A stretch of DNA of 64,000 nucleotides. Source: Opitutales bacterium (lineage in GTDB: Bacteria > Verrucomicrobiota > Verrucomicrobiia > Opitutales > Coraliomargaritaceae). The notes beneath the pieces were generated by a model. It did not search any database and was not told the origin of the DNA. It was given only the letters and a program-made list of their open reading frames with translations. Positions 1 to 64,000 of this stretch are shown here, piece after piece; positions within the stretch are counted from its first letter, which is position 1, and every line of letters starts with the position of its first letter. Where the stretch lies: the NCBI GenBank assembly GCA_030729385.1, contig JANQXM010000047.1, positions 1 through 64,000 on the forward strand, read 5' to 3'. A program made the translations under genes and the position numbers.

Positions 1-391
1 CAAGGGTGTTGCCATCATCCAAGCGCCATGCAGCCGCGACTTCTTTGTTTCTCGGGTCGAGTTTGTAGGACCATACAATCGAATCTGTCCCCTGCTTGTA
101 TTCTACGACACGTTTCCCTTCGCAAATAAGGATGTTTCCATTGGCGAGAACTGTGCCATCACGCGAGCCGCCCTTCACTGACCAGATAACTTTACTCTCT
201 TCATCGAATATTGCGGTCATCTTACTACCAGTCACAAGAAACGAATGGCGTATGCCGCTCTCGCTAACTTGGCGAGCCTCAGGTAGAGTTACAGCTTCAT
301 TGACCGCATGCTGATCAGCATGCAATTCAGCACAGAGGAATAGCGAGAGTGTCAGCAATATCGCGAAGTGACTTAGCTTGATTAGTTTCAT
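1..391 (-). CDS. Secreted beta-propeller (PQQ-like repeat) protein, N-terminal part; runs off the left edge
   Basis: Hand reverse translation from ATG at 391: MKLIKLSHFAILLTLSLFLCAELHADQHAVNEA...SKVIWSVKGGSRDGTVLANGNILICEGKRVVEYKQGTDSIVWSYKLDPRNKEVAAAWRLDDGNTL; signal peptide plus propeller-like repeats. No stop inside the window, so absent from the ORF track. Confidence 0.75.
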   Translation of the reverse strand, partial: MKLIKLSHFAILLTLSLFLCAELHADQHAVNEAVTLPEARQVSESGIRHSFLVTGSKMTAIFDEESKVIWSVKGGSRDGTVLANGNILICEGKRVVEYKQGTDSIVWSYKLDPRNKEVAAAWRLDDGNTL

Positions 392-395
392 GTGA

Positions 396-1889
396 CTATT
401 TTTTGTTTGGGTTAAAATCGGCAGTGTTTTCTAAGTCGATTACTTCGATAGCACTGACAGCATTCAAGTCGACATCTCCAAATACACGGACGGCGCCATT
501 AGAGTTTTGATATGCTGAGAATTGTTTGGGTGTTATATTGGTCGCCCCAAGATAAAGCGAATCTAAGTTCAGGGTTGATAACTTAGAAAGACCTGCATCA
601 CCGAGGTCGCTGCCATAGAAGATTAGATTCTTTAAAGCCGAGAATGAAGCGATCACATCAACTGCATCATCAGCCGAACTGTATCCAGATAGATTCAGAG
701 TCTGTAGTTCGCTTGCCCCACGGAGCAATTCAAGTTGCGCGTTCGTCACTGCCGCACCAGCTAACTTTAGCTCCTGTATGCGATCTTTATAATTTGCAAG
801 CAGAGCAAAGTCTTCGTCGGCAACGGTGCCTTTTACATTCTGAAAATCCACATAGAACAATTCTGATCCGCGACTAACAGGTAGCACCATGATGCCATTT
901 TTGATTAGCTGATTCAGCTCGGTTCGCTCCGCTTCTAGTGCAGCTCTTTCAGCGGCAACGGCAGCTTCATCTACCGGAGGACCTTCTGCCCCATTAGCCA
1001 CCCAATGCGTGATTAACATAATCTGCTCTGCACTCATCCGGGGCTTTCCTTCAGGAGGCATCGCCATGTCGTCCGACTCGGGGAGCCAAAGATATTCGAT
1101 CAACTTACTCTCGCTCACCATAGACGGCGTGATCGGTGTGTCGCCCATCTTCCCCGGGGTCATTAGATATTCATAGGTATCAAGCCGATACTTACTCTTC
1201 TGTTTTTCTATGCCGTGACACTGCACGCAGTATTGCTCCAGCAAGGGTTGTATCTGGCGTGTGTAAACGTTGCTTTCGATTGCGCCGTCTTCGGATACGA
1301 CTGTTTCAACTGCCTCATTTGGCTTATCCAATTTCGCCGCTAACCAATCGGGCGCATAGGCTGTCAGGTAACCAGAACCGTGCGTCAAATTACCTCCATA
1401 GTGCCCTACCACTGTCATCACTACCAGCAGACCAACCAGCAGAAACCGATACAGTCCGTTTCCGACACCTTCCCGACAAACAATACGGACTTTAAAAAAG
1501 GCTAGCACCAACGCGCCTGCGGAAAATAGTATCCCCAGCCATTTATGCAGCCACAGTGTATCTCCTGAGTAATCACCATTTGAAGCAAGGAGCAGACCCA
1601 GGTAAGCACTCAGCACTGAAGTCAATGCCATGAGCCAAACTAGAATATGTGCCGAACGCCTCAGCCCATCATTGCGATTTAGCAGTGCCGCAAGCTCGAC
1701 CACAAATAAGCCCACAAATAAACCGATCGGTAGATGCAGGATAACAGGATGAAAGCGCCCAAGGAACTGCGCCCATTCGACGCTTTCTTCTGCGGCAAAC
1801 TGACCTTCAGTAAGAACGACGACCCAAGCGAGCAGCAGCGCCAGAGACACCAGCAACACCGTGCTCAGCAAAAAATAGACTCTTTTCAT
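396..1889 (-). CDS. Membrane protein with planctomycete-type cytochrome c domain and leucine-rich C-terminus
   Basis: Several N-terminal TM helices, CxxCH heme site (YCVQCHG), LRR-like C-terminal repeats (LELLRGASELQTLNLSGY). Confidence 0.85.
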   Translation of the reverse strand: MKRVYFLLSTVLLVSLALLLAWVVVLTEGQFAAEESVEWAQFLGRFHPVILHLPIGLFVGLFVVELAALLNRNDGLRRSAHILVWLMALTSVLSAYLGLLLASNGDYSGDTLWLHKWLGILFSAGALVLAFFKVRIVCREGVGNGLYRFLLVGLLVVMTVVGHYGGNLTHGSGYLTAYAPDWLAAKLDKPNEAVETVVSEDGAIESNVYTRQIQPLLEQYCVQCHGIEKQKSKYRLDTYEYLMTPGKMGDTPITPSMVSESKLIEYLWLPESDDMAMPPEGKPRMSAEQIMLITHWVANGAEGPPVDEAAVAAERAALEAERTELNQLIKNGIMVLPVSRGSELFYVDFQNVKGTVADEDFALLANYKDRIQELKLAGAAVTNAQLELLRGASELQTLNLSGYSSADDAVDVIASFSALKNLIFYGSDLGDAGLSKLSTLNLDSLYLGATNITPKQFSAYQNSNGAVRVFGDVDLNAVSAIEVIDLENTADFNPNKK

Positions 1890-1912
1890 CTTAGGGTATG
1901 TTGCTGTAGCGA

Positions 1913-3319
1913 CTAGGCAAGAATCTCAGGGATAATATGACCGTGCACATCAGTAAGTCGCACGTCGCGACCACTAAAACGATAGGTCAATTGTTTGTGA
2001 TCAATCCCCATTAAGTGCATCATGTTAGCGTGCAGATCATGCACATCCATTTTGTTTTCAACCGCGCGGTAACCGTATTCATCGGTCGCACCATAAATGG
2101 TGCCGCCTTTGATACCGCCACCTGCCATCCACATACTGAAGCCCTGCGGATTGTGGTCGCGACCATTCTGTCCTTGAGCAAATGGTGTGCGACCAAACTC
2201 ACCACTGAAAACGAGCAAAGTCGAATCCAGCAAACCGCGAGACTTGAGATCCTTAATCAATCCGGCAATCGGCTGGTCGACCGCAAAGGCATTCATTTCA
2301 TGGCCAGCTTTCAAGTTACCATGCTGATCCCAACGATCGGCACCACTAATCCCTGAAACTGTTAGCTCCACAAAACGGACGCCCTGCTCCACCAGTCGAC
2401 GAGCAATCAAACACTGCGAACCATATTGACGTGTTTGTTCAAAGGGCGAATCCATACCGTAAAGTCGCTTCGTGGCGGCTGTCTCTTTTGAGATGTCGGT
2501 CACCTCAGGCACCTCCATCTGCATACGATACGCGAGTTCATAGTTTTGAATCGCGGTCTCCACCTCATCCGCATGGTGGAAATTTTGAAATAATGACCGA
2601 TCGATGCTATTGAGATAATCCAGTTTCTTACGCTGCAACTCAGTGAGCGACTCGCGCGGCTGTATGTTATTCATCACCGGATGTTTTGGCGCAACGAGCG
2701 ACGCCTGGTGATTGGCAGGAAGAAAACCATTTCCAAAAGTCTGCATACCGCCCGGAGGCATAAGACCTCCATTGACCACGACATAGCTTGGCAAGTTTTG
2801 ATTCATTGTGCCGAGCCCATAGGAGAACCAAGAACCCATACTGGGGCGGCCTGCAAGCACATGACCACAGTGCAGTGCATAATTAGCATTTGGGTGGTTC
2901 GGCGACAGCGCGGTCATTGAACGAATCACACACAAGTCATCCGCACAGGAACCAATATGCGGAAACAAATCACTAATCGGAATACCGCTCTCCCCGTAGT
3001 TCTTAAACTCCCAAGGGCTTTTAAGGAGATTGCCGTTATTATTGAAAACAGTGGCATCGACTTTAAACTTGGGCGCTTGACCGTTTTCTTTAGTCAACTG
3101 CGGCTTGGGGTCGAATGAATCCACCTGCGAAACACCTCCATCCATATAAAGGAAAATCACACTCTTCGCCGTTGGCGGGAAATGAGGAATTTGTGGCGCT
3201 AAAGGTGATGACAAACTTGCCCCAAGAAGATCACGTTGAAAGAGGCTCGTCGCCGCCAACATGCCAAAGCCCATGGAGCTGTTCTTTAAGAAATCTCTTC
3301 TACTGAATGGTCGTTTCAT
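1913..3319 (-). CDS. DUF1501 domain-containing protein (sulfatase-like fold, Tat signal)
   Basis: Tat motif SRRDFLKNSSMGFGML; FLYMDGGVSQVDSFDPKPQL, GEFGRTPFAQGQNGRDHNPQGFSMWMAGGG are DUF1501 hallmarks. Confidence 0.92.
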   Translation of the reverse strand: MKRPFSRRDFLKNSSMGFGMLAATSLFQRDLLGASLSSPLAPQIPHFPPTAKSVIFLYMDGGVSQVDSFDPKPQLTKENGQAPKFKVDATVFNNNGNLLKSPWEFKNYGESGIPISDLFPHIGSCADDLCVIRSMTALSPNHPNANYALHCGHVLAGRPSMGSWFSYGLGTMNQNLPSYVVVNGGLMPPGGMQTFGNGFLPANHQASLVAPKHPVMNNIQPRESLTELQRKKLDYLNSIDRSLFQNFHHADEVETAIQNYELAYRMQMEVPEVTDISKETAATKRLYGMDSPFEQTRQYGSQCLIARRLVEQGVRFVELTVSGISGADRWDQHGNLKAGHEMNAFAVDQPIAGLIKDLKSRGLLDSTLLVFSGEFGRTPFAQGQNGRDHNPQGFSMWMAGGGIKGGTIYGATDEYGYRAVENKMDVHDLHANMMHLMGIDHKQLTYRFSGRDVRLTDVHGHIIPEILA

Positions 3320-3323
3320 AGCG

Positions 3324-6300
3324 TTAAAATAGGTAGATAAATTCTTTGCGGTTCATCATGACGTGACAGAGCTCTTGCCACACAGCGACTTCATTGACGT
3401 CGCCATTTTCCTGATAGATACGAGTCACATCACGAACCAATCCTTGAGCCCAGGCGATCTCGGTCTCATCTGCTGGGCGACTGAGTGCGACTTCATGCAT
3501 ATGGTTAATGCGTGCAACCTCGTCCGACTCGGACTTGAGTAGTTCTGCAGCCCACGCCTTTGCCTGCTGCTGGGTAAACTCAGCGTTCATGAGCGCGAGC
3601 GACTGCGCTGGAACATTCGTTACATTACGTGCACCAGTCGGCTCGACGCCATTAGGCATACCGAGAATCCGCAGGAATGAAGGCATGAAATTGCGCCTCA
3701 GCTCCATGTAGATAGAACGGCGTCCCTTGCCATCAACTGGGCCAGACCCAGGAAATCCGCGCGCTCTCGGCAAATCATCAATATAGGAACGAACACTCGG
3801 TCCGTAGATTTCCCCGTTCAACTTACCGCTAACTAACAGCACGTGGTCGCGAATCTGCTCTGCTTCTAAACGCTTCACCGGCATACGTTGTAAATACAAA
3901 TTGTCAGGATCGAGAGCCAATGCCTGATCATTCGGAAGAGTCGACATCTGATAAGTGGAAGTCAGCACCATCTTGCGTATCATCTGCTTAATCGACCAGC
4001 CCTGTGCCATGAAATCTTTCGCTAAGTAATCGAGCAACTCAGGGTGAGTTGGCAAAGTGCCTAGCTCACCAAGATCGTCGATCGATGAAACGATGCCGCG
4101 ACCAAAGACATGGTGCCACAGACGATTCACCATCACGCGAGAAACAAGCGGGTTGGATTCATCGACTAGATGATCTGCAAACTCGCGACGACCGCTTTCA
4201 TTGGACGGAAGCAATTCTCCACCCAGCGCATCCATAAAGCGGCGCGGATTCGGCTCCTTACTTAAATTCTTATGACTGCCTCGGATATAGATCGGTTCAT
4301 CCTGCGGGGTGCCCTCAGTTAAACTTCGCGCATAAACTGGCTGCGGGATCTCATTGTTGATCTCTCGGTAGCGTGCCATCAAAGACTTTAGTTTTTCGTT
4401 ACGATCAGTGCCTGCACGGACAAGCCCTGACTCAAACAAGCCTGACAAGAGAACAGCGCCTTCCGGCGTGAGCTTACGATTCCTTCCATCCTGCACGACT
4501 TGCTTCACGACATCGGCGACATTGCGATCTTTCCAAAGCTGCGACCAATCAGGCAGCGTAGGGTTAGTCGAAATCGAAACGAAGTTATCATCCGCATTTT
4601 GACGATGCGAAGCTCTTAGTCGCCGAGCCTCCCCGTCCTGTAGCACCTCGATGTATGCGGATAAGCCTACCCAAAGTTCTGTTTTAATCGAGATGCGCTC
4701 CCATGCGCCCTCATTGACAGCGACAGATAGAATCTTCGTGGTCGGACCAAAGCCTGCTTGTTCATAATTGCGAACGATCAAATTAACGCGGGCATTCTTG
4801 CCTCGAGCATAGAGCTCGACGGGGCGACCGTCCAAAACAAAATCTGGACTACGAAGACTACCGGAAATCCTGCCACTATAAGTGCCTGCAGAAGGGTTGG
4901 ATAAATCGACCAGCGTTTGCACCACATTCTGGTCATTTGCGACGGACAATATCATATCCGAACCAGCACCCTGCTCCATCTCACTAAAGCCCAACCCCGT
5001 GGTCATCCATTGACCTAAATCTGTTGGATAATATGGAGCAATCGGAGCCAGTGGCCTGGCTAGCTTCGGAGCTTTTTCGCTGTCACCGACGATCGCATGA
5101 TAAATCGGATCCAGTTGCGGCCATTTCTTGCGATGCTTCGGAATCGTGAAATAGCGCAACCAAGATTCTAGAACGGTTGCATCCAGTTTACGTTGTGATG
5201 CCTCTTCTTGAATGACTGCGACCACATCTTTATCCAATTTAGGAGCCGGAGCCTTCCTGTCTTTCGCCTGCTCAGCCCATGTATTTTTGAGTTTCTGAAA
5301 CTCAGCGCTCTCACTGATCTTTCGAGTCGCTAGCGCGTATTCACTCATGTTGGCGATATCCACAGCGGCATCGGCCATCGCTGCGGCGTAAACAGCGGGC
5401 TTACCTTGCTTTAATTTAGACTGGGGCAGTAATTGCTTCGCCTCGGCCACGGTGTTGGAAACATCCAAGCGCGAACTGCGAAGCATGCCATACCACGAAT
5501 AGTAGTCGCCTGTAGTGATCGCATCAAACTTGTGGTCATGGCAACGCGCACAGGCCACCGTCATACCGAGGAAGGCCTTACTCGTGGCATCGATCATTCC
5601 ACTAAAGATGCGGGCTTCATCTTCGTGCAGGTCTGGAGGACCATGCTGTCCATCGGTCAGGTAAAAGAAACCAGGACCTTTGAGTGATTCATTGATCGTG
5701 CCACTCTCATCGTAACGTGGCTCATCCACTAAATCGCCAGCGAAAGACTCACGGACAAATTGGTCATATGGTAGATCTTCGTTGAAAGCGCGAATCAGAT
5801 AGTTCCGATACTGGTGCGCATGCGGCATTAGGTAATCGAACTCAAAAGATTTGGTCTCAGCATAACGCACAGCATCCATCCAATGCCGTGCCCATTTCTC
5901 ACCAAAATGCGGAGATGCCAAAAGTCGATCTATTTGCTTCGCATAGGCATCGGGCGACTCGTCCGCGAGATACGCGTCCATCTCTTCCGGAGTCGGCGCC
6001 AAACCAATTAAGTCGAAACTCAAGCGGCGTAACAAATGCCTCTTTGAAGATTCCGGAGCAGGCTTCCAGCTCTTCTGATCCAGTTCGGCTAATATAAAAT
6101 TATCGTAAGCATTGCTGGGCCAACTCGGATCGCTGACTACCGGAGCATCATAATCCTTGATCGGCTGAAACGACCACCATTGCTTGCGCTCCTCAAGGTC
6201 GAACTCATCAACATTCTTCAGCTCCCCGATCTCCTGATTCCGCGGGTCAAATGCGCCCTCGTTGATCCACTTTGCAAAGTCCGCAATCTGCTCATCCTTA

Positions 6301-6620
6301 AGCTTCGATTTCGGCGGCATCGCTTCGTAGCTAGGGTCATGACGGATCATGTGCATAAACAGACTGTTCTCCGCATCGCCCGGCACAATCACTTGACCAG
6401 TATCGCCACCACGCATCCAACCGGCTTTCGAATCCAAAAGTAAGCCTCCTTTTAGTTTCTCGGAATCCTCCGCATGACACTCATAGCAACTCTCAATTAA
6501 GACCGGACGAATCTTCGCTTCGAAGAATGTCAACTGATCAGGTGTGAGCGCAGCAACATCCTCCGCATTCATTGAGAGCGGTAGCAACAACAGCAGTGTA
6601 GCAAAGGTAGGGCGTAACAT
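3324..6620 (-). CDS. PSD1 / planctomycete cytochrome c domain protein (DUF1549/DUF1553)
   Basis: CYECHA and CARCHDH heme/Cys motifs; HWMDAVRYAET, NRLWHHVFGRGIV, MPVKRLEAEQIRDHVLLVSGKLN. Start moved to ATG 6620 (MLRPTFATLLLLLPLSMNA signal peptide); ORF track starts at 6665. Confidence 0.92.
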   Translation of the reverse strand: MLRPTFATLLLLLPLSMNAEDVAALTPDQLTFFEAKIRPVLIESCYECHAEDSEKLKGGLLLDSKAGWMRGGDTGQVIVPGDAENSLFMHMIRHDPSYEAMPPKSKLKDEQIADFAKWINEGAFDPRNQEIGELKNVDEFDLEERKQWWSFQPIKDYDAPVVSDPSWPSNAYDNFILAELDQKSWKPAPESSKRHLLRRLSFDLIGLAPTPEEMDAYLADESPDAYAKQIDRLLASPHFGEKWARHWMDAVRYAETKSFEFDYLMPHAHQYRNYLIRAFNEDLPYDQFVRESFAGDLVDEPRYDESGTINESLKGPGFFYLTDGQHGPPDLHEDEARIFSGMIDATSKAFLGMTVACARCHDHKFDAITTGDYYSWYGMLRSSRLDVSNTVAEAKQLLPQSKLKQGKPAVYAAAMADAAVDIANMSEYALATRKISESAEFQKLKNTWAEQAKDRKAPAPKLDKDVVAVIQEEASQRKLDATVLESWLRYFTIPKHRKKWPQLDPIYHAIVGDSEKAPKLARPLAPIAPYYPTDLGQWMTTGLGFSEMEQGAGSDMILSVANDQNVVQTLVDLSNPSAGTYSGRISGSLRSPDFVLDGRPVELYARGKNARVNLIVRNYEQAGFGPTTKILSVAVNEGAWERISIKTELWVGLSAYIEVLQDGEARRLRASHRQNADDNFVSISTNPTLPDWSQLWKDRNVADVVKQVVQDGRNRKLTPEGAVLLSGLFESGLVRAGTDRNEKLKSLMARYREINNEIPQPVYARSLTEGTPQDEPIYIRGSHKNLSKEPNPRRFMDALGGELLPSNESGRREFADHLVDESNPLVSRVMVNRLWHHVFGRGIVSSIDDLGELGTLPTHPELLDYLAKDFMAQGWSIKQMIRKMVLTSTYQMSTLPNDQALALDPDNLYLQRMPVKRLEAEQIRDHVLLVSGKLNGEIYGPSVRSYIDDLPRARGFPGSGPVDGKGRRSIYMELRRNFMPSFLRILGMPNGVEPTGARNVTNVPAQSLALMNAEFTQQQAKAWAAELLKSESDEVARINHMHEVALSRPADETEIAWAQGLVRDVTRIYQENGDVNEVAVWQELCHVMMNRKEFIYLF

Positions 6621-6840
6621 TTTGATTGGGTAAGAAATATGGAGGCAAGTGGAATGAAGAACCAAAACTGGGGAGATTCAAATCTATCGCAAAGATAACA
6701 CATCTATTGCACAAATACCTCCACTCTTCGCGCTAAAAACTGATACTATTTCCGAATATTTCCCACAAATAACCACATAAAAGCGTGGCGATACTATCAT
6801 AAATACATAAATCTAGCGGCATATTGCATTCACAAAATCT

Positions 6841-7722
6841 ATGGAAAAGCGGCAGAGATTAGTTCGGGAGCTCATCCCCAACGATAAAGGAGAAACCTTT
6901 GTTTACAAGCAGGAGACTAGTATCTGGCCCGCATGGCACTACCATGAGGAGATCGACATATTACTCTTTCTACAAAGTAGTGGCCAACACATCACGGGCG
7001 ACTACATCGGTGAATTCAACCCTGGCACGCTACTCGTCAACGGCCCGAATGTCCCCCACTGCTTCACCAGCAATACGGTGCCAGATGTAAGAGCCCCCGA
7101 GGCAGCGATTATAGTGATTCAGTTTTCAGCTAAATCAATTGGCGACGATTTATTGTCCAAACCAGAGATGAGCTTAATCCAAGATTATCTGCACTCGACC
7201 ACTCGCTCGTTTGAATACTTCGGCGAAACTCGCTCCAAAGCCGCGTCGATCATGATGGCCATGGAGGACAGCCAAAACATGGAACGCTTCAGCCTGTTCC
7301 TTAAGCTGCTCGAAACGCTCGCCCTTGCTCCGGACCAAGACAAACAAAGGCTTGTCAGTGACTTCTATTCACCCGTGCTCAACGATGCCAATGTCAACCG
7401 CATCGAGATCGTGCGCCGCTGGGTGCAGAAGAACCTATACCAAAAAATCTCACTGACCGAAGCAGCTTCACAAATCCAGATGTCTGCAAAAACATTTTCT
7501 TACTTCTTCAAAAAGAATACCGGCAAACCCTTCGTTCAATACGTCAAAGAACTACGTATCGGCCTCGCCAGCCAGAAGCTCATCCAAAGAGATTCGAGCG
7601 TCTTGGAAATTTGCTACGACTGCGGCTACAACAATCTTTCCAACTTCAATCGGCAATTCCTGGAACTGAAAAAAGTCACGCCATCGGAATTTCGAAAACG
7701 ATTTAAAAAACTAAGTATTTAG
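6841..7722 (+). CDS. AraC family transcriptional regulator (cupin N-terminus)
   Basis: N-terminal cupin-like HYHEEIDILLFLQSSGQHITGDYIGEF; C-terminal double HTH SLTEAASQIQMSAKTFSYFFKKNTGKPFVQYVKELRI. Confidence 0.9.
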   Translation: MEKRQRLVRELIPNDKGETFVYKQETSIWPAWHYHEEIDILLFLQSSGQHITGDYIGEFNPGTLLVNGPNVPHCFTSNTVPDVRAPEAAIIVIQFSAKSIGDDLLSKPEMSLIQDYLHSTTRSFEYFGETRSKAASIMMAMEDSQNMERFSLFLKLLETLALAPDQDKQRLVSDFYSPVLNDANVNRIEIVRRWVQKNLYQKISLTEAASQIQMSAKTFSYFFKKNTGKPFVQYVKELRIGLASQKLIQRDSSVLEICYDCGYNNLSNFNRQFLELKKVTPSEFRKRFKKLSI

Positions 7723-7730
7723 GCGACTTC

Positions 7731-7755
7731 CTAGGTCGCAAGGCCACGACCTAAG
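7731..7755. other. Inverted repeat (TAGGTCG / CGACCTA, 8-nt loop) just after the AraC gene
   Basis: Direct reading; no convincing T-tract, so terminator status uncertain. Confidence 0.35.
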
Positions 7756-7937
7756 CGAACACTCCCTTTTCACCGATCGCCACAGGTGGCATCCCCGCTA
7801 TAACCCGGCAAAAACCCCATCGCGTGTTTACGCGTTCAGAGCGTATAGAATTGACGAATCAGCTGCTATTTGGATCAATTCAGCTTACCCCTAGTAGCAG
7901 ATGAAATGTATGCTTTAGAAATCCCCATCAAAAGAGC

Positions 7938-8498
7938 ATGAAGGCAATAATAACAACCATCGTTTTCTTTGTCCTAATTTCGCTCGATGCTTACGGAGCC
8001 CCCTTAGTGCAGCTTTCTGGCGACACCACACCAGATTACATTTCCGCTCATCTGACAGCCAGTATTACTGGTAATAAGGGATCCAACCCAGACAACACGT
8101 CCACTGCAACGGGGTATTGGACGAGCGTGGTCGAGGTTACCTCGCTGGTTTTCACGCTCGATAGCAACACAGAGAATCACTTTTTGGCGATGTCAGATGA
8201 AACAACTTTGGATGCGGTTGCTGAATATCTCTTATTTGCCTCTCTCGTCACAAACGCACAAAACGGAACCAACATCCTCTTGACCGAATCAGATGGAGGG
8301 AACCAATCTGGCTCAGGATACAGCCTACCTCTGACCTCAGGAAACTACAGTCTCTGGTTTCAGGAAACCAGCAATTCACCAATTGATTACACCTTCACCT
8401 TCACCACTGAAGTTATCCCAGAACCCGCCAACAGCGCCCTGCTACTCACCTGTCTATCCAGTGTTTCGATATTACTCTTCAGGAGACAACGGCACTAA
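7938..8498 (+). CDS. PEP-CTERM sorting domain protein
   Basis: N-terminal signal peptide; C-terminus VIPEPANSALLLTCLSSVSILLFRRQRH = PEP motif + TM + basic tail. Confidence 0.88.
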   Translation: MKAIITTIVFFVLISLDAYGAPLVQLSGDTTPDYISAHLTASITGNKGSNPDNTSTATGYWTSVVEVTSLVFTLDSNTENHFLAMSDETTLDAVAEYLLFASLVTNAQNGTNILLTESDGGNQSGSGYSLPLTSGNYSLWFQETSNSPIDYTFTFTTEVIPEPANSALLLTCLSSVSILLFRRQRH

Positions 8499-8570
8499 AA
8501 CTGTTCACGAATAAAGGTCCGCGAAAAAGTGAATTTCACTTCAGAGTATTCTACATTGAAGCATACGTTG

Positions 8571-8641
8571 GGTAGGGTTCGATATCCTTATCGAACCGCG
8601 GCTTCACGGTGCTCGGCGCGTTAAGGATAACACGCCCTACC
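8571..8641. repeat. REP-like nested palindromic element
   Basis: Outer arms GGTAGGG/CCCTACC; inner hairpins GGTTCGATA-TCCT-TATCGAACC and GGCGCGTTA-AGGA-TAACACGCC; intergenic between convergent genes. Confidence 0.75.
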
Positions 8642-8673
8642 ATCTCGATACGTCAATATGGTTGCAGGTTCCT

Positions 8674-11600
8674 CTAAGATAAAATCACTTGCAGACGCTG
8701 GCCACTGTTGATCATAAGGTCCGTGTTGAACTTCAATGTATAAGCGTTTGCATCAGAGATGAAAACTGCGCTGACAGGCTTTCCATCCAATTCGACCTTC
8801 GCACCGGAAGCAGAGACACCGCTCACTTTATCAAGCGAGAATTCCTTAAGCTGCAGTCGTCCGTAGCCCAGCTGGATACCAGCAACATGTTGACCTGAAG
8901 CAACCTTCTGAGTGAAACGGCCCCAACCTTCAGCTGCAGTAAACGCAGCACGGAAATCGTCAGGCGTGATACGCGGTCCAAAAGCCAACTTGCCCTCAGG
9001 TCCATCATAGCGATATCCGCATGCCGCGATGTAAGCGCCGTAGCTGGCCATGGCACGTGAGTAGTGATCAGAGCATTCGATCTCGTTATAAGGATTTCGT
9101 TTATCTGGGGTGTAACGATCGTAGATCGCTTTACCGATAGCTAAGCCTTCTTCCAGCATACCTTCCCATATCATGTGCGCGGCAACTTGCCATTCGAATC
9201 CTGTCATGCACTCGTTGAGATATCCTGCGTAGCTTGGCTTACCGCTCTTCGGTTCAATCTTTCCATTCGGGAAGCTGCACATCACTAGACCAGCGTCGCC
9301 TGCGGCGGCATACCAGCGGCCATTCGTCATGGCTTTGCGGAACGCACCCACATCCGGCGTGAAATTATATTTCCAAAGCGCTTGTAGCGACTTCTTGATT
9401 TTATCTTTCGGCAAGATTGGATCGATGCCGACATTTGGCAGCCAGGAATCACCAAGTATTTGATCAATGTGACAGCCATTTGTGGAGCCGTGCATTTGCG
9501 TTTCGTCATCAGGAGCCTTATGAATAAAGTAACCGAATTCTTCGTTCCACAATAGGTCGACCATAGCAGGCGCACCCTTTTTGACGATGCCTTCATAGCG
9601 CTCAGCCACAGCAGGCTGTTTCATCTGACGAGCCATCACCGCAGAGGCTTTGAGAGATGCATGATAAAGATTAATCAACCAATGCACCTGACCATACCAC
9701 GGTTCATCCAGTGTGTTATGCTGCGCACCGGCTAACATGCCGTCTTCATCCCGATCCCACTTTTGGATCACATGATCCATGGAGAGCTTCACTCGATCCC
9801 AAATGCTTTCGAGAAAGCTGTAGTCAGTCGTCATCTGACTCTCACGCAGCACACGTAGAATCGTCCCGCAGTTGCCATCGATCGCATCACCAAAACGGTC
9901 CGCGAAGTGACGGTGGCGGATACTTCCATTCTGGGGATCGAAACCGCGGTCATATTCGACTTTGTCGCGACACTCGCGCTCAATCTCTGGGAAAATACGC
10001 GCCAGCCCTTGAGCATAGTGCCAGACGTGCGTGCAATTACCGGGACAGCATTTTACGCCTTCGTCGAAATCATAAAAGTTATCTCCCTCTCCTACAGCCA
10101 AGCGCTGGCCCATTTGAGTTTGCACACAATCCAGAGTGAGGAATGTGCGTTCTAGAAACCAGTGCGGTAGCGTGGAGTCATACCAAGTATCGACCCATGT
10201 TTGTGTCGCGCGATGCAGCTCAGTCTCTTTCTGGGCTACTGTTGCTGCGGCAGACGCAGCGGTAGGCCAAAGCGTGGCGTAATGATTCTTGGCCAGACTA
10301 CCGGGTATACGACCGAAACGCTTGCTATAGACAACATTGGGGAAACGCCACGACAAGGTAAAGGCGACCGTTTTTGACTCGCCAGGTTTCAAGGCGAGTT
10401 TGCTTCCAAGAGAAGCATAAGCGGGTTCGTTCATCGCACGCGAATGAGACGCCCCACTTTCCGGCACATCACCCGATTGAAAAATATCCGCATGCCCTGG
10501 AACGCTTCGAGCAAGATCAACCATGGTTGGACTTTCGTCACCCAATAGTCCGAGTGCAATCGCTCCGTAATCGGCGGCAAGCTTTAGCTTTGAAGATTCA
10601 TTCGAACCACCTGGATGACTTGAAAACTCAATTTGATCGACCTCGATGTGTCCCCAACCACCGCTAGCTTGATCGTTGATTTCGATGTGCGCCTTTTTGC
10701 CAGTAAAAGATTCCACGTCCCAGGTCGCCCATTCCATATTATCAGAGTCCTTCCCGGTCGTCGATCGCACCAGTTTGCCATCAATCCACAGGCTGACGGT
10801 GAGCGCTTCCTTATCGTTTCCACCACCCATTAAGAAATTGATGTATGGCTTGTTAATGTTAAAGGTCGGTGAAGTTAATTTACCAGTCGGCTTGTCACTT
10901 CTAGCGTAAGAATTGGCGACACTCTTTCCGCGGACACCCGTCAACTTCTGGCCACCGCTTTTACCAGAAGGGCGTTTGCCGAAAGCAGCGCCCTCGACTT
11001 TCCATCCCTTATAATTATTGCCTTCAAAATCAGCAAAAACTTCGACATCGGCATCCGAGCGACCATCCCCAAAACTGGTAGAGCACTCAACTGACGAAAT
11101 GCCCTCAAGTTGTCGATACGCGGCAAGCTTGTTGTCAGTAGCACCCTTCCTAGATTTTGCATTCGAGATATTCTCGATCCATCCCGCCACATCAACTTCT
11201 TGATCGGTCGAGCTTGAATTCGAAACCTTGTATCGCATGACGATCACAGGGTAGCTGGAATCATCACGATTGAGGGGAATAAATGGCGTGTAGGCTTGGA
11301 GCTGAACATCTACCGGACAGGTCGAATCGGAATAGTCGACCGTCGCCATTGGGTATTGATTCGTAAAAGTGACATTAGAGAAACCTTTTGAATCAAGCGT
11401 GTAGGTTTTTCCACTCACCTGCAGCGCGAAGCCTTGGCTCATAGGAGAATGCGCAACATCAGGCTTAAGATAGCGTGGTCCTTTACCTGTATTCTTCGCA
11501 TCAAAAGCTCCATCCAAATTCCAATGCCAGAGCTGCCCATCACCACCGAGATAAACCTGCCCGGTGCAGATACCATTAATCGGCATACCGATGTATTTCA

Positions 11601-11841
11601 GATCGGCACCCGTAGCCGTGAGCGCCTGCCCACGCGCATAGAGACTTTTAATCCAATCCGCGCTCAGCTTCTTATCGGCGGGTATGATCTTATCAAAGTC
11701 CGCGGCGGAGAATGGGCCCGCCATGACATTGATGCGACTCGCCATGAGCATCGCGGCAGTGAGACCACCTGCTCGAAGGAAATCGCGTCGACCTAATTTC
11801 AAATGACCGTAGTCGTGAGTTGAAGTGCTGTTTGTTCTCAT
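8674..11841 (-). CDS. GH116/DUF608 beta-glycosidase-like protein, Tat-exported, with inserted beta-sandwich domain
   Basis: Tat motif GRRDFLRAGG; GMPINGICTGQVYLGGDG; DEGVKCCPGNCTHVWHYAQ; QHNTLDEPWYGQVHWL; internal insertion FADFEGNNYKGWKVEG...GGWGHIEVDQIEF. Confidence 0.88.
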   Translation of the reverse strand: MRTNSTSTHDYGHLKLGRRDFLRAGGLTAAMLMASRINVMAGPFSAADFDKIIPADKKLSADWIKSLYARGQALTATGADLKYIGMPINGICTGQVYLGGDGQLWHWNLDGAFDAKNTGKGPRYLKPDVAHSPMSQGFALQVSGKTYTLDSKGFSNVTFTNQYPMATVDYSDSTCPVDVQLQAYTPFIPLNRDDSSYPVIVMRYKVSNSSSTDQEVDVAGWIENISNAKSRKGATDNKLAAYRQLEGISSVECSTSFGDGRSDADVEVFADFEGNNYKGWKVEGAAFGKRPSGKSGGQKLTGVRGKSVANSYARSDKPTGKLTSPTFNINKPYINFLMGGGNDKEALTVSLWIDGKLVRSTTGKDSDNMEWATWDVESFTGKKAHIEINDQASGGWGHIEVDQIEFSSHPGGSNESSKLKLAADYGAIALGLLGDESPTMVDLARSVPGHADIFQSGDVPESGASHSRAMNEPAYASLGSKLALKPGESKTVAFTLSWRFPNVVYSKRFGRIPGSLAKNHYATLWPTAASAAATVAQKETELHRATQTWVDTWYDSTLPHWFLERTFLTLDCVQTQMGQRLAVGEGDNFYDFDEGVKCCPGNCTHVWHYAQGLARIFPEIERECRDKVEYDRGFDPQNGSIRHRHFADRFGDAIDGNCGTILRVLRESQMTTDYSFLESIWDRVKLSMDHVIQKWDRDEDGMLAGAQHNTLDEPWYGQVHWLINLYHASLKASAVMARQMKQPAVAERYEGIVKKGAPAMVDLLWNEEFGYFIHKAPDDETQMHGSTNGCHIDQILGDSWLPNVGIDPILPKDKIKKSLQALWKYNFTPDVGAFRKAMTNGRWYAAAGDAGLVMCSFPNGKIEPKSGKPSYAGYLNECMTGFEWQVAAHMIWEGMLEEGLAIGKAIYDRYTPDKRNPYNEIECSDHYSRAMASYGAYIAACGYRYDGPEGKLAFGPRITPDDFRAAFTAAEGWGRFTQKVASGQHVAGIQLGYGRLQLKEFSLDKVSGVSASGAKVELDGKPVSAVFISDANAYTLKFNTDLMINSGQRLQVILS

Positions 11842-11874
11842 TTGTTTTTGCTAGGACATGAAATTAGTGGTTAG

Positions 11875-13254
11875 TTAAAGCTCTCGCTTCGTTAGAGTTT
11901 TCGCATCGGCCTGATAGCCTGCAGGGCGACTGTTCTTTGCTAGATTGGTCTCAAATGCGGCGACGTAAGCTTGTAGTTGCTCTGCGATTTCAGGATGTGA
12001 TTTTAGAACGTTGACCTTCTCCCCAATATCTTCGTCCAAATTATACAAGGCAGCCTTTTTACCTAAGTGTAACTTCCATTCCCCGGAACGAACTGCTGTA
12101 AGTGTGTTGGCGTTGAAGTAGAAAAAGGCCTCATGCGGTGTCACGCCCCCCTGAGCGAGAACTGGCAGAATATCTTTACCGTCAATTACGCGGTCGGACG
12201 GAAGCTCCGCTCCGGCAAGCTTAGCGAAAGTCGGCAAGAGATCCATTGCCGTCATTAAGGTGCTGTTTGACTGCCCAGCGGGAATGCCGGCAGGCCAGCG
12301 AATCACAGTCGGCACGCGCTGCCCACCTTCAAAGACGGAACCCTTGCCGCCACTAAGCGGTTTAGCTTTTCCGAGTTTGGGCCCATTGTCCGAGGAAAAA
12401 ATCACAATTGTATTTTCATCTACACCGTTCGCTTTTAAGGCATCCAGAATCTGCCCGACCGACCAATCGATTTCACCAATGACCTGGTTGTATAGCTTAT
12501 CTCGTGTTTTGTAATCAACGCCCTCCTCATTTTTCAATTTCGCTTGGATCGCGTCTGAGACGTCGACCATGAAAGGCGGTGACATGTGAATTGGTCGGTG
12601 CGGAACTGGGTGAGGCACATAGAGGAAAAACGGTTCGTCTTTATGGCGCTCGATAAAGTCTACCGCACGTTCAGTAATGCGCTTCGTCAAATAATCGGCA
12701 TCCGGCTCCTCTTCGATCACCGTCTCCATTTCCATTAGTGGTAGCGGTGGGAATTTATACTTTTTATCATTACCATGGTAAGGATGGATGTCATGACTAT
12801 ATGGCAAGCCGAAGAACTCATCGAATCCCTGACGTGTGGGAAGGAACTCCAGTTGATCGCCCAAGTGCCATTTACCAAACATACCGGTAGCATAACCCGC
12901 TGACTTCAACACTTCAGCAATCGTTATTTCATCCGAATTCAAACCATTCTTATCGCCAGCTAAGAAGACCCCTCCAGCTAAGCCGACACGTTTCGGATAA
13001 CTACCTGTCATCAATGCCGCACGTGATGGCGTGCACACATTACCCGCGACATAAAAGCTAGTTAGTTTCGCGCCCTCCTTCGCCATCTGGTCGATCCGAG
13101 GTGTCTTCACATGATCACCTCCAAAACAACCAAGATCTGCATACCCCTGATCATCAGTGAAGATGATCACAAAGTTTGGTTTAGTCGCAGCGTTGCACAC
13201 AGACGTCAACAAGAGTGTCAGCAACAGGGCTTTGATTCTACAAACGATTTTCAT
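11875..13254 (-). CDS. Arylsulfatase-type sulfatase (S1 family, Cys-type)
   Basis: FTDDQGYADLGCFGG, formylglycine motif CTPSRAALMTGSYPKR, GKWHLGD; signal peptide. Confidence 0.95.
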   Translation of the reverse strand: MKIVCRIKALLLTLLLTSVCNAATKPNFVIIFTDDQGYADLGCFGGDHVKTPRIDQMAKEGAKLTSFYVAGNVCTPSRAALMTGSYPKRVGLAGGVFLAGDKNGLNSDEITIAEVLKSAGYATGMFGKWHLGDQLEFLPTRQGFDEFFGLPYSHDIHPYHGNDKKYKFPPLPLMEMETVIEEEPDADYLTKRITERAVDFIERHKDEPFFLYVPHPVPHRPIHMSPPFMVDVSDAIQAKLKNEEGVDYKTRDKLYNQVIGEIDWSVGQILDALKANGVDENTIVIFSSDNGPKLGKAKPLSGGKGSVFEGGQRVPTVIRWPAGIPAGQSNSTLMTAMDLLPTFAKLAGAELPSDRVIDGKDILPVLAQGGVTPHEAFFYFNANTLTAVRSGEWKLHLGKKAALYNLDEDIGEKVNVLKSHPEIAEQLQAYVAAFETNLAKNSRPAGYQADAKTLTKREL

Positions 13255-13317
13255 ATATTAAGAATTACAGGCTGAAGAATGATTTCGAAGATGCAAGGTG
13301 CTACGCAACCACGCCTG

Positions 13318-15948
13318 CTAAGTGAGCAGTATTTTTAAACGTTGCCCCCTGTTGATGGTGATACCGGAGTCAAAGGTGATTACATAACGATCAGCTTCGA
13401 CATTCAAAGATGCATTCACCGCTTTGTCTGCGAGTTCAACCCCGACCTTCGTCGCAGAAACCCCACTGACTTCATCGAGTGAAAGTTCTTTGAGTTGTAA
13501 ACGACCGTAGAGAATTTCGATGGCGGACATATGTTCCCCATTTTTAACCTTCTGACCAAAGCGCCCCCATCCTTCTGCTGCAGTAAAGGCAGCGTGAAAG
13601 TCCTCGGGGTTCAATTTAGGACCGAAGCCGAGCTTGGCTTCCGGGCCGTCATAACGATAGCCACAGGCAGCGAGATAGGTGCCATAGCTGGCCATCGCGC
13701 GTGAGTAGTGGTCAGAACATTCTATCTCGTTGTAAGGGTTACGCTTATCGGCAGCATAACGATCGTGGATCGCTTTACCGATCGCCATCGGCTCTTCGAC
13801 CATGCCTTCACGAAGCATGTGCGCGGCGACTTGCCACTCGAAGCCGGTCATACACTCGTTGAGATAGCCTGCGTAATTCTTATTGCCGCTCTTCGGTTCC
13901 ACCTTACCGAATGGGAAACTTGTCATCACTAATCCTGCATCCCCTGGGCCTGCATACCAGCGACCGTTGGTCATGACCTTACGGAAAGCCGCGACATCGG
14001 GAGTGAAGTTATACTTCCAAAGTGCCTGCAGCGCCTTGCGAGTTTTATCCCTCGGCAAGATCGGATCGAGACCGACTTCGTAGAGCCAACTATCTCCGAG
14101 CACTTGGTCAATATGACAGCCGTTGGTAGAACCGTGCATTTGAGTCTCATCGGCAGGCGGGATGTGAATGTAGTAACCGAAGTCTTCGTTCCAAAGTTCT
14201 TTCACCATCTTGGGTGCTCCCTTAGCGATGATCTTCTCGTATCGTTCGGCGACTGCGGACTGCTTCATCTGACGCGCCATCACTGCCGATGCTTTAAGAG
14301 CCGCGTGATAGACGTTGATCAACCAGTGGACTTTACCATGCCATGGCTCGTCGAGTGTGTTGTGCTGTGCACCAGATAGAATGCCATCTTCGTCCACATC
14401 CCATTCCTTGATGACATAGTCCATTGAAAGCTTCACGCGATCCCAGATACTAGCCAGGAAGCTGTAGTCCGTCGTCATCTGGCTCTCGCGCAGCACACGC
14501 ATGATGGTGCCACAAGTGCCGTCGAGCGCATCGTCGCGACCGTCTTTGCCTTCCTGCATGGTATAACGGAAGTATACCATACCATTCTTATCATCAAAGC
14601 CATGGCCATACTCGATTCGGTCGCGGCATTCGCGTTCGATCTCGGGGAAGATACGCGCCAAGCCTTGAGCGTAGTTCCAGACGTGCGTGCAATTCCCTGG
14701 GCAGCAGCGAACGCCCTCCTCCATATTATAAATATCTTCGTCGGCACCCTGAGGGATGACACGTTGCACAGTCTGCGTTTGCATGCAGTCGATAGGAATA
14801 AAAGCGCGTTCTAAGAACCAATACGGCAAACTCGAGTCATACCAATTATCGACCCACTGCTTGGTCGTGCCGTAGAGCTCAGCTTCGCGACTCGCCACCT
14901 GAGCACTCGCTTCGGCAGCACTCGGCCATTGTGTCGCATAGTGGTAACGCCCGGAAGCTGTCTTGTTTCCAAAACCGGTTCCGTATTTAACGACAGGAAA
15001 ACGCCAGGAAACGGCAAAAGATACCGTCTGGGATTCGCCCGGATTCAGAGTCAATTTACGACCAATTGAAGCAGCACTCGTCTTTCCTTTTGTCGCCTTG
15101 TTTTCTGAGTTAAATACTCCTTCAAAGCCCGGTGTGGTCTTGTTCACGTCAACGAAATCAGGTGTTTCACCACCAAAGATGCCGAGTGCCATGCCATTAC
15201 CATCTTTACCTACACCAGAACACTCAACGGTCGCTATATCTTTTAGATGGCGATAGACGCTTACTTTATCGCCATTACCTGCCCACATATTATCAATCCA
15301 ACCAGCGATGGCGACCTCTTGAGTCTTCGATGAGCTGTTCGTCACAGTGTAACGCATGACAACCACCGGGTAGCTCGACTCATCTCGGTTCAACGGAATG
15401 AATGGTGTGTAAGCTTCAAGCTGCACATCTACAGGGCAGTTCGCATCAACAAAGTCCACCAGTGCCATCGGATACTGGTTGGTGAAAGTAACATCATCAA
15501 AGCCCTGCGAATTCAATGAATGGGTTTGACCATTTACTTGTAACGCGAAGCCCTGTCCAGCCGGAGCTTTTGCCTCATCCGGTTTCATATAGCGAAGACC
15601 TTTCGGGTTGTTCAATTTGTCTTTCTTCGCAGTCAAATTCCAATACCAAAGCTCCCCATCGCCACTTAGGTAGACTTGTCCGGTGCCGACGCCATTAATA
15701 GGCATGCCAATAAAATCCTTTGCGCCAGCCTTCGCAGTAAGCGGCTTACCACGAGCATAGAGGCTTTTAATCCAATCCGCACTCAGCTTCTTGTCGGCTG
15801 GTATGATCTTGTCAAAATCCGCAGCGCTGAATGGACCTGCCATCACATTTATTCGGCTAGCCATCAGCATCGCTGCAGTCAGACCAGAGGCTTTGAGGAA
15901 GTCACGGCGTCCCGTCAGGACATTACTTTTAGATTCAGAATTATTCAT
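13318..15948 (-). CDS. GH116/DUF608 beta-glycosidase-like protein, Tat-exported, paralog without insertion
   Basis: Colinear with 8674..11841; EEGVRCCPGNCTHVWNYAQ, QHNTLDEPWHGKVHWL. Start at ATG 15948 (MNNSESKSNVLTGRRDFLK) avoids overlap with the upstream gene. Confidence 0.9.
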   Translation of the reverse strand: MNNSESKSNVLTGRRDFLKASGLTAAMLMASRINVMAGPFSAADFDKIIPADKKLSADWIKSLYARGKPLTAKAGAKDFIGMPINGVGTGQVYLSGDGELWYWNLTAKKDKLNNPKGLRYMKPDEAKAPAGQGFALQVNGQTHSLNSQGFDDVTFTNQYPMALVDFVDANCPVDVQLEAYTPFIPLNRDESSYPVVVMRYTVTNSSSKTQEVAIAGWIDNMWAGNGDKVSVYRHLKDIATVECSGVGKDGNGMALGIFGGETPDFVDVNKTTPGFEGVFNSENKATKGKTSAASIGRKLTLNPGESQTVSFAVSWRFPVVKYGTGFGNKTASGRYHYATQWPSAAEASAQVASREAELYGTTKQWVDNWYDSSLPYWFLERAFIPIDCMQTQTVQRVIPQGADEDIYNMEEGVRCCPGNCTHVWNYAQGLARIFPEIERECRDRIEYGHGFDDKNGMVYFRYTMQEGKDGRDDALDGTCGTIMRVLRESQMTTDYSFLASIWDRVKLSMDYVIKEWDVDEDGILSGAQHNTLDEPWHGKVHWLINVYHAALKASAVMARQMKQSAVAERYEKIIAKGAPKMVKELWNEDFGYYIHIPPADETQMHGSTNGCHIDQVLGDSWLYEVGLDPILPRDKTRKALQALWKYNFTPDVAAFRKVMTNGRWYAGPGDAGLVMTSFPFGKVEPKSGNKNYAGYLNECMTGFEWQVAAHMLREGMVEEPMAIGKAIHDRYAADKRNPYNEIECSDHYSRAMASYGTYLAACGYRYDGPEAKLGFGPKLNPEDFHAAFTAAEGWGRFGQKVKNGEHMSAIEILYGRLQLKELSLDEVSGVSATKVGVELADKAVNASLNVEADRYVITFDSGITINRGQRLKILLT

Positions 15949-15952
15949 AAGA

Positions 15953-18900
15953 CTAAGCTGTTTGAACTTGGATATCAAGTTGCTGATCAGCCTTAAGCAT
16001 AACAGGACTTTGGAATGTGAGACGCAAATCGCTACCGTTGGTATCGAGCTTTGCCGCGACAGTCCGACCTCCCAGCTTCACTTGCGCGGACTTGGCTTCT
16101 TTGCCTTCAGCAGCTTGAAGAATCACTTGATTCAAGCTGACTTTACCTTCAGCGATATTGAGCGATGCCGTGAGTTGGCTTGCGCTGCGTTTTTGCGAGT
16201 AGAGGCCATAACCTTCAGCTGCCGTATAGAAACTTGAGTGCTCTTCCGGAGTGAGGATCGGACGGAACGCGATAACACCTTTCGGGCCATCGTAATGGAA
16301 GCCCTGAAGTGCAAGTAGTGCGGACCAGACGCTGAGCGAACGGCCATAGAATTTACCGCACTCGTCGTCGCCGAAAGGATTACCGGAATAGCCCCATGGA
16401 CCGTTTCTCACTTTGGAGACACCCTCGGTGCGAAGGCGTCCGTTATAGCGATCGTAAATGATCTTCATCACCATGAGACCTTCTTTCAGCAGACCATTTT
16501 GAATCAAGGCCACTGCAGCACTGTATTCGAAACCAGTCATCACCTCATCGCCGTATTTCATCCCGGGGATCGGTTGCGGATCTCTGGGCCATGTGATCAT
16601 CTTCATGCCACCGTCGGCGACTTCGCAATACTGGCGCGGCTTGAGTGAGTGACCTTGGAAGTCGGTCAGGAAGTTGTATTTCAATAATGACTCCATCGCC
16701 TTGCGGGAGCGCTCCTTCGGATAACAACGGTCGATATCAAGCTGGTCGGCCCACCACTCCCCGAGGATCTGATCGATATGGCAACCATCGAGATAGTCCT
16801 GGCTACGCTTCTTACCCTGTTTTTGAATGTAGTATTCACCATTCCAGAGGCGTTCGTTTTGAAGCTTCTTACCGGACTCACGGATTTTGCGCCATTCAAC
16901 AGCCTTGGCTAAATCGCCCACAATGTCGGCCATACGTGCAGCTGCTTCGAGCGCAGCCAAATACATGCTACCGATCCATGAAGAGCAGCCCATAAAGTCA
17001 CCATCCAAAGTATTGTGCTGAGTCGTTTCCATGAAGCCGTCACGGCTCGGATTCCAGTAGCCGATACTCCAGTCCATGCCTTTTTTCACCAGCGACCATT
17101 GAGACTTCAGCCAGTTTTCATCTGCAGAACAAAGGTGCTCACGGTAAGTATTTAAAATAGTGCCATAGAAACCATCTGCTGCCCCACTCTTGTTGGTATG
17201 ACGATACGGAGTCAGCCCTTTTGGTGTTTGACGCTCGTAGTCCTGCTCACGCATGAGTCGCCCCATTTCTGGAAGTAGCCGCGCATGCGATTGGGCATAA
17301 TGATAAACGTGGGTGCAATTACCACCACAGCATCCCGCGGTTTCATTACAACCTTCCCACATGCCGAGGTAACCATTCGAAGACCACCAGAAAGTTTGGC
17401 TGCGCAAGACCGCAAGCTGTGAGCTCATCCGATCGAGCAACCAAACCGGCATTGTGGATGCATAGAGTGTCTTATGGAAGCGACGCGTGCGCGCCGTAAG
17501 ATCTTCGAGATTGTCTTTCAGATAGCCCGCAAGATCCATCGCATTCGGCCACCAGTTGGTGTAGTTCTGTCCTTCTCCGCTCCAGCCGACACTGTTCGAG
17601 CGCCCTTCGCCTTCCAAGGCGATCGATTTACCTGATCCGTGTTTACCCGCGGTAAAATACCAAGCCAGCACAAAGGTGACGGACTTGGACTCACCAGGAG
17701 CCAGTCCCAAGGGCGCTAAGAGCGCTCCGTTCACAGACTTCCCAGCTGGCGAAGCACCCGTCTTGTTGGGCCCTTGCAATTTGCGAGCAATATCAACTGC
17801 GCGATGTAACACATTGGTCGTGCCCCAGTCTGTCGCAGCGGTCGCGCCTACGGCATCAGTCATCAAGACCATGTCAGCGTTGTTAATGCCGTCACGAGTC
17901 ATATGAATGAGCGTCGTGTCACCACTCTTTAAAAGTTCATTCTGATTCTTACCAAAATTGTTACCGCCTTTGCCTTCGTTAAATCCGAGCGCATTTTTCT
18001 GCGCGGACAGAACATCGACCATCACCTTAGAGCTAGAAGTATTCTTCGCAGTAACGGTGTAAATCGCGCAAGGGATCGCACAGGCTTTCAAGTCCATTGG
18101 GATGAAAGGATTGAAGACTTCCATCTCTACCTCGATCGGTAATGTGGACTCCTCAAAGCGATACTTTGCAAAAGGATACTCACCCTCAAATTTTAGTGAC
18201 GACATCGCAGCGAACGGACCAACCGACTCGGTCTGTAAAGCACGCACGATAGACTCACCGCCTTCAGCTTGTGCGCGGATTGCGAGGAAACTATCGTCCA
18301 CGCGACGTTCTTCGTAGTCACAGCCAATCTGCCAAATAGCAGGCTCGGCTTTACCGTTGAACTGAATCGCACCCGCACCGATGCCACCGACCATAAAGTT
18401 AATCGCCTCTAGGCGCTCACCTTCATAGACAGTCGTTTTACCGTGTCCGATCAGGTCGGGGTCATTCAGCATCGCTTGAGCCTTTGCCTCACGAGTCGCA
18501 TCACGTTTTGCTAAAACAGCCGCCACTAAGGCACCCTCTTGTTTCAGTTTTTTCTGCCAGTCAGAACCAGCAGCTTTAATGTGCCCTTGAATCTCAGCCT
18601 GTGTGAGTCCACGTGCATAGCAGGCGACTTCGTCGAGCGAAATATTAGTCGAACTCCAACCGTTTGGAACAGGCGTGCTGCCCAGCGTCATGGTGGTTTT
18701 CTTGGGCCCCTTGCGTGTATACTCATACGCACCACCGACCAAACTACATTCATAGCCATCGATGTAGGCGCGCACATCGAGGTCGAAACTTGTAAGTGCG
18801 AAATGATACCAACGCCCTACTTCAATTGGCTGATCCGTCGGCAGGTTGATCTCAGTAACCACCATGCCGTTGTTATTCTGATAAAGCAGCGTGGATAAAT

Positions 18901-19369
18901 CGTTTTTAACACCGATCACATACAGCGCGGACTTGCCTGTGCTTTGCGCGATGATGACAGGGTTACCGTCACCAGTTGGCTTGGAATCGATCTTGAAGAA
19001 AAGCTCCAATGTCGTAGAGCGGCCCTTAAGCTGATCGGCATTCGCCACAAGAATGGGCGAGTTGGGTTCGAGGCTGATCGCCTTGCCCTCAATTGCTCCA
19101 TCTACAAACGAAGATGCACCTTTGCTCGTTGCCTTCGATTTACCGAGCATGTCGACCAGATCTCCATCAAAACGCCAGTAGCCTCTCAAGGATGGATCCG
19201 ACTTCAAAACAGCGGCATAAGACTCACGGCTCCCCGCTGCCATCAATGGTGCAGCAGCGATACCAGCGGCAAAAGTTCCAGCAGCCACTAAAAAACGGCG
19301 GCGAGATATATCCGGCGAAAAGCTCGAAGCCGCTATATCGTATGAGGTAGAGGTGGGTAAATTCTTCAT
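15953..19369 (-). CDS. LamG/concanavalin-like domain fused to GH116/DUF608 protein, Tat-exported
   Basis: SRRRFLVAAGTFAAG Tat signal; LRGYWRFDGDLVDMLGKS...MTLGSTPVPNGWSSTNISLDEVACYARGLTQAEIQGH LamG; NETAGCCGGNCTHVYHYAQ and QHNTLDGDFMGCSSWIGSMYLAALEAAARMA GH116-like. Confidence 0.88.
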   Translation of the reverse strand: MKNLPTSTSYDIAASSFSPDISRRRFLVAAGTFAAGIAAAPLMAAGSRESYAAVLKSDPSLRGYWRFDGDLVDMLGKSKATSKGASSFVDGAIEGKAISLEPNSPILVANADQLKGRSTTLELFFKIDSKPTGDGNPVIIAQSTGKSALYVIGVKNDLSTLLYQNNNGMVVTEINLPTDQPIEVGRWYHFALTSFDLDVRAYIDGYECSLVGGAYEYTRKGPKKTTMTLGSTPVPNGWSSTNISLDEVACYARGLTQAEIQGHIKAAGSDWQKKLKQEGALVAAVLAKRDATREAKAQAMLNDPDLIGHGKTTVYEGERLEAINFMVGGIGAGAIQFNGKAEPAIWQIGCDYEERRVDDSFLAIRAQAEGGESIVRALQTESVGPFAAMSSLKFEGEYPFAKYRFEESTLPIEVEMEVFNPFIPMDLKACAIPCAIYTVTAKNTSSSKVMVDVLSAQKNALGFNEGKGGNNFGKNQNELLKSGDTTLIHMTRDGINNADMVLMTDAVGATAATDWGTTNVLHRAVDIARKLQGPNKTGASPAGKSVNGALLAPLGLAPGESKSVTFVLAWYFTAGKHGSGKSIALEGEGRSNSVGWSGEGQNYTNWWPNAMDLAGYLKDNLEDLTARTRRFHKTLYASTMPVWLLDRMSSQLAVLRSQTFWWSSNGYLGMWEGCNETAGCCGGNCTHVYHYAQSHARLLPEMGRLMREQDYERQTPKGLTPYRHTNKSGAADGFYGTILNTYREHLCSADENWLKSQWSLVKKGMDWSIGYWNPSRDGFMETTQHNTLDGDFMGCSSWIGSMYLAALEAAARMADIVGDLAKAVEWRKIRESGKKLQNERLWNGEYYIQKQGKKRSQDYLDGCHIDQILGEWWADQLDIDRCYPKERSRKAMESLLKYNFLTDFQGHSLKPRQYCEVADGGMKMITWPRDPQPIPGMKYGDEVMTGFEYSAAVALIQNGLLKEGLMVMKIIYDRYNGRLRTEGVSKVRNGPWGYSGNPFGDDECGKFYGRSLSVWSALLALQGFHYDGPKGVIAFRPILTPEEHSSFYTAAEGYGLYSQKRSASQLTASLNIAEGKVSLNQVILQAAEGKEAKSAQVKLGGRTVAAKLDTNGSDLRLTFQSPVMLKADQQLDIQVQTA

Positions 19370-19418
19370 CCTGGATTTAGATAAATATTCGATGTGTCAA
19401 AATGTTGAGAGGTGTCCG

Positions 19419-20414
19419 CTATTTCTCAGACCACTCAGCGTCCCAACGTTGAATGTAAGGAAGCCCCTTCCCCTTTGGTGCGTATTGCAGCTCCACCCCC
19501 CAGTCGATATGCTCGCCAAGGCCATTATCAGTGAAGGCTTCTGGACGGCAACCACCGGCACCAATTGGACCACCCTTTACGGTATGCGTCTTTATGAAAT
19601 TGAAACCATCTTCTGAATAGAGAATCGAATTTGTGATATTCTTGGGACCTGTCGTTCCAATCATCGCAGCCACTCCTTCACCCTTTGGCCAAACGATGAC
19701 TTCATGGTTCCCTTGGATAATTGGATTGTTCTCATACTTCACATAAGGCCCTTCAGGCTTATCCGCGATAGCCACCCCCATCTTGGTTTGAGCAGGACTC
19801 TTCCGCTGCTGGCGACCTTTGTAGTAGAGCCAATACTTACCATCTCGAACGACTAAGCAGGCATCATCAATCAAATGGCTGTCAAATTGAGCAGGATCAT
19901 CGCTGTTAATCAAAGCGGGATTGGTAGCTAGACGCTCCCATGGACCATCTGGTGAGTCCGACACGGCAATACCGATTTTGGAATCAGGATTGAAAGGCTT
20001 TTTGTAAAAGTCATTCGACGTGCCAGTGTAAAATAACCAGTAGCGACCTTCCGCTACGAGAATGTTTGGAGTAAAGACACTCGCGCCTTCCCATGTGCCG
20101 GGCTCGCCTTTTGATAGCGCCATGCCCTCCTCCGTCCAATCGAGTCCGTCATGAGAAGTGGCATACCACACAGTGGCATCGTAGCCCGGAGCAATCGGTC
20201 CCTTAGAATACCAGACATAGTAGAGGTCATTTACTTTAATAACGTCACTCGGATCACGGCGCATAACGCCCGGCTCCAAGCCAATCCCTGAAAGTTCCGT
20301 ATACGTAATACCCACGGTGCCGAGTTTCGGAGCCTTTGCATTTGCTTGAACTGGCGTCGTTGCCAATGCGAATAGAGCGAGTGAGCTCAATGCTTTGAAT
20401 ATATTGATTTTCAT
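19419..20414 (-). CDS. Secreted five-bladed beta-propeller glycoside hydrolase (GH43/GH117-like)
   Basis: RRDPSDVIKVNDLYYVWYSKGP, YDATVWYATSHDGLDWTEEG, FDSHLIDDACLVVRDGKYWLYYKGRQ; signal peptide. Confidence 0.75.
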   Translation of the reverse strand: MKINIFKALSSLALFALATTPVQANAKAPKLGTVGITYTELSGIGLEPGVMRRDPSDVIKVNDLYYVWYSKGPIAPGYDATVWYATSHDGLDWTEEGMALSKGEPGTWEGASVFTPNILVAEGRYWLFYTGTSNDFYKKPFNPDSKIGIAVSDSPDGPWERLATNPALINSDDPAQFDSHLIDDACLVVRDGKYWLYYKGRQQRKSPAQTKMGVAIADKPEGPYVKYENNPIIQGNHEVIVWPKGEGVAAMIGTTGPKNITNSILYSEDGFNFIKTHTVKGGPIGAGGCRPEAFTDNGLGEHIDWGVELQYAPKGKGLPYIQRWDAEWSEK

Positions 20415-20443
20415 AAGTATCTTATAGAATGATTATCGATTGT

Positions 20444-22918
20444 TTAAATGATTTTTGACTGCCCTGCCTGGAGAGTGATCAGCTCGCTAAGTTGATCTTC
20501 ATGGTAAACTCGGAATTTAGTATCCCGCGTCGCACGGATTGTAGCTTTCTTAAGCTGACCATCTTTCCACTCAATATCGACCTCAAGACCACCACGTGCC
20601 CGCAAACCTTTCACGGAGCCACTTGCCCAAGCAGATGGCAATGCTGGCAGTAGATGCAGTATGTAAGGAGCATTCATCAACTCTTTGGTTGGCGGCACTG
20701 GAATGAAAACATTCGGACGTTTTGGGTCTTCCTTGTATGCAACAAACGCGGCCTCTTGAATGGTCTTTGCATCCTGATCGACGCTACGCAAATGACTCTG
20801 CAAAAGCATTTCGCAAACACCTGAGACACCGCCGAAGTTGCCATCAATCTGGAATGGTGGGTGAAAATCGAAGAGATTGATGTAAGCACGCTTCGCGGTC
20901 AAAAACTTTACAAACTGATGCGCCTTGTCACCGTTGTGGAGACGTGCCCAGAAGTTAGTCTTCCAACCAGTGCTCCAACCAGTGGATTGATCGCCACGAT
21001 GCTTCATGGTGACGAGTGCTGCGTCGGCCAGCTTGGGAGTGGTCAGTGGTGAAAAATCGCGACCTGGATGAAGCGCCATGAGATGCGAGATATGGCGGTG
21101 TGTATTATTAGGCTCATCCCAATCTTCTGGCCACTCCTGCACTTGACCATGCTGACCAATACGCTGTGGGCTGAGTTGCGGGATTAGCTCCATCAATTTT
21201 GCGCGAAGCTCTGCGTCGCGATCGAGAATCACAGTGGTTTCAATCACATCGGTAAATAGATTCAGCACCATCTGCTGATCCCAAGAGGCGCCCCAAGTCT
21301 GTTTGTTCAGCTTGCCGTGTTGCTTGGTCAGGTAAAAGTTCTCAGGAGACCAAGTCGGATACACGACCAGTGAACCATCTTTGTAAGGCGCAAGAAACTC
21401 AGCAAAGAATTCCGCAGCCCCTTTCATAATCGGATACGCTTCTTCGAGGAATGCTTTATCACCTCCAAAAGCATAGTGCTCGAAGAGATGTTGGGTCAGC
21501 CAATGCCCTGCCTGCTGCGCACGACGGCCATGTTCGTTCTGTGCGGTAAAGCCAAACAAATTACCATTCAGACCCATGCTCCAGCCCTTTTCGATGCCGA
21601 AGGTTTCGCGGGCAGTATGCTTACCGGACTCTGCAATCACCTTCATATACTCCATGTAAGGTGCAAACGACTCAGGTAAATTGGCAGTCTCCACCATCCA
21701 GTAATTCATCGCTAGATTGATATCGGTATGGTAGTCGCAGTTCCAAGGTGGCTTCAGCTCCGAATTCCAGAGGCCTTGCAAATTAGATGGCACTGGTGCG
21801 CCCCGAGAACAACTAAACTGGAGATAGCGAGAGTAGTTCATATAGAGGTTTTCCAGCTCGATACTGCTCCCTTCCTTCAAGAGCTTATCTGTCGGCAACC
21901 CCGAAGGCTTATAATCGAGATTCAGTTGAAATCGATCCGTCAGTGTTTTGATGTCTGAGACATGAAGCTGCTTTAGTTCGTCGTATCCAAGGGCAACCGC
22001 CTGCTGCATGATTTCAGCAGAATCGCCTTCGTAATCGCGCCCCTTGAAACTAGGATAAACTGGAAGGTAATCATTATAACCAGCGACATAGATCATGACT
22101 TCGCTGGCCCCTGACACTTTAATCGAGCCATCTGCTTGAGCGACCACTTTACCGCCGACCGCATCGACATTGACCAATTGCAGGAACTCGACCGGATCAT
22201 TCGTCATTTGAGCCGAACCCTTGAGACGAATCTGATTTCCTTTCGATGCAACAGAATGATTTTTATGTGCCGTCTTAGCTGCAATTGTTAAGTTCAGCTG
22301 ACCACCTTCAGCGGTATAACGAGCGGCAAATACATCCTGCGGATAACTGACAAAATATTCCCGAGTATAACTCGCGCCTCCGAACTCGTAACTGACAGAG
22401 CCAAGTCCTGTTGAAGTATCGAGTGCACGCACATAATTTTCCGCACCTTTCATATCATGACCAGTGAGAATTTCTAAATCCACAAAAGGTGCATAGTTGC
22501 CGAGCTTCTGTTCTGTCGCATGATACTTAGTCGAAATTGACTCCATGCTGCCTTCTTTGGTGCCGTATTTACCCTCTCGATACGCTTGGCGCACTGTGTC
22601 GAGATGTTCGCCTGCTCCAATGCGCGTGCTGGATTGCTCGACCTCGCTGAGCCCACGATGCGTATTCATCCATAGTGTGATATCGTTAAATACCAAATAC
22701 TCGCGATCGACACCACCCGAGAACATTGCACCCAAGCGACCGTTCCCCATAGGAAGTGCTTCCGTGATATACTTCTTACCAGTCGGTGCCCTCTTAGCAA
22801 TATCCCGGTCTATGTCCGTCGTCGCGGGCTGATTGTAGAATAGTGTGTGCTGCGCTTGAGCGCCTACGAGGATAACCAAAAATGAGGCAATCGAGATAAG
22901 GGGGCATTTGAACTTCAT
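20444..22918 (-). CDS. Glycoside hydrolase family 95 (alpha-L-fucosidase / alpha-L-galactosidase-like)
   Basis: [97 protein letters not shown]. Confidence 0.93.
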
Positions 22919-22958
22919 GAATATATAATTTTTGAATTAGGCAGTAAAAGTGTGGGGT

Positions 22959-23930
22959 TTAATCTTGGATTTCGAAACGTTGGATGAATGGAAGAAAGCC
23001 TTTTTCTTTGCCGATGTGGACGCCCCATTCGATTTGGGAACCTGCACCATTATCCGTAAACGCTTCTGGACGATAAGCGCCAGACGCATGGGGGACGTTG
23101 ATCACATTATGGGTTTTCTTAAAGTGGATACCGTCATCCGAATAGACGAGAGATTTCACCCAATCTTTAGGACCGACAGTGCCAATCAAAGCGGCCACGC
23201 CATCGCCTTCTGGCCAGACGAGCACTTCGTGGTTTCCTGGAATGATTGGGCTATTCGGATGCTTGATGTAGGGACCCTCCGGTTTATCGGCGATCGCGAG
23301 GCCCAGTTGTGTCTGCGAAGGGCTTTTGCCCAATTGACGACCTTTGTAATATAACCAGTATTTGCCCTCACGTTTGATCAGGCAAGAATCGTCAATTAAA
23401 TGACTATCAAATTCAGCAGGATTATCGCTGTTAATCAAAGCGGGATTCGTCGCCAAGCGCTCCCACGGTCCATCAGGCGAGTCCGACACAGCAATACCAA
23501 TTTTTGAGTCTGGCTTCACTTTTGGGTTTTTAGAAATCCCCGTATAGAACAACCAATACTTCCCCTCAGCCACGAGTATACTTGGAGTAAAAACACTAGC
23601 CTCATCCCATACGCCGCTACCCGCTTCACCTTTTGGTAGTGCCATGCCCTTTTCGGTCCATACATGACTATCCTCAGAAGTCGCATACCATACAGTGGCA
23701 TCGTAACCACTCGACTTAGGACCTTTTGAATACCAGACGTAATACAAGTCGCCGACCTTGATAACATCACTCGGATCCCGACGCATAACTCCTTTTTCTG
23801 CACCAATGCCTTCCGCATTTGAAAAAGTAATGCTTACTTCGGGATAGGCTTCGCTCATGCTTACAATGGGGGCTGTCAATAAGCCAAGAAGCGCAATATA
23901 GAGAACGCTGCGGGATAGTGTTATTTTCAT
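22959..23930 (-). CDS. Secreted five-bladed beta-propeller glycoside hydrolase (GH43/GH117-like), paralog of 19419..20414
   Basis: RRDPSDVIKVGDLYYVWYSKGPKSSGYDATVWYATSED; FDSHLIDDSCLIKREGKYWLYYKGRQ. Confidence 0.75.
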   Translation of the reverse strand: MKITLSRSVLYIALLGLLTAPIVSMSEAYPEVSITFSNAEGIGAEKGVMRRDPSDVIKVGDLYYVWYSKGPKSSGYDATVWYATSEDSHVWTEKGMALPKGEAGSGVWDEASVFTPSILVAEGKYWLFYTGISKNPKVKPDSKIGIAVSDSPDGPWERLATNPALINSDNPAEFDSHLIDDSCLIKREGKYWLYYKGRQLGKSPSQTQLGLAIADKPEGPYIKHPNSPIIPGNHEVLVWPEGDGVAALIGTVGPKDWVKSLVYSDDGIHFKKTHNVINVPHASGAYRPEAFTDNGAGSQIEWGVHIGKEKGFLPFIQRFEIQD

Positions 23931-24211
23931 GTTATTCAGAATGCTATTTTATATGAATTCGTGTGATCGCTAGAGTATATCTTCCTAGCTTCTAAAGAGG
24001 CATCACATGTTTACGTGAATATTCTGTGCAATCTCCAATGATAGCAATAGACGCGACTTTAAGCAGCAGCCCGAATATTATCATACAAACACGCACAAGA
24101 CTATAACTGGAATAAGGTAGTTCGCATAAAAAATGAAATTATCCAACTAGAATAGAGATCGCTTAATAGCAATTTACTTGTCCCTGCCCCCGCAACTGAC
24201 AGCATCGCGCC

Positions 24212-24868
24212 ATGCAATCCACCCCACCTGCTAAAACAATTCGTATTTGCATTATCGAGGATCATACCGATTTCCGAAAAACACTGATCGCCGCCATCGA
24301 CTCTACAGAGACTCTTACCTGTGAGGCTTCTTTTTCAAATGCCGAAGATGCCTTCGAATACTTCCAATCAAATCCTAAGCCCGACGTCTTAGTGCTCGAC
24401 CTAGGTTTACCGGGAATCGATGGCATTGAAGCGATCCCCCAGTTTTGCGAACTCTCTTCGGAAATGAAAGTGCTCGTCCTGACCGTTTTTGAAAATAAGA
24501 CACGTGTCTTCCAAGCGCTGGGCGCAGGCGCATCCGGATACCTCATGAAGTCTTCCGGTCTCAAATCGATCGTGCAAGGTATCGAGGATGCTTACAGTGG
24601 CATAGCCCCCTTAAGTTCTGAAATTGCGCAGATGGTCTTTGCCACATTTAAGGCATTTAAGCCCGCCACGCCGGAAGCCGACATTTCCGGACGCGAAGCT
24701 GAAATACTCAAACAGTTAGCAGAGGGTGATACACGAATTGCCATATCAGATACCCTGCAGGTGAGTCGACATACCATCGATAGTCATATCCGCAACATCT
24801 ACCGTAAGCTACAAGTGCACAATGTATCCGGCGCCATTAAGAAAGCCGCCGAGATGCATATAATATAA
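24212..24868 (+). CDS. NarL/LuxR-family response regulator
   Basis: Receiver domain (IEDHTDFRKTL, DVLVLDLGLPGIDGIE) and LuxR HTH (GREAEILKQLAEGDTRIAISDTLQVSRHTIDSHIRNIYRKLQV). Confidence 0.95.
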   Translation: MQSTPPAKTIRICIIEDHTDFRKTLIAAIDSTETLTCEASFSNAEDAFEYFQSNPKPDVLVLDLGLPGIDGIEAIPQFCELSSEMKVLVLTVFENKTRVFQALGAGASGYLMKSSGLKSIVQGIEDAYSGIAPLSSEIAQMVFATFKAFKPATPEADISGREAEILKQLAEGDTRIAISDTLQVSRHTIDSHIRNIYRKLQVHNVSGAIKKAAEMHII

Positions 24869-24869
24869 A

Positions 24870-27665
24870 TTGCTGATGCGATGCCAGTCGATGTATTGCC
24901 GCATAATCAATAGATCAATCTATCGTGCTTTTAAGGCAAAGCGTATTGCCTGCGCATTCCTCACTCTCATCTGCGCAAGCTACCTCTACGCAATCGAAGG
25001 CATCGACGTAGAAACCAGCGGCTCCTGGCGAGATGCTTCGATTAAAAAACCTTGGTCATACAATGGCCAGAATGTATATGGCACTGCTGGCTACTATCTC
25101 TTTAATGTCACTGAACTAGGCGGAGAATCACAAACAAGCAGACCCACCGATGAAGGATTAAAGACCTCGTTACCTGCCTACATTGAAGCAGTGATCCCGA
25201 CAGCAGGTGGTTATACCGCGCACTCTTTCGATTACCTCATAATCGATTCTCCCGACGGACAGGGCCAAGTTGAGTCTGGTCTCTTTGCAGTCGCAACGGA
25301 GGTGCCACAACAACCTGTTGACATCGTTCAAATCAAACTCGGTGCCATTCCACAGCTCTACGGCTTTAGACTGGGTATATTGATCGCCAATGCTGAGCGC
25401 ACGAATCTATCGCCTGCAGAAATAACATTAAGGCGTTCCGATAACAGTTGGACTCGAAGCATCATCAATCTGCCAGAAAGCAAAGACGGCATATGGGTCT
25501 TTTTTACGGTTCCTGCAAAACATGCAGACAAAACGCTGATTCTCTCAGTCAAATCTCGCGGAAGATATCCCGTCACAATTGGGGGTCTCATCTTTGATGA
25601 TCTTACTGTAGCGCCTGAAGCATTCGCCTTGGGCGTAACTACCAACGACCCAGTCACTAGAAATGGTAATGTTACTTGGATAAGTCAGGTTAATCCCGTG
25701 AATATTGGCGATGACTCTGCGCCGACTGAACCATGGGAGCATAAGCTAGCAATGAGCTTGATGAACACTTACCGGCAGAACACTGAACGCCTCGAAAAGA
25801 TCGCCGATGAAATCGATCAATTGCCCACTCCTTACACAGGCGAGCCGACTGGCACTGGTGGATATATGACGAGATGGGTCGAGTCACGAAATAATGAGAT
25901 CAAAATCCACTTCAATTGGGATGAAGAAGTCGACATCGACGCGGTCGCTCTTTTCCCGCTCAGGCTCTTTCTTGCTGATGAAAACGGTCTAACAGATAAT
26001 GCTTATTGGCCTGGCGATATTACTATTCAATCAGTCCACCAGAATGAACGACACTTACTGGCGCGGCTAGTGAATACACAGGAGACGATCCGGCAGTCTT
26101 TACCCGAATTCGTTAGCTTCGAACCGATCAGAACTTATCATCTCGAATTTACGATTACCGACCTGAGCAAGCGCATCGGCAACAATCAATATGCCGCTGG
26201 ATTTTCAGAAATTGGCATTTTCTCTAAGCAAGAGAACATCACCCCCAGGGCGCAGTTACGAACCAGCAACTCACGAGAAGGTTATCGAATCTATTCAAAA
26301 GAATATTTAGTCGATGGACAGACACCATTAGGCCTCCCCGAGATTGGGCCACGAACCAGCGGCAGCCTAGGCTTTTCAATACGCCAACCAGATCGAGTCC
26401 CGAAAAAACCAATTAACATTGTTCTCAACTTAACGGAGAAAACAAAAATCGACGAAGTGAGATTAGATCCCGCCATCATCTATAAGCCTGGGCAAGCCTT
26501 CCCCGTGCGATTTTCAGTAGAACTACTGGACGAGAAAAAACAAGTACTGCAGAGCGACGACCGCTTCAAAGATCAGCCGCTGCGCAGCCTTGGTCTCAAT
26601 CCATACACCAGTGTTTTTACTGAAGTAGAGGCGACGTATGTCCGTATTCGGATCTACGAGGCGTCGATGCCGAACATACAATCAAGACCTTGGATTCAAA
26701 TCAGCGAAATCACTCCTATGCTCGATGGCATACCGATAAAAACAGTAAAGAGCGTATCGTCCCCGATGAATAAAAATAATCAACTCGCAGTGGGGATTAC
26801 GGATCCATCAGGACTACAACTCTATTGGTCAGGTGAATCAGCTCACGACGGAGATACCCAATCAGGCAAACTTTTGACACTGCGTGACTGGGTGGAAGGT
26901 CTGCACAAACGGCAGCAACTACTCGAAGAACAACTAGAACTAGAGAATGCAAACATTGCAGTTCAGAATAGTATTCGAACTCGATCGCTATGGGCTGTCT
27001 CCATTGCAGTTTTAGTAGTTTTAGTTGGATCGATCTACACCATTATCTACTACAAAGTTAAAGCTCGGCGGGAGCTTAGAAATGCTCGTGAGCGCATTGC
27101 CAGTGACCTGCATGATGACGTCGGCAGTAACCTTGGCACAATCACACTCCATGCGGAATACCTGCTGGATCACGTCGAAGAGACAGGCTTACAGGAACGA
27201 CTCAAAGCGATCTTCAAGCTGGCCTATGAAAGCACTTACGGTCTACGGGAAGTATTGCATACTTCTGCACCCAGAATTGGTCGCGCTCAGAACCTACTCG
27301 GTTTCATGCAGGAGCTGGCAGCCATCGTCCTACCGGATACCGAAAAACACATTGAGTTGGACCAGTCGATCCGTGGCATGCTGACAAATCCAGAAGTCCG
27401 CAAGGGCCTCCTACTCTACTACAAAGAAGCGATCACCAATATCCAATCACACGCACAGTGCAGCAATGTATTCATTTCGATGAAACGGACTAAATACGGG
27501 ATCGAGCTAATCATCAAAGATGACGGAATCGGCATGAGCCAAGACATGATATCCAAAGACATCGCCCTACGCACTCTAAAGCTTCGAGCAAAAGAACTCG
27601 GATCATTGGAAATTCACTCTAAAGAAGGTGAAGGCACCGAGCTCATCCTAAGAGTGAGTGTTTGA
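24870..27665 (+). CDS. Sensor histidine kinase (HisKA_3/NarX type) with large extracytoplasmic sensor region
   Basis: H-box RIASDLHDDVGSNLGTITLHAEYLL, C-terminal HATPase (KEAITNIQSHAQCSNVFISM...KDDGIGMSQ), TM at SLWAVSIAVLVVLVGSIYTIIYY. First codon is TTG; ATG at 24876 possible. Confidence 0.92.
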   Translation: MLMRCQSMYCRIINRSIYRAFKAKRIACAFLTLICASYLYAIEGIDVETSGSWRDASIKKPWSYNGQNVYGTAGYYLFNVTELGGESQTSRPTDEGLKTSLPAYIEAVIPTAGGYTAHSFDYLIIDSPDGQGQVESGLFAVATEVPQQPVDIVQIKLGAIPQLYGFRLGILIANAERTNLSPAEITLRRSDNSWTRSIINLPESKDGIWVFFTVPAKHADKTLILSVKSRGRYPVTIGGLIFDDLTVAPEAFALGVTTNDPVTRNGNVTWISQVNPVNIGDDSAPTEPWEHKLAMSLMNTYRQNTERLEKIADEIDQLPTPYTGEPTGTGGYMTRWVESRNNEIKIHFNWDEEVDIDAVALFPLRLFLADENGLTDNAYWPGDITIQSVHQNERHLLARLVNTQETIRQSLPEFVSFEPIRTYHLEFTITDLSKRIGNNQYAAGFSEIGIFSKQENITPRAQLRTSNSREGYRIYSKEYLVDGQTPLGLPEIGPRTSGSLGFSIRQPDRVPKKPINIVLNLTEKTKIDEVRLDPAIIYKPGQAFPVRFSVELLDEKKQVLQSDDRFKDQPLRSLGLNPYTSVFTEVEATYVRIRIYEASMPNIQSRPWIQISEITPMLDGIPIKTVKSVSSPMNKNNQLAVGITDPSGLQLYWSGESAHDGDTQSGKLLTLRDWVEGLHKRQQLLEEQLELENANIAVQNSIRTRSLWAVSIAVLVVLVGSIYTIIYYKVKARRELRNARERIASDLHDDVGSNLGTITLHAEYLLDHVEETGLQERLKAIFKLAYESTYGLREVLHTSAPRIGRAQNLLGFMQELAAIVLPDTEKHIELDQSIRGMLTNPEVRKGLLLYYKEAITNIQSHAQCSNVFISMKRTKYGIELIIKDDGIGMSQDMISKDIALRTLKLRAKELGSLEIHSKEGEGTELILRVSV

Positions 27666-27751
27666 TCAAAGGACGAATGATAGGATCAGACTTCAGCGTG
27701 ACTGAGCAAAGACTTATCGTCGGATGTGACATTCAACCCTAGAAAACGAAA

Positions 27752-27780
27752 ATGCCCCCAAGCCATTGGCTTGGGGGCAT
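27752..27780 (-). terminator. Rho-independent terminator for the SSS symporter gene
   Basis: Perfect 14-bp inverted repeat ATGCCCCCAAGCCA-T-TGGCTTGGGGGCAT; on the minus strand followed by TTTCGTTTTC. Confidence 0.85.
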
Positions 27781-27800
27781 GAATATCAAAAGTAATTGTA

Positions 27801-27833
27801 GCACCTTGAAACGTGAAACACGTCACAAGGTGC
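27801..27833. other. Second hairpin between the SSS stop codon and its terminator
   Basis: GCACCTTG-aa-ACGTG-aaa-CACGT-ca-CAAGGTGC: two stacked stems with a symmetric internal loop. Confidence 0.7.
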
Positions 27834-27840
27834 ATTGAAA

Positions 27841-29466
27841 TTATCCAGCGAAAGATACGTAGATTGCGATCACCACGACGATGAGAATCACACTAGCAAT
27901 CTTAGCGCCCTTCCATGGAGTCATGTCAATTGGAGTATCGGTCTCAAGAATCCAAGCTGTCTCACGTGGCTTAACAGCAGCCCAGACGAGCATGATAAGA
28001 ACCAACAGAGCGAAGACGAATCCAAGGAAGTGGAAGTTGTAGAGGAAGATCTTGTCCACAGCCTCGTCGAGTCCGGGAACGAAGTATTTCACCGCCAGCA
28101 TGACTAGACCGATGAGAAGTGCGGTGAAAGCAGCCACACTTGGCACGCGTGAATGCAGCATACCTACAACCACCACCGAGAAAATCGGGATGAAGTAAAT
28201 GCCGTTCATCTTTTGCAAGTAACCGAAGATACTGTCCTGACCAGCGAGCAGCGGAGCTACGAACATGGCAGCGATTGCGATGGTCACCACGAAGATCTTG
28301 GCAGCACGCATGGTCGATGCCTCACTCGCGTTTGGACTGATAATGTGCTTGTAGAAACCGATACTAAACAGCGCGGACGTGCTGTTCAGGGCGGCATTGA
28401 AAGAGCTCAAAATCGCACCAACCATCACAGCGGCGAAGAAACCAGTAAGTTGTGGCGGTAGAACTTCACGCACCAATGTGCCATAAGCTTGGTCGTTTGT
28501 AATGCCATCTGCAGCAAACAGGTGGAATGCAATGATACCAGGAAGAACGAGATAGATCGGACCGAGCAATTTAAGCGCACCAGTTAACAAAACACCCTTT
28601 TGGCCTTCCGCCAGGCTACTGGCACCAAAAGTTCTTTGGATGATTTGCTGGTTCGTGCACCAGTAGAAAAGATTCAACAGCGCCACACCGGTAAAGAGTG
28701 TGCTGAACGGCACGCTGGTATCGCTTGTGCCAATAGAGTTCAAACGCTCAGGGTTGGCTTCTTTTAGAATGCTCCAACCTTCGAGGATGCCTTGACCGTC
28801 GCTCACACGGTCCAAAGCGAACCATGCAATCATGAAACCGCCGATTAGGAGGCCAATGCCGTTAATCGTATCCAAAACCGCGAGAGTTTTAAGACCACCA
28901 AAACGCGTGTAAATACCACCCATGATACCGATCAAGAAAACGGTGAGCCAAAGAATGACTGTGTCCGGATCATGCATCGTGCCCAAGAACGATACAGGCT
29001 CTGTAATTCCCGTGAGGGTTTTCAAATCGAGCATCACAGAAAGTCCAACCGCACCACTATAGAGAATGATCGGGATCAGCAAAAACGCATACGCTAGGAG
29101 GAAGACCATATTGGTCAGGCTCTGTGTGCGCTTATCAAAGCGATTTTCCAAGAACTGAGGCACTGTTGTGATGCCTGCCTTGAGGAACTTCGGAAGGAAG
29201 AACAAGGCCATCAAAACGAGCGCGATAACAGCAACCACTTCCCACGCCATCACAGCGAGACCGTCCTTAAAGGCGGCACCGTTGAGACCAACCATTTGCT
29301 CGGTTGATAGATTCGTCAAAAGCAACGAACCAGCGATAACAGGAAAGGTCAGCGAGCGTCCGCCCAGAAAGAAGCCCGTAGAAGAGCTTTTTTCCGAATT
29401 ACGGGTTATCATAAATGTGACAACCGCTGCAAAGATAGTGAAACCTAAGAAAGATAGGAGAACCAT
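27841..29466 (-). CDS. Sodium:solute symporter family (SSS/SLC5) transporter
   Basis: About 14 TM; FLGGRSLTFPVIAGSLLLTNLSTEQMVGLNGAAFKDGLAVMAWE; NLFYWCTNQQIIQRTFGA; GAILSSFNAALNSTSALFSIGFYK. Confidence 0.95.
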   Translation of the reverse strand: MVLLSFLGFTIFAAVVTFMITRNSEKSSSTGFFLGGRSLTFPVIAGSLLLTNLSTEQMVGLNGAAFKDGLAVMAWEVVAVIALVLMALFFLPKFLKAGITTVPQFLENRFDKRTQSLTNMVFLLAYAFLLIPIILYSGAVGLSVMLDLKTLTGITEPVSFLGTMHDPDTVILWLTVFLIGIMGGIYTRFGGLKTLAVLDTINGIGLLIGGFMIAWFALDRVSDGQGILEGWSILKEANPERLNSIGTSDTSVPFSTLFTGVALLNLFYWCTNQQIIQRTFGASSLAEGQKGVLLTGALKLLGPIYLVLPGIIAFHLFAADGITNDQAYGTLVREVLPPQLTGFFAAVMVGAILSSFNAALNSTSALFSIGFYKHIISPNASEASTMRAAKIFVVTIAIAAMFVAPLLAGQDSIFGYLQKMNGIYFIPIFSVVVVGMLHSRVPSVAAFTALLIGLVMLAVKYFVPGLDEAVDKIFLYNFHFLGFVFALLVLIMLVWAAVKPRETAWILETDTPIDMTPWKGAKIASVILIVVVIAIYVSFAG

Positions 29467-29715
29467 AATGAGTTGGGGGTTATAATTTCGTTAACAATAG
29501 GATAGAAAACAGAAGCACTCACTAGTTAAAAGTGAGACGCGCCGATTTAGTGAGAGATATTAACTAATAGCAAACCATTCCTCCGCCCCACTTTATGTGA
29601 AGCGATGATAAAAGGTTCACCACCTGCAAATCGTAAAGTTAGCAGAATAGCTCTTGGAAATTAAGCCACAATCGTTTTTATTTTTTAAGAAATCGGGTCA
29701 AACTCATTTCCTACA

Positions 29716-30855
29716 ATGAAACGTATAGCAATTCTAGTAGAAACATCGCTTGCCTCGGGACGCCAAATATTAACAGGCATCTCGAAGTTTCTGGATGAGG
29801 GCTCAGACTGGTCCGCCTATCAGTGCTTAGGCTCTCTTGGAGCAATGAATACTGAGTTGATACGCAATTGGGAAGGCGACGGCATCATCGCTCGAATTGA
29901 TAATAAGGAACTTCTCAAAATGATCCAACGCAAGGGCGTCCCCACAGTCGACGTTTTAGGCAACGTGGCACAAGAGCAATTCCCACTCGTCAAATGCAAT
30001 GACCGCGCAATTGGCGCGGCGGTAGCCAAGCACTTTATCGAAAATGCACACTACAACTTCGCATATATTGGGCTGAGCAATGAGCGGTGGTCTCTTGAGC
30101 GCGAGGAAGGCTTTAGGCAGGTGATCCATGCGCAGGGAAACGAAGTGTCCACTTTTCACTTTGAACAGCGCCAGATGGAGAAAATTTTCACGGGCAATGA
30201 ATTCGATGAACTCAGAAAGTGGCTGGTCAGTTTAAACACACCGGTGGCGATCATGGTCGCCAGTGATCAATTTGCTCAATTGATCTTCGAAACTTGCCAA
30301 CAATTGGACCTAGCAATACCCGAAGATGTTTGTGTGGTGGGCGTGGATAACGACCGCCCTTTTAGTAATCTATGTCGTCCGCGCTTAAGCAGTGTCGAGC
30401 CGGACCATGTGCAGATCGGCTATCTCGCGGCTAAGACGCTGGATTCAATGATCTCGAACAAGCAACCGGATCAGCGAGTCATCGAAATCGATACCTACAC
30501 ACTACACCGAAGACAATCGAGTGAGCTGATTGCACTCGACGATGTTTCAATTGTCCAGGCACTCAAATACATACGATTACACGCGTCCGAATCGCCGAGC
30601 ATTAATACCATCGCCGAAGTATCGGGTCTTTCACGAACGATCCTGCAACGTCGCTTTCGCGACAAAATCGGACGAACGGTTGGCGACACCGTGCTGAGCG
30701 AGAAGCTTCGCTTAGCACGCGAAATGTTAAAGCACACCAACCTCCCCCTCTCGATTGTTGCGGAACGCAGCGGCTTCAACTCGCAAGAATACATGAACCA
30801 CATATTCAAGACACACTTGAAAACTACACCGAGGAAATATCGCCTACAGGGTTAA
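29716..30855 (+). CDS. XylR-type regulator: LacI-like ligand-binding domain + AraC HTH
   Basis: N-terminal type I periplasmic-binding fold (CVVGVDNDRPFSNLCRPRLSSVEPD); C-terminal AraC HTH (INTIAEVSGLSRTILQRRFRDKIG...GFNSQEYMNHIFKTHLKTTPRKYR). Confidence 0.92.
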   Translation: MKRIAILVETSLASGRQILTGISKFLDEGSDWSAYQCLGSLGAMNTELIRNWEGDGIIARIDNKELLKMIQRKGVPTVDVLGNVAQEQFPLVKCNDRAIGAAVAKHFIENAHYNFAYIGLSNERWSLEREEGFRQVIHAQGNEVSTFHFEQRQMEKIFTGNEFDELRKWLVSLNTPVAIMVASDQFAQLIFETCQQLDLAIPEDVCVVGVDNDRPFSNLCRPRLSSVEPDHVQIGYLAAKTLDSMISNKQPDQRVIEIDTYTLHRRQSSELIALDDVSIVQALKYIRLHASESPSINTIAEVSGLSRTILQRRFRDKIGRTVGDTVLSEKLRLAREMLKHTNLPLSIVAERSGFNSQEYMNHIFKTHLKTTPRKYRLQG

Positions 30856-30856
30856 C

Positions 30857-31696
30857 TTACTTTAGGAAGTCGATCAATGCCGCCCCAAAACTATGGGGTG
30901 AAACATGCCCACTCGGTCCTTTCGACTGAGCCAGCTCGATAATACGGGGATGCGCATTCGCTGGGCAAATGACTTGCTCAAAGGTTTCGAAAATAGACAG
31001 ATCGTTCAGATAGTCGCCCATTGCCAAGGCATCCGTCAGGTCAATTTTCAAGTGAGCCGATAGTAATGTAATGCCGTCCATCTTGGTAATCTCGGGCAAG
31101 ACATCAATGAAACTGTCGGAACGGCAAAACTCTAGTTGTGCAAATGCCTCAGCCGACAGACTTTCGCGAGCGAGTGATTCTATAGCGGCTTGCACCGTTG
31201 CAGGGTCTGCATTCGCAGGAAAATCAAAAGAGAGATTACAGTCCTTATCCAAGCGTGCCATATTGCCACCAAAGATAGCCTCCATAGCAGCTTGCCCCTC
31301 CGCATCATACCAACTGAGAAGTTGCTCCATGGTATCGAGATTCGCGTAACGTTTAGCTAAATCCGGCAGACCGCAATCGTTGGCCATTTGCACAAGATCC
31401 AGGTTTCTATCTTCAACACGATCATAGATCACGGATGCGTGCTCGAGTAAGAAGTAACGCAATTTAGGGGTCTGCAAATACTTGGCAAAATTTTGGCAAA
31501 TCGGCCAGAAGCGACCGGTGTTGATCACAAAATGCTCCAAATGTGAGGCATCAACCGCACCATCAATCGCCTCAAGCATCGCAATCTGATTAGCCGAAGG
31601 TTCCCAACTGGCATCGGCGCCAAAGCCTTCGCCGTCCTCAGGATTCAAACATCCATCGACGTCTTGGAAGAGTATTTTGATCTGCTCAAGTTTCAT
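30857..31696 (-). CDS. HAD-superfamily hydrolase
   Basis: Motif I FQDVDGCLNPEDG; C-terminal ALAMGDYLNDLSIFE (GDxxND-type motif IV). Confidence 0.82.
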   Translation of the reverse strand: MKLEQIKILFQDVDGCLNPEDGEGFGADASWEPSANQIAMLEAIDGAVDASHLEHFVINTGRFWPICQNFAKYLQTPKLRYFLLEHASVIYDRVEDRNLDLVQMANDCGLPDLAKRYANLDTMEQLLSWYDAEGQAAMEAIFGGNMARLDKDCNLSFDFPANADPATVQAAIESLARESLSAEAFAQLEFCRSDSFIDVLPEITKMDGITLLSAHLKIDLTDALAMGDYLNDLSIFETFEQVICPANAHPRIIELAQSKGPSGHVSPHSFGAALIDFLK

Positions 31697-31771
31697 GACA
31701 TCAAACGGACTAAAGCAGATACTCCTGAGCCGCTATCTTTAATTCGAAAACCCCAATATTTAAGCGCATGA

Positions 31772-31808
31772 AAACTCGTGAAGCAAAAGCGCCGTGCTCC
31801 ACGAGTTT
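31772..31808 (-). terminator. Putative terminator downstream of HEAT-repeat gene
   Basis: 9-bp inverted repeat AAACTCGTG (31772-31780) / CACGAGTTT (31800-31808), short T-run on minus strand. Confidence 0.5.
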
Positions 31809-31868
31809 ATTCACACACACAATAAAATTCTAATAACTAACAGCCTCAATTAGTAGCCGTCACAAAAC

Positions 31869-33755
31869 TTACTTTATGAGTTTCTTAACTTGTTCACCAA
31901 TTTCAGAATCCGAGGCTAATGATTTGAAGGACTGGTTGAATGCCCGCTGCGTCTTTCTATTCATGCTCATACCTTTAAATGTATCTAAGATGGATTGCTT
32001 GAACTCAAGCGACGGCGCGGTCTGTATTGCCTTGGCTGCTAAGTCGAATTTGGCATCGGATTCGCCTGAGATGCCTTTTTGTGAAACCAAGCGTAAAATG
32101 CCTTTTACTGCAGCTGCCGCATCAGCTTCGGATGCACCAGGCTTCGACATGACTGCAATCCACACATCACCACCAGATACATCCGACCATCTGCTAAGCG
32201 ACCGGAGTGCATCCGCCCGTAACGAGCTGTCCGTGACGATTAAGTTTTGCAAATAGTCAGCCGCGGGCTTGCAAGACACACCATCCAAAATCGCTAAAAT
32301 CGCCTTACGCTGCTCATCATTTGCAGCGGACTTTAACGCCGGTGCAAAAGAGCTAGTCCATAAACCATCGCTACTAGCCAAGCTGACACTTAGCTTCTTT
32401 AAGCTGCCCTGCGCGGCACGTGTGTCTGCATCATTCTTCAGCACGGCTGCCAACAATACATCGACACTCTCTTTACCTCCGATCAATTCCATGGACTGAA
32501 AAGCTGCCTTCTTAAGCTCCGAGTTCGTGGTCTCAGCCACGAGTTGATTAATTAAATCAATCGCACCTTTAGTATTTCTTAGAGTCATCAATTTAACCGC
32601 TGCCACTTGTGCATCGGCATGGCTCGAGTCAGACGCAGCCTTTAACAAATCAGCGTCTGCAGCAGGCGCATTGATTCGAATTAATGCCTCCTTAATGACA
32701 CTGTTATTCGAGTCTGCCAAAAAGAGCTCATAGAGTGCAGGATAGCTTTGATCAGTACCGATCACACCAAGTGTTTTGATCGCCTCTGACTTGATCTCGG
32801 CAGAACCGCGCTCGAGAATCGCGAGAACCTGCGATTCATATTGATTGAGCTCCAAATCACTGATCACTCCTAAAAAGATCGCTTGCGTTGAAGCGTCTAG
32901 CGAAGGCAATAGATCGATGACTTCTTCTTGCATAGCAGATGTCAACGCGGCACGTATGATGAGACTGCGGGCTGGATAAGCCTCCTCATTGATCGCCGTT
33001 TGCAGTAAAGCCTTAGCAGAAGCGACATCCAATGCAATCAGCTGCTGAAAAGCACCTAACTTAACCGCAGTATTGTGACCATTCACTGCAAGCGCTTTGG
33101 CAACAGAAATATCGCTCAAACCTGCATCTAGTAGCGCGAATGCAATATCTTGTTTAAGCTCAACACTAGCACTGCTGGTTTTCTTCATCAAAGCAGCTTC
33201 GGCATCTTTCCCACCGATTTTGCCTAATGCCATCGCAGCCTTCGCGGCGACCGCATACGATTCTGAATCGAGCAACGCAGTGACTTTTGAGACTGAGTTC
33301 ACATCTCCACGATAAGCCAATGCATCGAGGATAGCGCCCTGCTCCTCAGTTGGCACTCCGCTCAGAGCGTTCTCCAAAACACGTGTCGCGGCATCCGATG
33401 GATTCGCTTGTAATGCGAGACGTGCCAAATCACGAATGCGCACATCCTTATCAACCAAAAGCTGAGCTAGAGGCAAAGTAGATGCTTCGTCGCCAAACAA
33501 CTCGAGCATTCGAATCGACCAATAACGAACAGCAAAAGAGTGGTCAGCTGAAATTGCTTCATGGATCTGTTCAATCGCTGCAATACGATCAGCACCAGCG
33601 GAATCAGTAATGGCTTGGCGTAACTCGATTCGGGCAGTCTTACGCAGCCCATAGTCATCCGCATCCAGCTTCGAAATTAGCCCGCTTACATCAGCAGCTA
33701 GAGCGCTAGTGGCAAACACTAGGCAGCTCAAAAGAATTAGTAATTTTTGATACAT
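31869..33755 (-). CDS. Exported HEAT-repeat protein
   Basis: Signal peptide; repeated HEAT/PBS-lyase-like helices (AVRYWSIRMLELFGDEASTLPLAQLLVDKDVRIRDLARLALQ). Confidence 0.9.
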   Translation of the reverse strand: MYQKLLILLSCLVFATSALAADVSGLISKLDADDYGLRKTARIELRQAITDSAGADRIAAIEQIHEAISADHSFAVRYWSIRMLELFGDEASTLPLAQLLVDKDVRIRDLARLALQANPSDAATRVLENALSGVPTEEQGAILDALAYRGDVNSVSKVTALLDSESYAVAAKAAMALGKIGGKDAEAALMKKTSSASVELKQDIAFALLDAGLSDISVAKALAVNGHNTAVKLGAFQQLIALDVASAKALLQTAINEEAYPARSLIIRAALTSAMQEEVIDLLPSLDASTQAIFLGVISDLELNQYESQVLAILERGSAEIKSEAIKTLGVIGTDQSYPALYELFLADSNNSVIKEALIRINAPAADADLLKAASDSSHADAQVAAVKLMTLRNTKGAIDLINQLVAETTNSELKKAAFQSMELIGGKESVDVLLAAVLKNDADTRAAQGSLKKLSVSLASSDGLWTSSFAPALKSAANDEQRKAILAILDGVSCKPAADYLQNLIVTDSSLRADALRSLSRWSDVSGGDVWIAVMSKPGASEADAAAAVKGILRLVSQKGISGESDAKFDLAAKAIQTAPSLEFKQSILDTFKGMSMNRKTQRAFNQSFKSLASDSEIGEQVKKLIK

Positions 33756-33796
33756 TTTGAAATTTTATAAAGTTGTAGTCGTTACGTCTCCGCAAT

Positions 33797-35074
33797 TTAG
33801 ACCGGAAGTTCGTAACCCGCACGACGTGGACGATCCATCCAGCGTAGTGCATCGGCATCGTTAAGAATCTGTTCAGATTTTGGATCCCACTGAATGGAAC
33901 GACCTAAACGCTCGGCGATTCCGGACAACTGACAAATGGTGCCAGTGCGATGCCCAATAGTAGCTGGGCAAATCGGGGTTTTGCGTGATTTAACGCAATC
34001 GATCCAGTTATTCTGTTGATTACTAGATTCATACAATCGCACATCTCCCGATGAGAGCGGACGCTTAGCCATACCAGGAACACTCGTTTCCAATTCACCA
34101 CGGCTGGCAAGCACTTCGCCCTTCGTGCCGATGAAACGAATCATGTGCCCCTTCATATCCTGATGATCACGGATCACCTTAATGCCATCATCATATTGAT
34201 GGTATTGATACTTTTCACCTTTATAGCCCTTAGGCACAAACAGATTTGGTCCACTATCATCGCGACCGAGTGCCCACTGAATAATGTCAAAGTGGTGAGC
34301 ACCCCAATCGCCATTCTTACGAGAACCATATTCCCAATAACTGCGCCATCCGCCACCAAAGGAACCAAGCACTCTCTCAGCAGTATATGGTTCGTAAGGA
34401 GCAGGTCCCAACCACTTGTCGTAGTTAAAGCCTTGAGGTATTGGCTGTTCAGCACCTAGTGTTGAAGGCGGAAAGCCACCCAGTCGTGCATAAATTTCCT
34501 TAATTTCACCTATCCAGCCGTTACGCACGATTTCAGCCGCTTTGCGGAAGTTACGATCTGATCGCTGCATGGAGCCAACCTGCAATATCGTTCCATAACG
34601 CTTTTCTGCCTCAACCATCGCCTTACCTTCATCAATCGTAAGTGTCATCGGCTTCTCGACATAAACATCCTTCCCTGCCCGCATCGCCGCAATGGCGATG
34701 GCTGCATGCCAGTGATCGGGAGTCACGATGACGACAGCATCGACTGCAGGGTCATTGATGATGTCCTCGTAGTCAGGCGTGGCTTTAATATCCTTAAAGC
34801 CACGCTTAGACATCTCTTGCTTGGCCTTAGTCAATTGCTCAGGTTTAACGTCACACACATAGAGTGGCTGCACATCACTACGCCCAGTCATACCATAGTG
34901 AACACCGACCTGTAAGCCCATACCAATATAGGCAATATTCACTCGACCATTGGCACCGGTCCTACCGTTAATACCAAAGGTTTCGGAACGAAGAATCATT
35001 GGCGCTGCCAACAATGAGGTGCCAAGAAGTGCGCCTTGCTTCATAAAGCTACGGCGTGATTGATGTGCTTTCAT
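33797..35074 (-). CDS. Gfo/Idh/MocA family oxidoreductase, Tat signal
   Basis: [87 protein letters not shown]. Confidence 0.95.
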
Positions 35075-35097
35075 AATAAAAAGAGAAGAATTAGAAA

Positions 35098-36042
35098 TTA
35101 ACGCTTTGCGCTAGGTGTAGTATCCGCTTCAAGGTCACCTGTTGCGAATTGGATGCCGGCAAGAAAATGCTTCAGCATCAGATTACTAGTGAAGATGTGA
35201 TCGTTATGTCCAAGGCTAGTATAGAATACCCGCCCTTTACCTACGCTCTGCACCCAAGCTACGGCATAGTCGTTGTCTTCGCGCTTCAGACCTTCGACCT
35301 GGGCGCTCTTCTCAACATTAACATGCATTAAAACACGCAGTCTATCACGGGTGTATGGCTCTTCACGGAATTGGTAAATCTCTTCCTTAAAGCTAAACTC
35401 ACGAAGGTCACCAAATACTGGCTTCATTGTGCCATGCTCAGGATCTTCAACAGTGATCGTAACATTCGTATTCGCACGCCATGGGTGACCATCGAAGTAA
35501 CCTCCAATTGCTTTGCCATAATTCTCATGATCGTAGCAAGCATCAGTGGCTGAGTGAATACCAACAAGACCGCCGCCATCTGCAATGTATCGGATGATAT
35601 TATCAGTCAGGCGCACTTGACGCTCCTGTAGCGAAGCCCAGTCTTCCTCGGAAAACTTCTTTTTCTGTTTATTGTTGGGCATGAAGAAATCACCGGTGGG
35701 GCTCAGTAAAACAAGCGCGTCAAACTTCTTCAAAGTATCCAGCTCAAAGTTCGCAGGATCATCACTGATCACCACTTCATAAGCGCCGGTTGATTCACCC
35801 AGTTTTTCAAGGGCAAGCTTACCCAAAGGAATCGATTTATGACGATATCCCGCAGTGGCACTAAATACTAGAATACGGCGTGACTCTTTAGGTCTTACGA
35901 TTGGAGCATTCGGCAATGCCTTTTCAACATCAGCGACAAGATTTGGAGCTACAGGCGCATCATTGTGGTTTGGCGCCCAGTCAGCATAACAAGATGTTAG
36001 GCATAGGGTCGATAGGGCTATAATAAGAGATGTATTTTTCAT
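35098..36042 (-). CDS. ThuA domain-containing lipoprotein
   Basis: Lipobox [54 protein letters not shown]. Confidence 0.93.
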
Positions 36043-36062
36043 AATAAAAGGATGTGGAGTGA

Positions 36063-37097
36063 TTACTGATTTTCTTTGTCAAAAGCCGCATCGAAAGCGA
36101 CTTGGCTAGGAGAGAAGTCTAAGCGACGCGTGAAGGCGCAGGCCTCTGCCCCACCGTGAAAACGATCCATGCGACCATCTTCCCACTCGATTGAAAGCGG
36201 GCCCTGGTAAGCAACGTCGTTGAGTGCGACAATGACTTCTTCGAAGTTGATATCGCCGCGACCTGGTGAACGAAAATCCCAGTAGCGACGTGCATCACCG
36301 AAATCGGTGTGACCGCCGAATACACCAACATCGCCATTTCCGTGTCCCCACCATGCATCTTTAACGTGGCAGTGGAAAATCCGTTCACCGAACTCGCGAA
36401 TAAACTTCACGTAATCCACACCTTGGTAACCGAGGTGGCTTGGGTCGTAATTAAAACCGAAACGTGGGTGATGCTTAATCGCATCCAGCGCGGTCGCCGC
36501 ACTAGCGATATCAAAAGCGATCTCTGTCGGGTGCACTTCAAGTCCGAAATAAACATCCAGCTTTTCAAAGGCATCCATGATCGGCGTCCAACGATCCGCG
36601 AAGTCTTGGAAGCCTGCTTCAATTTGCCCCGGTGCTACCGGCGGGAAAGAATAAAGTAGGTGCCAAATCGAAGAACCGGTGAAACCATTGACCACAACAC
36701 GCGCAGGTGCACCGCCTGGCTTGGCGTCGAAGAATTTACGTGCTGCCTCGGCTGTGCGAATCATCTCAGCAGCGGCGCGTTGGCGCACACCTTCGGGATC
36801 ACCATCACCCCAGATTTCGGGTGACAAAATAGCTTTGTGGCGTGCGTCAATATTATCGCAAACGGCTTGTCCAACAAGGTGCGTGCTAATCGCTTCGCAA
36901 GTCAGACCATTGGCTTCGAGCAACGCCCACTTCTCGGCGATATAATTCGGTTCAGTGAGTGCGGCGTTGACATCGAAATGATCGCCCCAACAAGCGAGCT
37001 CGACTCCATCGAAGCCCATCTCCTTAACTTTCGGCGCAAGTTCTGCGAGTGAAAGGTCGGCCCATTGGCCAGTGAATAAAGTAACTAGACGTGACAT
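36063..37097 (-). CDS. Sugar phosphate isomerase/epimerase (xylose-isomerase-like TIM barrel)
   Basis: [83 protein letters not shown]. Confidence 0.93.
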
Positions 37098-37138
37098 ATG
37101 TATTCTTAATTAGGTTAATGTTTGAGTTTGAAAATGGT

Positions 37139-38320
37139 TTAGCGTTTCGGCCAGTCTTGTCGCTTAACGACCTCATTGATGCGTGACAACGCAGAGTAAT
37201 TGTCCGGAAGGATTTTATGTTTTTGCATATACTGATATGCTTGGCGCAGCTGAAGAAATTCACCCTTCTGATCCTCGATACTTCCTTTCGCGGCACTTTC
37301 ATGACGAGCTAGAAAATCAGATACGATCGCATCAGCTTCTGCGCGTGCGCTCGTATCTTGAGCATAGGCAAGTGACTCGTAGAGACGAAGCGCTTTGCTA
37401 ACGCCCTGTTTGCTTGCAGCGTCTTTGCGAATATCTGCGGCGACTCCTACTCGCTTAGCAAGTGCAGCCTCAGGAGATAGACGTCCATCAGTGCCACCAT
37501 CGTATGCACGCGGACGCAATGGGCGATACCAGATGTTCCGATAACGGACTGGATTACCATGATCCTGCAAATGTAGTGACCCCACATCGGGAAACACTCG
37601 ATCCAGAGGTTTGCGCTCCCTGAAACCACCGCCCCCGTCTAGTGGTGAGCTATCTTGAACAACGACTCCATTGCACAACACTGTCATCGAACCTTCATCT
37701 ACCACCTTGCCATCGCGCACCACAGGGCGACGGAAAATAATGTCGTAACTCTGCCACTCCCCTGGGGCGCGCAAAGCGTTTGCTGCCGGAGGCATCACGC
37801 CATAAACTGCACCAGCAGTTCCATCGGCATAAGTTGGATTCTCGTAATTATCCAAAACTTGCACCTCGATCTGCCCCATCAAGAAGACACCGCTATTACC
37901 ACGTTGCTGGCTCACGCCATGCACCGGAGTCGGCGCCATCCATTCGATGTGTAATTGGCAGTCGCCAAATTCCTCTTTCGTGGCGATATAGCCAGAACCC
38001 GGTGCACAGAGCAGCGTGCCATCTTCAACCAACCAGTCGTGCTTGCGTTTACCTGCAGGCTTCACATGGCGCCAATTATCGAAAGATGCCTGCGTGCCAT
38101 CAAAGAGCACAACAGCATCTGACGGTGCACCACCGACAACAGCCGCGGGTTCCACCACCGTGGGTGTCGGACGATTTAAATCGTGCACCGCCCAAGGATG
38201 TGTCTCATCAGGCGGATCACCAAAGAATGCACTATCAGCAAATACCGTCGTCCCCATGACCAAGGGTAACAGAGACGCCATAGTTAATAACCGATGATGT
38301 TTTCGTGTTAATTTTTGCAT
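37139..38320 (-). CDS. DUF1080 (3-keto-disaccharide hydrolase-like) secreted protein
   Basis: AVVLFDGTQASFDNWRHV...YIATKEEFGDCQLHIEWMAP...NSGVFLMGQIEVQVLDNYEN...GSLHLQDHGNPVRYRNIWYRPL. Confidence 0.92.
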   Translation of the reverse strand: MQKLTRKHHRLLTMASLLPLVMGTTVFADSAFFGDPPDETHPWAVHDLNRPTPTVVEPAAVVGGAPSDAVVLFDGTQASFDNWRHVKPAGKRKHDWLVEDGTLLCAPGSGYIATKEEFGDCQLHIEWMAPTPVHGVSQQRGNSGVFLMGQIEVQVLDNYENPTYADGTAGAVYGVMPPAANALRAPGEWQSYDIIFRRPVVRDGKVVDEGSMTVLCNGVVVQDSSPLDGGGGFRERKPLDRVFPDVGSLHLQDHGNPVRYRNIWYRPLRPRAYDGGTDGRLSPEAALAKRVGVAADIRKDAASKQGVSKALRLYESLAYAQDTSARAEADAIVSDFLARHESAAKGSIEDQKGEFLQLRQAYQYMQKHKILPDNYSALSRINEVVKRQDWPKR

Positions 38321-38393
38321 AAAGCTTTACCTCCTTTGTCGCTGATAAATTGATGGTGTTGAATGCGATGGTTCATGTGTTTTCGGTAGAGTG

Positions 38394-39026
38394 CTATTTC
38401 GACAATAGCTTAATTGCAGCGGCATTCTGATTCTGTTGAGCGATCGCAAGTGCAGTATCTCCATTCTTAGATATGACAGTCGGATCCACCCTGTGATCCA
38501 AAAGATATTGAACCATTTCAGCACTGGCACTCGCTGCTGCCTCGTGTAGCGGAGTGCCTCCTCGAGCGGAACGAGTTTCTACATTCGCACCGCCTTCGAC
38601 AAGCACCTGGGCCATGAGTAAACGGTTTTGAGCCGCAGCATGGTGCAAGGGAGTCCAGCCCACTTTATCTAGTTGGTCAGGATTCGCCTTAGCAGCCAAC
38701 AAAGCCTTTGCCACTACGGGTATATCACGGTCCACACAAAGGTGCAACGGCGTGCGCATGCTGCTATCTGCAACATCAACCGGTGCGCCCTCTTCGATCA
38801 GCAACACAGCAATTTTACTTTTCTTACGCAAGATCGCCTGATTGAGCGGAGTCAGTTTGGGATGCGCTCCGGATTTAAGTGAATCCGGATTAGCAACCAG
38901 ATGAAGTTTCACATCCTCCAGATCACCTCGCGCAATTGCTTCATCGATCGATTTGTATTTAGGCGCATTCGCCCCAAAACACGTAGCAGTGAGCAAACAA
39001 CAAATGACTGTGCAGAAACGAATCAT
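38394..39026 (-). CDS. Secreted ankyrin-repeat protein
   Basis: Signal peptide; ANK repeats (GWTPLHHAAAQNRLLMAQVLVEGGANVETRSARGGTPLHEAAASASAEMVQYLLDH). Confidence 0.93.
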   Translation of the reverse strand: MIRFCTVICCLLTATCFGANAPKYKSIDEAIARGDLEDVKLHLVANPDSLKSGAHPKLTPLNQAILRKKSKIAVLLIEEGAPVDVADSSMRTPLHLCVDRDIPVVAKALLAAKANPDQLDKVGWTPLHHAAAQNRLLMAQVLVEGGANVETRSARGGTPLHEAAASASAEMVQYLLDHRVDPTVISKNGDTALAIAQQNQNAAAIKLLSK

Positions 39027-39032
39027 GTATCT

Positions 39033-40214
39033 TTACGCAAGCTCCGTCCAAGCACCATCATTCGCACTAGATGCCACGGCTGCTTCGATAAAGGCTAAGC
39101 CAATTCGCCCATCTTCAACATTAGCATATTTTGAACCGTCGCAGTTAAAGGACTCACCCGATTTATAAGCGCGGACATCCACTTCAAAATCACGGTGCAA
39201 TCGTGCCAAGGCATCATGAAACGCCTCACCGTGACCAGAAGGCAATGTGGGCTGCCCCATAAGATCATCTGACAAATCACCGAGGAAACCATCGTTGGCC
39301 GACACCTCACCGCGCCAATAAACACGATCCGGTTGACCGGGCAGCATGACCTTCAATGCTTCGGGCTCTTCTTGACGCCAAACAAGTGTGCCTTTGCTGC
39401 CGTTCACTTCTATACTCAGATCGTTCTTATGACCGATACAAATCTGCGATGCACGCACGAGTGCTTTCGCACCGTTGGAGAGCTCACAGTAGGTAGTAAA
39501 GTGATCATCCAATGAACGCCCTTCAACTATGACTTCAAGTCGAGCTGAAAGCTTGTTTACATCAAGACCAGTCACATAGCGCAACTGCATCAGCGCATGT
39601 GTGCCGATATCGCCACCGCAATTGGACGCACCTGTCTTAGCTGGATCGGCACGCCATTCGGCTTGCTGGATACCTTCGTCCTCAGCCTTACCTGCAAGCC
39701 AACCTTGAATGTAGGAAGAATCCACCCAACGCACGTCACCGATCAAACCACTTTGCACAATATGTCGGCTCAAGCGAGTGCTCCAGTGCCCGAGGTATGT
39801 ATGCGCCACTGCGAACGGCACTTTGTGTTTTGCAACAGCGGCAGCCAATTTCTCGGCTTCAGCGAGATTAAGCGTCAAAGGCTTTTCGCAAAAAACCGGG
39901 ATACCAGCTTCGACCGCCTTCAATGCAGGCGCAAAGTGCGCATGATTCGGCGTCACGACGACGACATAGTCCAATTGCTCTTCAGCAGGCAGCTCTTTCT
40001 GCGCATCGATCATTTCGTCGAAGCTCGCGTATCCTTTGATCGGATACGGCCAGTTCGCCGCATCTTCAATGGCAGCTTCGGGATTACTCCGCAAAGCTGC
40101 TGCAGTGACCCGGCGTGTTCCGTCGAAGTGAATCGCCTTTTGGTGTGGGTGCGCAAAAAACGCACCGCCACCACCGCCGATAAGACCAACATTTAATGTG
40201 CGTGGGGAACTCAT
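39033..40214 (-). CDS. Gfo/Idh/MocA family oxidoreductase (cytoplasmic)
   Basis: LNVGLIGGGGGAFFAHPHQKAIHFDG; VVVVTPNHAHFAPALKAVEAGIPVFCEKPLTLNLAEAEKL; no signal peptide. Confidence 0.95.
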   Translation of the reverse strand: MSSPRTLNVGLIGGGGGAFFAHPHQKAIHFDGTRRVTAAALRSNPEAAIEDAANWPYPIKGYASFDEMIDAQKELPAEEQLDYVVVVTPNHAHFAPALKAVEAGIPVFCEKPLTLNLAEAEKLAAAVAKHKVPFAVAHTYLGHWSTRLSRHIVQSGLIGDVRWVDSSYIQGWLAGKAEDEGIQQAEWRADPAKTGASNCGGDIGTHALMQLRYVTGLDVNKLSARLEVIVEGRSLDDHFTTYCELSNGAKALVRASQICIGHKNDLSIEVNGSKGTLVWRQEEPEALKVMLPGQPDRVYWRGEVSANDGFLGDLSDDLMGQPTLPSGHGEAFHDALARLHRDFEVDVRAYKSGESFNCDGSKYANVEDGRIGLAFIEAAVASSANDGAWTELA

Positions 40215-40236
40215 ATAATAAAACTCCTGTTAATAA

Positions 40237-41799
40237 TTAATGGGCGCCTTCACCAAGAACCTTAGGCTTATAACCGCCCTTAGATTTAAAGAAGAGGATC
40301 AGGCCGACATATGCGACAAACATGAACATCGGGAAGATTGCCATCTTAGCTAGAGCTCCTTGCGTTTCTCTTTCAACGATAGCAGTTGCTTCAGCCTTCG
40401 CCTCTTCAGGCAAGCTAGCAAGTGCGACTCCATCTACGGCCTCATAGTGTCCGAGGAAATAATCGTTCTCAGACTTCACCTGCTCATAGACCGCTGGTAA
40501 CTCTTCTTCGAGTGCAGAAGTCACTGAACTCTCTTGGAGGAATCCAATGAATGGTCCACCAAGGATACCAACCGTCAACATGCCGATACCAGCAATTGCA
40601 TTCAGCGTGAGCGCGCCGCCCTTAGGCGTTTGCTCGGCAACAACTCCTAGCATAGTCGGCCAGAAGTAAGTCTTGGCGACCCCATAAATAGTTGCAGCAA
40701 AGAAGATGGCGATCACCGCAGTGGCAAACGAGAGCAGATAGAGCCCGACAACCGCAAGGGCCGCACACAATGTGAGCAAACCCAGAGGACCAAATTTCTT
40801 AATCACGGGACCTGCATTAAAACGCAGCACCATCATAATGAAAGAGGTATAAATAAGCACCCAAGTTGGATCGAAACCGGCGGCATGCATTGGCTTTTCC
40901 ATGAGTGCTGAAATCCATCCATCCGTGCCAAGCTCTGTCGTGGCAAGTGGCATCATGATGATCACCAAAACAAGTAAGAGCGGGTTGCCGAACGAGCGGC
41001 AATAAGCGGTATAAGCAAGAACAGATACACCCACTAAGACCCATGAAACTGTAGCTGACCAACCGATGACATCTGCACTCCCGAGTTGGAAGAAGATCAA
41101 GTAGAACACAATAAACGAACCAGCTGTGCCCAACTCCGCGAGCATTTCACGGTAACTTGAACCAGCAGCCACACGCTCGTTTACTGGGAATTTAACCCGT
41201 GCCAGCATTACCAAGTAAATAAATGCTGGTAAGAACATGATGCCGATCAAGATGCGCCAGTCACTCGCGACGACGCCGCCCAATGCAATGGCTAAGACAC
41301 CACCGAGAATCAAACCACCGGGCCAGCCAGCATGCAGGATGTTCAACCACTTGGACTTCTCATCTTTAAAGAGTGTAGCGACGACGGGGTTAATAAATGC
41401 TTCCACCGTGCCATTACCGAGACCGAGTATCACGGAACCCCAGTAAAGGTAATTCCAAGCCTTCGCTTGTGCTGCGGCTAAGTCAGAAACGTCACCGTTG
41501 ACGATCCCATAAGCCATCACCGCGAGCGCACCAAAGACCGCATAACAAGCGAAACTAAAATACATCGCGAATTTGTAACCAACTCGGTCGATGATCAAAC
41601 TGAAGAGAATAATACTAATCGCGAAAGGCCAGATACCCGCGCCGAATAGCACGCCTCCTTGCACTTTATCTAAACCGAATTGCTCGGGCCAGATGCCGCT
41701 ATTGATCAAAATGGCACGGATGATGAATGCCATCGAAGTAGTAATCAGGGCTATAAATGAGCCCCAGAAGACGAGTTTGTCGTTTTTAGTGTGTTCCAT
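40237..41799 (-). CDS. MFS transporter
   Basis: About 12 TM, FGAGIWPFAISIILFSLIIDRVGYKFAM, GLGNGTVEAFINPVVATLFKDEKSKWLNILHAGWPGG, YGVAKTYFWPTMLGVVAEQTPKGGALTLNAIAG. Confidence 0.92.
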   Translation of the reverse strand: MEHTKNDKLVFWGSFIALITTSMAFIIRAILINSGIWPEQFGLDKVQGGVLFGAGIWPFAISIILFSLIIDRVGYKFAMYFSFACYAVFGALAVMAYGIVNGDVSDLAAAQAKAWNYLYWGSVILGLGNGTVEAFINPVVATLFKDEKSKWLNILHAGWPGGLILGGVLAIALGGVVASDWRILIGIMFLPAFIYLVMLARVKFPVNERVAAGSSYREMLAELGTAGSFIVFYLIFFQLGSADVIGWSATVSWVLVGVSVLAYTAYCRSFGNPLLLVLVIIMMPLATTELGTDGWISALMEKPMHAAGFDPTWVLIYTSFIMMVLRFNAGPVIKKFGPLGLLTLCAALAVVGLYLLSFATAVIAIFFAATIYGVAKTYFWPTMLGVVAEQTPKGGALTLNAIAGIGMLTVGILGGPFIGFLQESSVTSALEEELPAVYEQVKSENDYFLGHYEAVDGVALASLPEEAKAEATAIVERETQGALAKMAIFPMFMFVAYVGLILFFKSKGGYKPKVLGEGAH

Positions 41800-41822
41800 G
41801 TTATTATGTGTATGTGGGTAGT

Positions 41823-42644
41823 TTAAACTTTTGAAAAAAGCACGACGCCTGATGTGGCGCTGCGACGTTTGGGTTTTGTATCGCCAAAACGGCGACGGTA
41901 TTTGAGAGGTGTGATTTTGAGCTCTAAACGAAATGCGCGGGTCATATTGGTTTGATCATTAAAACCGCATTCGACCGCGATTTTTGATAAGTCTGTGTCC
42001 GTGCTACGTAGAAGTGCACAGGCTGCATTCAAACGCGTTTTCTGTAAATACATAAGCGGCGTGAGTCCAAAGATCTTGCGAAACAGACGCTCTTGTTTGC
42101 TCACTGAAATCCCGCCGATCTTCGCCATGTCCGCAGTGGAGAGTTTTTCCCGATAATGCGCTCGAACATGATCAACAATCAAATGCATCTCCGGATGATC
42201 TGAATACACCGCATCCGTGTCTCGGATAATACGTGCAACGCCGGCAAGACCAACGATCGCACCTTTAGAATCACAAAGCGGCATTTTAGTCGTGCATAAC
42301 CAGTCGAGCGATCCATCCGCGGATGGCACGAGCTCGATCTTATCGGAAATGGCTATGCCTGTTTCCAACACAGACCTGTCATCTTCATAGAAAGCGTCTG
42401 CCAAAAAATCGGGGCTGTAATCGTAGTCCGTCTTCCCGATTAAACCTTCAACGGAAGACTCCCCAAGTGTGCGCGCAAAACTCAAGCTCCCCCCCATGAA
42501 TCGGCTGTCTGCATCCTTAACAAAATAATAGGCCCCGGGAATAGCATCAAACAGCGCATCCATCAACTGACCTGGACGGAGCGACGCAAGGAACGCCTGC
42601 TGACTTTCGAGCAGACTGCCTTCTGTGGGGTATTTGGGCAACAT
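41823..42644 (-). CDS. PAS-domain AraC family regulator
   Basis: PAS-like FDAIPGAYYFVKDADSRFMGGSLSFARTLG; AraC HTH STADMAKIGGISVSKQERLFRKIFGLTPLMYLQKTRL. Confidence 0.92.
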   Translation of the reverse strand: MLPKYPTEGSLLESQQAFLASLRPGQLMDALFDAIPGAYYFVKDADSRFMGGSLSFARTLGESSVEGLIGKTDYDYSPDFLADAFYEDDRSVLETGIAISDKIELVPSADGSLDWLCTTKMPLCDSKGAIVGLAGVARIIRDTDAVYSDHPEMHLIVDHVRAHYREKLSTADMAKIGGISVSKQERLFRKIFGLTPLMYLQKTRLNAACALLRSTDTDLSKIAVECGFNDQTNMTRAFRLELKITPLKYRRRFGDTKPKRRSATSGVVLFSKV

Positions 42645-42664
42645 GTGCCAGCAAACAACTTAAA

Positions 42665-42682
42665 TTGACGATATTTGACAAG
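42665..42682. promoter_or_regulatory. Candidate regulator site TTGACGATATTTGACAAG upstream of the PAS-AraC gene
   Basis: 15/18 match to the perfect inverted repeat at 52866-52883. Confidence 0.4.
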
Positions 42683-42881
42683 AATAATTTTCGAAAAATC
42701 CTTCAATTCGCGCACAGACCTAGCAGGAATACATCACTAAAAGCTGTATATTAGCGAGTTAAGGAACATTCCTAAATCGAACAACACAAATAGACCTCAA
42801 GAGAAACCAAATCCAACCTGTCGATATTTGAATAAACTACCACGTATTCACGTGATCATTTCAAGACAGCTGCCCCTCCCC

Positions 42882-44096
42882 TTAAGCGGGAGCGATTGAT
42901 TTCAAGTTGATCGGGTTTTTCATGATCGAATCAAACACAGTCGCCAAGCAACCCTGGATCTGATCTTCGCCGGCAGCATTCACCAACACCTCCAACGGCT
43001 CAGCCATGTATGGCAACGTGTTTGCGAAGATCGCATCTTTGATTTGCGGCTCCGCAATCTTCATCAATTGCCCCATACGCCCCCCGATCACAATCATCGA
43101 TGGATTAAAAGTTTCAACCAACCGGGCAGCACCAGCACCTAGCTGTGCGCCAACCTCGCTCAAGACCTTCAGCACGGCCGGATCGCCAGACTTGGCTTTT
43201 TCCAAAATCAAACCAATCCAATCAACCCCAGCACCAATCTTACTCGGAATGGTGACTCCAGCAGATATTAGCTTTCGCTTCACAGCAGACGCACCGATCT
43301 CAGTCACCCAACAACCCAGTTTACCGCAACCACAGCGAACACCATTGTCCATGAAATGCGTATGCCCGACCTGCCCCGCGAAACCTTGCTTGCCGCGCAA
43401 TAGAACACCGTCGACAATTACACCCGCAGCAAGACCGACCCCAAGACTTAGATAAATCAAATTACGAACCCCTGGACGCGGTCCAAAGTGATGCACCCCA
43501 ATTGCGCCTGAATGTGCTTCATTCTCAACATGGACGGGCAGTTTATAACGCGCTTCCCACGTCGCTTTGAGCGGCACATGCTCCCAACCGGAGGTGGGAC
43601 CATATGAAAGCTCACCAATATCGCGATTCACTAAACCTGCCAACGCGACACAAATCCCCTGGCATGGCAAATCCCTCAAAGAAGAAATTTCGAGCGCCTC
43701 CTCAACCAGTTCAGCAACAGGCAACAAGCTCTCCTCTGGTCCCATATCGGGCAATAAAGGTAATCGCACGCTCCAGAGCACTTCCTGACCAACGTTTGAA
43801 AGCACAACCGAGACGTAATCAAGATTCACATCCACTGCGATCATCGAACCGCAATTCGGATTTAAATTTAATAGCAAGCCCGGCCGCCCGGCACCGCCCA
43901 AATCCAGCTCAGTCTCATTAACAATCGATAAGTCCAGCAACACACTCACAATATTTGAGATCGTCGCCCGCGTAAGACCAAGGCTGGCTGATATCTGCGC
44001 ACGCGACATCGGACCATTCAGTTTCAGCTGTTGCAGCACATTAACTGCATTCAACCAGCGAATATCGCTCCTATCATAGCGTTGCTTCCGTATCAT
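42882..44096 (-). CDS. ROK family transcriptional regulator (NagC/XylR-ROK)
   Basis: N-terminal wHTH LNGPMSRAQISASLGLTRATISNIVSVLLD; CGCGKLGCWVTEIGA zinc motif; LIYLSLGVGLAAGVIVDGVLLRGKQGFAGQVGH. Confidence 0.95.
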   Translation of the reverse strand: MIRKQRYDRSDIRWLNAVNVLQQLKLNGPMSRAQISASLGLTRATISNIVSVLLDLSIVNETELDLGGAGRPGLLLNLNPNCGSMIAVDVNLDYVSVVLSNVGQEVLWSVRLPLLPDMGPEESLLPVAELVEEALEISSLRDLPCQGICVALAGLVNRDIGELSYGPTSGWEHVPLKATWEARYKLPVHVENEAHSGAIGVHHFGPRPGVRNLIYLSLGVGLAAGVIVDGVLLRGKQGFAGQVGHTHFMDNGVRCGCGKLGCWVTEIGASAVKRKLISAGVTIPSKIGAGVDWIGLILEKAKSGDPAVLKVLSEVGAQLGAGAARLVETFNPSMIVIGGRMGQLMKIAEPQIKDAIFANTLPYMAEPLEVLVNAAGEDQIQGCLATVFDSIMKNPINLKSIAPA

Positions 44097-44118
44097 TGTG
44101 AGCTAAAGACCTCTTTTC

Positions 44119-44163
44119 GCTTGCTTTTGCAAGCAGCATACCATCTTTGTTTATTTACTAAAC
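44119..44163. promoter_or_regulatory. Candidate ROK operator region in divergent promoter
   Basis: GCTTGC-TTTT-GCAAGC (44119-44134) and GTTTA-TTTAC-TAAAC (44149-44163), between divergent ROK and Gfo/Idh/MocA genes. Confidence 0.45.
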
Positions 44164-44228
44164 TTAACATTTCAAGGCACAAATATAGATGTTATTGTCT
44201 ACTATATAGAACCTCAAATTACATTATC

Positions 44229-45710
44229 ATGAAAAACCCCATCCCCCACGTCACTAGACGGACATTCCTCAAGTCCTCTGCCGCATTCGGCGCACTCACA
44301 GTATTGCCATCCTATGTGGTGCTCGGCAACAAATCATCTACCGGCATAGCGCCGAGTGAACGTATTAATCTTGCTGCGATCGGCGTCGGCAACCGTGGCG
44401 GCGGCGTGCTCAAAACGATGTATGACACCGGTCTCTGCAATGTCGTCGCTCTGTGTGATATCGACATGGGCGGCGCGCACACCCATGAGAATCGCTACCG
44501 CTTCGGTCTTACGGACAAGGCACCTGCCACCAAGAAAGGCGTGACCGTCGATCGCGCGCCCTACAAAGCACGAGGCTTTACTGATTTCCGTAAGATGCTT
44601 GAAGAAATGGGCGATGAGATCGATGCCGTCCTCGTTGGCACACCCGACCACTCTCACTTCGCGGCCTGTATGTTAGCGATGTCGCTTGGTAAACATGTCT
44701 ACGTTGAAAAACCGCTGGCGCATACTTTCGGTCAAGCTGCTCGCATGATGGACCTCGCCGAACGCTCCGGCGTCGCGACTCAAATGGGCAACCAAGGTCA
44801 CTCTGGCGGTAATTACTTCCAGTTCAAAGCATGGACTGAAGCGGGCATCATCAAGGATGTCACACGCATCAAAGCTTACATGAACCGTTCCCGCAGATGG
44901 CATGGTTGGGGGCAAGATACAACAGAGTTTCCGGTCGATCCTATGCCAGACTATATTGATTGGGATCAATGGCATGCTACCGTTGTGACTAAAGCACCTT
45001 TTAGTAAAAGGCTGCACCCTGCCGAGTGGCGCAGTTGGTTCGATTTTGGTAGCGGTGCATTCGGCGACTGGGGTCCACACATCTTGGACACTTGCCACGA
45101 GTTCCTGCAGCTAGGTCTACCACACACGATCAGTGCCGACCTGCTACAAGGACCGAACAAATTCGTCTTCCCACAAGCATCCACGATACGCTTCGATTTC
45201 GCGGAACGCGGTCCTGGTCTGCCCGCCTGTAATGTGACTTGGCAGGATGGTATCGATAACACTCCGGTTCTCGAAGAAGAATATTTCAATCAAGAAAAGA
45301 ATAAGTTAACAGGGAAAACTGAACTGGTCGCACCGAAGTTAAATACCCACGGCAAGATCATCTACTCCAAAGATTTTGTTTTCCAAGGTGGCTCACATTC
45401 GGAAGTGCTCACGATACTTCCAAAAGAAAAGTATCTGGATGTTCGCCGCACACTGCCGACCTTCTCGCAAAAGAATTCGGACCACTACACAAACTTCCTA
45501 CTCAGTTGTAAGGGCGAAGAAACAACACGCTCGCCGTTCAGCGTGAGCGGTCCTCTCTGCCAAGTCTTCAATCTCGGCGTGATTGCACAGCGCTTAGGAG
45601 GTGAACTGAAGTTCGATGCCAAGAGTCAAACGATTACCAACAATAAGGCAGCTCAAGCCCTACTCGATCCCGCACCACGCAAGGGCTGGGAAGAGTTTTA
45701 CAAAATGTAG
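44229..45710 (+). CDS. Gfo/Idh/MocA family oxidoreductase, Tat signal
   Basis: ATG 44229 gives MKNPIPHVTRRTFLKSSAAFGALTVLPSYV (ORF track start 44031 adds a spurious 66 aa); INLAAIGVGNRGGGVLKTMYD; VGTPDHSHFAACMLAMSLGKHVYVEKPLAHTFGQA. Confidence 0.95.
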   Translation: MKNPIPHVTRRTFLKSSAAFGALTVLPSYVVLGNKSSTGIAPSERINLAAIGVGNRGGGVLKTMYDTGLCNVVALCDIDMGGAHTHENRYRFGLTDKAPATKKGVTVDRAPYKARGFTDFRKMLEEMGDEIDAVLVGTPDHSHFAACMLAMSLGKHVYVEKPLAHTFGQAARMMDLAERSGVATQMGNQGHSGGNYFQFKAWTEAGIIKDVTRIKAYMNRSRRWHGWGQDTTEFPVDPMPDYIDWDQWHATVVTKAPFSKRLHPAEWRSWFDFGSGAFGDWGPHILDTCHEFLQLGLPHTISADLLQGPNKFVFPQASTIRFDFAERGPGLPACNVTWQDGIDNTPVLEEEYFNQEKNKLTGKTELVAPKLNTHGKIIYSKDFVFQGGSHSEVLTILPKEKYLDVRRTLPTFSQKNSDHYTNFLLSCKGEETTRSPFSVSGPLCQVFNLGVIAQRLGGELKFDAKSQTITNNKAAQALLDPAPRKGWEEFYKM

Positions 45711-45726
45711 CCCTAAGAATTGTATC

Positions 45727-46488
45727 ATGAAAATCATTACACTGGGAATCACCCTACTCGCATCTGTAGCACTCGCTAGTGGCAACCAAATAGCTGACAG
45801 TCAGCAAAACTGGGTCAAGCACTACGCAAAGCAAAAGAAGATGGTGTCGCCTAGCGAAGCCTTAATAAACAAGGATTCCGAACCGGCACTCACCGAAGGC
45901 TTCGTTTCCCTCTACAATGGTAAAGACCTCTCTGGCTGGACGCCGCGTGGTGGTGAATGCAGTTTCGAAACATCCGGTGATACTATCATCGGCACATGCG
46001 TGCCAGGATCCCCCAGTACTTATCTTTCAACAGATAGAGATGATTACACCGATTTCATCTTCACGGCAGAAATAAAATGGGAAATCGATGGCAACACCGG
46101 TGTAATGTTCCGCGCCGCGCATCGTAAAGGCAAAAGCGGCAGGGAAATCGTCTACGGTCCTCAGTGTGAAATGGAAGGCTTTGAAAAAGACCGCGGTTGG
46201 TCCGGCGGCATCTATGGTCAAGACGCAGGTGGATGGCTCTATCCGCTCTGGCTCGATGCACACGAGGAAGCTCGCAAGGCACTGAAACGTGAAGGATGGA
46301 ACCGAGTCACCATCCAAGCAATCGGCAAAGACGTGAAGACTTGGGTCAACGGTGTGCCAACCGCGCACTGGATCGATGAAGAATACGGCAAAGGCTTCTT
46401 CAGCTTACAGGTCCACTCCGGAAAACAGGGCAAGATCCACTTCCGCAACCTTAAGGTCAAAGAACTTAAAGCCACACACACTCTCTAA
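45727..46488 (+). CDS. DUF1080 (3-keto-disaccharide hydrolase-like) secreted protein
   Basis: ATG 45727 gives signal peptide MKIITLGITLLASVALASG; FVSLYNGKDLSGWTPRGGECSFETSGDTIIG...GVMFRAAHRKGK...GKIHFRNLKVKEL. Confidence 0.93.
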   Translation: MKIITLGITLLASVALASGNQIADSQQNWVKHYAKQKKMVSPSEALINKDSEPALTEGFVSLYNGKDLSGWTPRGGECSFETSGDTIIGTCVPGSPSTYLSTDRDDYTDFIFTAEIKWEIDGNTGVMFRAAHRKGKSGREIVYGPQCEMEGFEKDRGWSGGIYGQDAGGWLYPLWLDAHEEARKALKREGWNRVTIQAIGKDVKTWVNGVPTAHWIDEEYGKGFFSLQVHSGKQGKIHFRNLKVKELKATHTL

Positions 46489-46512
46489 GGCACCCAACAA
46501 TACAAAGTATAA

Positions 46513-47844
46513 GTGATGAAAAAAAACTCCAGTATCACACGACGTTCCTTCCTTAAGCACTCTGCAACCGCAGCAGGTGCCGCCTGGGCGGGGCCGATGA
46601 TTCTTAAGGCGGAGACCTTAGGCAATAGCTCGAAGGCAGCTGCCAATTCCCGTATTGGAATCGGATTCATCGGAACAGGCCTGATCGCACAAGGGCACCT
46701 CAAAAGCTTTGCATCCATGAAAGAGCTACAGGCGGTCGCCGCCTGTGACGTGAACCAATCCAAGCTGGAGAGTGCAGTCAAAACCTTGGAGAGCAAAGGG
46801 GCGACTTCGGTCATGGCAACCAGCCGCTATGAGGAAGTGTTGGATAATCCGGCTGTGGATATCGTCTGCATCGCGACACCGGATCACTGGCATGCCGCGG
46901 TCGCAATTGCTGCGATGAAGGCAGGTAAGGATGTGTATGTGGAGAAGCCGATGACACTGACGATCGAAGAAGGTAAGGCTGTGCTGGCGGCGGAGCAGAA
47001 ATATGGTCGAATTCTTCAAGTCGGATCGCAGCAACGCTCATCCGCGCATTTCCGTATCGCTGCGTCGCTGGTGCGCAACGGTATGATCGGAGAAGTTAAA
47101 GAGATCTACGCGCAGTTGTATACTATGCCGAAACCGCCTAAGGACCAAGCGGTCAAACCGGTTCCCGAGGGGTTTGACTATGACCGTTGGTTGGGGCCGA
47201 CTCCATTTTATGACTATACGGACCATCGCGTCCTCTCAACATACGGTGGAGGCTGGCGCTGTTACTGGGATTACGGCAATCTTAAGTTTGGCGACTGGGG
47301 CGCACATCACTTTGATATCATCCAATGGGCGCTCGGTCGGGACGCTACTGGCCCGGTGGAGTTTATTCCAAAGGGCTATGAAGGTTCTAAATACCACCAT
47401 TATCGCTACGCCGACGGCATCACGGTTTGGCGGGATAAAAAAGCTGCTAAAAATCAGGCGGTGGCTCCTGGCGAGAAGCCGGAGAAAGAGCCCAGCATAC
47501 GCTTCATCGGGTCCGAAGGTGAAGTGCGTGTCAGCCGTGGTATGATTGACACCACACCGGCAGAACTCAAGCGTCACCGCTTTACCGAGAACGATATCCT
47601 GCTCTACGAATCTAAAAACCACCGACAGAATTTCATCGATAGTGTCCTGTCGCGCGAACCGACGATTTGCCCGGCATCAGTCGGGCATCGCACGGGTAGC
47701 ATCTGTCAGCTGGCAGGCATCGCACAACGTTTAGGCCGTCCCCTTAAGTGGAATCCAGATGCGGAACAAATCGTCGGCGATACCGCAGCCCAAGGGATGC
47801 AGGACCGCCCGCGCCGCAAGGGGTATGAACTTCCGACAGTATGA
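46513..47844 (+). CDS. Gfo/Idh/MocA family oxidoreductase, Tat signal
   Basis: [89 protein letters not shown]. Confidence 0.95.
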   Translation: MMKKNSSITRRSFLKHSATAAGAAWAGPMILKAETLGNSSKAAANSRIGIGFIGTGLIAQGHLKSFASMKELQAVAACDVNQSKLESAVKTLESKGATSVMATSRYEEVLDNPAVDIVCIATPDHWHAAVAIAAMKAGKDVYVEKPMTLTIEEGKAVLAAEQKYGRILQVGSQQRSSAHFRIAASLVRNGMIGEVKEIYAQLYTMPKPPKDQAVKPVPEGFDYDRWLGPTPFYDYTDHRVLSTYGGGWRCYWDYGNLKFGDWGAHHFDIIQWALGRDATGPVEFIPKGYEGSKYHHYRYADGITVWRDKKAAKNQAVAPGEKPEKEPSIRFIGSEGEVRVSRGMIDTTPAELKRHRFTENDILLYESKNHRQNFIDSVLSREPTICPASVGHRTGSICQLAGIAQRLGRPLKWNPDAEQIVGDTAAQGMQDRPRRKGYELPTV

Positions 47845-47933
47845 GCCCTGCGTTATAGCAGCAGAGGCATTTCTTGATTCGCGGGTTCTGTCGAAACATG
47901 TCCGTAATCTGCACACACACACTTTAATACACA

Positions 47934-49172
47934 ATGAAAAATACAAAATACTGGATTAGTCTACTGACCACAGTGCTGCTTACAGGCAGCACATCAATCG
48001 CAGGCGAATGGATTGAGCTTTTTAACGGCAAAGACCTCACAAACTGGGAAAACCCTTACGACTGGGGGCAGGCGAAAGTCGTGGATGGAGAACTCCACCT
48101 CACCACGGAGAAGTCCAAGTGGTTCCTTTCAACCGAAAAGGAATATTCTGATTTCATCTTCGAAGCGGAAGTGAAAATGCCTGAAGGCAAATGCAACTCT
48201 GGTTTTCTGTTCCGAAGTCACAAGTCTAAGAACAAGATGTTCGGTTATCAGGCGGAAGTGGACCCCTCTAGCAGAAACTGGTCCGGCGGCCTCTACGATG
48301 AGGGACGCCGCCGTTGGTTTATCTCCCCTAACCGCGATCACGCAGAATCCAAAGAGGAAGAGAAAAAGTCCATCACTGCGTTTCTCGAACGTGCCGGCGA
48401 CAGCTTCAAGCGTCATGACTGGAACCATTACCGCATCGAATGCCGCGGCGACCATATCCAGATCTTCGTCAATGGCGTCATGACGACAGATATCCATGAC
48501 AAGGAAGATGCCAAGGGATACATCGCACTTCAGCACCATGGCGAAGACGGCCAGGTCTACCGCTTTCGCAATATAAAGATAATGGAGCTCACAGATGGCT
48601 ACGAAGACCTCTTCTCGTCAGGAGACTTTTCAAAATGGACAACACTCGAAGGCCATCCTGTTACACTCTGGACAATCAATGATGGCGTCGTCGAACGACC
48701 TGAACTGAAACCAGGCGACAAACGTCCGGGACCAATCATTACGAAGAATCACTATAAAGAATTCGACCTGAAGTTTGACTGGAAGATCAGCGCTGGCGGC
48801 AACTCGGGAGTAAAGTATCGGACTCAAGGTCACCTCGGTCTCGAATATCAGGTGCTCGACGATGGCGTGCATAAGGACAGCAATCTTTCGGCAGGTATTT
48901 ATGCACTGGTGCCAGCAAATGAAGACAAACCATACAATCCAGGTGAACAGTGGAACTCTGGCCGCATCGTCGTGAAAGGCAATCATGTCGAGCACTACAT
49001 CAACGGCGTAAAAGTTGCAGAGGTTGAAGTTGGCAGCGATGATTGGGTCGAACGTTTCGAAAAGAGTAAATACAAGAAGCATGAAGGCTTCGGCACATGG
49101 ACCGGTCCCATATACCTTCAAGACCACAGTGATCCGGTTTCATTTCGAAATTTCCGCATCAAGGAGCTATAA
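47934..49172 (+). CDS. Tandem DUF1080 secreted protein (two domains)
   Basis: Domain 1 GEWIELFNGKDLTNWENP...RFRNIKIMEL; domain 2 GYEDLFSSGDFSKWTTL...IYLQDHSDPVSFRNFRIKEL. Confidence 0.92.
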   Translation: MKNTKYWISLLTTVLLTGSTSIAGEWIELFNGKDLTNWENPYDWGQAKVVDGELHLTTEKSKWFLSTEKEYSDFIFEAEVKMPEGKCNSGFLFRSHKSKNKMFGYQAEVDPSSRNWSGGLYDEGRRRWFISPNRDHAESKEEEKKSITAFLERAGDSFKRHDWNHYRIECRGDHIQIFVNGVMTTDIHDKEDAKGYIALQHHGEDGQVYRFRNIKIMELTDGYEDLFSSGDFSKWTTLEGHPVTLWTINDGVVERPELKPGDKRPGPIITKNHYKEFDLKFDWKISAGGNSGVKYRTQGHLGLEYQVLDDGVHKDSNLSAGIYALVPANEDKPYNPGEQWNSGRIVVKGNHVEHYINGVKVAEVEVGSDDWVERFEKSKYKKHEGFGTWTGPIYLQDHSDPVSFRNFRIKEL

Positions 49173-49211
49173 GCTTTCACTATTACCTACCCTTACCCTA
49201 CCCAGCACTAA

Positions 49212-50840
49212 ATGAGTCAACAAAACCTCGACGAAGTCTTAGAAGCAGCCGAAAATAAAGGCGGCCCTGCGAAACTACTAACCTATGCACGGCTATCTGG
49301 TCCTGGTTGGGTGCAAGCTGCCGTCACACTCGGCGGAGGGTCACTCGTAGGAGCACTATACCTAGGTGTAATCGGCGGCTACCAGTTCATGTGGCTCCAA
49401 CCATTGGCGATGCTTTGCGGCGTCATCATGCTCGCCGCGATTTCCTACGTCACCCTTTCCTCGGATGAACGCCCCTTTGTTTCGGTCAAAAAGAATATCT
49501 CGCCCACACTCGCATGGGGTTGGCTTATTGCCACGGTCGTCGCCAACATAGTCTTTTGCTCCGCCCAGTTCGCACTGGGCACTGATGCTGCCCAAAACAA
49601 TCTCGGCATCCTACCTAGTTTAGAACAGCCATACCTGATCACTGCAGTATTTGCGATTGGGAGCCTGGGCCTACTTTGGCTTTCCCGACTAGGGGGTGCT
49701 GCCTCGAAGGTAATCGATAACGTGCTAAAGGCACTTGTCGCCGTCGTCGTGTTCGCGTTCATGGGTGTTGTTGTCGTGCTCGCATCGAAAGGAGCCATCG
49801 AATGGGGCGCACTTTTCAAAGGACTGATCCCCGATTTCGGCGCCCTCTTCAAACCCACCAGCACCTACAGTGATGCCATTGCAGCCACTGGGGAAAGCTC
49901 GAGCTTTTGGACGACATACATCGCAAACAATCAGCGCAATGTAATCATCGGCGCCTTCGGCTCGGCAGTTGGCATCAACATGACCTTCCTTCTTCCTTAC
50001 AGCCTCAAAGCTAAGGGATGGGGCAAGCAACATCGCACGCTCTCTCGCTACGATCTGTTCTTGGGGCTCTTCGTGCCATTCATTCTCGCCACTTCATTCT
50101 TAGTCATCGCGACCTCATCACAGTTTCACGCTCGCGCGAACGGCGTTCACTCTGAAGCAGCGTATCACAAGGTCATCGATTCACGACTTGCGACTACTCA
50201 TGACGACTATGCGACTCTATCAAACGACGAAAAAAGTCTTCTTCGCGAGGAACTGCCACAAGCCGACAAGGACATGGGCGTCATGCTAGCGAAACGTAAC
50301 GCCAAAGATCTAGCCAGCTCACTCGAACCCTTCCTTGGCAAGAACGCGCAGCTCATCTTCGGCATCGGCGTGCTTGCGATGGCGCTCAGCACAATGATTG
50401 TCCACATGATGATGAATGGCTATGCCATCTCGGAGGCATTCGGAAAACCCGGCGCCAAGGGCATCTTTATGATTGGAGCCTGCATGCCCGCGCTCACAGG
50501 GTTTCTCTCCCCTATCCTTTGGAGCGGTCAGACTAAAACCGCACTCGTGGTTCCTGCCGCAGTCATTGCCACCACCCTACTTCCCATCGCTTACGTTATC
50601 TTCATTCTCTTGATGAATTCGAAGAAGGCGCTCGGGGCAGAGCTCCCTAAAAAGCGCGGTCTTATTAATGCATTAATGCTACTGGCAACGGCTGTAGCAT
50701 CCTTCGCTTCTATATGGAGCCTAGTCGGCAAAGCTTCTGCTGGAGGCTCAACCGGCATTCAAGGCATCGTTGGTCTAATAGTTCTACCACTGTTGCTGCT
50801 CATCGGCATCATAGGTTTCGTCAAGCGCAACCGCGCCTAA
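49212..50840 (+). CDS. Divergent Nramp-fold (divalent metal transporter family-like) membrane transporter
   Basis: About 11 TM; ARLSGPGWVQAAVTLGGGSLVGALYLGVIGGYQFMWLQPLAMLCGVIML resembles Nramp TM1-2 layout; GAFGSAVGINMTFLLPYSLKAKGWG at the TM6 position. Confidence 0.75.
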   Translation: MSQQNLDEVLEAAENKGGPAKLLTYARLSGPGWVQAAVTLGGGSLVGALYLGVIGGYQFMWLQPLAMLCGVIMLAAISYVTLSSDERPFVSVKKNISPTLAWGWLIATVVANIVFCSAQFALGTDAAQNNLGILPSLEQPYLITAVFAIGSLGLLWLSRLGGAASKVIDNVLKALVAVVVFAFMGVVVVLASKGAIEWGALFKGLIPDFGALFKPTSTYSDAIAATGESSSFWTTYIANNQRNVIIGAFGSAVGINMTFLLPYSLKAKGWGKQHRTLSRYDLFLGLFVPFILATSFLVIATSSQFHARANGVHSEAAYHKVIDSRLATTHDDYATLSNDEKSLLREELPQADKDMGVMLAKRNAKDLASSLEPFLGKNAQLIFGIGVLAMALSTMIVHMMMNGYAISEAFGKPGAKGIFMIGACMPALTGFLSPILWSGQTKTALVVPAAVIATTLLPIAYVIFILLMNSKKALGAELPKKRGLINALMLLATAVASFASIWSLVGKASAGGSTGIQGIVGLIVLPLLLLIGIIGFVKRNRA

Positions 50841-50862
50841 CACTTCCATACAAATACCTACT

Positions 50863-51909
50863 ATGAAATTTGGAATCATTGGATCAGGCATGATTGGCGG
50901 CTTCCACGCCAAAGCCATCGCAGCCATGAACGGCGGCGAGTTGGGCGGTGTCGCTGATAAAGTTTTTGAACGCTCTCAAGCTTTTGCAGAGAAATACGCA
51001 ACCAAGGCTTACAAGTCCGTTGAGACTATGTTGGCAGATCCTGAGATCGACATCATAACTATCGGCACGCCTTCCGGAGCGCACTTTGATCCAGCCATGG
51101 CTGCGATTGAAGCAGGCAAGCATGTCATCATCGAAAAGCCTCTAGAAATCACTACCGAGCGAATCGATCAAATGGTCGCCGCCGCGAAAACTAAGGGCGT
51201 GACGCTCGCAGCCGTGCTCAACCGTCGTTTCCACCCGGGCATGGATGCCTTCAAAAAAGCGAGCAACGATGGACGCTTCGGCAAACTCACTTCCGCTTCC
51301 GCCTACGTAAAGTGGTATCGCGATCAAGCCTACTATGACTCAGCAGGTTGGCGCGGCACGTGGGCACTCGACGGCGGCGGCGCACTCATGAACCAGTCGA
51401 TCCACACTATCGACGCACTTCTATACTTAGCCGGTCCGGTAAAATCAGTTCAGGCCAACACCGCATGCCTAGCGCACACGGACATCGAGGTCGAAGACAT
51501 CGCCGTGGCCATCCTCGAATTTGAAAACGGCGCAAGAGGTGTCATCGAAGGCAGCACCACAACTTGGTCGAAAAACGGGCATCCCTCACGCGTTCAGCTG
51601 TCAGGCACCGAAGGCTCCGTCTTCCTTGCTGATGAGGCTTTCGAAATTTGGGAATTCATGCACGAAACTGAAGAAGACGATGCCTTACGCGCCCAATTCA
51701 TGCAAGGCGCTGAAGCCGGACTCGGTGCGAACGATCCCTCCGCAATTAATTTCTATCAACACCAGCGCAACTTCGAAGAAGTCGTCTCCGCTATCAAGGA
51801 AGGTCGAGAACCCAGCACCAATGCTGCCGAAGCCCGCAAAAGCGTCGAACTGATCCAAGCGATTTACAAATCCGCTCAAAACGACGGCGCAAAAGTAGAG
51901 CTTGGCTAA
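50863..51909 (+). CDS. Gfo/Idh/MocA family oxidoreductase (cytoplasmic)
   Basis: MKFGIIGSGMIGGFHAKAIAAMNGGEL; IGTPSGAHFDPAMAAIEAGKHVIIEKPLEITTERIDQM; no signal peptide. Confidence 0.96.
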   Translation: MKFGIIGSGMIGGFHAKAIAAMNGGELGGVADKVFERSQAFAEKYATKAYKSVETMLADPEIDIITIGTPSGAHFDPAMAAIEAGKHVIIEKPLEITTERIDQMVAAAKTKGVTLAAVLNRRFHPGMDAFKKASNDGRFGKLTSASAYVKWYRDQAYYDSAGWRGTWALDGGGALMNQSIHTIDALLYLAGPVKSVQANTACLAHTDIEVEDIAVAILEFENGARGVIEGSTTTWSKNGHPSRVQLSGTEGSVFLADEAFEIWEFMHETEEDDALRAQFMQGAEAGLGANDPSAINFYQHQRNFEEVVSAIKEGREPSTNAAEARKSVELIQAIYKSAQNDGAKVELG

Positions 51910-51958
51910 GTCATCGAATATTCATCATTGAACATTACATATTCGAAGTTCCCCTACT

Positions 51959-52828
51959 ATGATACTCTCAGGATTTACCGACGAGGCAGGACAAGACCTC
52001 GCAACACAGATCAAGGCGACTCAGGCACTCGGCTGGAAGCATCTCTCAGCGCGTAGCGTCGATAGCCAGAACCTGCACGACCTGCCCCAAGATACTTTCG
52101 ACGCGGTTGCTGAACGACTCGTTGAGACCGGCATCCAAGTGATTGAATTTGGCTCACTCATTGGCAGCTGGTCAAAAGGCATCGACTCCGACTTCGACAT
52201 CACACTTGGCGAAATCGAACGTGCCATTCCCCGCATGCAACGCCTCGGCACCAAGTTCATTCGCATCATGTCCTATGCGCAAAAACCATGGGGCGAAGAT
52301 CAACATGAAGAAGAACGCTTTCGCCGTCTCCGTGAGATCGTCAATCGCTTTGCCGATGCCGGCATACAAGCTCTGCATGAGAACTGCATGAACTGGGGCG
52401 GCTTTTCTGCACAACATACATTGCGCTTAATCGAAGAAGTCCCAGGGCTAAAACTAATATTCGATACAGGAAATCCCGTCTTCCAACGCGACCGATCAAA
52501 AGCGAAACCATACCCATGGCAGGATCCGCTAGAATTTTATCAAGCCATCAAAGAGCATATCGCCCACATCCACATCAAGGACTGCCTCAACCCTCTTGAA
52601 GGAAACACTGAGCCAGAACAATACTCCATGCCGGGTGAAGGTCAGGCACGACTGCTTGAAATACTCCAAGCACTAAAAGCGGATAATTACACGGGTGCCT
52701 ATAGCATCGAACCGCACATCGCCACCGTGTTTCACGATAAAAGCCAACAAGCAGTTGAGCCCGAGCAGGCATATAATAGCTATGTTGCTTATGGAAGAGC
52801 CTTCGAAAAGATGCTAACTAATATCTAA
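51959..52828 (+). CDS. Sugar phosphate isomerase/epimerase (TIM barrel)
   Basis: LSGFTDEAGQDLATQIKATQALGWKHLSARSVD; LIFDTGNPVFQRDRSKAKPYPWQDPLEFYQAIKEHIAHIHIKD. Confidence 0.93.
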   Translation: MILSGFTDEAGQDLATQIKATQALGWKHLSARSVDSQNLHDLPQDTFDAVAERLVETGIQVIEFGSLIGSWSKGIDSDFDITLGEIERAIPRMQRLGTKFIRIMSYAQKPWGEDQHEEERFRRLREIVNRFADAGIQALHENCMNWGGFSAQHTLRLIEEVPGLKLIFDTGNPVFQRDRSKAKPYPWQDPLEFYQAIKEHIAHIHIKDCLNPLEGNTEPEQYSMPGEGQARLLEILQALKADNYTGAYSIEPHIATVFHDKSQQAVEPEQAYNSYVAYGRAFEKMLTNI

Positions 52829-52861
52829 TCGCTTATAGTTCGATCAGTTATAACGCACACG

Positions 52862-52886
52862 ATTTTTGACGAAATTTGTCAAAAAT
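52862..52886. promoter_or_regulatory. Perfect inverted repeat ATTTTTGAC-GAAATTT-GTCAAAAAT
   Basis: 9-bp arms, 7-nt spacer, about 34 bp after the epimerase stop codon; core also found at 42665. Confidence 0.5.
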
Positions 52887-53119
52887 TGAAATCCCCCCTC
52901 AATTAAAAATATAGCGCATAACGCCAAAAATGCCACAATTAAAATTCACAATCATCTGCACATAAGTAACTTAGTTTAATACGAACAAGCGCATCAATTA
53001 TCCATTTCACAAAAATAATCACGTAAAGACGGGACGTAATTCGCTTAAAAAAGTATTGCCACCAGCATCCTCTCTAAGCTTAAACTTTATAAAGATCTCC
53101 ACATAAGCACCCCATTATT

Positions 53120-53638
53120 ATGAATTCGAATGAATCCACCACGAACGACCTCGGCTTGACCCTGGGCATTTTATTACTCCGCGTCTGGCTCGGTTTTCGC
53201 GCCATCATCACCGGACTAGAAAAGTTTGGAGGCACTAAGCCACGCGATGTCGAAGTATTGATCGACGGTGCAGCCAACGACTACGGTCTGGTTGAAACGA
53301 CAACGGATAAGATTTATTCGCTCAGCAACTACCAAGGCGTGCCCGGTCCATTATATAGCAAGTTCAGTAGCGAGCCCTTCATTCCCGACTTCGCACTTGG
53401 CGCATATAACGTCGTGCTGGGTCCTGCTCTCATCATTCTTGGTATCACCGTGCTACTCGGTATCGCCACTCGTATTTCTCTTTTCGCCATGGGGCTCCTT
53501 TACACCAGCCTCACTTTCGGGCTGATCCTCATCAAACAAGATGCCGGCATCGCTTGGCTTGGCGTTCACATAGTCCTCATCGTAATGGCTCTCGGACTTG
53601 CGAAATATAACCGACTCGCTATCCTCAAAAAGTGGTAA
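53120..53638 (+). CDS. DoxX-family-like membrane protein
   Basis: 4 TM; ILLLRVWLGFRAIITGLEKFGGT; GPALIILGITVLLGIATRISLFAMGLLYTSLTFGLIL. Confidence 0.78.
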   Translation: MNSNESTTNDLGLTLGILLLRVWLGFRAIITGLEKFGGTKPRDVEVLIDGAANDYGLVETTTDKIYSLSNYQGVPGPLYSKFSSEPFIPDFALGAYNVVLGPALIILGITVLLGIATRISLFAMGLLYTSLTFGLILIKQDAGIAWLGVHIVLIVMALGLAKYNRLAILKKW

Positions 53639-53659
53639 CCCTCCAGCGCTGAACGACCC

Positions 53660-55039
53660 ATGGACTTCCAACTCCCCAATCTCACTCGTCGCGACTTCTT
53701 GGCTAAATCCAGCCTTGGAGCAGGCATGATTCTCGGTGCACCTTCGATCTTGAAGGCAAGCGCGCCTGGCGCACCAGCCGATGAGATTCGAGTCGGCTTC
53801 ATCGGTTGTGGCAAGCAACACGAAGTGCTTTTCAATGCCATGGTAAACATACCGGGCATCCGCTATGTTGCAGCCTGCGACATCATGAAAGATCGCCTTG
53901 GTCGAACCTTCGGCGCGATTAAATCACGCTTTGGCTATAGCATTAAGCGCTACCTCGATGCAGCAGATATGCTGGAAAAGGAAGAACTCGATGCAGTCTT
54001 TGTCGCCACACCCGATTTCTGGCACGCACCGCACACCGTCATGGCCCTGGAAGCTGGCTGCGACGTGTATTGCGAGAAGATGATGTCCAACACCATTGAA
54101 GGCGCACGCAGCATGGTCGCCGCAATGGATAAAACCGGCAAACTCTGCCAAATCGGACACCAACGTCGTAGCAATCCACGCTATCGCTACACACTGAATG
54201 AATTGATTTTAAAAGAGAAAATCTGCGGCCAACTCATCAACATGAATGGTCAGTGGAACCGAGCGCTCAGCTCCTCGCAGGACATTGTCTCCAAGCCTTC
54301 GATTCTTCCAGATGCCGACACCTTGCGTCGCGCAGGATTCAATACAGGTGCAGACAAAGAACTCTCGCTCGAAGAGCTCCGTCACCGCTTCCTCAACTGG
54401 CGCTTCTACAAGGATCTCTCCGGAGGTCCCATCTCTGACCTTGGTGCACACCAAATCGACATTTTCAACTGGTTCATGGGTAGCCAGCCAACAAGCCTCC
54501 AAGCTTCAGGTGGTCGCAGCTACTTCAAAGACCGCGAGCATTTCGATAATGTCATGTGCATCTTCGATTACGACACACCGCAAGGTTCTGCTCGCGCCTT
54601 CTATCAAGTGCTCACAACTACAAGCGCAGGTGGCGGCTACTTCGAGTCCTTCATGGGAACCGAAGGCACCATCGAAATCTCTGAGCGCGAAGCCTACAGC
54701 AATATCTACAAAGAATCGGGTGCAGATAACGCAAAATGGGACAAGCTCGTGCAACGCGGACTGCTCAAAAAAGAAGCCGCAGGTGTTGCTGCCGGCGGAT
54801 CGGATGCGATCGCCTCTTACGAGTCCGCTCCACCAGATCAATATGCACTCCCAGGCGGTCTAAGCAAAGCACCACACCAGCCACACATTGAGAATTTCCT
54901 TTCTACAATTCGTGGCGAAGCAAAACTCACTTGCGACGCACGTCACGCACTAGAATCAGAAGCTCCAATTTATTGGGTCAATGAAGCCGCTGAAACTCGC
55001 GAAACCATACACTTCACCGAAGAACATTTACACACTTAA
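53660..55039 (+). CDS. Gfo/Idh/MocA family oxidoreductase, Tat signal
   Basis: TRRDFLAKSSLGAGMILGAPSIL; IRVGFIGCGKQHEVLFNAM; VATPDFWHAPHTVMALEAGCDVYCEKMMSNTIEGA. Confidence 0.94.
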   Translation: MDFQLPNLTRRDFLAKSSLGAGMILGAPSILKASAPGAPADEIRVGFIGCGKQHEVLFNAMVNIPGIRYVAACDIMKDRLGRTFGAIKSRFGYSIKRYLDAADMLEKEELDAVFVATPDFWHAPHTVMALEAGCDVYCEKMMSNTIEGARSMVAAMDKTGKLCQIGHQRRSNPRYRYTLNELILKEKICGQLINMNGQWNRALSSSQDIVSKPSILPDADTLRRAGFNTGADKELSLEELRHRFLNWRFYKDLSGGPISDLGAHQIDIFNWFMGSQPTSLQASGGRSYFKDREHFDNVMCIFDYDTPQGSARAFYQVLTTTSAGGGYFESFMGTEGTIEISEREAYSNIYKESGADNAKWDKLVQRGLLKKEAAGVAAGGSDAIASYESAPPDQYALPGGLSKAPHQPHIENFLSTIRGEAKLTCDARHALESEAPIYWVNEAAETRETIHFTEEHLHT

Positions 55040-55084
55040 TAGGAAAGCGAAACCTCTTTCACCCTCTCCACTTTGAACACAACT

Positions 55085-55798
<714 letters not shown>

Positions 55799-55822
55799 AC
55801 GCTCATTTCAAGTTTCCAAATC

Positions 55823-55854
55823 AAAGCCGCATATTACTAATATGCGGCTTTTTT
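55823..55854 (+). terminator. Rho-independent terminator
   Basis: 13-bp stem AAAGCCGCATATT-ACT-AATATGCGGCTTT followed by TTT. Confidence 0.9.
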
Positions 55855-55910
55855 GATACGACAGGCTGAATAACCATCTACGATTCATATAAACTTAAGC
55901 CCGATGAGCC

Positions 55911-58010
55911 ATGTTACGAATACAGCCCTTACTCAGTAAAATCCTCCCCCTAATCGCAGTCTTGTCGACATTGACAAATGTCACACAAGCATCTCAGAAA
56001 TTACTCTTCATACGAGGCGGTAGCGGCACAGTAGGTTTCTTTGAAGGCGGGGCTGACGAACAAGGGGCTGATATCAATAACTATGCAACCAACGGAGGGA
56101 ACCATGGCTGGGGTGAGCTCCATGCAGCCTTAATCGCGGAAGACTTCGAGCTAGAACAAATGAGCGAAGATCCGGTAGTCAGTGGATCGCCATATAAGGT
56201 GCCAACTCCTGTCGCTCTCGACGCAATCGATCTCAGCCAATATGCAGTAATCGTTTTCGGATCGAATAACGCCGAATACACAACAGCTCAAGTGGATGCG
56301 TTTATGAGCTATATTCAGAATGGCGGCGCGGGCTTGTTTATATCCGACGCCAACTTTGGTCAATTCTGGGGAGATGCGCCCAGCTCAGATCAACTCTTCT
56401 TAAGCCGATTCGGCTTAACCATGAATCAAGACCAAGGCACTTATTCCATACGTAGAAATGATGAGTTTATCGTGCCGACGCACCCCATCCTCAACGGTGT
56501 GAATTCTTTCGACGGCGAAGGCGTTTCGCCAATCTCCAAAACGTCGACTATCTCTGGCATCAGCAGCACCATCATCACAAGCGCGCGGAATTCTATACGA
56601 CGCAATACAAATACTGACCAAGGCACCTCCGAAGCAGCCACTGCAAGCGATGGCACTCTCGTAATCGCGACCTATGGCTCGGGACGTATCGCCGGGCATT
56701 TTGATCGTAATACTTTCTTTAACCAGAATGGAGCAGGCACAAATATCAATCGCTTCGAGAATGAAAAATACGCCCGCAACTTATTCAACTGGCTCGCTGG
56801 TAACCCTGACTTTATTGATGGTAGCGATAACTACGCACCCCGCGTTCACTTCCCAAGCATCGTCGATGGCACACCTCTGCCAGGGGGTTCCGACATCGAT
56901 GTCGAGGTGATCGCAAAAGACCCCGATGGAACAGTTGGATATGTAGACCTTTTCCTAGATAACGAACTCGTCAGTCGCGATAGCACGAGTCCCTATACTT
57001 GGACAAATGAAACCAAACTTCAAGCGCTCACACCAGGCACACGTATCCTCAAAGCGGTCGTCGCAGATGATGACGGAGCAACGACGGAGAGCCTAATAGA
57101 AATCTATGTAATAGATAGCAGTCAGGTGGAAACACCATTAAATCGAAGCGCTTGGGCATTCAGCAGCTCCGTCAACAATAACGCCACAGACCATGCTTTT
57201 GCAACAGATGGAAATCAAAGCACTCGCTGGACGACAAAGCAGACCCAGAGAGCAGGTCAAACACTTACAATCGACTTCACACAGCGTGAGTTTTTCCATC
57301 GTATACTTTTAGAAACTGACGATAACCCAGAGGACTATCCCCGCGGATATGTGGTGCGAGGTTCAGACGATGGTTTAAACTACACCGACTTAATCGTAGG
57401 CTTCGGCAATGATGCGACGACCAGCATTCAGCTAAACGAACCGGTCACCTATCGCTACGTCCAAATAGAGCAAACGGGAAGCTCGAGCAACCGATGGTGG
57501 TCGATTCATGAGATAAACATTTATCACCCGCCCGCAGACAGTGTGCTTAGCAGCACCTCGTGGTTACAACACTACTTTGGCGGCGATCTGAACGAGCCAG
57601 CAAAAGAGGCCACCCACTGGGGCGCGACTGCAGACTTCGATAGTGATGGATTAACTACATTAGAAGAATTCGCTTTCAATTACGACCCACTCTCTCCCAC
57701 GAGCATGAGCTTACCTACTTTAGTCGGCCAAACGATGGAAAGCAATGCGGTGGGTATAGAGATCCGTTATCGCCAGTGGAAAAATGGAAGTGGACCCGCA
57801 GGAGCGATCACGGCTAACGGCATCAATTATACCGTGGAATTTAGCCCAGACTTATCGCCACTGTCTTGGACAACAACAGGCCTTGGCGTAGAGCAAATCG
57901 GTGAGATCGTCGACAATTCGGATGGCACAGAAACAGTGACTTTAAAGCTAACACCCCCCACGAGCTCTCCCGACCACGGATTTTTACGCTTCGCACTAAC
58001 TCAGAATTAA
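55911..58010 (+). CDS. Secreted multidomain protein: ThuA/glutamine-amidotransferase-like N-terminus, Ig-like domain, F5/8 type C domain
   Basis: VIVFGSNNAEYTTAQVDAFMSYIQNGGAGLFISDANFGQ; PGGSDIDVEVIAKDPDGTVGYVDLFLDNELVSRDSTSPYTW; DHAFATDGNQSTRWTTKQTQRAGQTLTIDFTQREFFHRILLET; DSDGLTTLEEFAFNYDP. Confidence 0.82.
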   Translation: MLRIQPLLSKILPLIAVLSTLTNVTQASQKLLFIRGGSGTVGFFEGGADEQGADINNYATNGGNHGWGELHAALIAEDFELEQMSEDPVVSGSPYKVPTPVALDAIDLSQYAVIVFGSNNAEYTTAQVDAFMSYIQNGGAGLFISDANFGQFWGDAPSSDQLFLSRFGLTMNQDQGTYSIRRNDEFIVPTHPILNGVNSFDGEGVSPISKTSTISGISSTIITSARNSIRRNTNTDQGTSEAATASDGTLVIATYGSGRIAGHFDRNTFFNQNGAGTNINRFENEKYARNLFNWLAGNPDFIDGSDNYAPRVHFPSIVDGTPLPGGSDIDVEVIAKDPDGTVGYVDLFLDNELVSRDSTSPYTWTNETKLQALTPGTRILKAVVADDDGATTESLIEIYVIDSSQVETPLNRSAWAFSSSVNNNATDHAFATDGNQSTRWTTKQTQRAGQTLTIDFTQREFFHRILLETDDNPEDYPRGYVVRGSDDGLNYTDLIVGFGNDATTSIQLNEPVTYRYVQIEQTGSSSNRWWSIHEINIYHPPADSVLSSTSWLQHYFGGDLNEPAKEATHWGATADFDSDGLTTLEEFAFNYDPLSPTSMSLPTLVGQTMESNAVGIEIRYRQWKNGSGPAGAITANGINYTVEFSPDLSPLSWTTTGLGVEQIGEIVDNSDGTETVTLKLTPPTSSPDHGFLRFALTQN

Positions 58011-58112
58011 AACTCGGGTATTTTAAATAAATATTCTCCAGCCTAATGCGTCAAAAGAGTCGACCTGCGACAGCTTCTGATAGCTCTTGAGTAGCAAATA
58101 GCCCGACCGAAT

Positions 58113-59600
58113 CTACGGCCTCCAAGGCTGGTTGCCACCTTTCGATTGGAGGAACTGAGCGTCATACTCCTTATACCACTTATGTAACTGTGCACGCATC
58201 TCGCTGACGCGTTCTGGTTGCGATGCAGCTAGGTCTTTAGTTTCACCAATATCGTCTGCCAAGTTATAGAGTGCGACGCTGCCATCTTCATAGCTTTCAA
58301 CGAGCTTGTAATCACCAATACGGATCGCGCCACCTGGGACACCGCCTTGATTGCTATAATGCGGGTAATGCCAGTAGAGCGCGTCACGATCGATTGCCCC
58401 ACCCTCAAGGACTGGACGCAAGTCTAAGCCATCAATCTCATGCTTCGGCTCATATCCAGCCGCTGCGACCAATGTAGGAAAGAGATCAATCGAGCAAATT
58501 TGCTCTTTGCTGACAGAGCCTTCGGCTGTGACGCCCGGATAGCGAATAATCCAAGGCTCGCGAATACCTCCTTCGAATACCCAACCCTTACCTCCATTGA
58601 ATGGCAGGTTGCTGGTAGGCAGGCCTTCAGATGTAGATAGGCCGCCATTGTCTGAGGTGAACACGACAATTGTGTTTTCCCACAAGCCAGCTTCTTTCAA
58701 GCCTTGCACCACTTCGCCGACCGCTTCGTCCATGGCTTCAACCATCGCAGCATATACCGCATGCTTCTGTTGGATACGGCGTTTATTCGATTTACCACTG
58801 GCTGATGGCACTTGATCAAACTCCTTACCGGAAACGCGCTTTGCCTTCTCCTTGTATTTTTCAACCAAATCTGGACGCCCCATCAGCGGAGTGTGCACCG
58901 AATAGAACGAGAAGTAAGCGAGGAAGGGTTGATCCTTATGTTCATTGATAAAACTCACTGTCTCACGAGCTAAGCGGGCTGGCATGTGCTCTCCTTCGGG
59001 GCTCTCTTCTTCGATCTGCGGATTATCAAAAGGAGCAAAATATTTTTTACCCGAGTAAGGTCCACCATTGTGATTGCCACCAATATTCACATCAAAACCA
59101 CGATTCAACGGGAAGAACTCTTCACCGTGCCCGAGGTGCCACTTGCCGGCAAAGAAAGTCGCATAGCCCTGCTCTCTCAATGCATCGGCCAAAGTGATTT
59201 CATCTAAGGGCATCTCTTCCAAAAGTGGCGCGGGATTATACGTGCCGCTACGTAGTTTGGAGCCCTTGTTTTTAGGAAAGAAATTTGTCGCTCCAACACG
59301 TGTAGGATAGCGCCCGGTCATCAGGCTATAACGTGTAGGCGAACAAACCGGATTGGCGGCATAGCCATCGGTAAATAGCATACCTGCTTTGGCTAGAGCA
59401 TCGACATTTGGAGTCTCGTAAAAGGAGTCAGGATTATTCGCACCGATGTCCATGTAGCCGAGATCATCAACAAGAAAGACGACAACATTGGGCTTCTCCG
59501 CAGTCATACAGGAAACACCAAAAAACAATGCAACGGTCGCGACCAGTCTAGGGAGCATGCGGCCGTAGGCACCATTTGGAGAATAAGCTTTTTGTGTCAT
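58113..59600 (-). CDS. Arylsulfatase-type sulfatase (S1 family, Cys-type)
   Basis: VVFLVDDLGYMDIGANNPDSFYETPNVDALAKAG; CSPTRYSLMTGRYPTR; FFAGKWHLGHG. Confidence 0.95.
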   Translation of the reverse strand: MTQKAYSPNGAYGRMLPRLVATVALFFGVSCMTAEKPNVVVFLVDDLGYMDIGANNPDSFYETPNVDALAKAGMLFTDGYAANPVCSPTRYSLMTGRYPTRVGATNFFPKNKGSKLRSGTYNPAPLLEEMPLDEITLADALREQGYATFFAGKWHLGHGEEFFPLNRGFDVNIGGNHNGGPYSGKKYFAPFDNPQIEEESPEGEHMPARLARETVSFINEHKDQPFLAYFSFYSVHTPLMGRPDLVEKYKEKAKRVSGKEFDQVPSASGKSNKRRIQQKHAVYAAMVEAMDEAVGEVVQGLKEAGLWENTIVVFTSDNGGLSTSEGLPTSNLPFNGGKGWVFEGGIREPWIIRYPGVTAEGSVSKEQICSIDLFPTLVAAAGYEPKHEIDGLDLRPVLEGGAIDRDALYWHYPHYSNQGGVPGGAIRIGDYKLVESYEDGSVALYNLADDIGETKDLAASQPERVSEMRAQLHKWYKEYDAQFLQSKGGNQPWRP

Positions 59601-59624
59601 AATAAATGAAAGTGTTCTGAAATA

Positions 59625-60602
59625 TTAATTAGAAGGTAAGAAATGTAATTGTCGCATCCAAGCGATAAAATCATCCGACCACTGCTGAGAGTCCTGACCA
59701 GCATGGCCAAGACCAAAGCCATGACCACCCTCTTCATAAAGTCTCAATTCAGACGACACGCCCTGCGCCTGTAAAGCTTCATGCATCAAGACGCTGTTTT
59801 GGTATTTTACGACCTTATCGTCTTTTGCATGTGCAAAGAAAGTGGGCGGGGTTTGCTCAGTCACATTCAACTCACAGGACATTTCGTGCAATTGTGCATC
59901 TCTCTTATCAGGATCTATCGGAGCCCACGCACAGCCATGCGCCACGCCTTGCTGGGTCGTAATCACTGGGTAAACAAGGCACATGAAATCTGGACGTGCG
60001 TTCATCTCAGCAACAGCATCGCTGCCAATACTGTAGCGCTCAAACAATGTGCCCGCAGTTGCAGTCAAATGACCACCTGCGGAAAAGCCCATCAGCCCGA
60101 TTTTGTGCTGATCTACGCCAAAGTCATCAGCATGCAACCGCACCCACTGAACTGCACGTAGCGCATCCGACATGGGGATCGGATGCATGAACCCAGCGTC
60201 CTTCGTGGTCGGCAGTCGGTATTTGAGCACGTAAGCCGTAATGCCGACTTTATTTAAGCGCTCAGCTACATCGTAGCCTTCATGCTCAATCGCAATGATT
60301 CTATAGCCTCCACCAGGACAAATCACCACTGCTGTCCCATTCGGCTTTTCCGGGCGAAAAATCGTCAGACTTGGATTATGTATATTTGAAAGCCTAAGCA
60401 CCTCCCGTCGAGTGACCTCTTCTGCTATGCTTGAATCGACCTTCGCAGTGCCCTCTGGCCAGATCGACACGACAGAACGATTCTCGAACGAACCGACATC
60501 CTCAGCATTCACGAAGCCCATACATCCAAAGGTTGCCATCCACAGAATCCAAGCGCATCTCAAAAAAATAGAAGGCTGCTTTTCTGTTTCGAGCTTATGC
60601 AT
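59625..60602 (-). CDS. Secreted alpha/beta-hydrolase (BD-FAE / acetyl-xylan-esterase-like)
   Basis: AVVICPGGGYRIIAIEHEGYDVAERLNKVGITAYVLKYRLP; nucleophile elbow GLMGFSAGGHLTA; GHGFGLG. ORF track start 60638 is GTG; ATG 60602 precedes a signal-like segment. Confidence 0.9.
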   Translation of the reverse strand: MHKLETEKQPSIFLRCAWILWMATFGCMGFVNAEDVGSFENRSVVSIWPEGTAKVDSSIAEEVTRREVLRLSNIHNPSLTIFRPEKPNGTAVVICPGGGYRIIAIEHEGYDVAERLNKVGITAYVLKYRLPTTKDAGFMHPIPMSDALRAVQWVRLHADDFGVDQHKIGLMGFSAGGHLTATAGTLFERYSIGSDAVAEMNARPDFMCLVYPVITTQQGVAHGCAWAPIDPDKRDAQLHEMSCELNVTEQTPPTFFAHAKDDKVVKYQNSVLMHEALQAQGVSSELRLYEEGGHGFGLGHAGQDSQQWSDDFIAWMRQLHFLPSN

Positions 60603-60658
60603 AATAATAGGATCAATGGATAGACCATAGAGTTCCACTTTGAATAAGGAGAGACACC

Positions 60659-62035
60659 CTATTCATACTGAACCACGACTACCGTCGCGACTGCATCGAG
60701 ACCTTGGCTAGGGAGCGAAATAATCCATCCACCTCCAACCGATTCAATCGGCAGTGCATTTTGCGCCGAGTCTGCCAGTAAATAGACTTTGGACACTTTA
60801 CGATCTGCGTTGGGTATAGTCAGTTTTCCGCTCACTGGCCAATCGAAGACGTGCGCATACAATCGGTCCGCCTTACTCGTATATCGTCCCCATTGTGGTT
60901 TACCAAAAGGACTCGCACTCGTTCCATAGATAGCGTCGCTGTTAACATCCATCCACTTTCCGATAGCTTGCATACGTTGCACACTTTGCTCTGGGATCGA
61001 TCCATCTGCCTTAGGACCAATGTTAAGGAGGTAGTTGCCTCCTTTGGACACCACATCTATGAGATTACGAATCAACTCCTCAGAAGATTTCCAGTTGTTA
61101 TCAAATTTGCTGTAACCCCATGTTTTGTTCATGGTCATGCAAGTTTCCCAATCAACGCCCTCAACACCCGTATCAGGAATACTCTGCTCTGGCGTGGTAA
61201 AGTCACCAATCTCGGAATCCCACTCTTTCAACAGATTTGAATCTGCACCAACAAAAGAATTCTTCGAAGCATAGAGTCGATTATTCATTACCATGTTCGG
61301 TTGATGCTTGCGAACCATCGAGACCAACTCCTTTGCGCGCCAGCTTTCTCCCTGACAATCCGGCTTACTAAAGTCCCACCAAAGAATATCGATGTCGCCA
61401 TATCCGGTCACAATTTCTTCCACCTGCTTATGTAGATAATCGACGTAGATAGAATTATCGCGCCCTTGGTTCGTGACTCCTTTAACTGTCGGCAAACCAA
61501 AGCCCGCATAGGCATGTGGATGGTGCCAATCGATCACGGAGTAGTAAGCTCCAAATTTCAGCCCTTCTGCTTTAGTGGCATCGACTACTTCCTTTAATAG
61601 GTCACGCCCACAGGCATCTTTTGCATCAAAAGTAGTCACGGCACTGTCATGCATCGCAAATCCTTCGTGATGCTTGGTTGTAAAAACAATATACTTACAA
61701 CCAGCCATATTGGCAGCCTTGGCCCACTCTTCAGCAAAACCTTCCTTCGGATTAAACTGCGGATAGAGTCTCTTTTCATACACATCCGCAGGGATTCCAG
61801 CCTGCTTCTGTATCCATTCTTTGCCGTGCCCCTTGGTGCCCTTACCGTCCCACTCACCTGCGGGTATGCTATATAAGCCCCAGTGAACAAACATACCAAA
61901 ACGGGCTTCACGCCACCAAGACATACGTGCATCGCGCTGCTCAGGCGTCTCGGCTTTAGGTTGAGTTGCTGTCGCAGCGAATGAATGGCTCGCCAAGGCT
62001 ATCGCTAAAGTAGTGACCAACAGTTTTATATTCAT
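60659..62035 (-). CDS. GH29 alpha-L-fucosidase
   Basis: WWREARFGMFVHWGLYSIPAGEW; YIVFTTKHHEGFAMHDS; YGDIDILWWDFSKPD (nucleophile Asp region); start at ATG 62035 gives signal peptide MNIKLLVTTLAIALASHSFA. Confidence 0.95.
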   Translation of the reverse strand: MNIKLLVTTLAIALASHSFAATATQPKAETPEQRDARMSWWREARFGMFVHWGLYSIPAGEWDGKGTKGHGKEWIQKQAGIPADVYEKRLYPQFNPKEGFAEEWAKAANMAGCKYIVFTTKHHEGFAMHDSAVTTFDAKDACGRDLLKEVVDATKAEGLKFGAYYSVIDWHHPHAYAGFGLPTVKGVTNQGRDNSIYVDYLHKQVEEIVTGYGDIDILWWDFSKPDCQGESWRAKELVSMVRKHQPNMVMNNRLYASKNSFVGADSNLLKEWDSEIGDFTTPEQSIPDTGVEGVDWETCMTMNKTWGYSKFDNNWKSSEELIRNLIDVVSKGGNYLLNIGPKADGSIPEQSVQRMQAIGKWMDVNSDAIYGTSASPFGKPQWGRYTSKADRLYAHVFDWPVSGKLTIPNADRKVSKVYLLADSAQNALPIESVGGGWIISLPSQGLDAVATVVVVQYE

Positions 62036-62146
62036 AGAGGTAGCAATGATTTCATTAAGCCTAATAATATCAGATTTATGTAATTTCAACTATCACGTAT
62101 ATGCATACCCGATAGATTGCCCACCGCCATAAATAGCCAGTAAGTC

Positions 62147-63460
62147 CTAAGCAATTAACTCAGGAATAATTCCTGTGCTATGACTGAAGCGGTTCACTTT
62201 AACTCCGGCTTCCTGCATCAGCGTGAGCCAGTAATTAGCCAACGGAGTATCCTCTTGCGGTAGCATGATGTGGCTGCCGTGCTTGATATTTTTTGCGCCG
62301 CCTCCCGTGAGGAGTGCGGGGACGTTTTTAAGCTCATGCCCTGAGCGTAAGTTCGAACCATAACTGACGATGCAGTTGTCGTAGAGTCGGCTACCGTCGA
62401 CGTCCTTAGCCTCCTTGAGACGGTCGATAAAGTGGGCAAAAAGCTCCATGCACTTTTGGTCGCGTGCCTCCGATGCCTTTCGGCGATCCGCGGAAAAGCC
62501 GTAGTGGCTCAGTGAGTGTGCTTTGAGCGCCACATCCATGCCGACGAGGACCGAGCAAACGGGCTGACGATATGAGATGACACGTGTGGAATCGGTCTGC
62601 AGCGCAATGATCATCATGTCATACATCAACTTGATCTCATCCTCGCCGAGTAAGTTGGCACCAGGCTCACCGTAAGGCGCATCTGGCTTCGCGATATTCG
62701 ACCACTTGGCCTGACGCTGCAGATCCTGCTCGATCTGGCGCAGACCTTGGAAATATTCGTCGAGTTTTTCGCGGTCGTGACTACTAAGTGTGCGCTTCAT
62801 CCCGCTGGCATTCACGTTAACTATATCGAGAATACTTTGTCTTTTTGACAGGCGATGCTCCAACTCTTCCTTAGAGTCCTCTCCGCTGGCAAAGATCTGA
62901 TGGTAGAACTCCATCGGTTTCACTAGACCAGGCACTGGCTTGCCCGAAGTATCCCAAGAGAGTGAAAGCCCATCACCGTGACCAGAGTTCTGTAAACCGT
63001 CGGACTCTTTTGCGGAAAGCACGAGCGAAGAAAAACGGGTCTCTCGACCCAACTGCTGTGCCGCTAATTGGTCGCAAGAGATGGTATTATAAAATCGTTT
63101 CCCTGGAGTGCCGCTAACATTCGCACCCGTCAGATAGGATGTGCTGCCTCCATGTGGATTGGACGCACCATGATTTGTCATATTAGAGACCATAGTGAAA
63201 TCATCCATATGACGTTTCAATGGCAAGAGCCCCTGTGTCAGACCAATATCTGCGAAGCGCCCTGCTTGTTGTGGGTAAAATGTTTGCTTGGTAAAGCCGA
63301 AGCCGCCACCGAGAAAAATCATACGCTTGGGAGCAGCCCCGGCGGCACCAACCACTTGCGCAGATGCGTAACTCTCAAGAAAAGGAAGGCTGAGAATCAG
63401 ACCGCTACCAGTTCGAAGAAAGGAACGACGTGACATGGAATTTGTGTAGTATTGGCTCAT
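62147..63460 (-). CDS. DUF1552 domain-containing protein, Tat-like signal
   Basis: SRRSFLRTGSGLILSLPFLESYA; PKRMIFLGGGFGFTKQTFYPQ; GSNLRSGHELKNVPALLTGGG. Confidence 0.94.
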   Translation of the reverse strand: MSQYYTNSMSRRSFLRTGSGLILSLPFLESYASAQVVGAAGAAPKRMIFLGGGFGFTKQTFYPQQAGRFADIGLTQGLLPLKRHMDDFTMVSNMTNHGASNPHGGSTSYLTGANVSGTPGKRFYNTISCDQLAAQQLGRETRFSSLVLSAKESDGLQNSGHGDGLSLSWDTSGKPVPGLVKPMEFYHQIFASGEDSKEELEHRLSKRQSILDIVNVNASGMKRTLSSHDREKLDEYFQGLRQIEQDLQRQAKWSNIAKPDAPYGEPGANLLGEDEIKLMYDMMIIALQTDSTRVISYRQPVCSVLVGMDVALKAHSLSHYGFSADRRKASEARDQKCMELFAHFIDRLKEAKDVDGSRLYDNCIVSYGSNLRSGHELKNVPALLTGGGAKNIKHGSHIMLPQEDTPLANYWLTLMQEAGVKVNRFSHSTGIIPELIA

Positions 63461-63469
63461 AGTCTTTGC

Positions 63470-64000
63470 TTATTTGGAGATGAACAACTGGCTGGATACG
63501 ACTTTATAGATCATGTTCTGCAGGGCATAGCCATCATACTGGCATTTATTCACGAGATCAAGTATGGCATCGGTATCTGAGAATTCAATCGTCCGCCCGA
63601 TTCCGTATGATACGAGCGATTCGACAAACTCCTTAGCCAATTTATGTTTCTGTGTTTTGAGTAAACTCTTGAGTTCCTCCATATCGCGATAAGCGATGCC
63701 GCTGACGAGCTTGCCGCCGCGTTCAATTGGCTCATTAAACTTACCGACTTTTTCGTGGGTGCGATACATGCCAATGGCATCGTAATTCTCCATACCAAAT
63801 CCAATCGGATCAATCCGACTGTGGCAGGAGGCACAGACGGTTTGCGTCTGATGCATCTCGACCATCTTGCGGTTTGGCAGAGGCGTATCGATATTGGATC
63901 CCAGTTCCGGAACGTTGGGTGGCGGCGGTGCTGGTGGGTCATTGAGAATCTTATCGAGCACCATGGTGCCACGAATCACTGGCGAGGAACGCTCCCCATT
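63470..64000 (-). CDS. DUF1592/DUF1588/DUF1585 cytochrome-like protein, C-terminal part; runs off the right edge
   Basis: CASCHSRIDPIGFGMENYDAIG; reading frame is open to the last base (NGERSSPVIRGTMVLDKIL), so the true start lies outside the window. Confidence 0.93.
   Translation of the reverse strand, partial: NGERSSPVIRGTMVLDKILNDPPAPPPPNVPELGSNIDTPLPNRKMVEMHQTQTVCASCHSRIDPIGFGMENYDAIGMYRTHEKVGKFNEPIERGGKLVSGIAYRDMEELKSLLKTQKHKLAKEFVESLVSYGIGRTIEFSDTDAILDLVNKCQYDGYALQNMIYKVVSSQLFISK

Follow-up and report, generated by a model that had tools for sequence, protein, structure and literature searches.

A jelly-roll module inside a GH116 protein of an Opitutales bacterium is widespread among its relatives and was most likely lost from a neighbouring paralog

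The window analysed here, a stretch of 64,000 nucleotides from an Opitutales bacterium, has three neighbouring GH116 genes (A, B and C), all on the minus strand. Protein A carries within its N-terminal domain an inserted jelly-roll module of 139 residues that is ancient and common in this GH116 group, and not an unusual insertion in A. We consider it likely that this is a CBM-like accessory module, so far uncatalogued, that is old in the group, was lost in B and helps to hold glycan near the enzyme. The insertion itself is unsurprising, and the remaining interest lies in a module that stands outside the family libraries searched: host proteins of at least six types carry it, and yet it has neither a Pfam or NCBIfam model nor a solved structure.

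Protein A (8674..11841, minus strand; 1,055 aa; Pfam PF12215, E 1.4e-36, and PF04685, E 5.3e-35) passes the curated GH116 cut-offs, with 127.1 bits for PF12215 (cut-off 30.2) and 121.7 bits for PF04685 (cut-off 26.3). Paralog B (13318..15948, minus strand; 876 aa), identified by Pfam and by alignment with A, is 67% identical to A and colinear with it apart from one block in the N-terminal domain. The alignment confirmed the preliminary description in that both proteins run together up to VECS, after which A has the extra block; of the rejoining motif that had been quoted for both, GA[IL]ALG, only A has a matching sequence (GAIALGLLGDE), since B reads GMALGIFGGE. The module proper extends over 10624..11040 (minus strand; aa 268-406 of A), inside the interval 10590-11050 proposed for the insert. 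It is preceded by a linker (11041..11070, minus strand; aa 258-267) equivalent to the ...RPDI linker of the relatives, and followed by a second one (10570..10623, minus strand; aa 407-424) that includes a helix at 415-421 in the full-length model and leads into the strand GAIALGLLG of the GH116 N-domain, both delimited by junction alignment. Counting the linkers, about 170 residues of A are absent from B, and the module profile had no match in the B open reading frame. Paralog C (15953..19369, minus strand; 1,138 aa; PF13385, E 1.2e-13, and PF04685, E 6.6e-39) also lacks the module and has instead an N-terminal LamG-like domain.

A 141-position profile spans the module end to end (E 4.6e-59 for the module of A). 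AlphaFold2 prediction of the module alone, from an alignment of 64 sequences, gave a separate fold of ten strands with pLDDT 95.0 and pTM 0.90, while in the model of full-length A (pLDDT 89.4, pTM 0.86) strands 248-256 and 427-433 of the N-terminal sandwich flank the module. The two models together bear out the proposal of an independent beta-sandwich within the N-terminal domain. In Foldseek searches against the PDB the nearest structures were the cleaved-adhesin domain of lys-gingipain (Kgp), MAM, CBM35, CBM4-2, CBM29 and CBM61, and the neighbours also included a porphyran-binding CBM (8xmz; TM 0.64/0.69, rmsd 3.4). CBM35/4/29/61, 8xmz, cleaved-adhesin and MAM share the jelly-roll topology of the module (TMq about 0.5-0.65), but just some 10-18% sequence identity. 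Compared with the ortholog in genome G010, the 139 codons of the module show purifying selection (dN/dS about 0.11); the conserved residues of the module are W17, D127 and W133, as well as D8, E10 and D139. Scans of the insert with Pfam and NCBIfam returned no family; on other members of the module Pfam gave scattered weak matches, the best being MAM at 0.0019 in one of them. Against PDB chains the profile had no match below E 0.02, and the insert sequence alone was also without a convincing solved chain. Literature searches turned up no paper that names or describes the module. Phage records had no match to the module, and a phage origin was rejected on that ground.

The preliminary description had taken the domain to be peculiar to one paralog and its internal position to be unusual; the relatives support neither view. 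With B as the query, the 384 genomes searched in this class gave many proteins, 1000-1130 aa long, in which the alignment breaks at the same point, and the module profile matched 58 of 81 GH116 open reading frames. Once fragments are set aside, 55 of the 77 relatives have the module internally, one has it N-terminally and 21 are without it. This is largely the outcome under which the insert had been expected to be reinterpreted as a loss in the other paralog. The insertion site is the same throughout the junction-aligned subset, where the module is often preceded by a ...RPDI linker and followed by ...DFGTMALALL, and this same-site occurrence rules out a gain in A alone. A wider alignment that includes C-type genes again has the module in the same loop, in some cases flanked by additional residues; two proteins, L142 and L158, aligned poorly there. 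In the GH116 proteins L044 (4195-4623), L171 and L174 the module was seen near the N-terminus rather than inside the N-domain. On a GH116 tree built from sequences with the module removed, its patchy absence takes at least seven changes on the starred branches.

Around the A/B pair the module is present in A and its ortholog in G010 (L006), and absent from B, from B's close relatives L040 and L041, and from L069; separately from B, the module is lacking in L069, L042, L043 and the L097/L098/L009 group. The approximate site of the lost module in B is 15175..15231 (minus strand; VECSGVGKDGNGMALG), as placed by junction alignment. Here B has a tight junction, whereas linker-like remnants persist in L069 and L042, which suggests separate losses. 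Judged from these sequences, B most likely lost the module, the direction of change at the A/B site being one that we infer. The tree count itself does not choose, as two losses in the L069/A/B group and one loss with a regain in A require equal steps. A regain would mean that the common ancestor of A, B and L069 lacked the module and that A took it up again at that position through recombination with a GH116 gene that carries it. Across 630 pairs the identity of the insert on average follows that of the core (mean difference -0.5, s.d. 6.9), but the insert of A is 52-53% identical to those of L045, L036 and L089 where the cores are only 39-40% identical, an excess of 13-14 points that speaks for regain, as does the raised synonymous similarity to the G010 ortholog at aa 277-476. 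In the insert tree, which is weakly resolved, the insert of A stands away from its core neighbours. We nevertheless favour losses and regard regain as distinctly improbable, because L069 and L042 keep linker remnants that B has not, because the flanking segments of A belong with its own clade, and because a regain would require the module alone to be swapped at the exact site. The flanks at aa 205-262 and 407-530 have 40-50% identity to L069/B against an average of 20-26% to others, and segment 407-530 groups with L069/B in a starred clade. Since both flanks are native, the import of a larger module-bearing segment into A was likewise rejected. Between A and L006, fourfold-site identity is 0.5-0.7 over aa ~277-476, a stretch that takes in the module, is raised again near 627-726 and is mostly 0.25-0.5 elsewhere; these raised tracts suggest mosaic exchange. 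A separate observation concerns L041, a B-type GH116 protein in a genome of another family of the class (G283): it is 78% identical to B of the window, which suggests horizontal transfer.

The history that we favour, that of an old module lost from B, would have begun when an autonomous jelly-roll unit of about 140 residues entered the N-terminal beta-sandwich of the ExoMA2-like subfamily 4 group long ago, to be mostly inherited with the GH116 group afterwards. The module occupies a surface hairpin that joins two strands, and for this reason the GH116 fold would tolerate its presence or absence. In the simplest account B arose by tandem duplication and then lost the module, as several other relatives would have done independently.

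The closest solved relative of A, both by sequence (E 5.6e-77) and as the top Foldseek match of the full-length model (E 3.1e-55, TMt 0.77), is ExoMA2 (PDB 8ic6), which has the same two-domain GH116 fold at about 23% identity. ExoMA2 is without the module (a stretch of about 250 residues in A corresponds to about 125 in ExoMA2), and it has no signal sequence (PMC10509167), whereas the N-terminus of A is twin-arginine-like (GRRDFLRAGG). Residues E431, D557, H446 and R483 of ExoMA2 are its catalytic and sugar-contact residues (PMC10509167); the numbering of the chain sequence appears to be offset by four from that paper. E431 corresponds to E594 of A (10060..10062, minus strand), the expected catalytic nucleophile, a match made through the WEG consensus of the family, as phmmer left this short stretch unaligned. 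D557 aligns with D712 of A (9706..9708, minus strand; HNTLD), the expected acid/base by the role given in PMC10509167. H446 and R483 correspond to H605 and R644. For R644, as for E594, the position was taken from the family alignment, since the pairwise comparison with ExoMA2 has gaps there. In an alignment of 53 relatives, B included, E594, D712 and R644 are invariant and H605 is nearly so. A thus carries the residues that mark the ExoMA2-like GH116 subfamily 4 and is predicted to be an enzyme of the exo-beta-D-arabinofuranosidase type. As the catalytic and sugar-contact residues are kept, A and B are probably both active enzymes of the ExoMA2 kind. The beta-glucosidase TxGH116 also shares the GH116 fold with A (Foldseek TMt about 0.7, about 15% identity), but its D452 and H507 are replaced by His and Arg in ExoMA2 and A (PMC10509167).

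The resemblance noted earlier to domains associated with GH32 enzymes and planctomycete PSD proteins was confirmed: a search with the module profile found relatives in GH32, PSCyt/PSD1 and other hosts, and Pfam scans agreed. Of 289 genomes sampled across the phylum, 51 have the module. Its hosts, named from their Pfam domains or from their likeness to representatives scanned with Pfam, include GH32, GH116, GH81C-like, DUF2961 (which we take to be the GH172 family), sulfatase, SASA esterase, PSCyt/PSD1, DUF7133 and HZS-alpha-like proteins; host counts are rough, resting on best-similarity assignment with 17 open reading frames unassigned, only some of which were later scanned. The GH32 enzymes L012, L129 and L038 belong to the same sequence family of the module (profile E 1e-46 to 1e-53). 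Unlike in A, the module is N-terminal in most GH32 hosts, followed in some by DUF4980. Internal positions are nevertheless found outside GH116. In the Catenovulum GH32 protein (L038) the module interrupts the catalytic propeller, residues 40-299 and 469-600 aligning to stretches of a GH32 comparison protein one residue apart; in the GH32 proteins L160 and L152 it is inside the propeller, as judged by position, and in L035 and L017 it lies between PSCyt2 and PSD1. The window itself has a weak, diverged match between these two domains (4632..5021, minus strand; whole-ORF E 5e-4, domain E 1.2e-3, among 118 window ORFs), inside a PSCyt1-PSCyt2-PSD1 protein at 3324-6665. Module relatives occur in Actinomycetes and Proteobacteria, contigs of Rhodothermota and Armatimonadota also carry the module, and plasmid-borne relatives were found in Streptomyces, Actinomyces, Arthrobacter and others.

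The module is a discrete fold attached to carbohydrate enzymes, as expected of a CBM, and it would probably bind glycan, keeping exported A near a polymeric or oligomeric substrate, while B, having no anchor, would act on the same substrates or on smaller ones, a presumed division of labour. MAM and cleaved-adhesin folds also bind proteins, and fold alone is no proof of sugar binding. The module could instead bind a protein or the cell surface, anchoring the enzyme or mediating oligomers, as the Kgp cleaved-adhesin and MAM domains among its nearest structural matches and the cytochrome or dehydrogenase-like nature of some hosts would allow; we hold this to be unlikely, since many fold neighbours are CBMs and many hosts are carbohydrate enzymes (GH32, GH116, GH81-like, GH172, esterase, sulfatase). 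Taken overall, most hosts are polysaccharide-active proteins or proteins of cytochrome type. A spacer of purely structural use, with no ligand, would agree with repeated loss that leaves no visible damage in the catalytic core, but it is very improbable given the use of the module in many different proteins at varied positions, and given that the loop residues W17, D127 and W133 are strongly kept across unrelated hosts. A narrower form of the glycan-binding reading is that the module founds an undescribed CBM family for D-furanosyl residues (beta-D-arabinofuranose/fructofuranose), repeatedly placed inside unrelated scaffolds. Its hosts do include the furanosidase families GH32, GH116 subfamily 4 and GH172, and the scaffolds that hold it (the GH116 sandwich, the GH32 propeller and PSCyt2-PSD1 proteins) are unrelated; to this proposal we give little credence. 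The occurrence of the module in GH81-like, sulfatase, esterase, DUF7133 and HZS-alpha-like proteins weakens a strict link to furanosidases. In A and B, nature offers a pair of enzymes with and without the module for comparison. To know what the module binds would help to annotate many unexplained proteins of planctomycete and verrucomicrobial type, including PSCyt/PSD1.

The GH43/GH32-like and GH95 genes probably form, together with the GH116 genes, a polysaccharide-utilisation cluster. As the neighbours of the GH116 genes are a sulfatase, a GH95 protein and two GH43/GH32-like proteins, the neighbourhood suggests a sulfated or fucosylated glycan. In the window the GH95 protein lies between the two GH43/GH32-like propeller proteins (19419-23930), and the sulfatase gene (11875-13254) separates A from B, whose orthologs are adjacent in G010.
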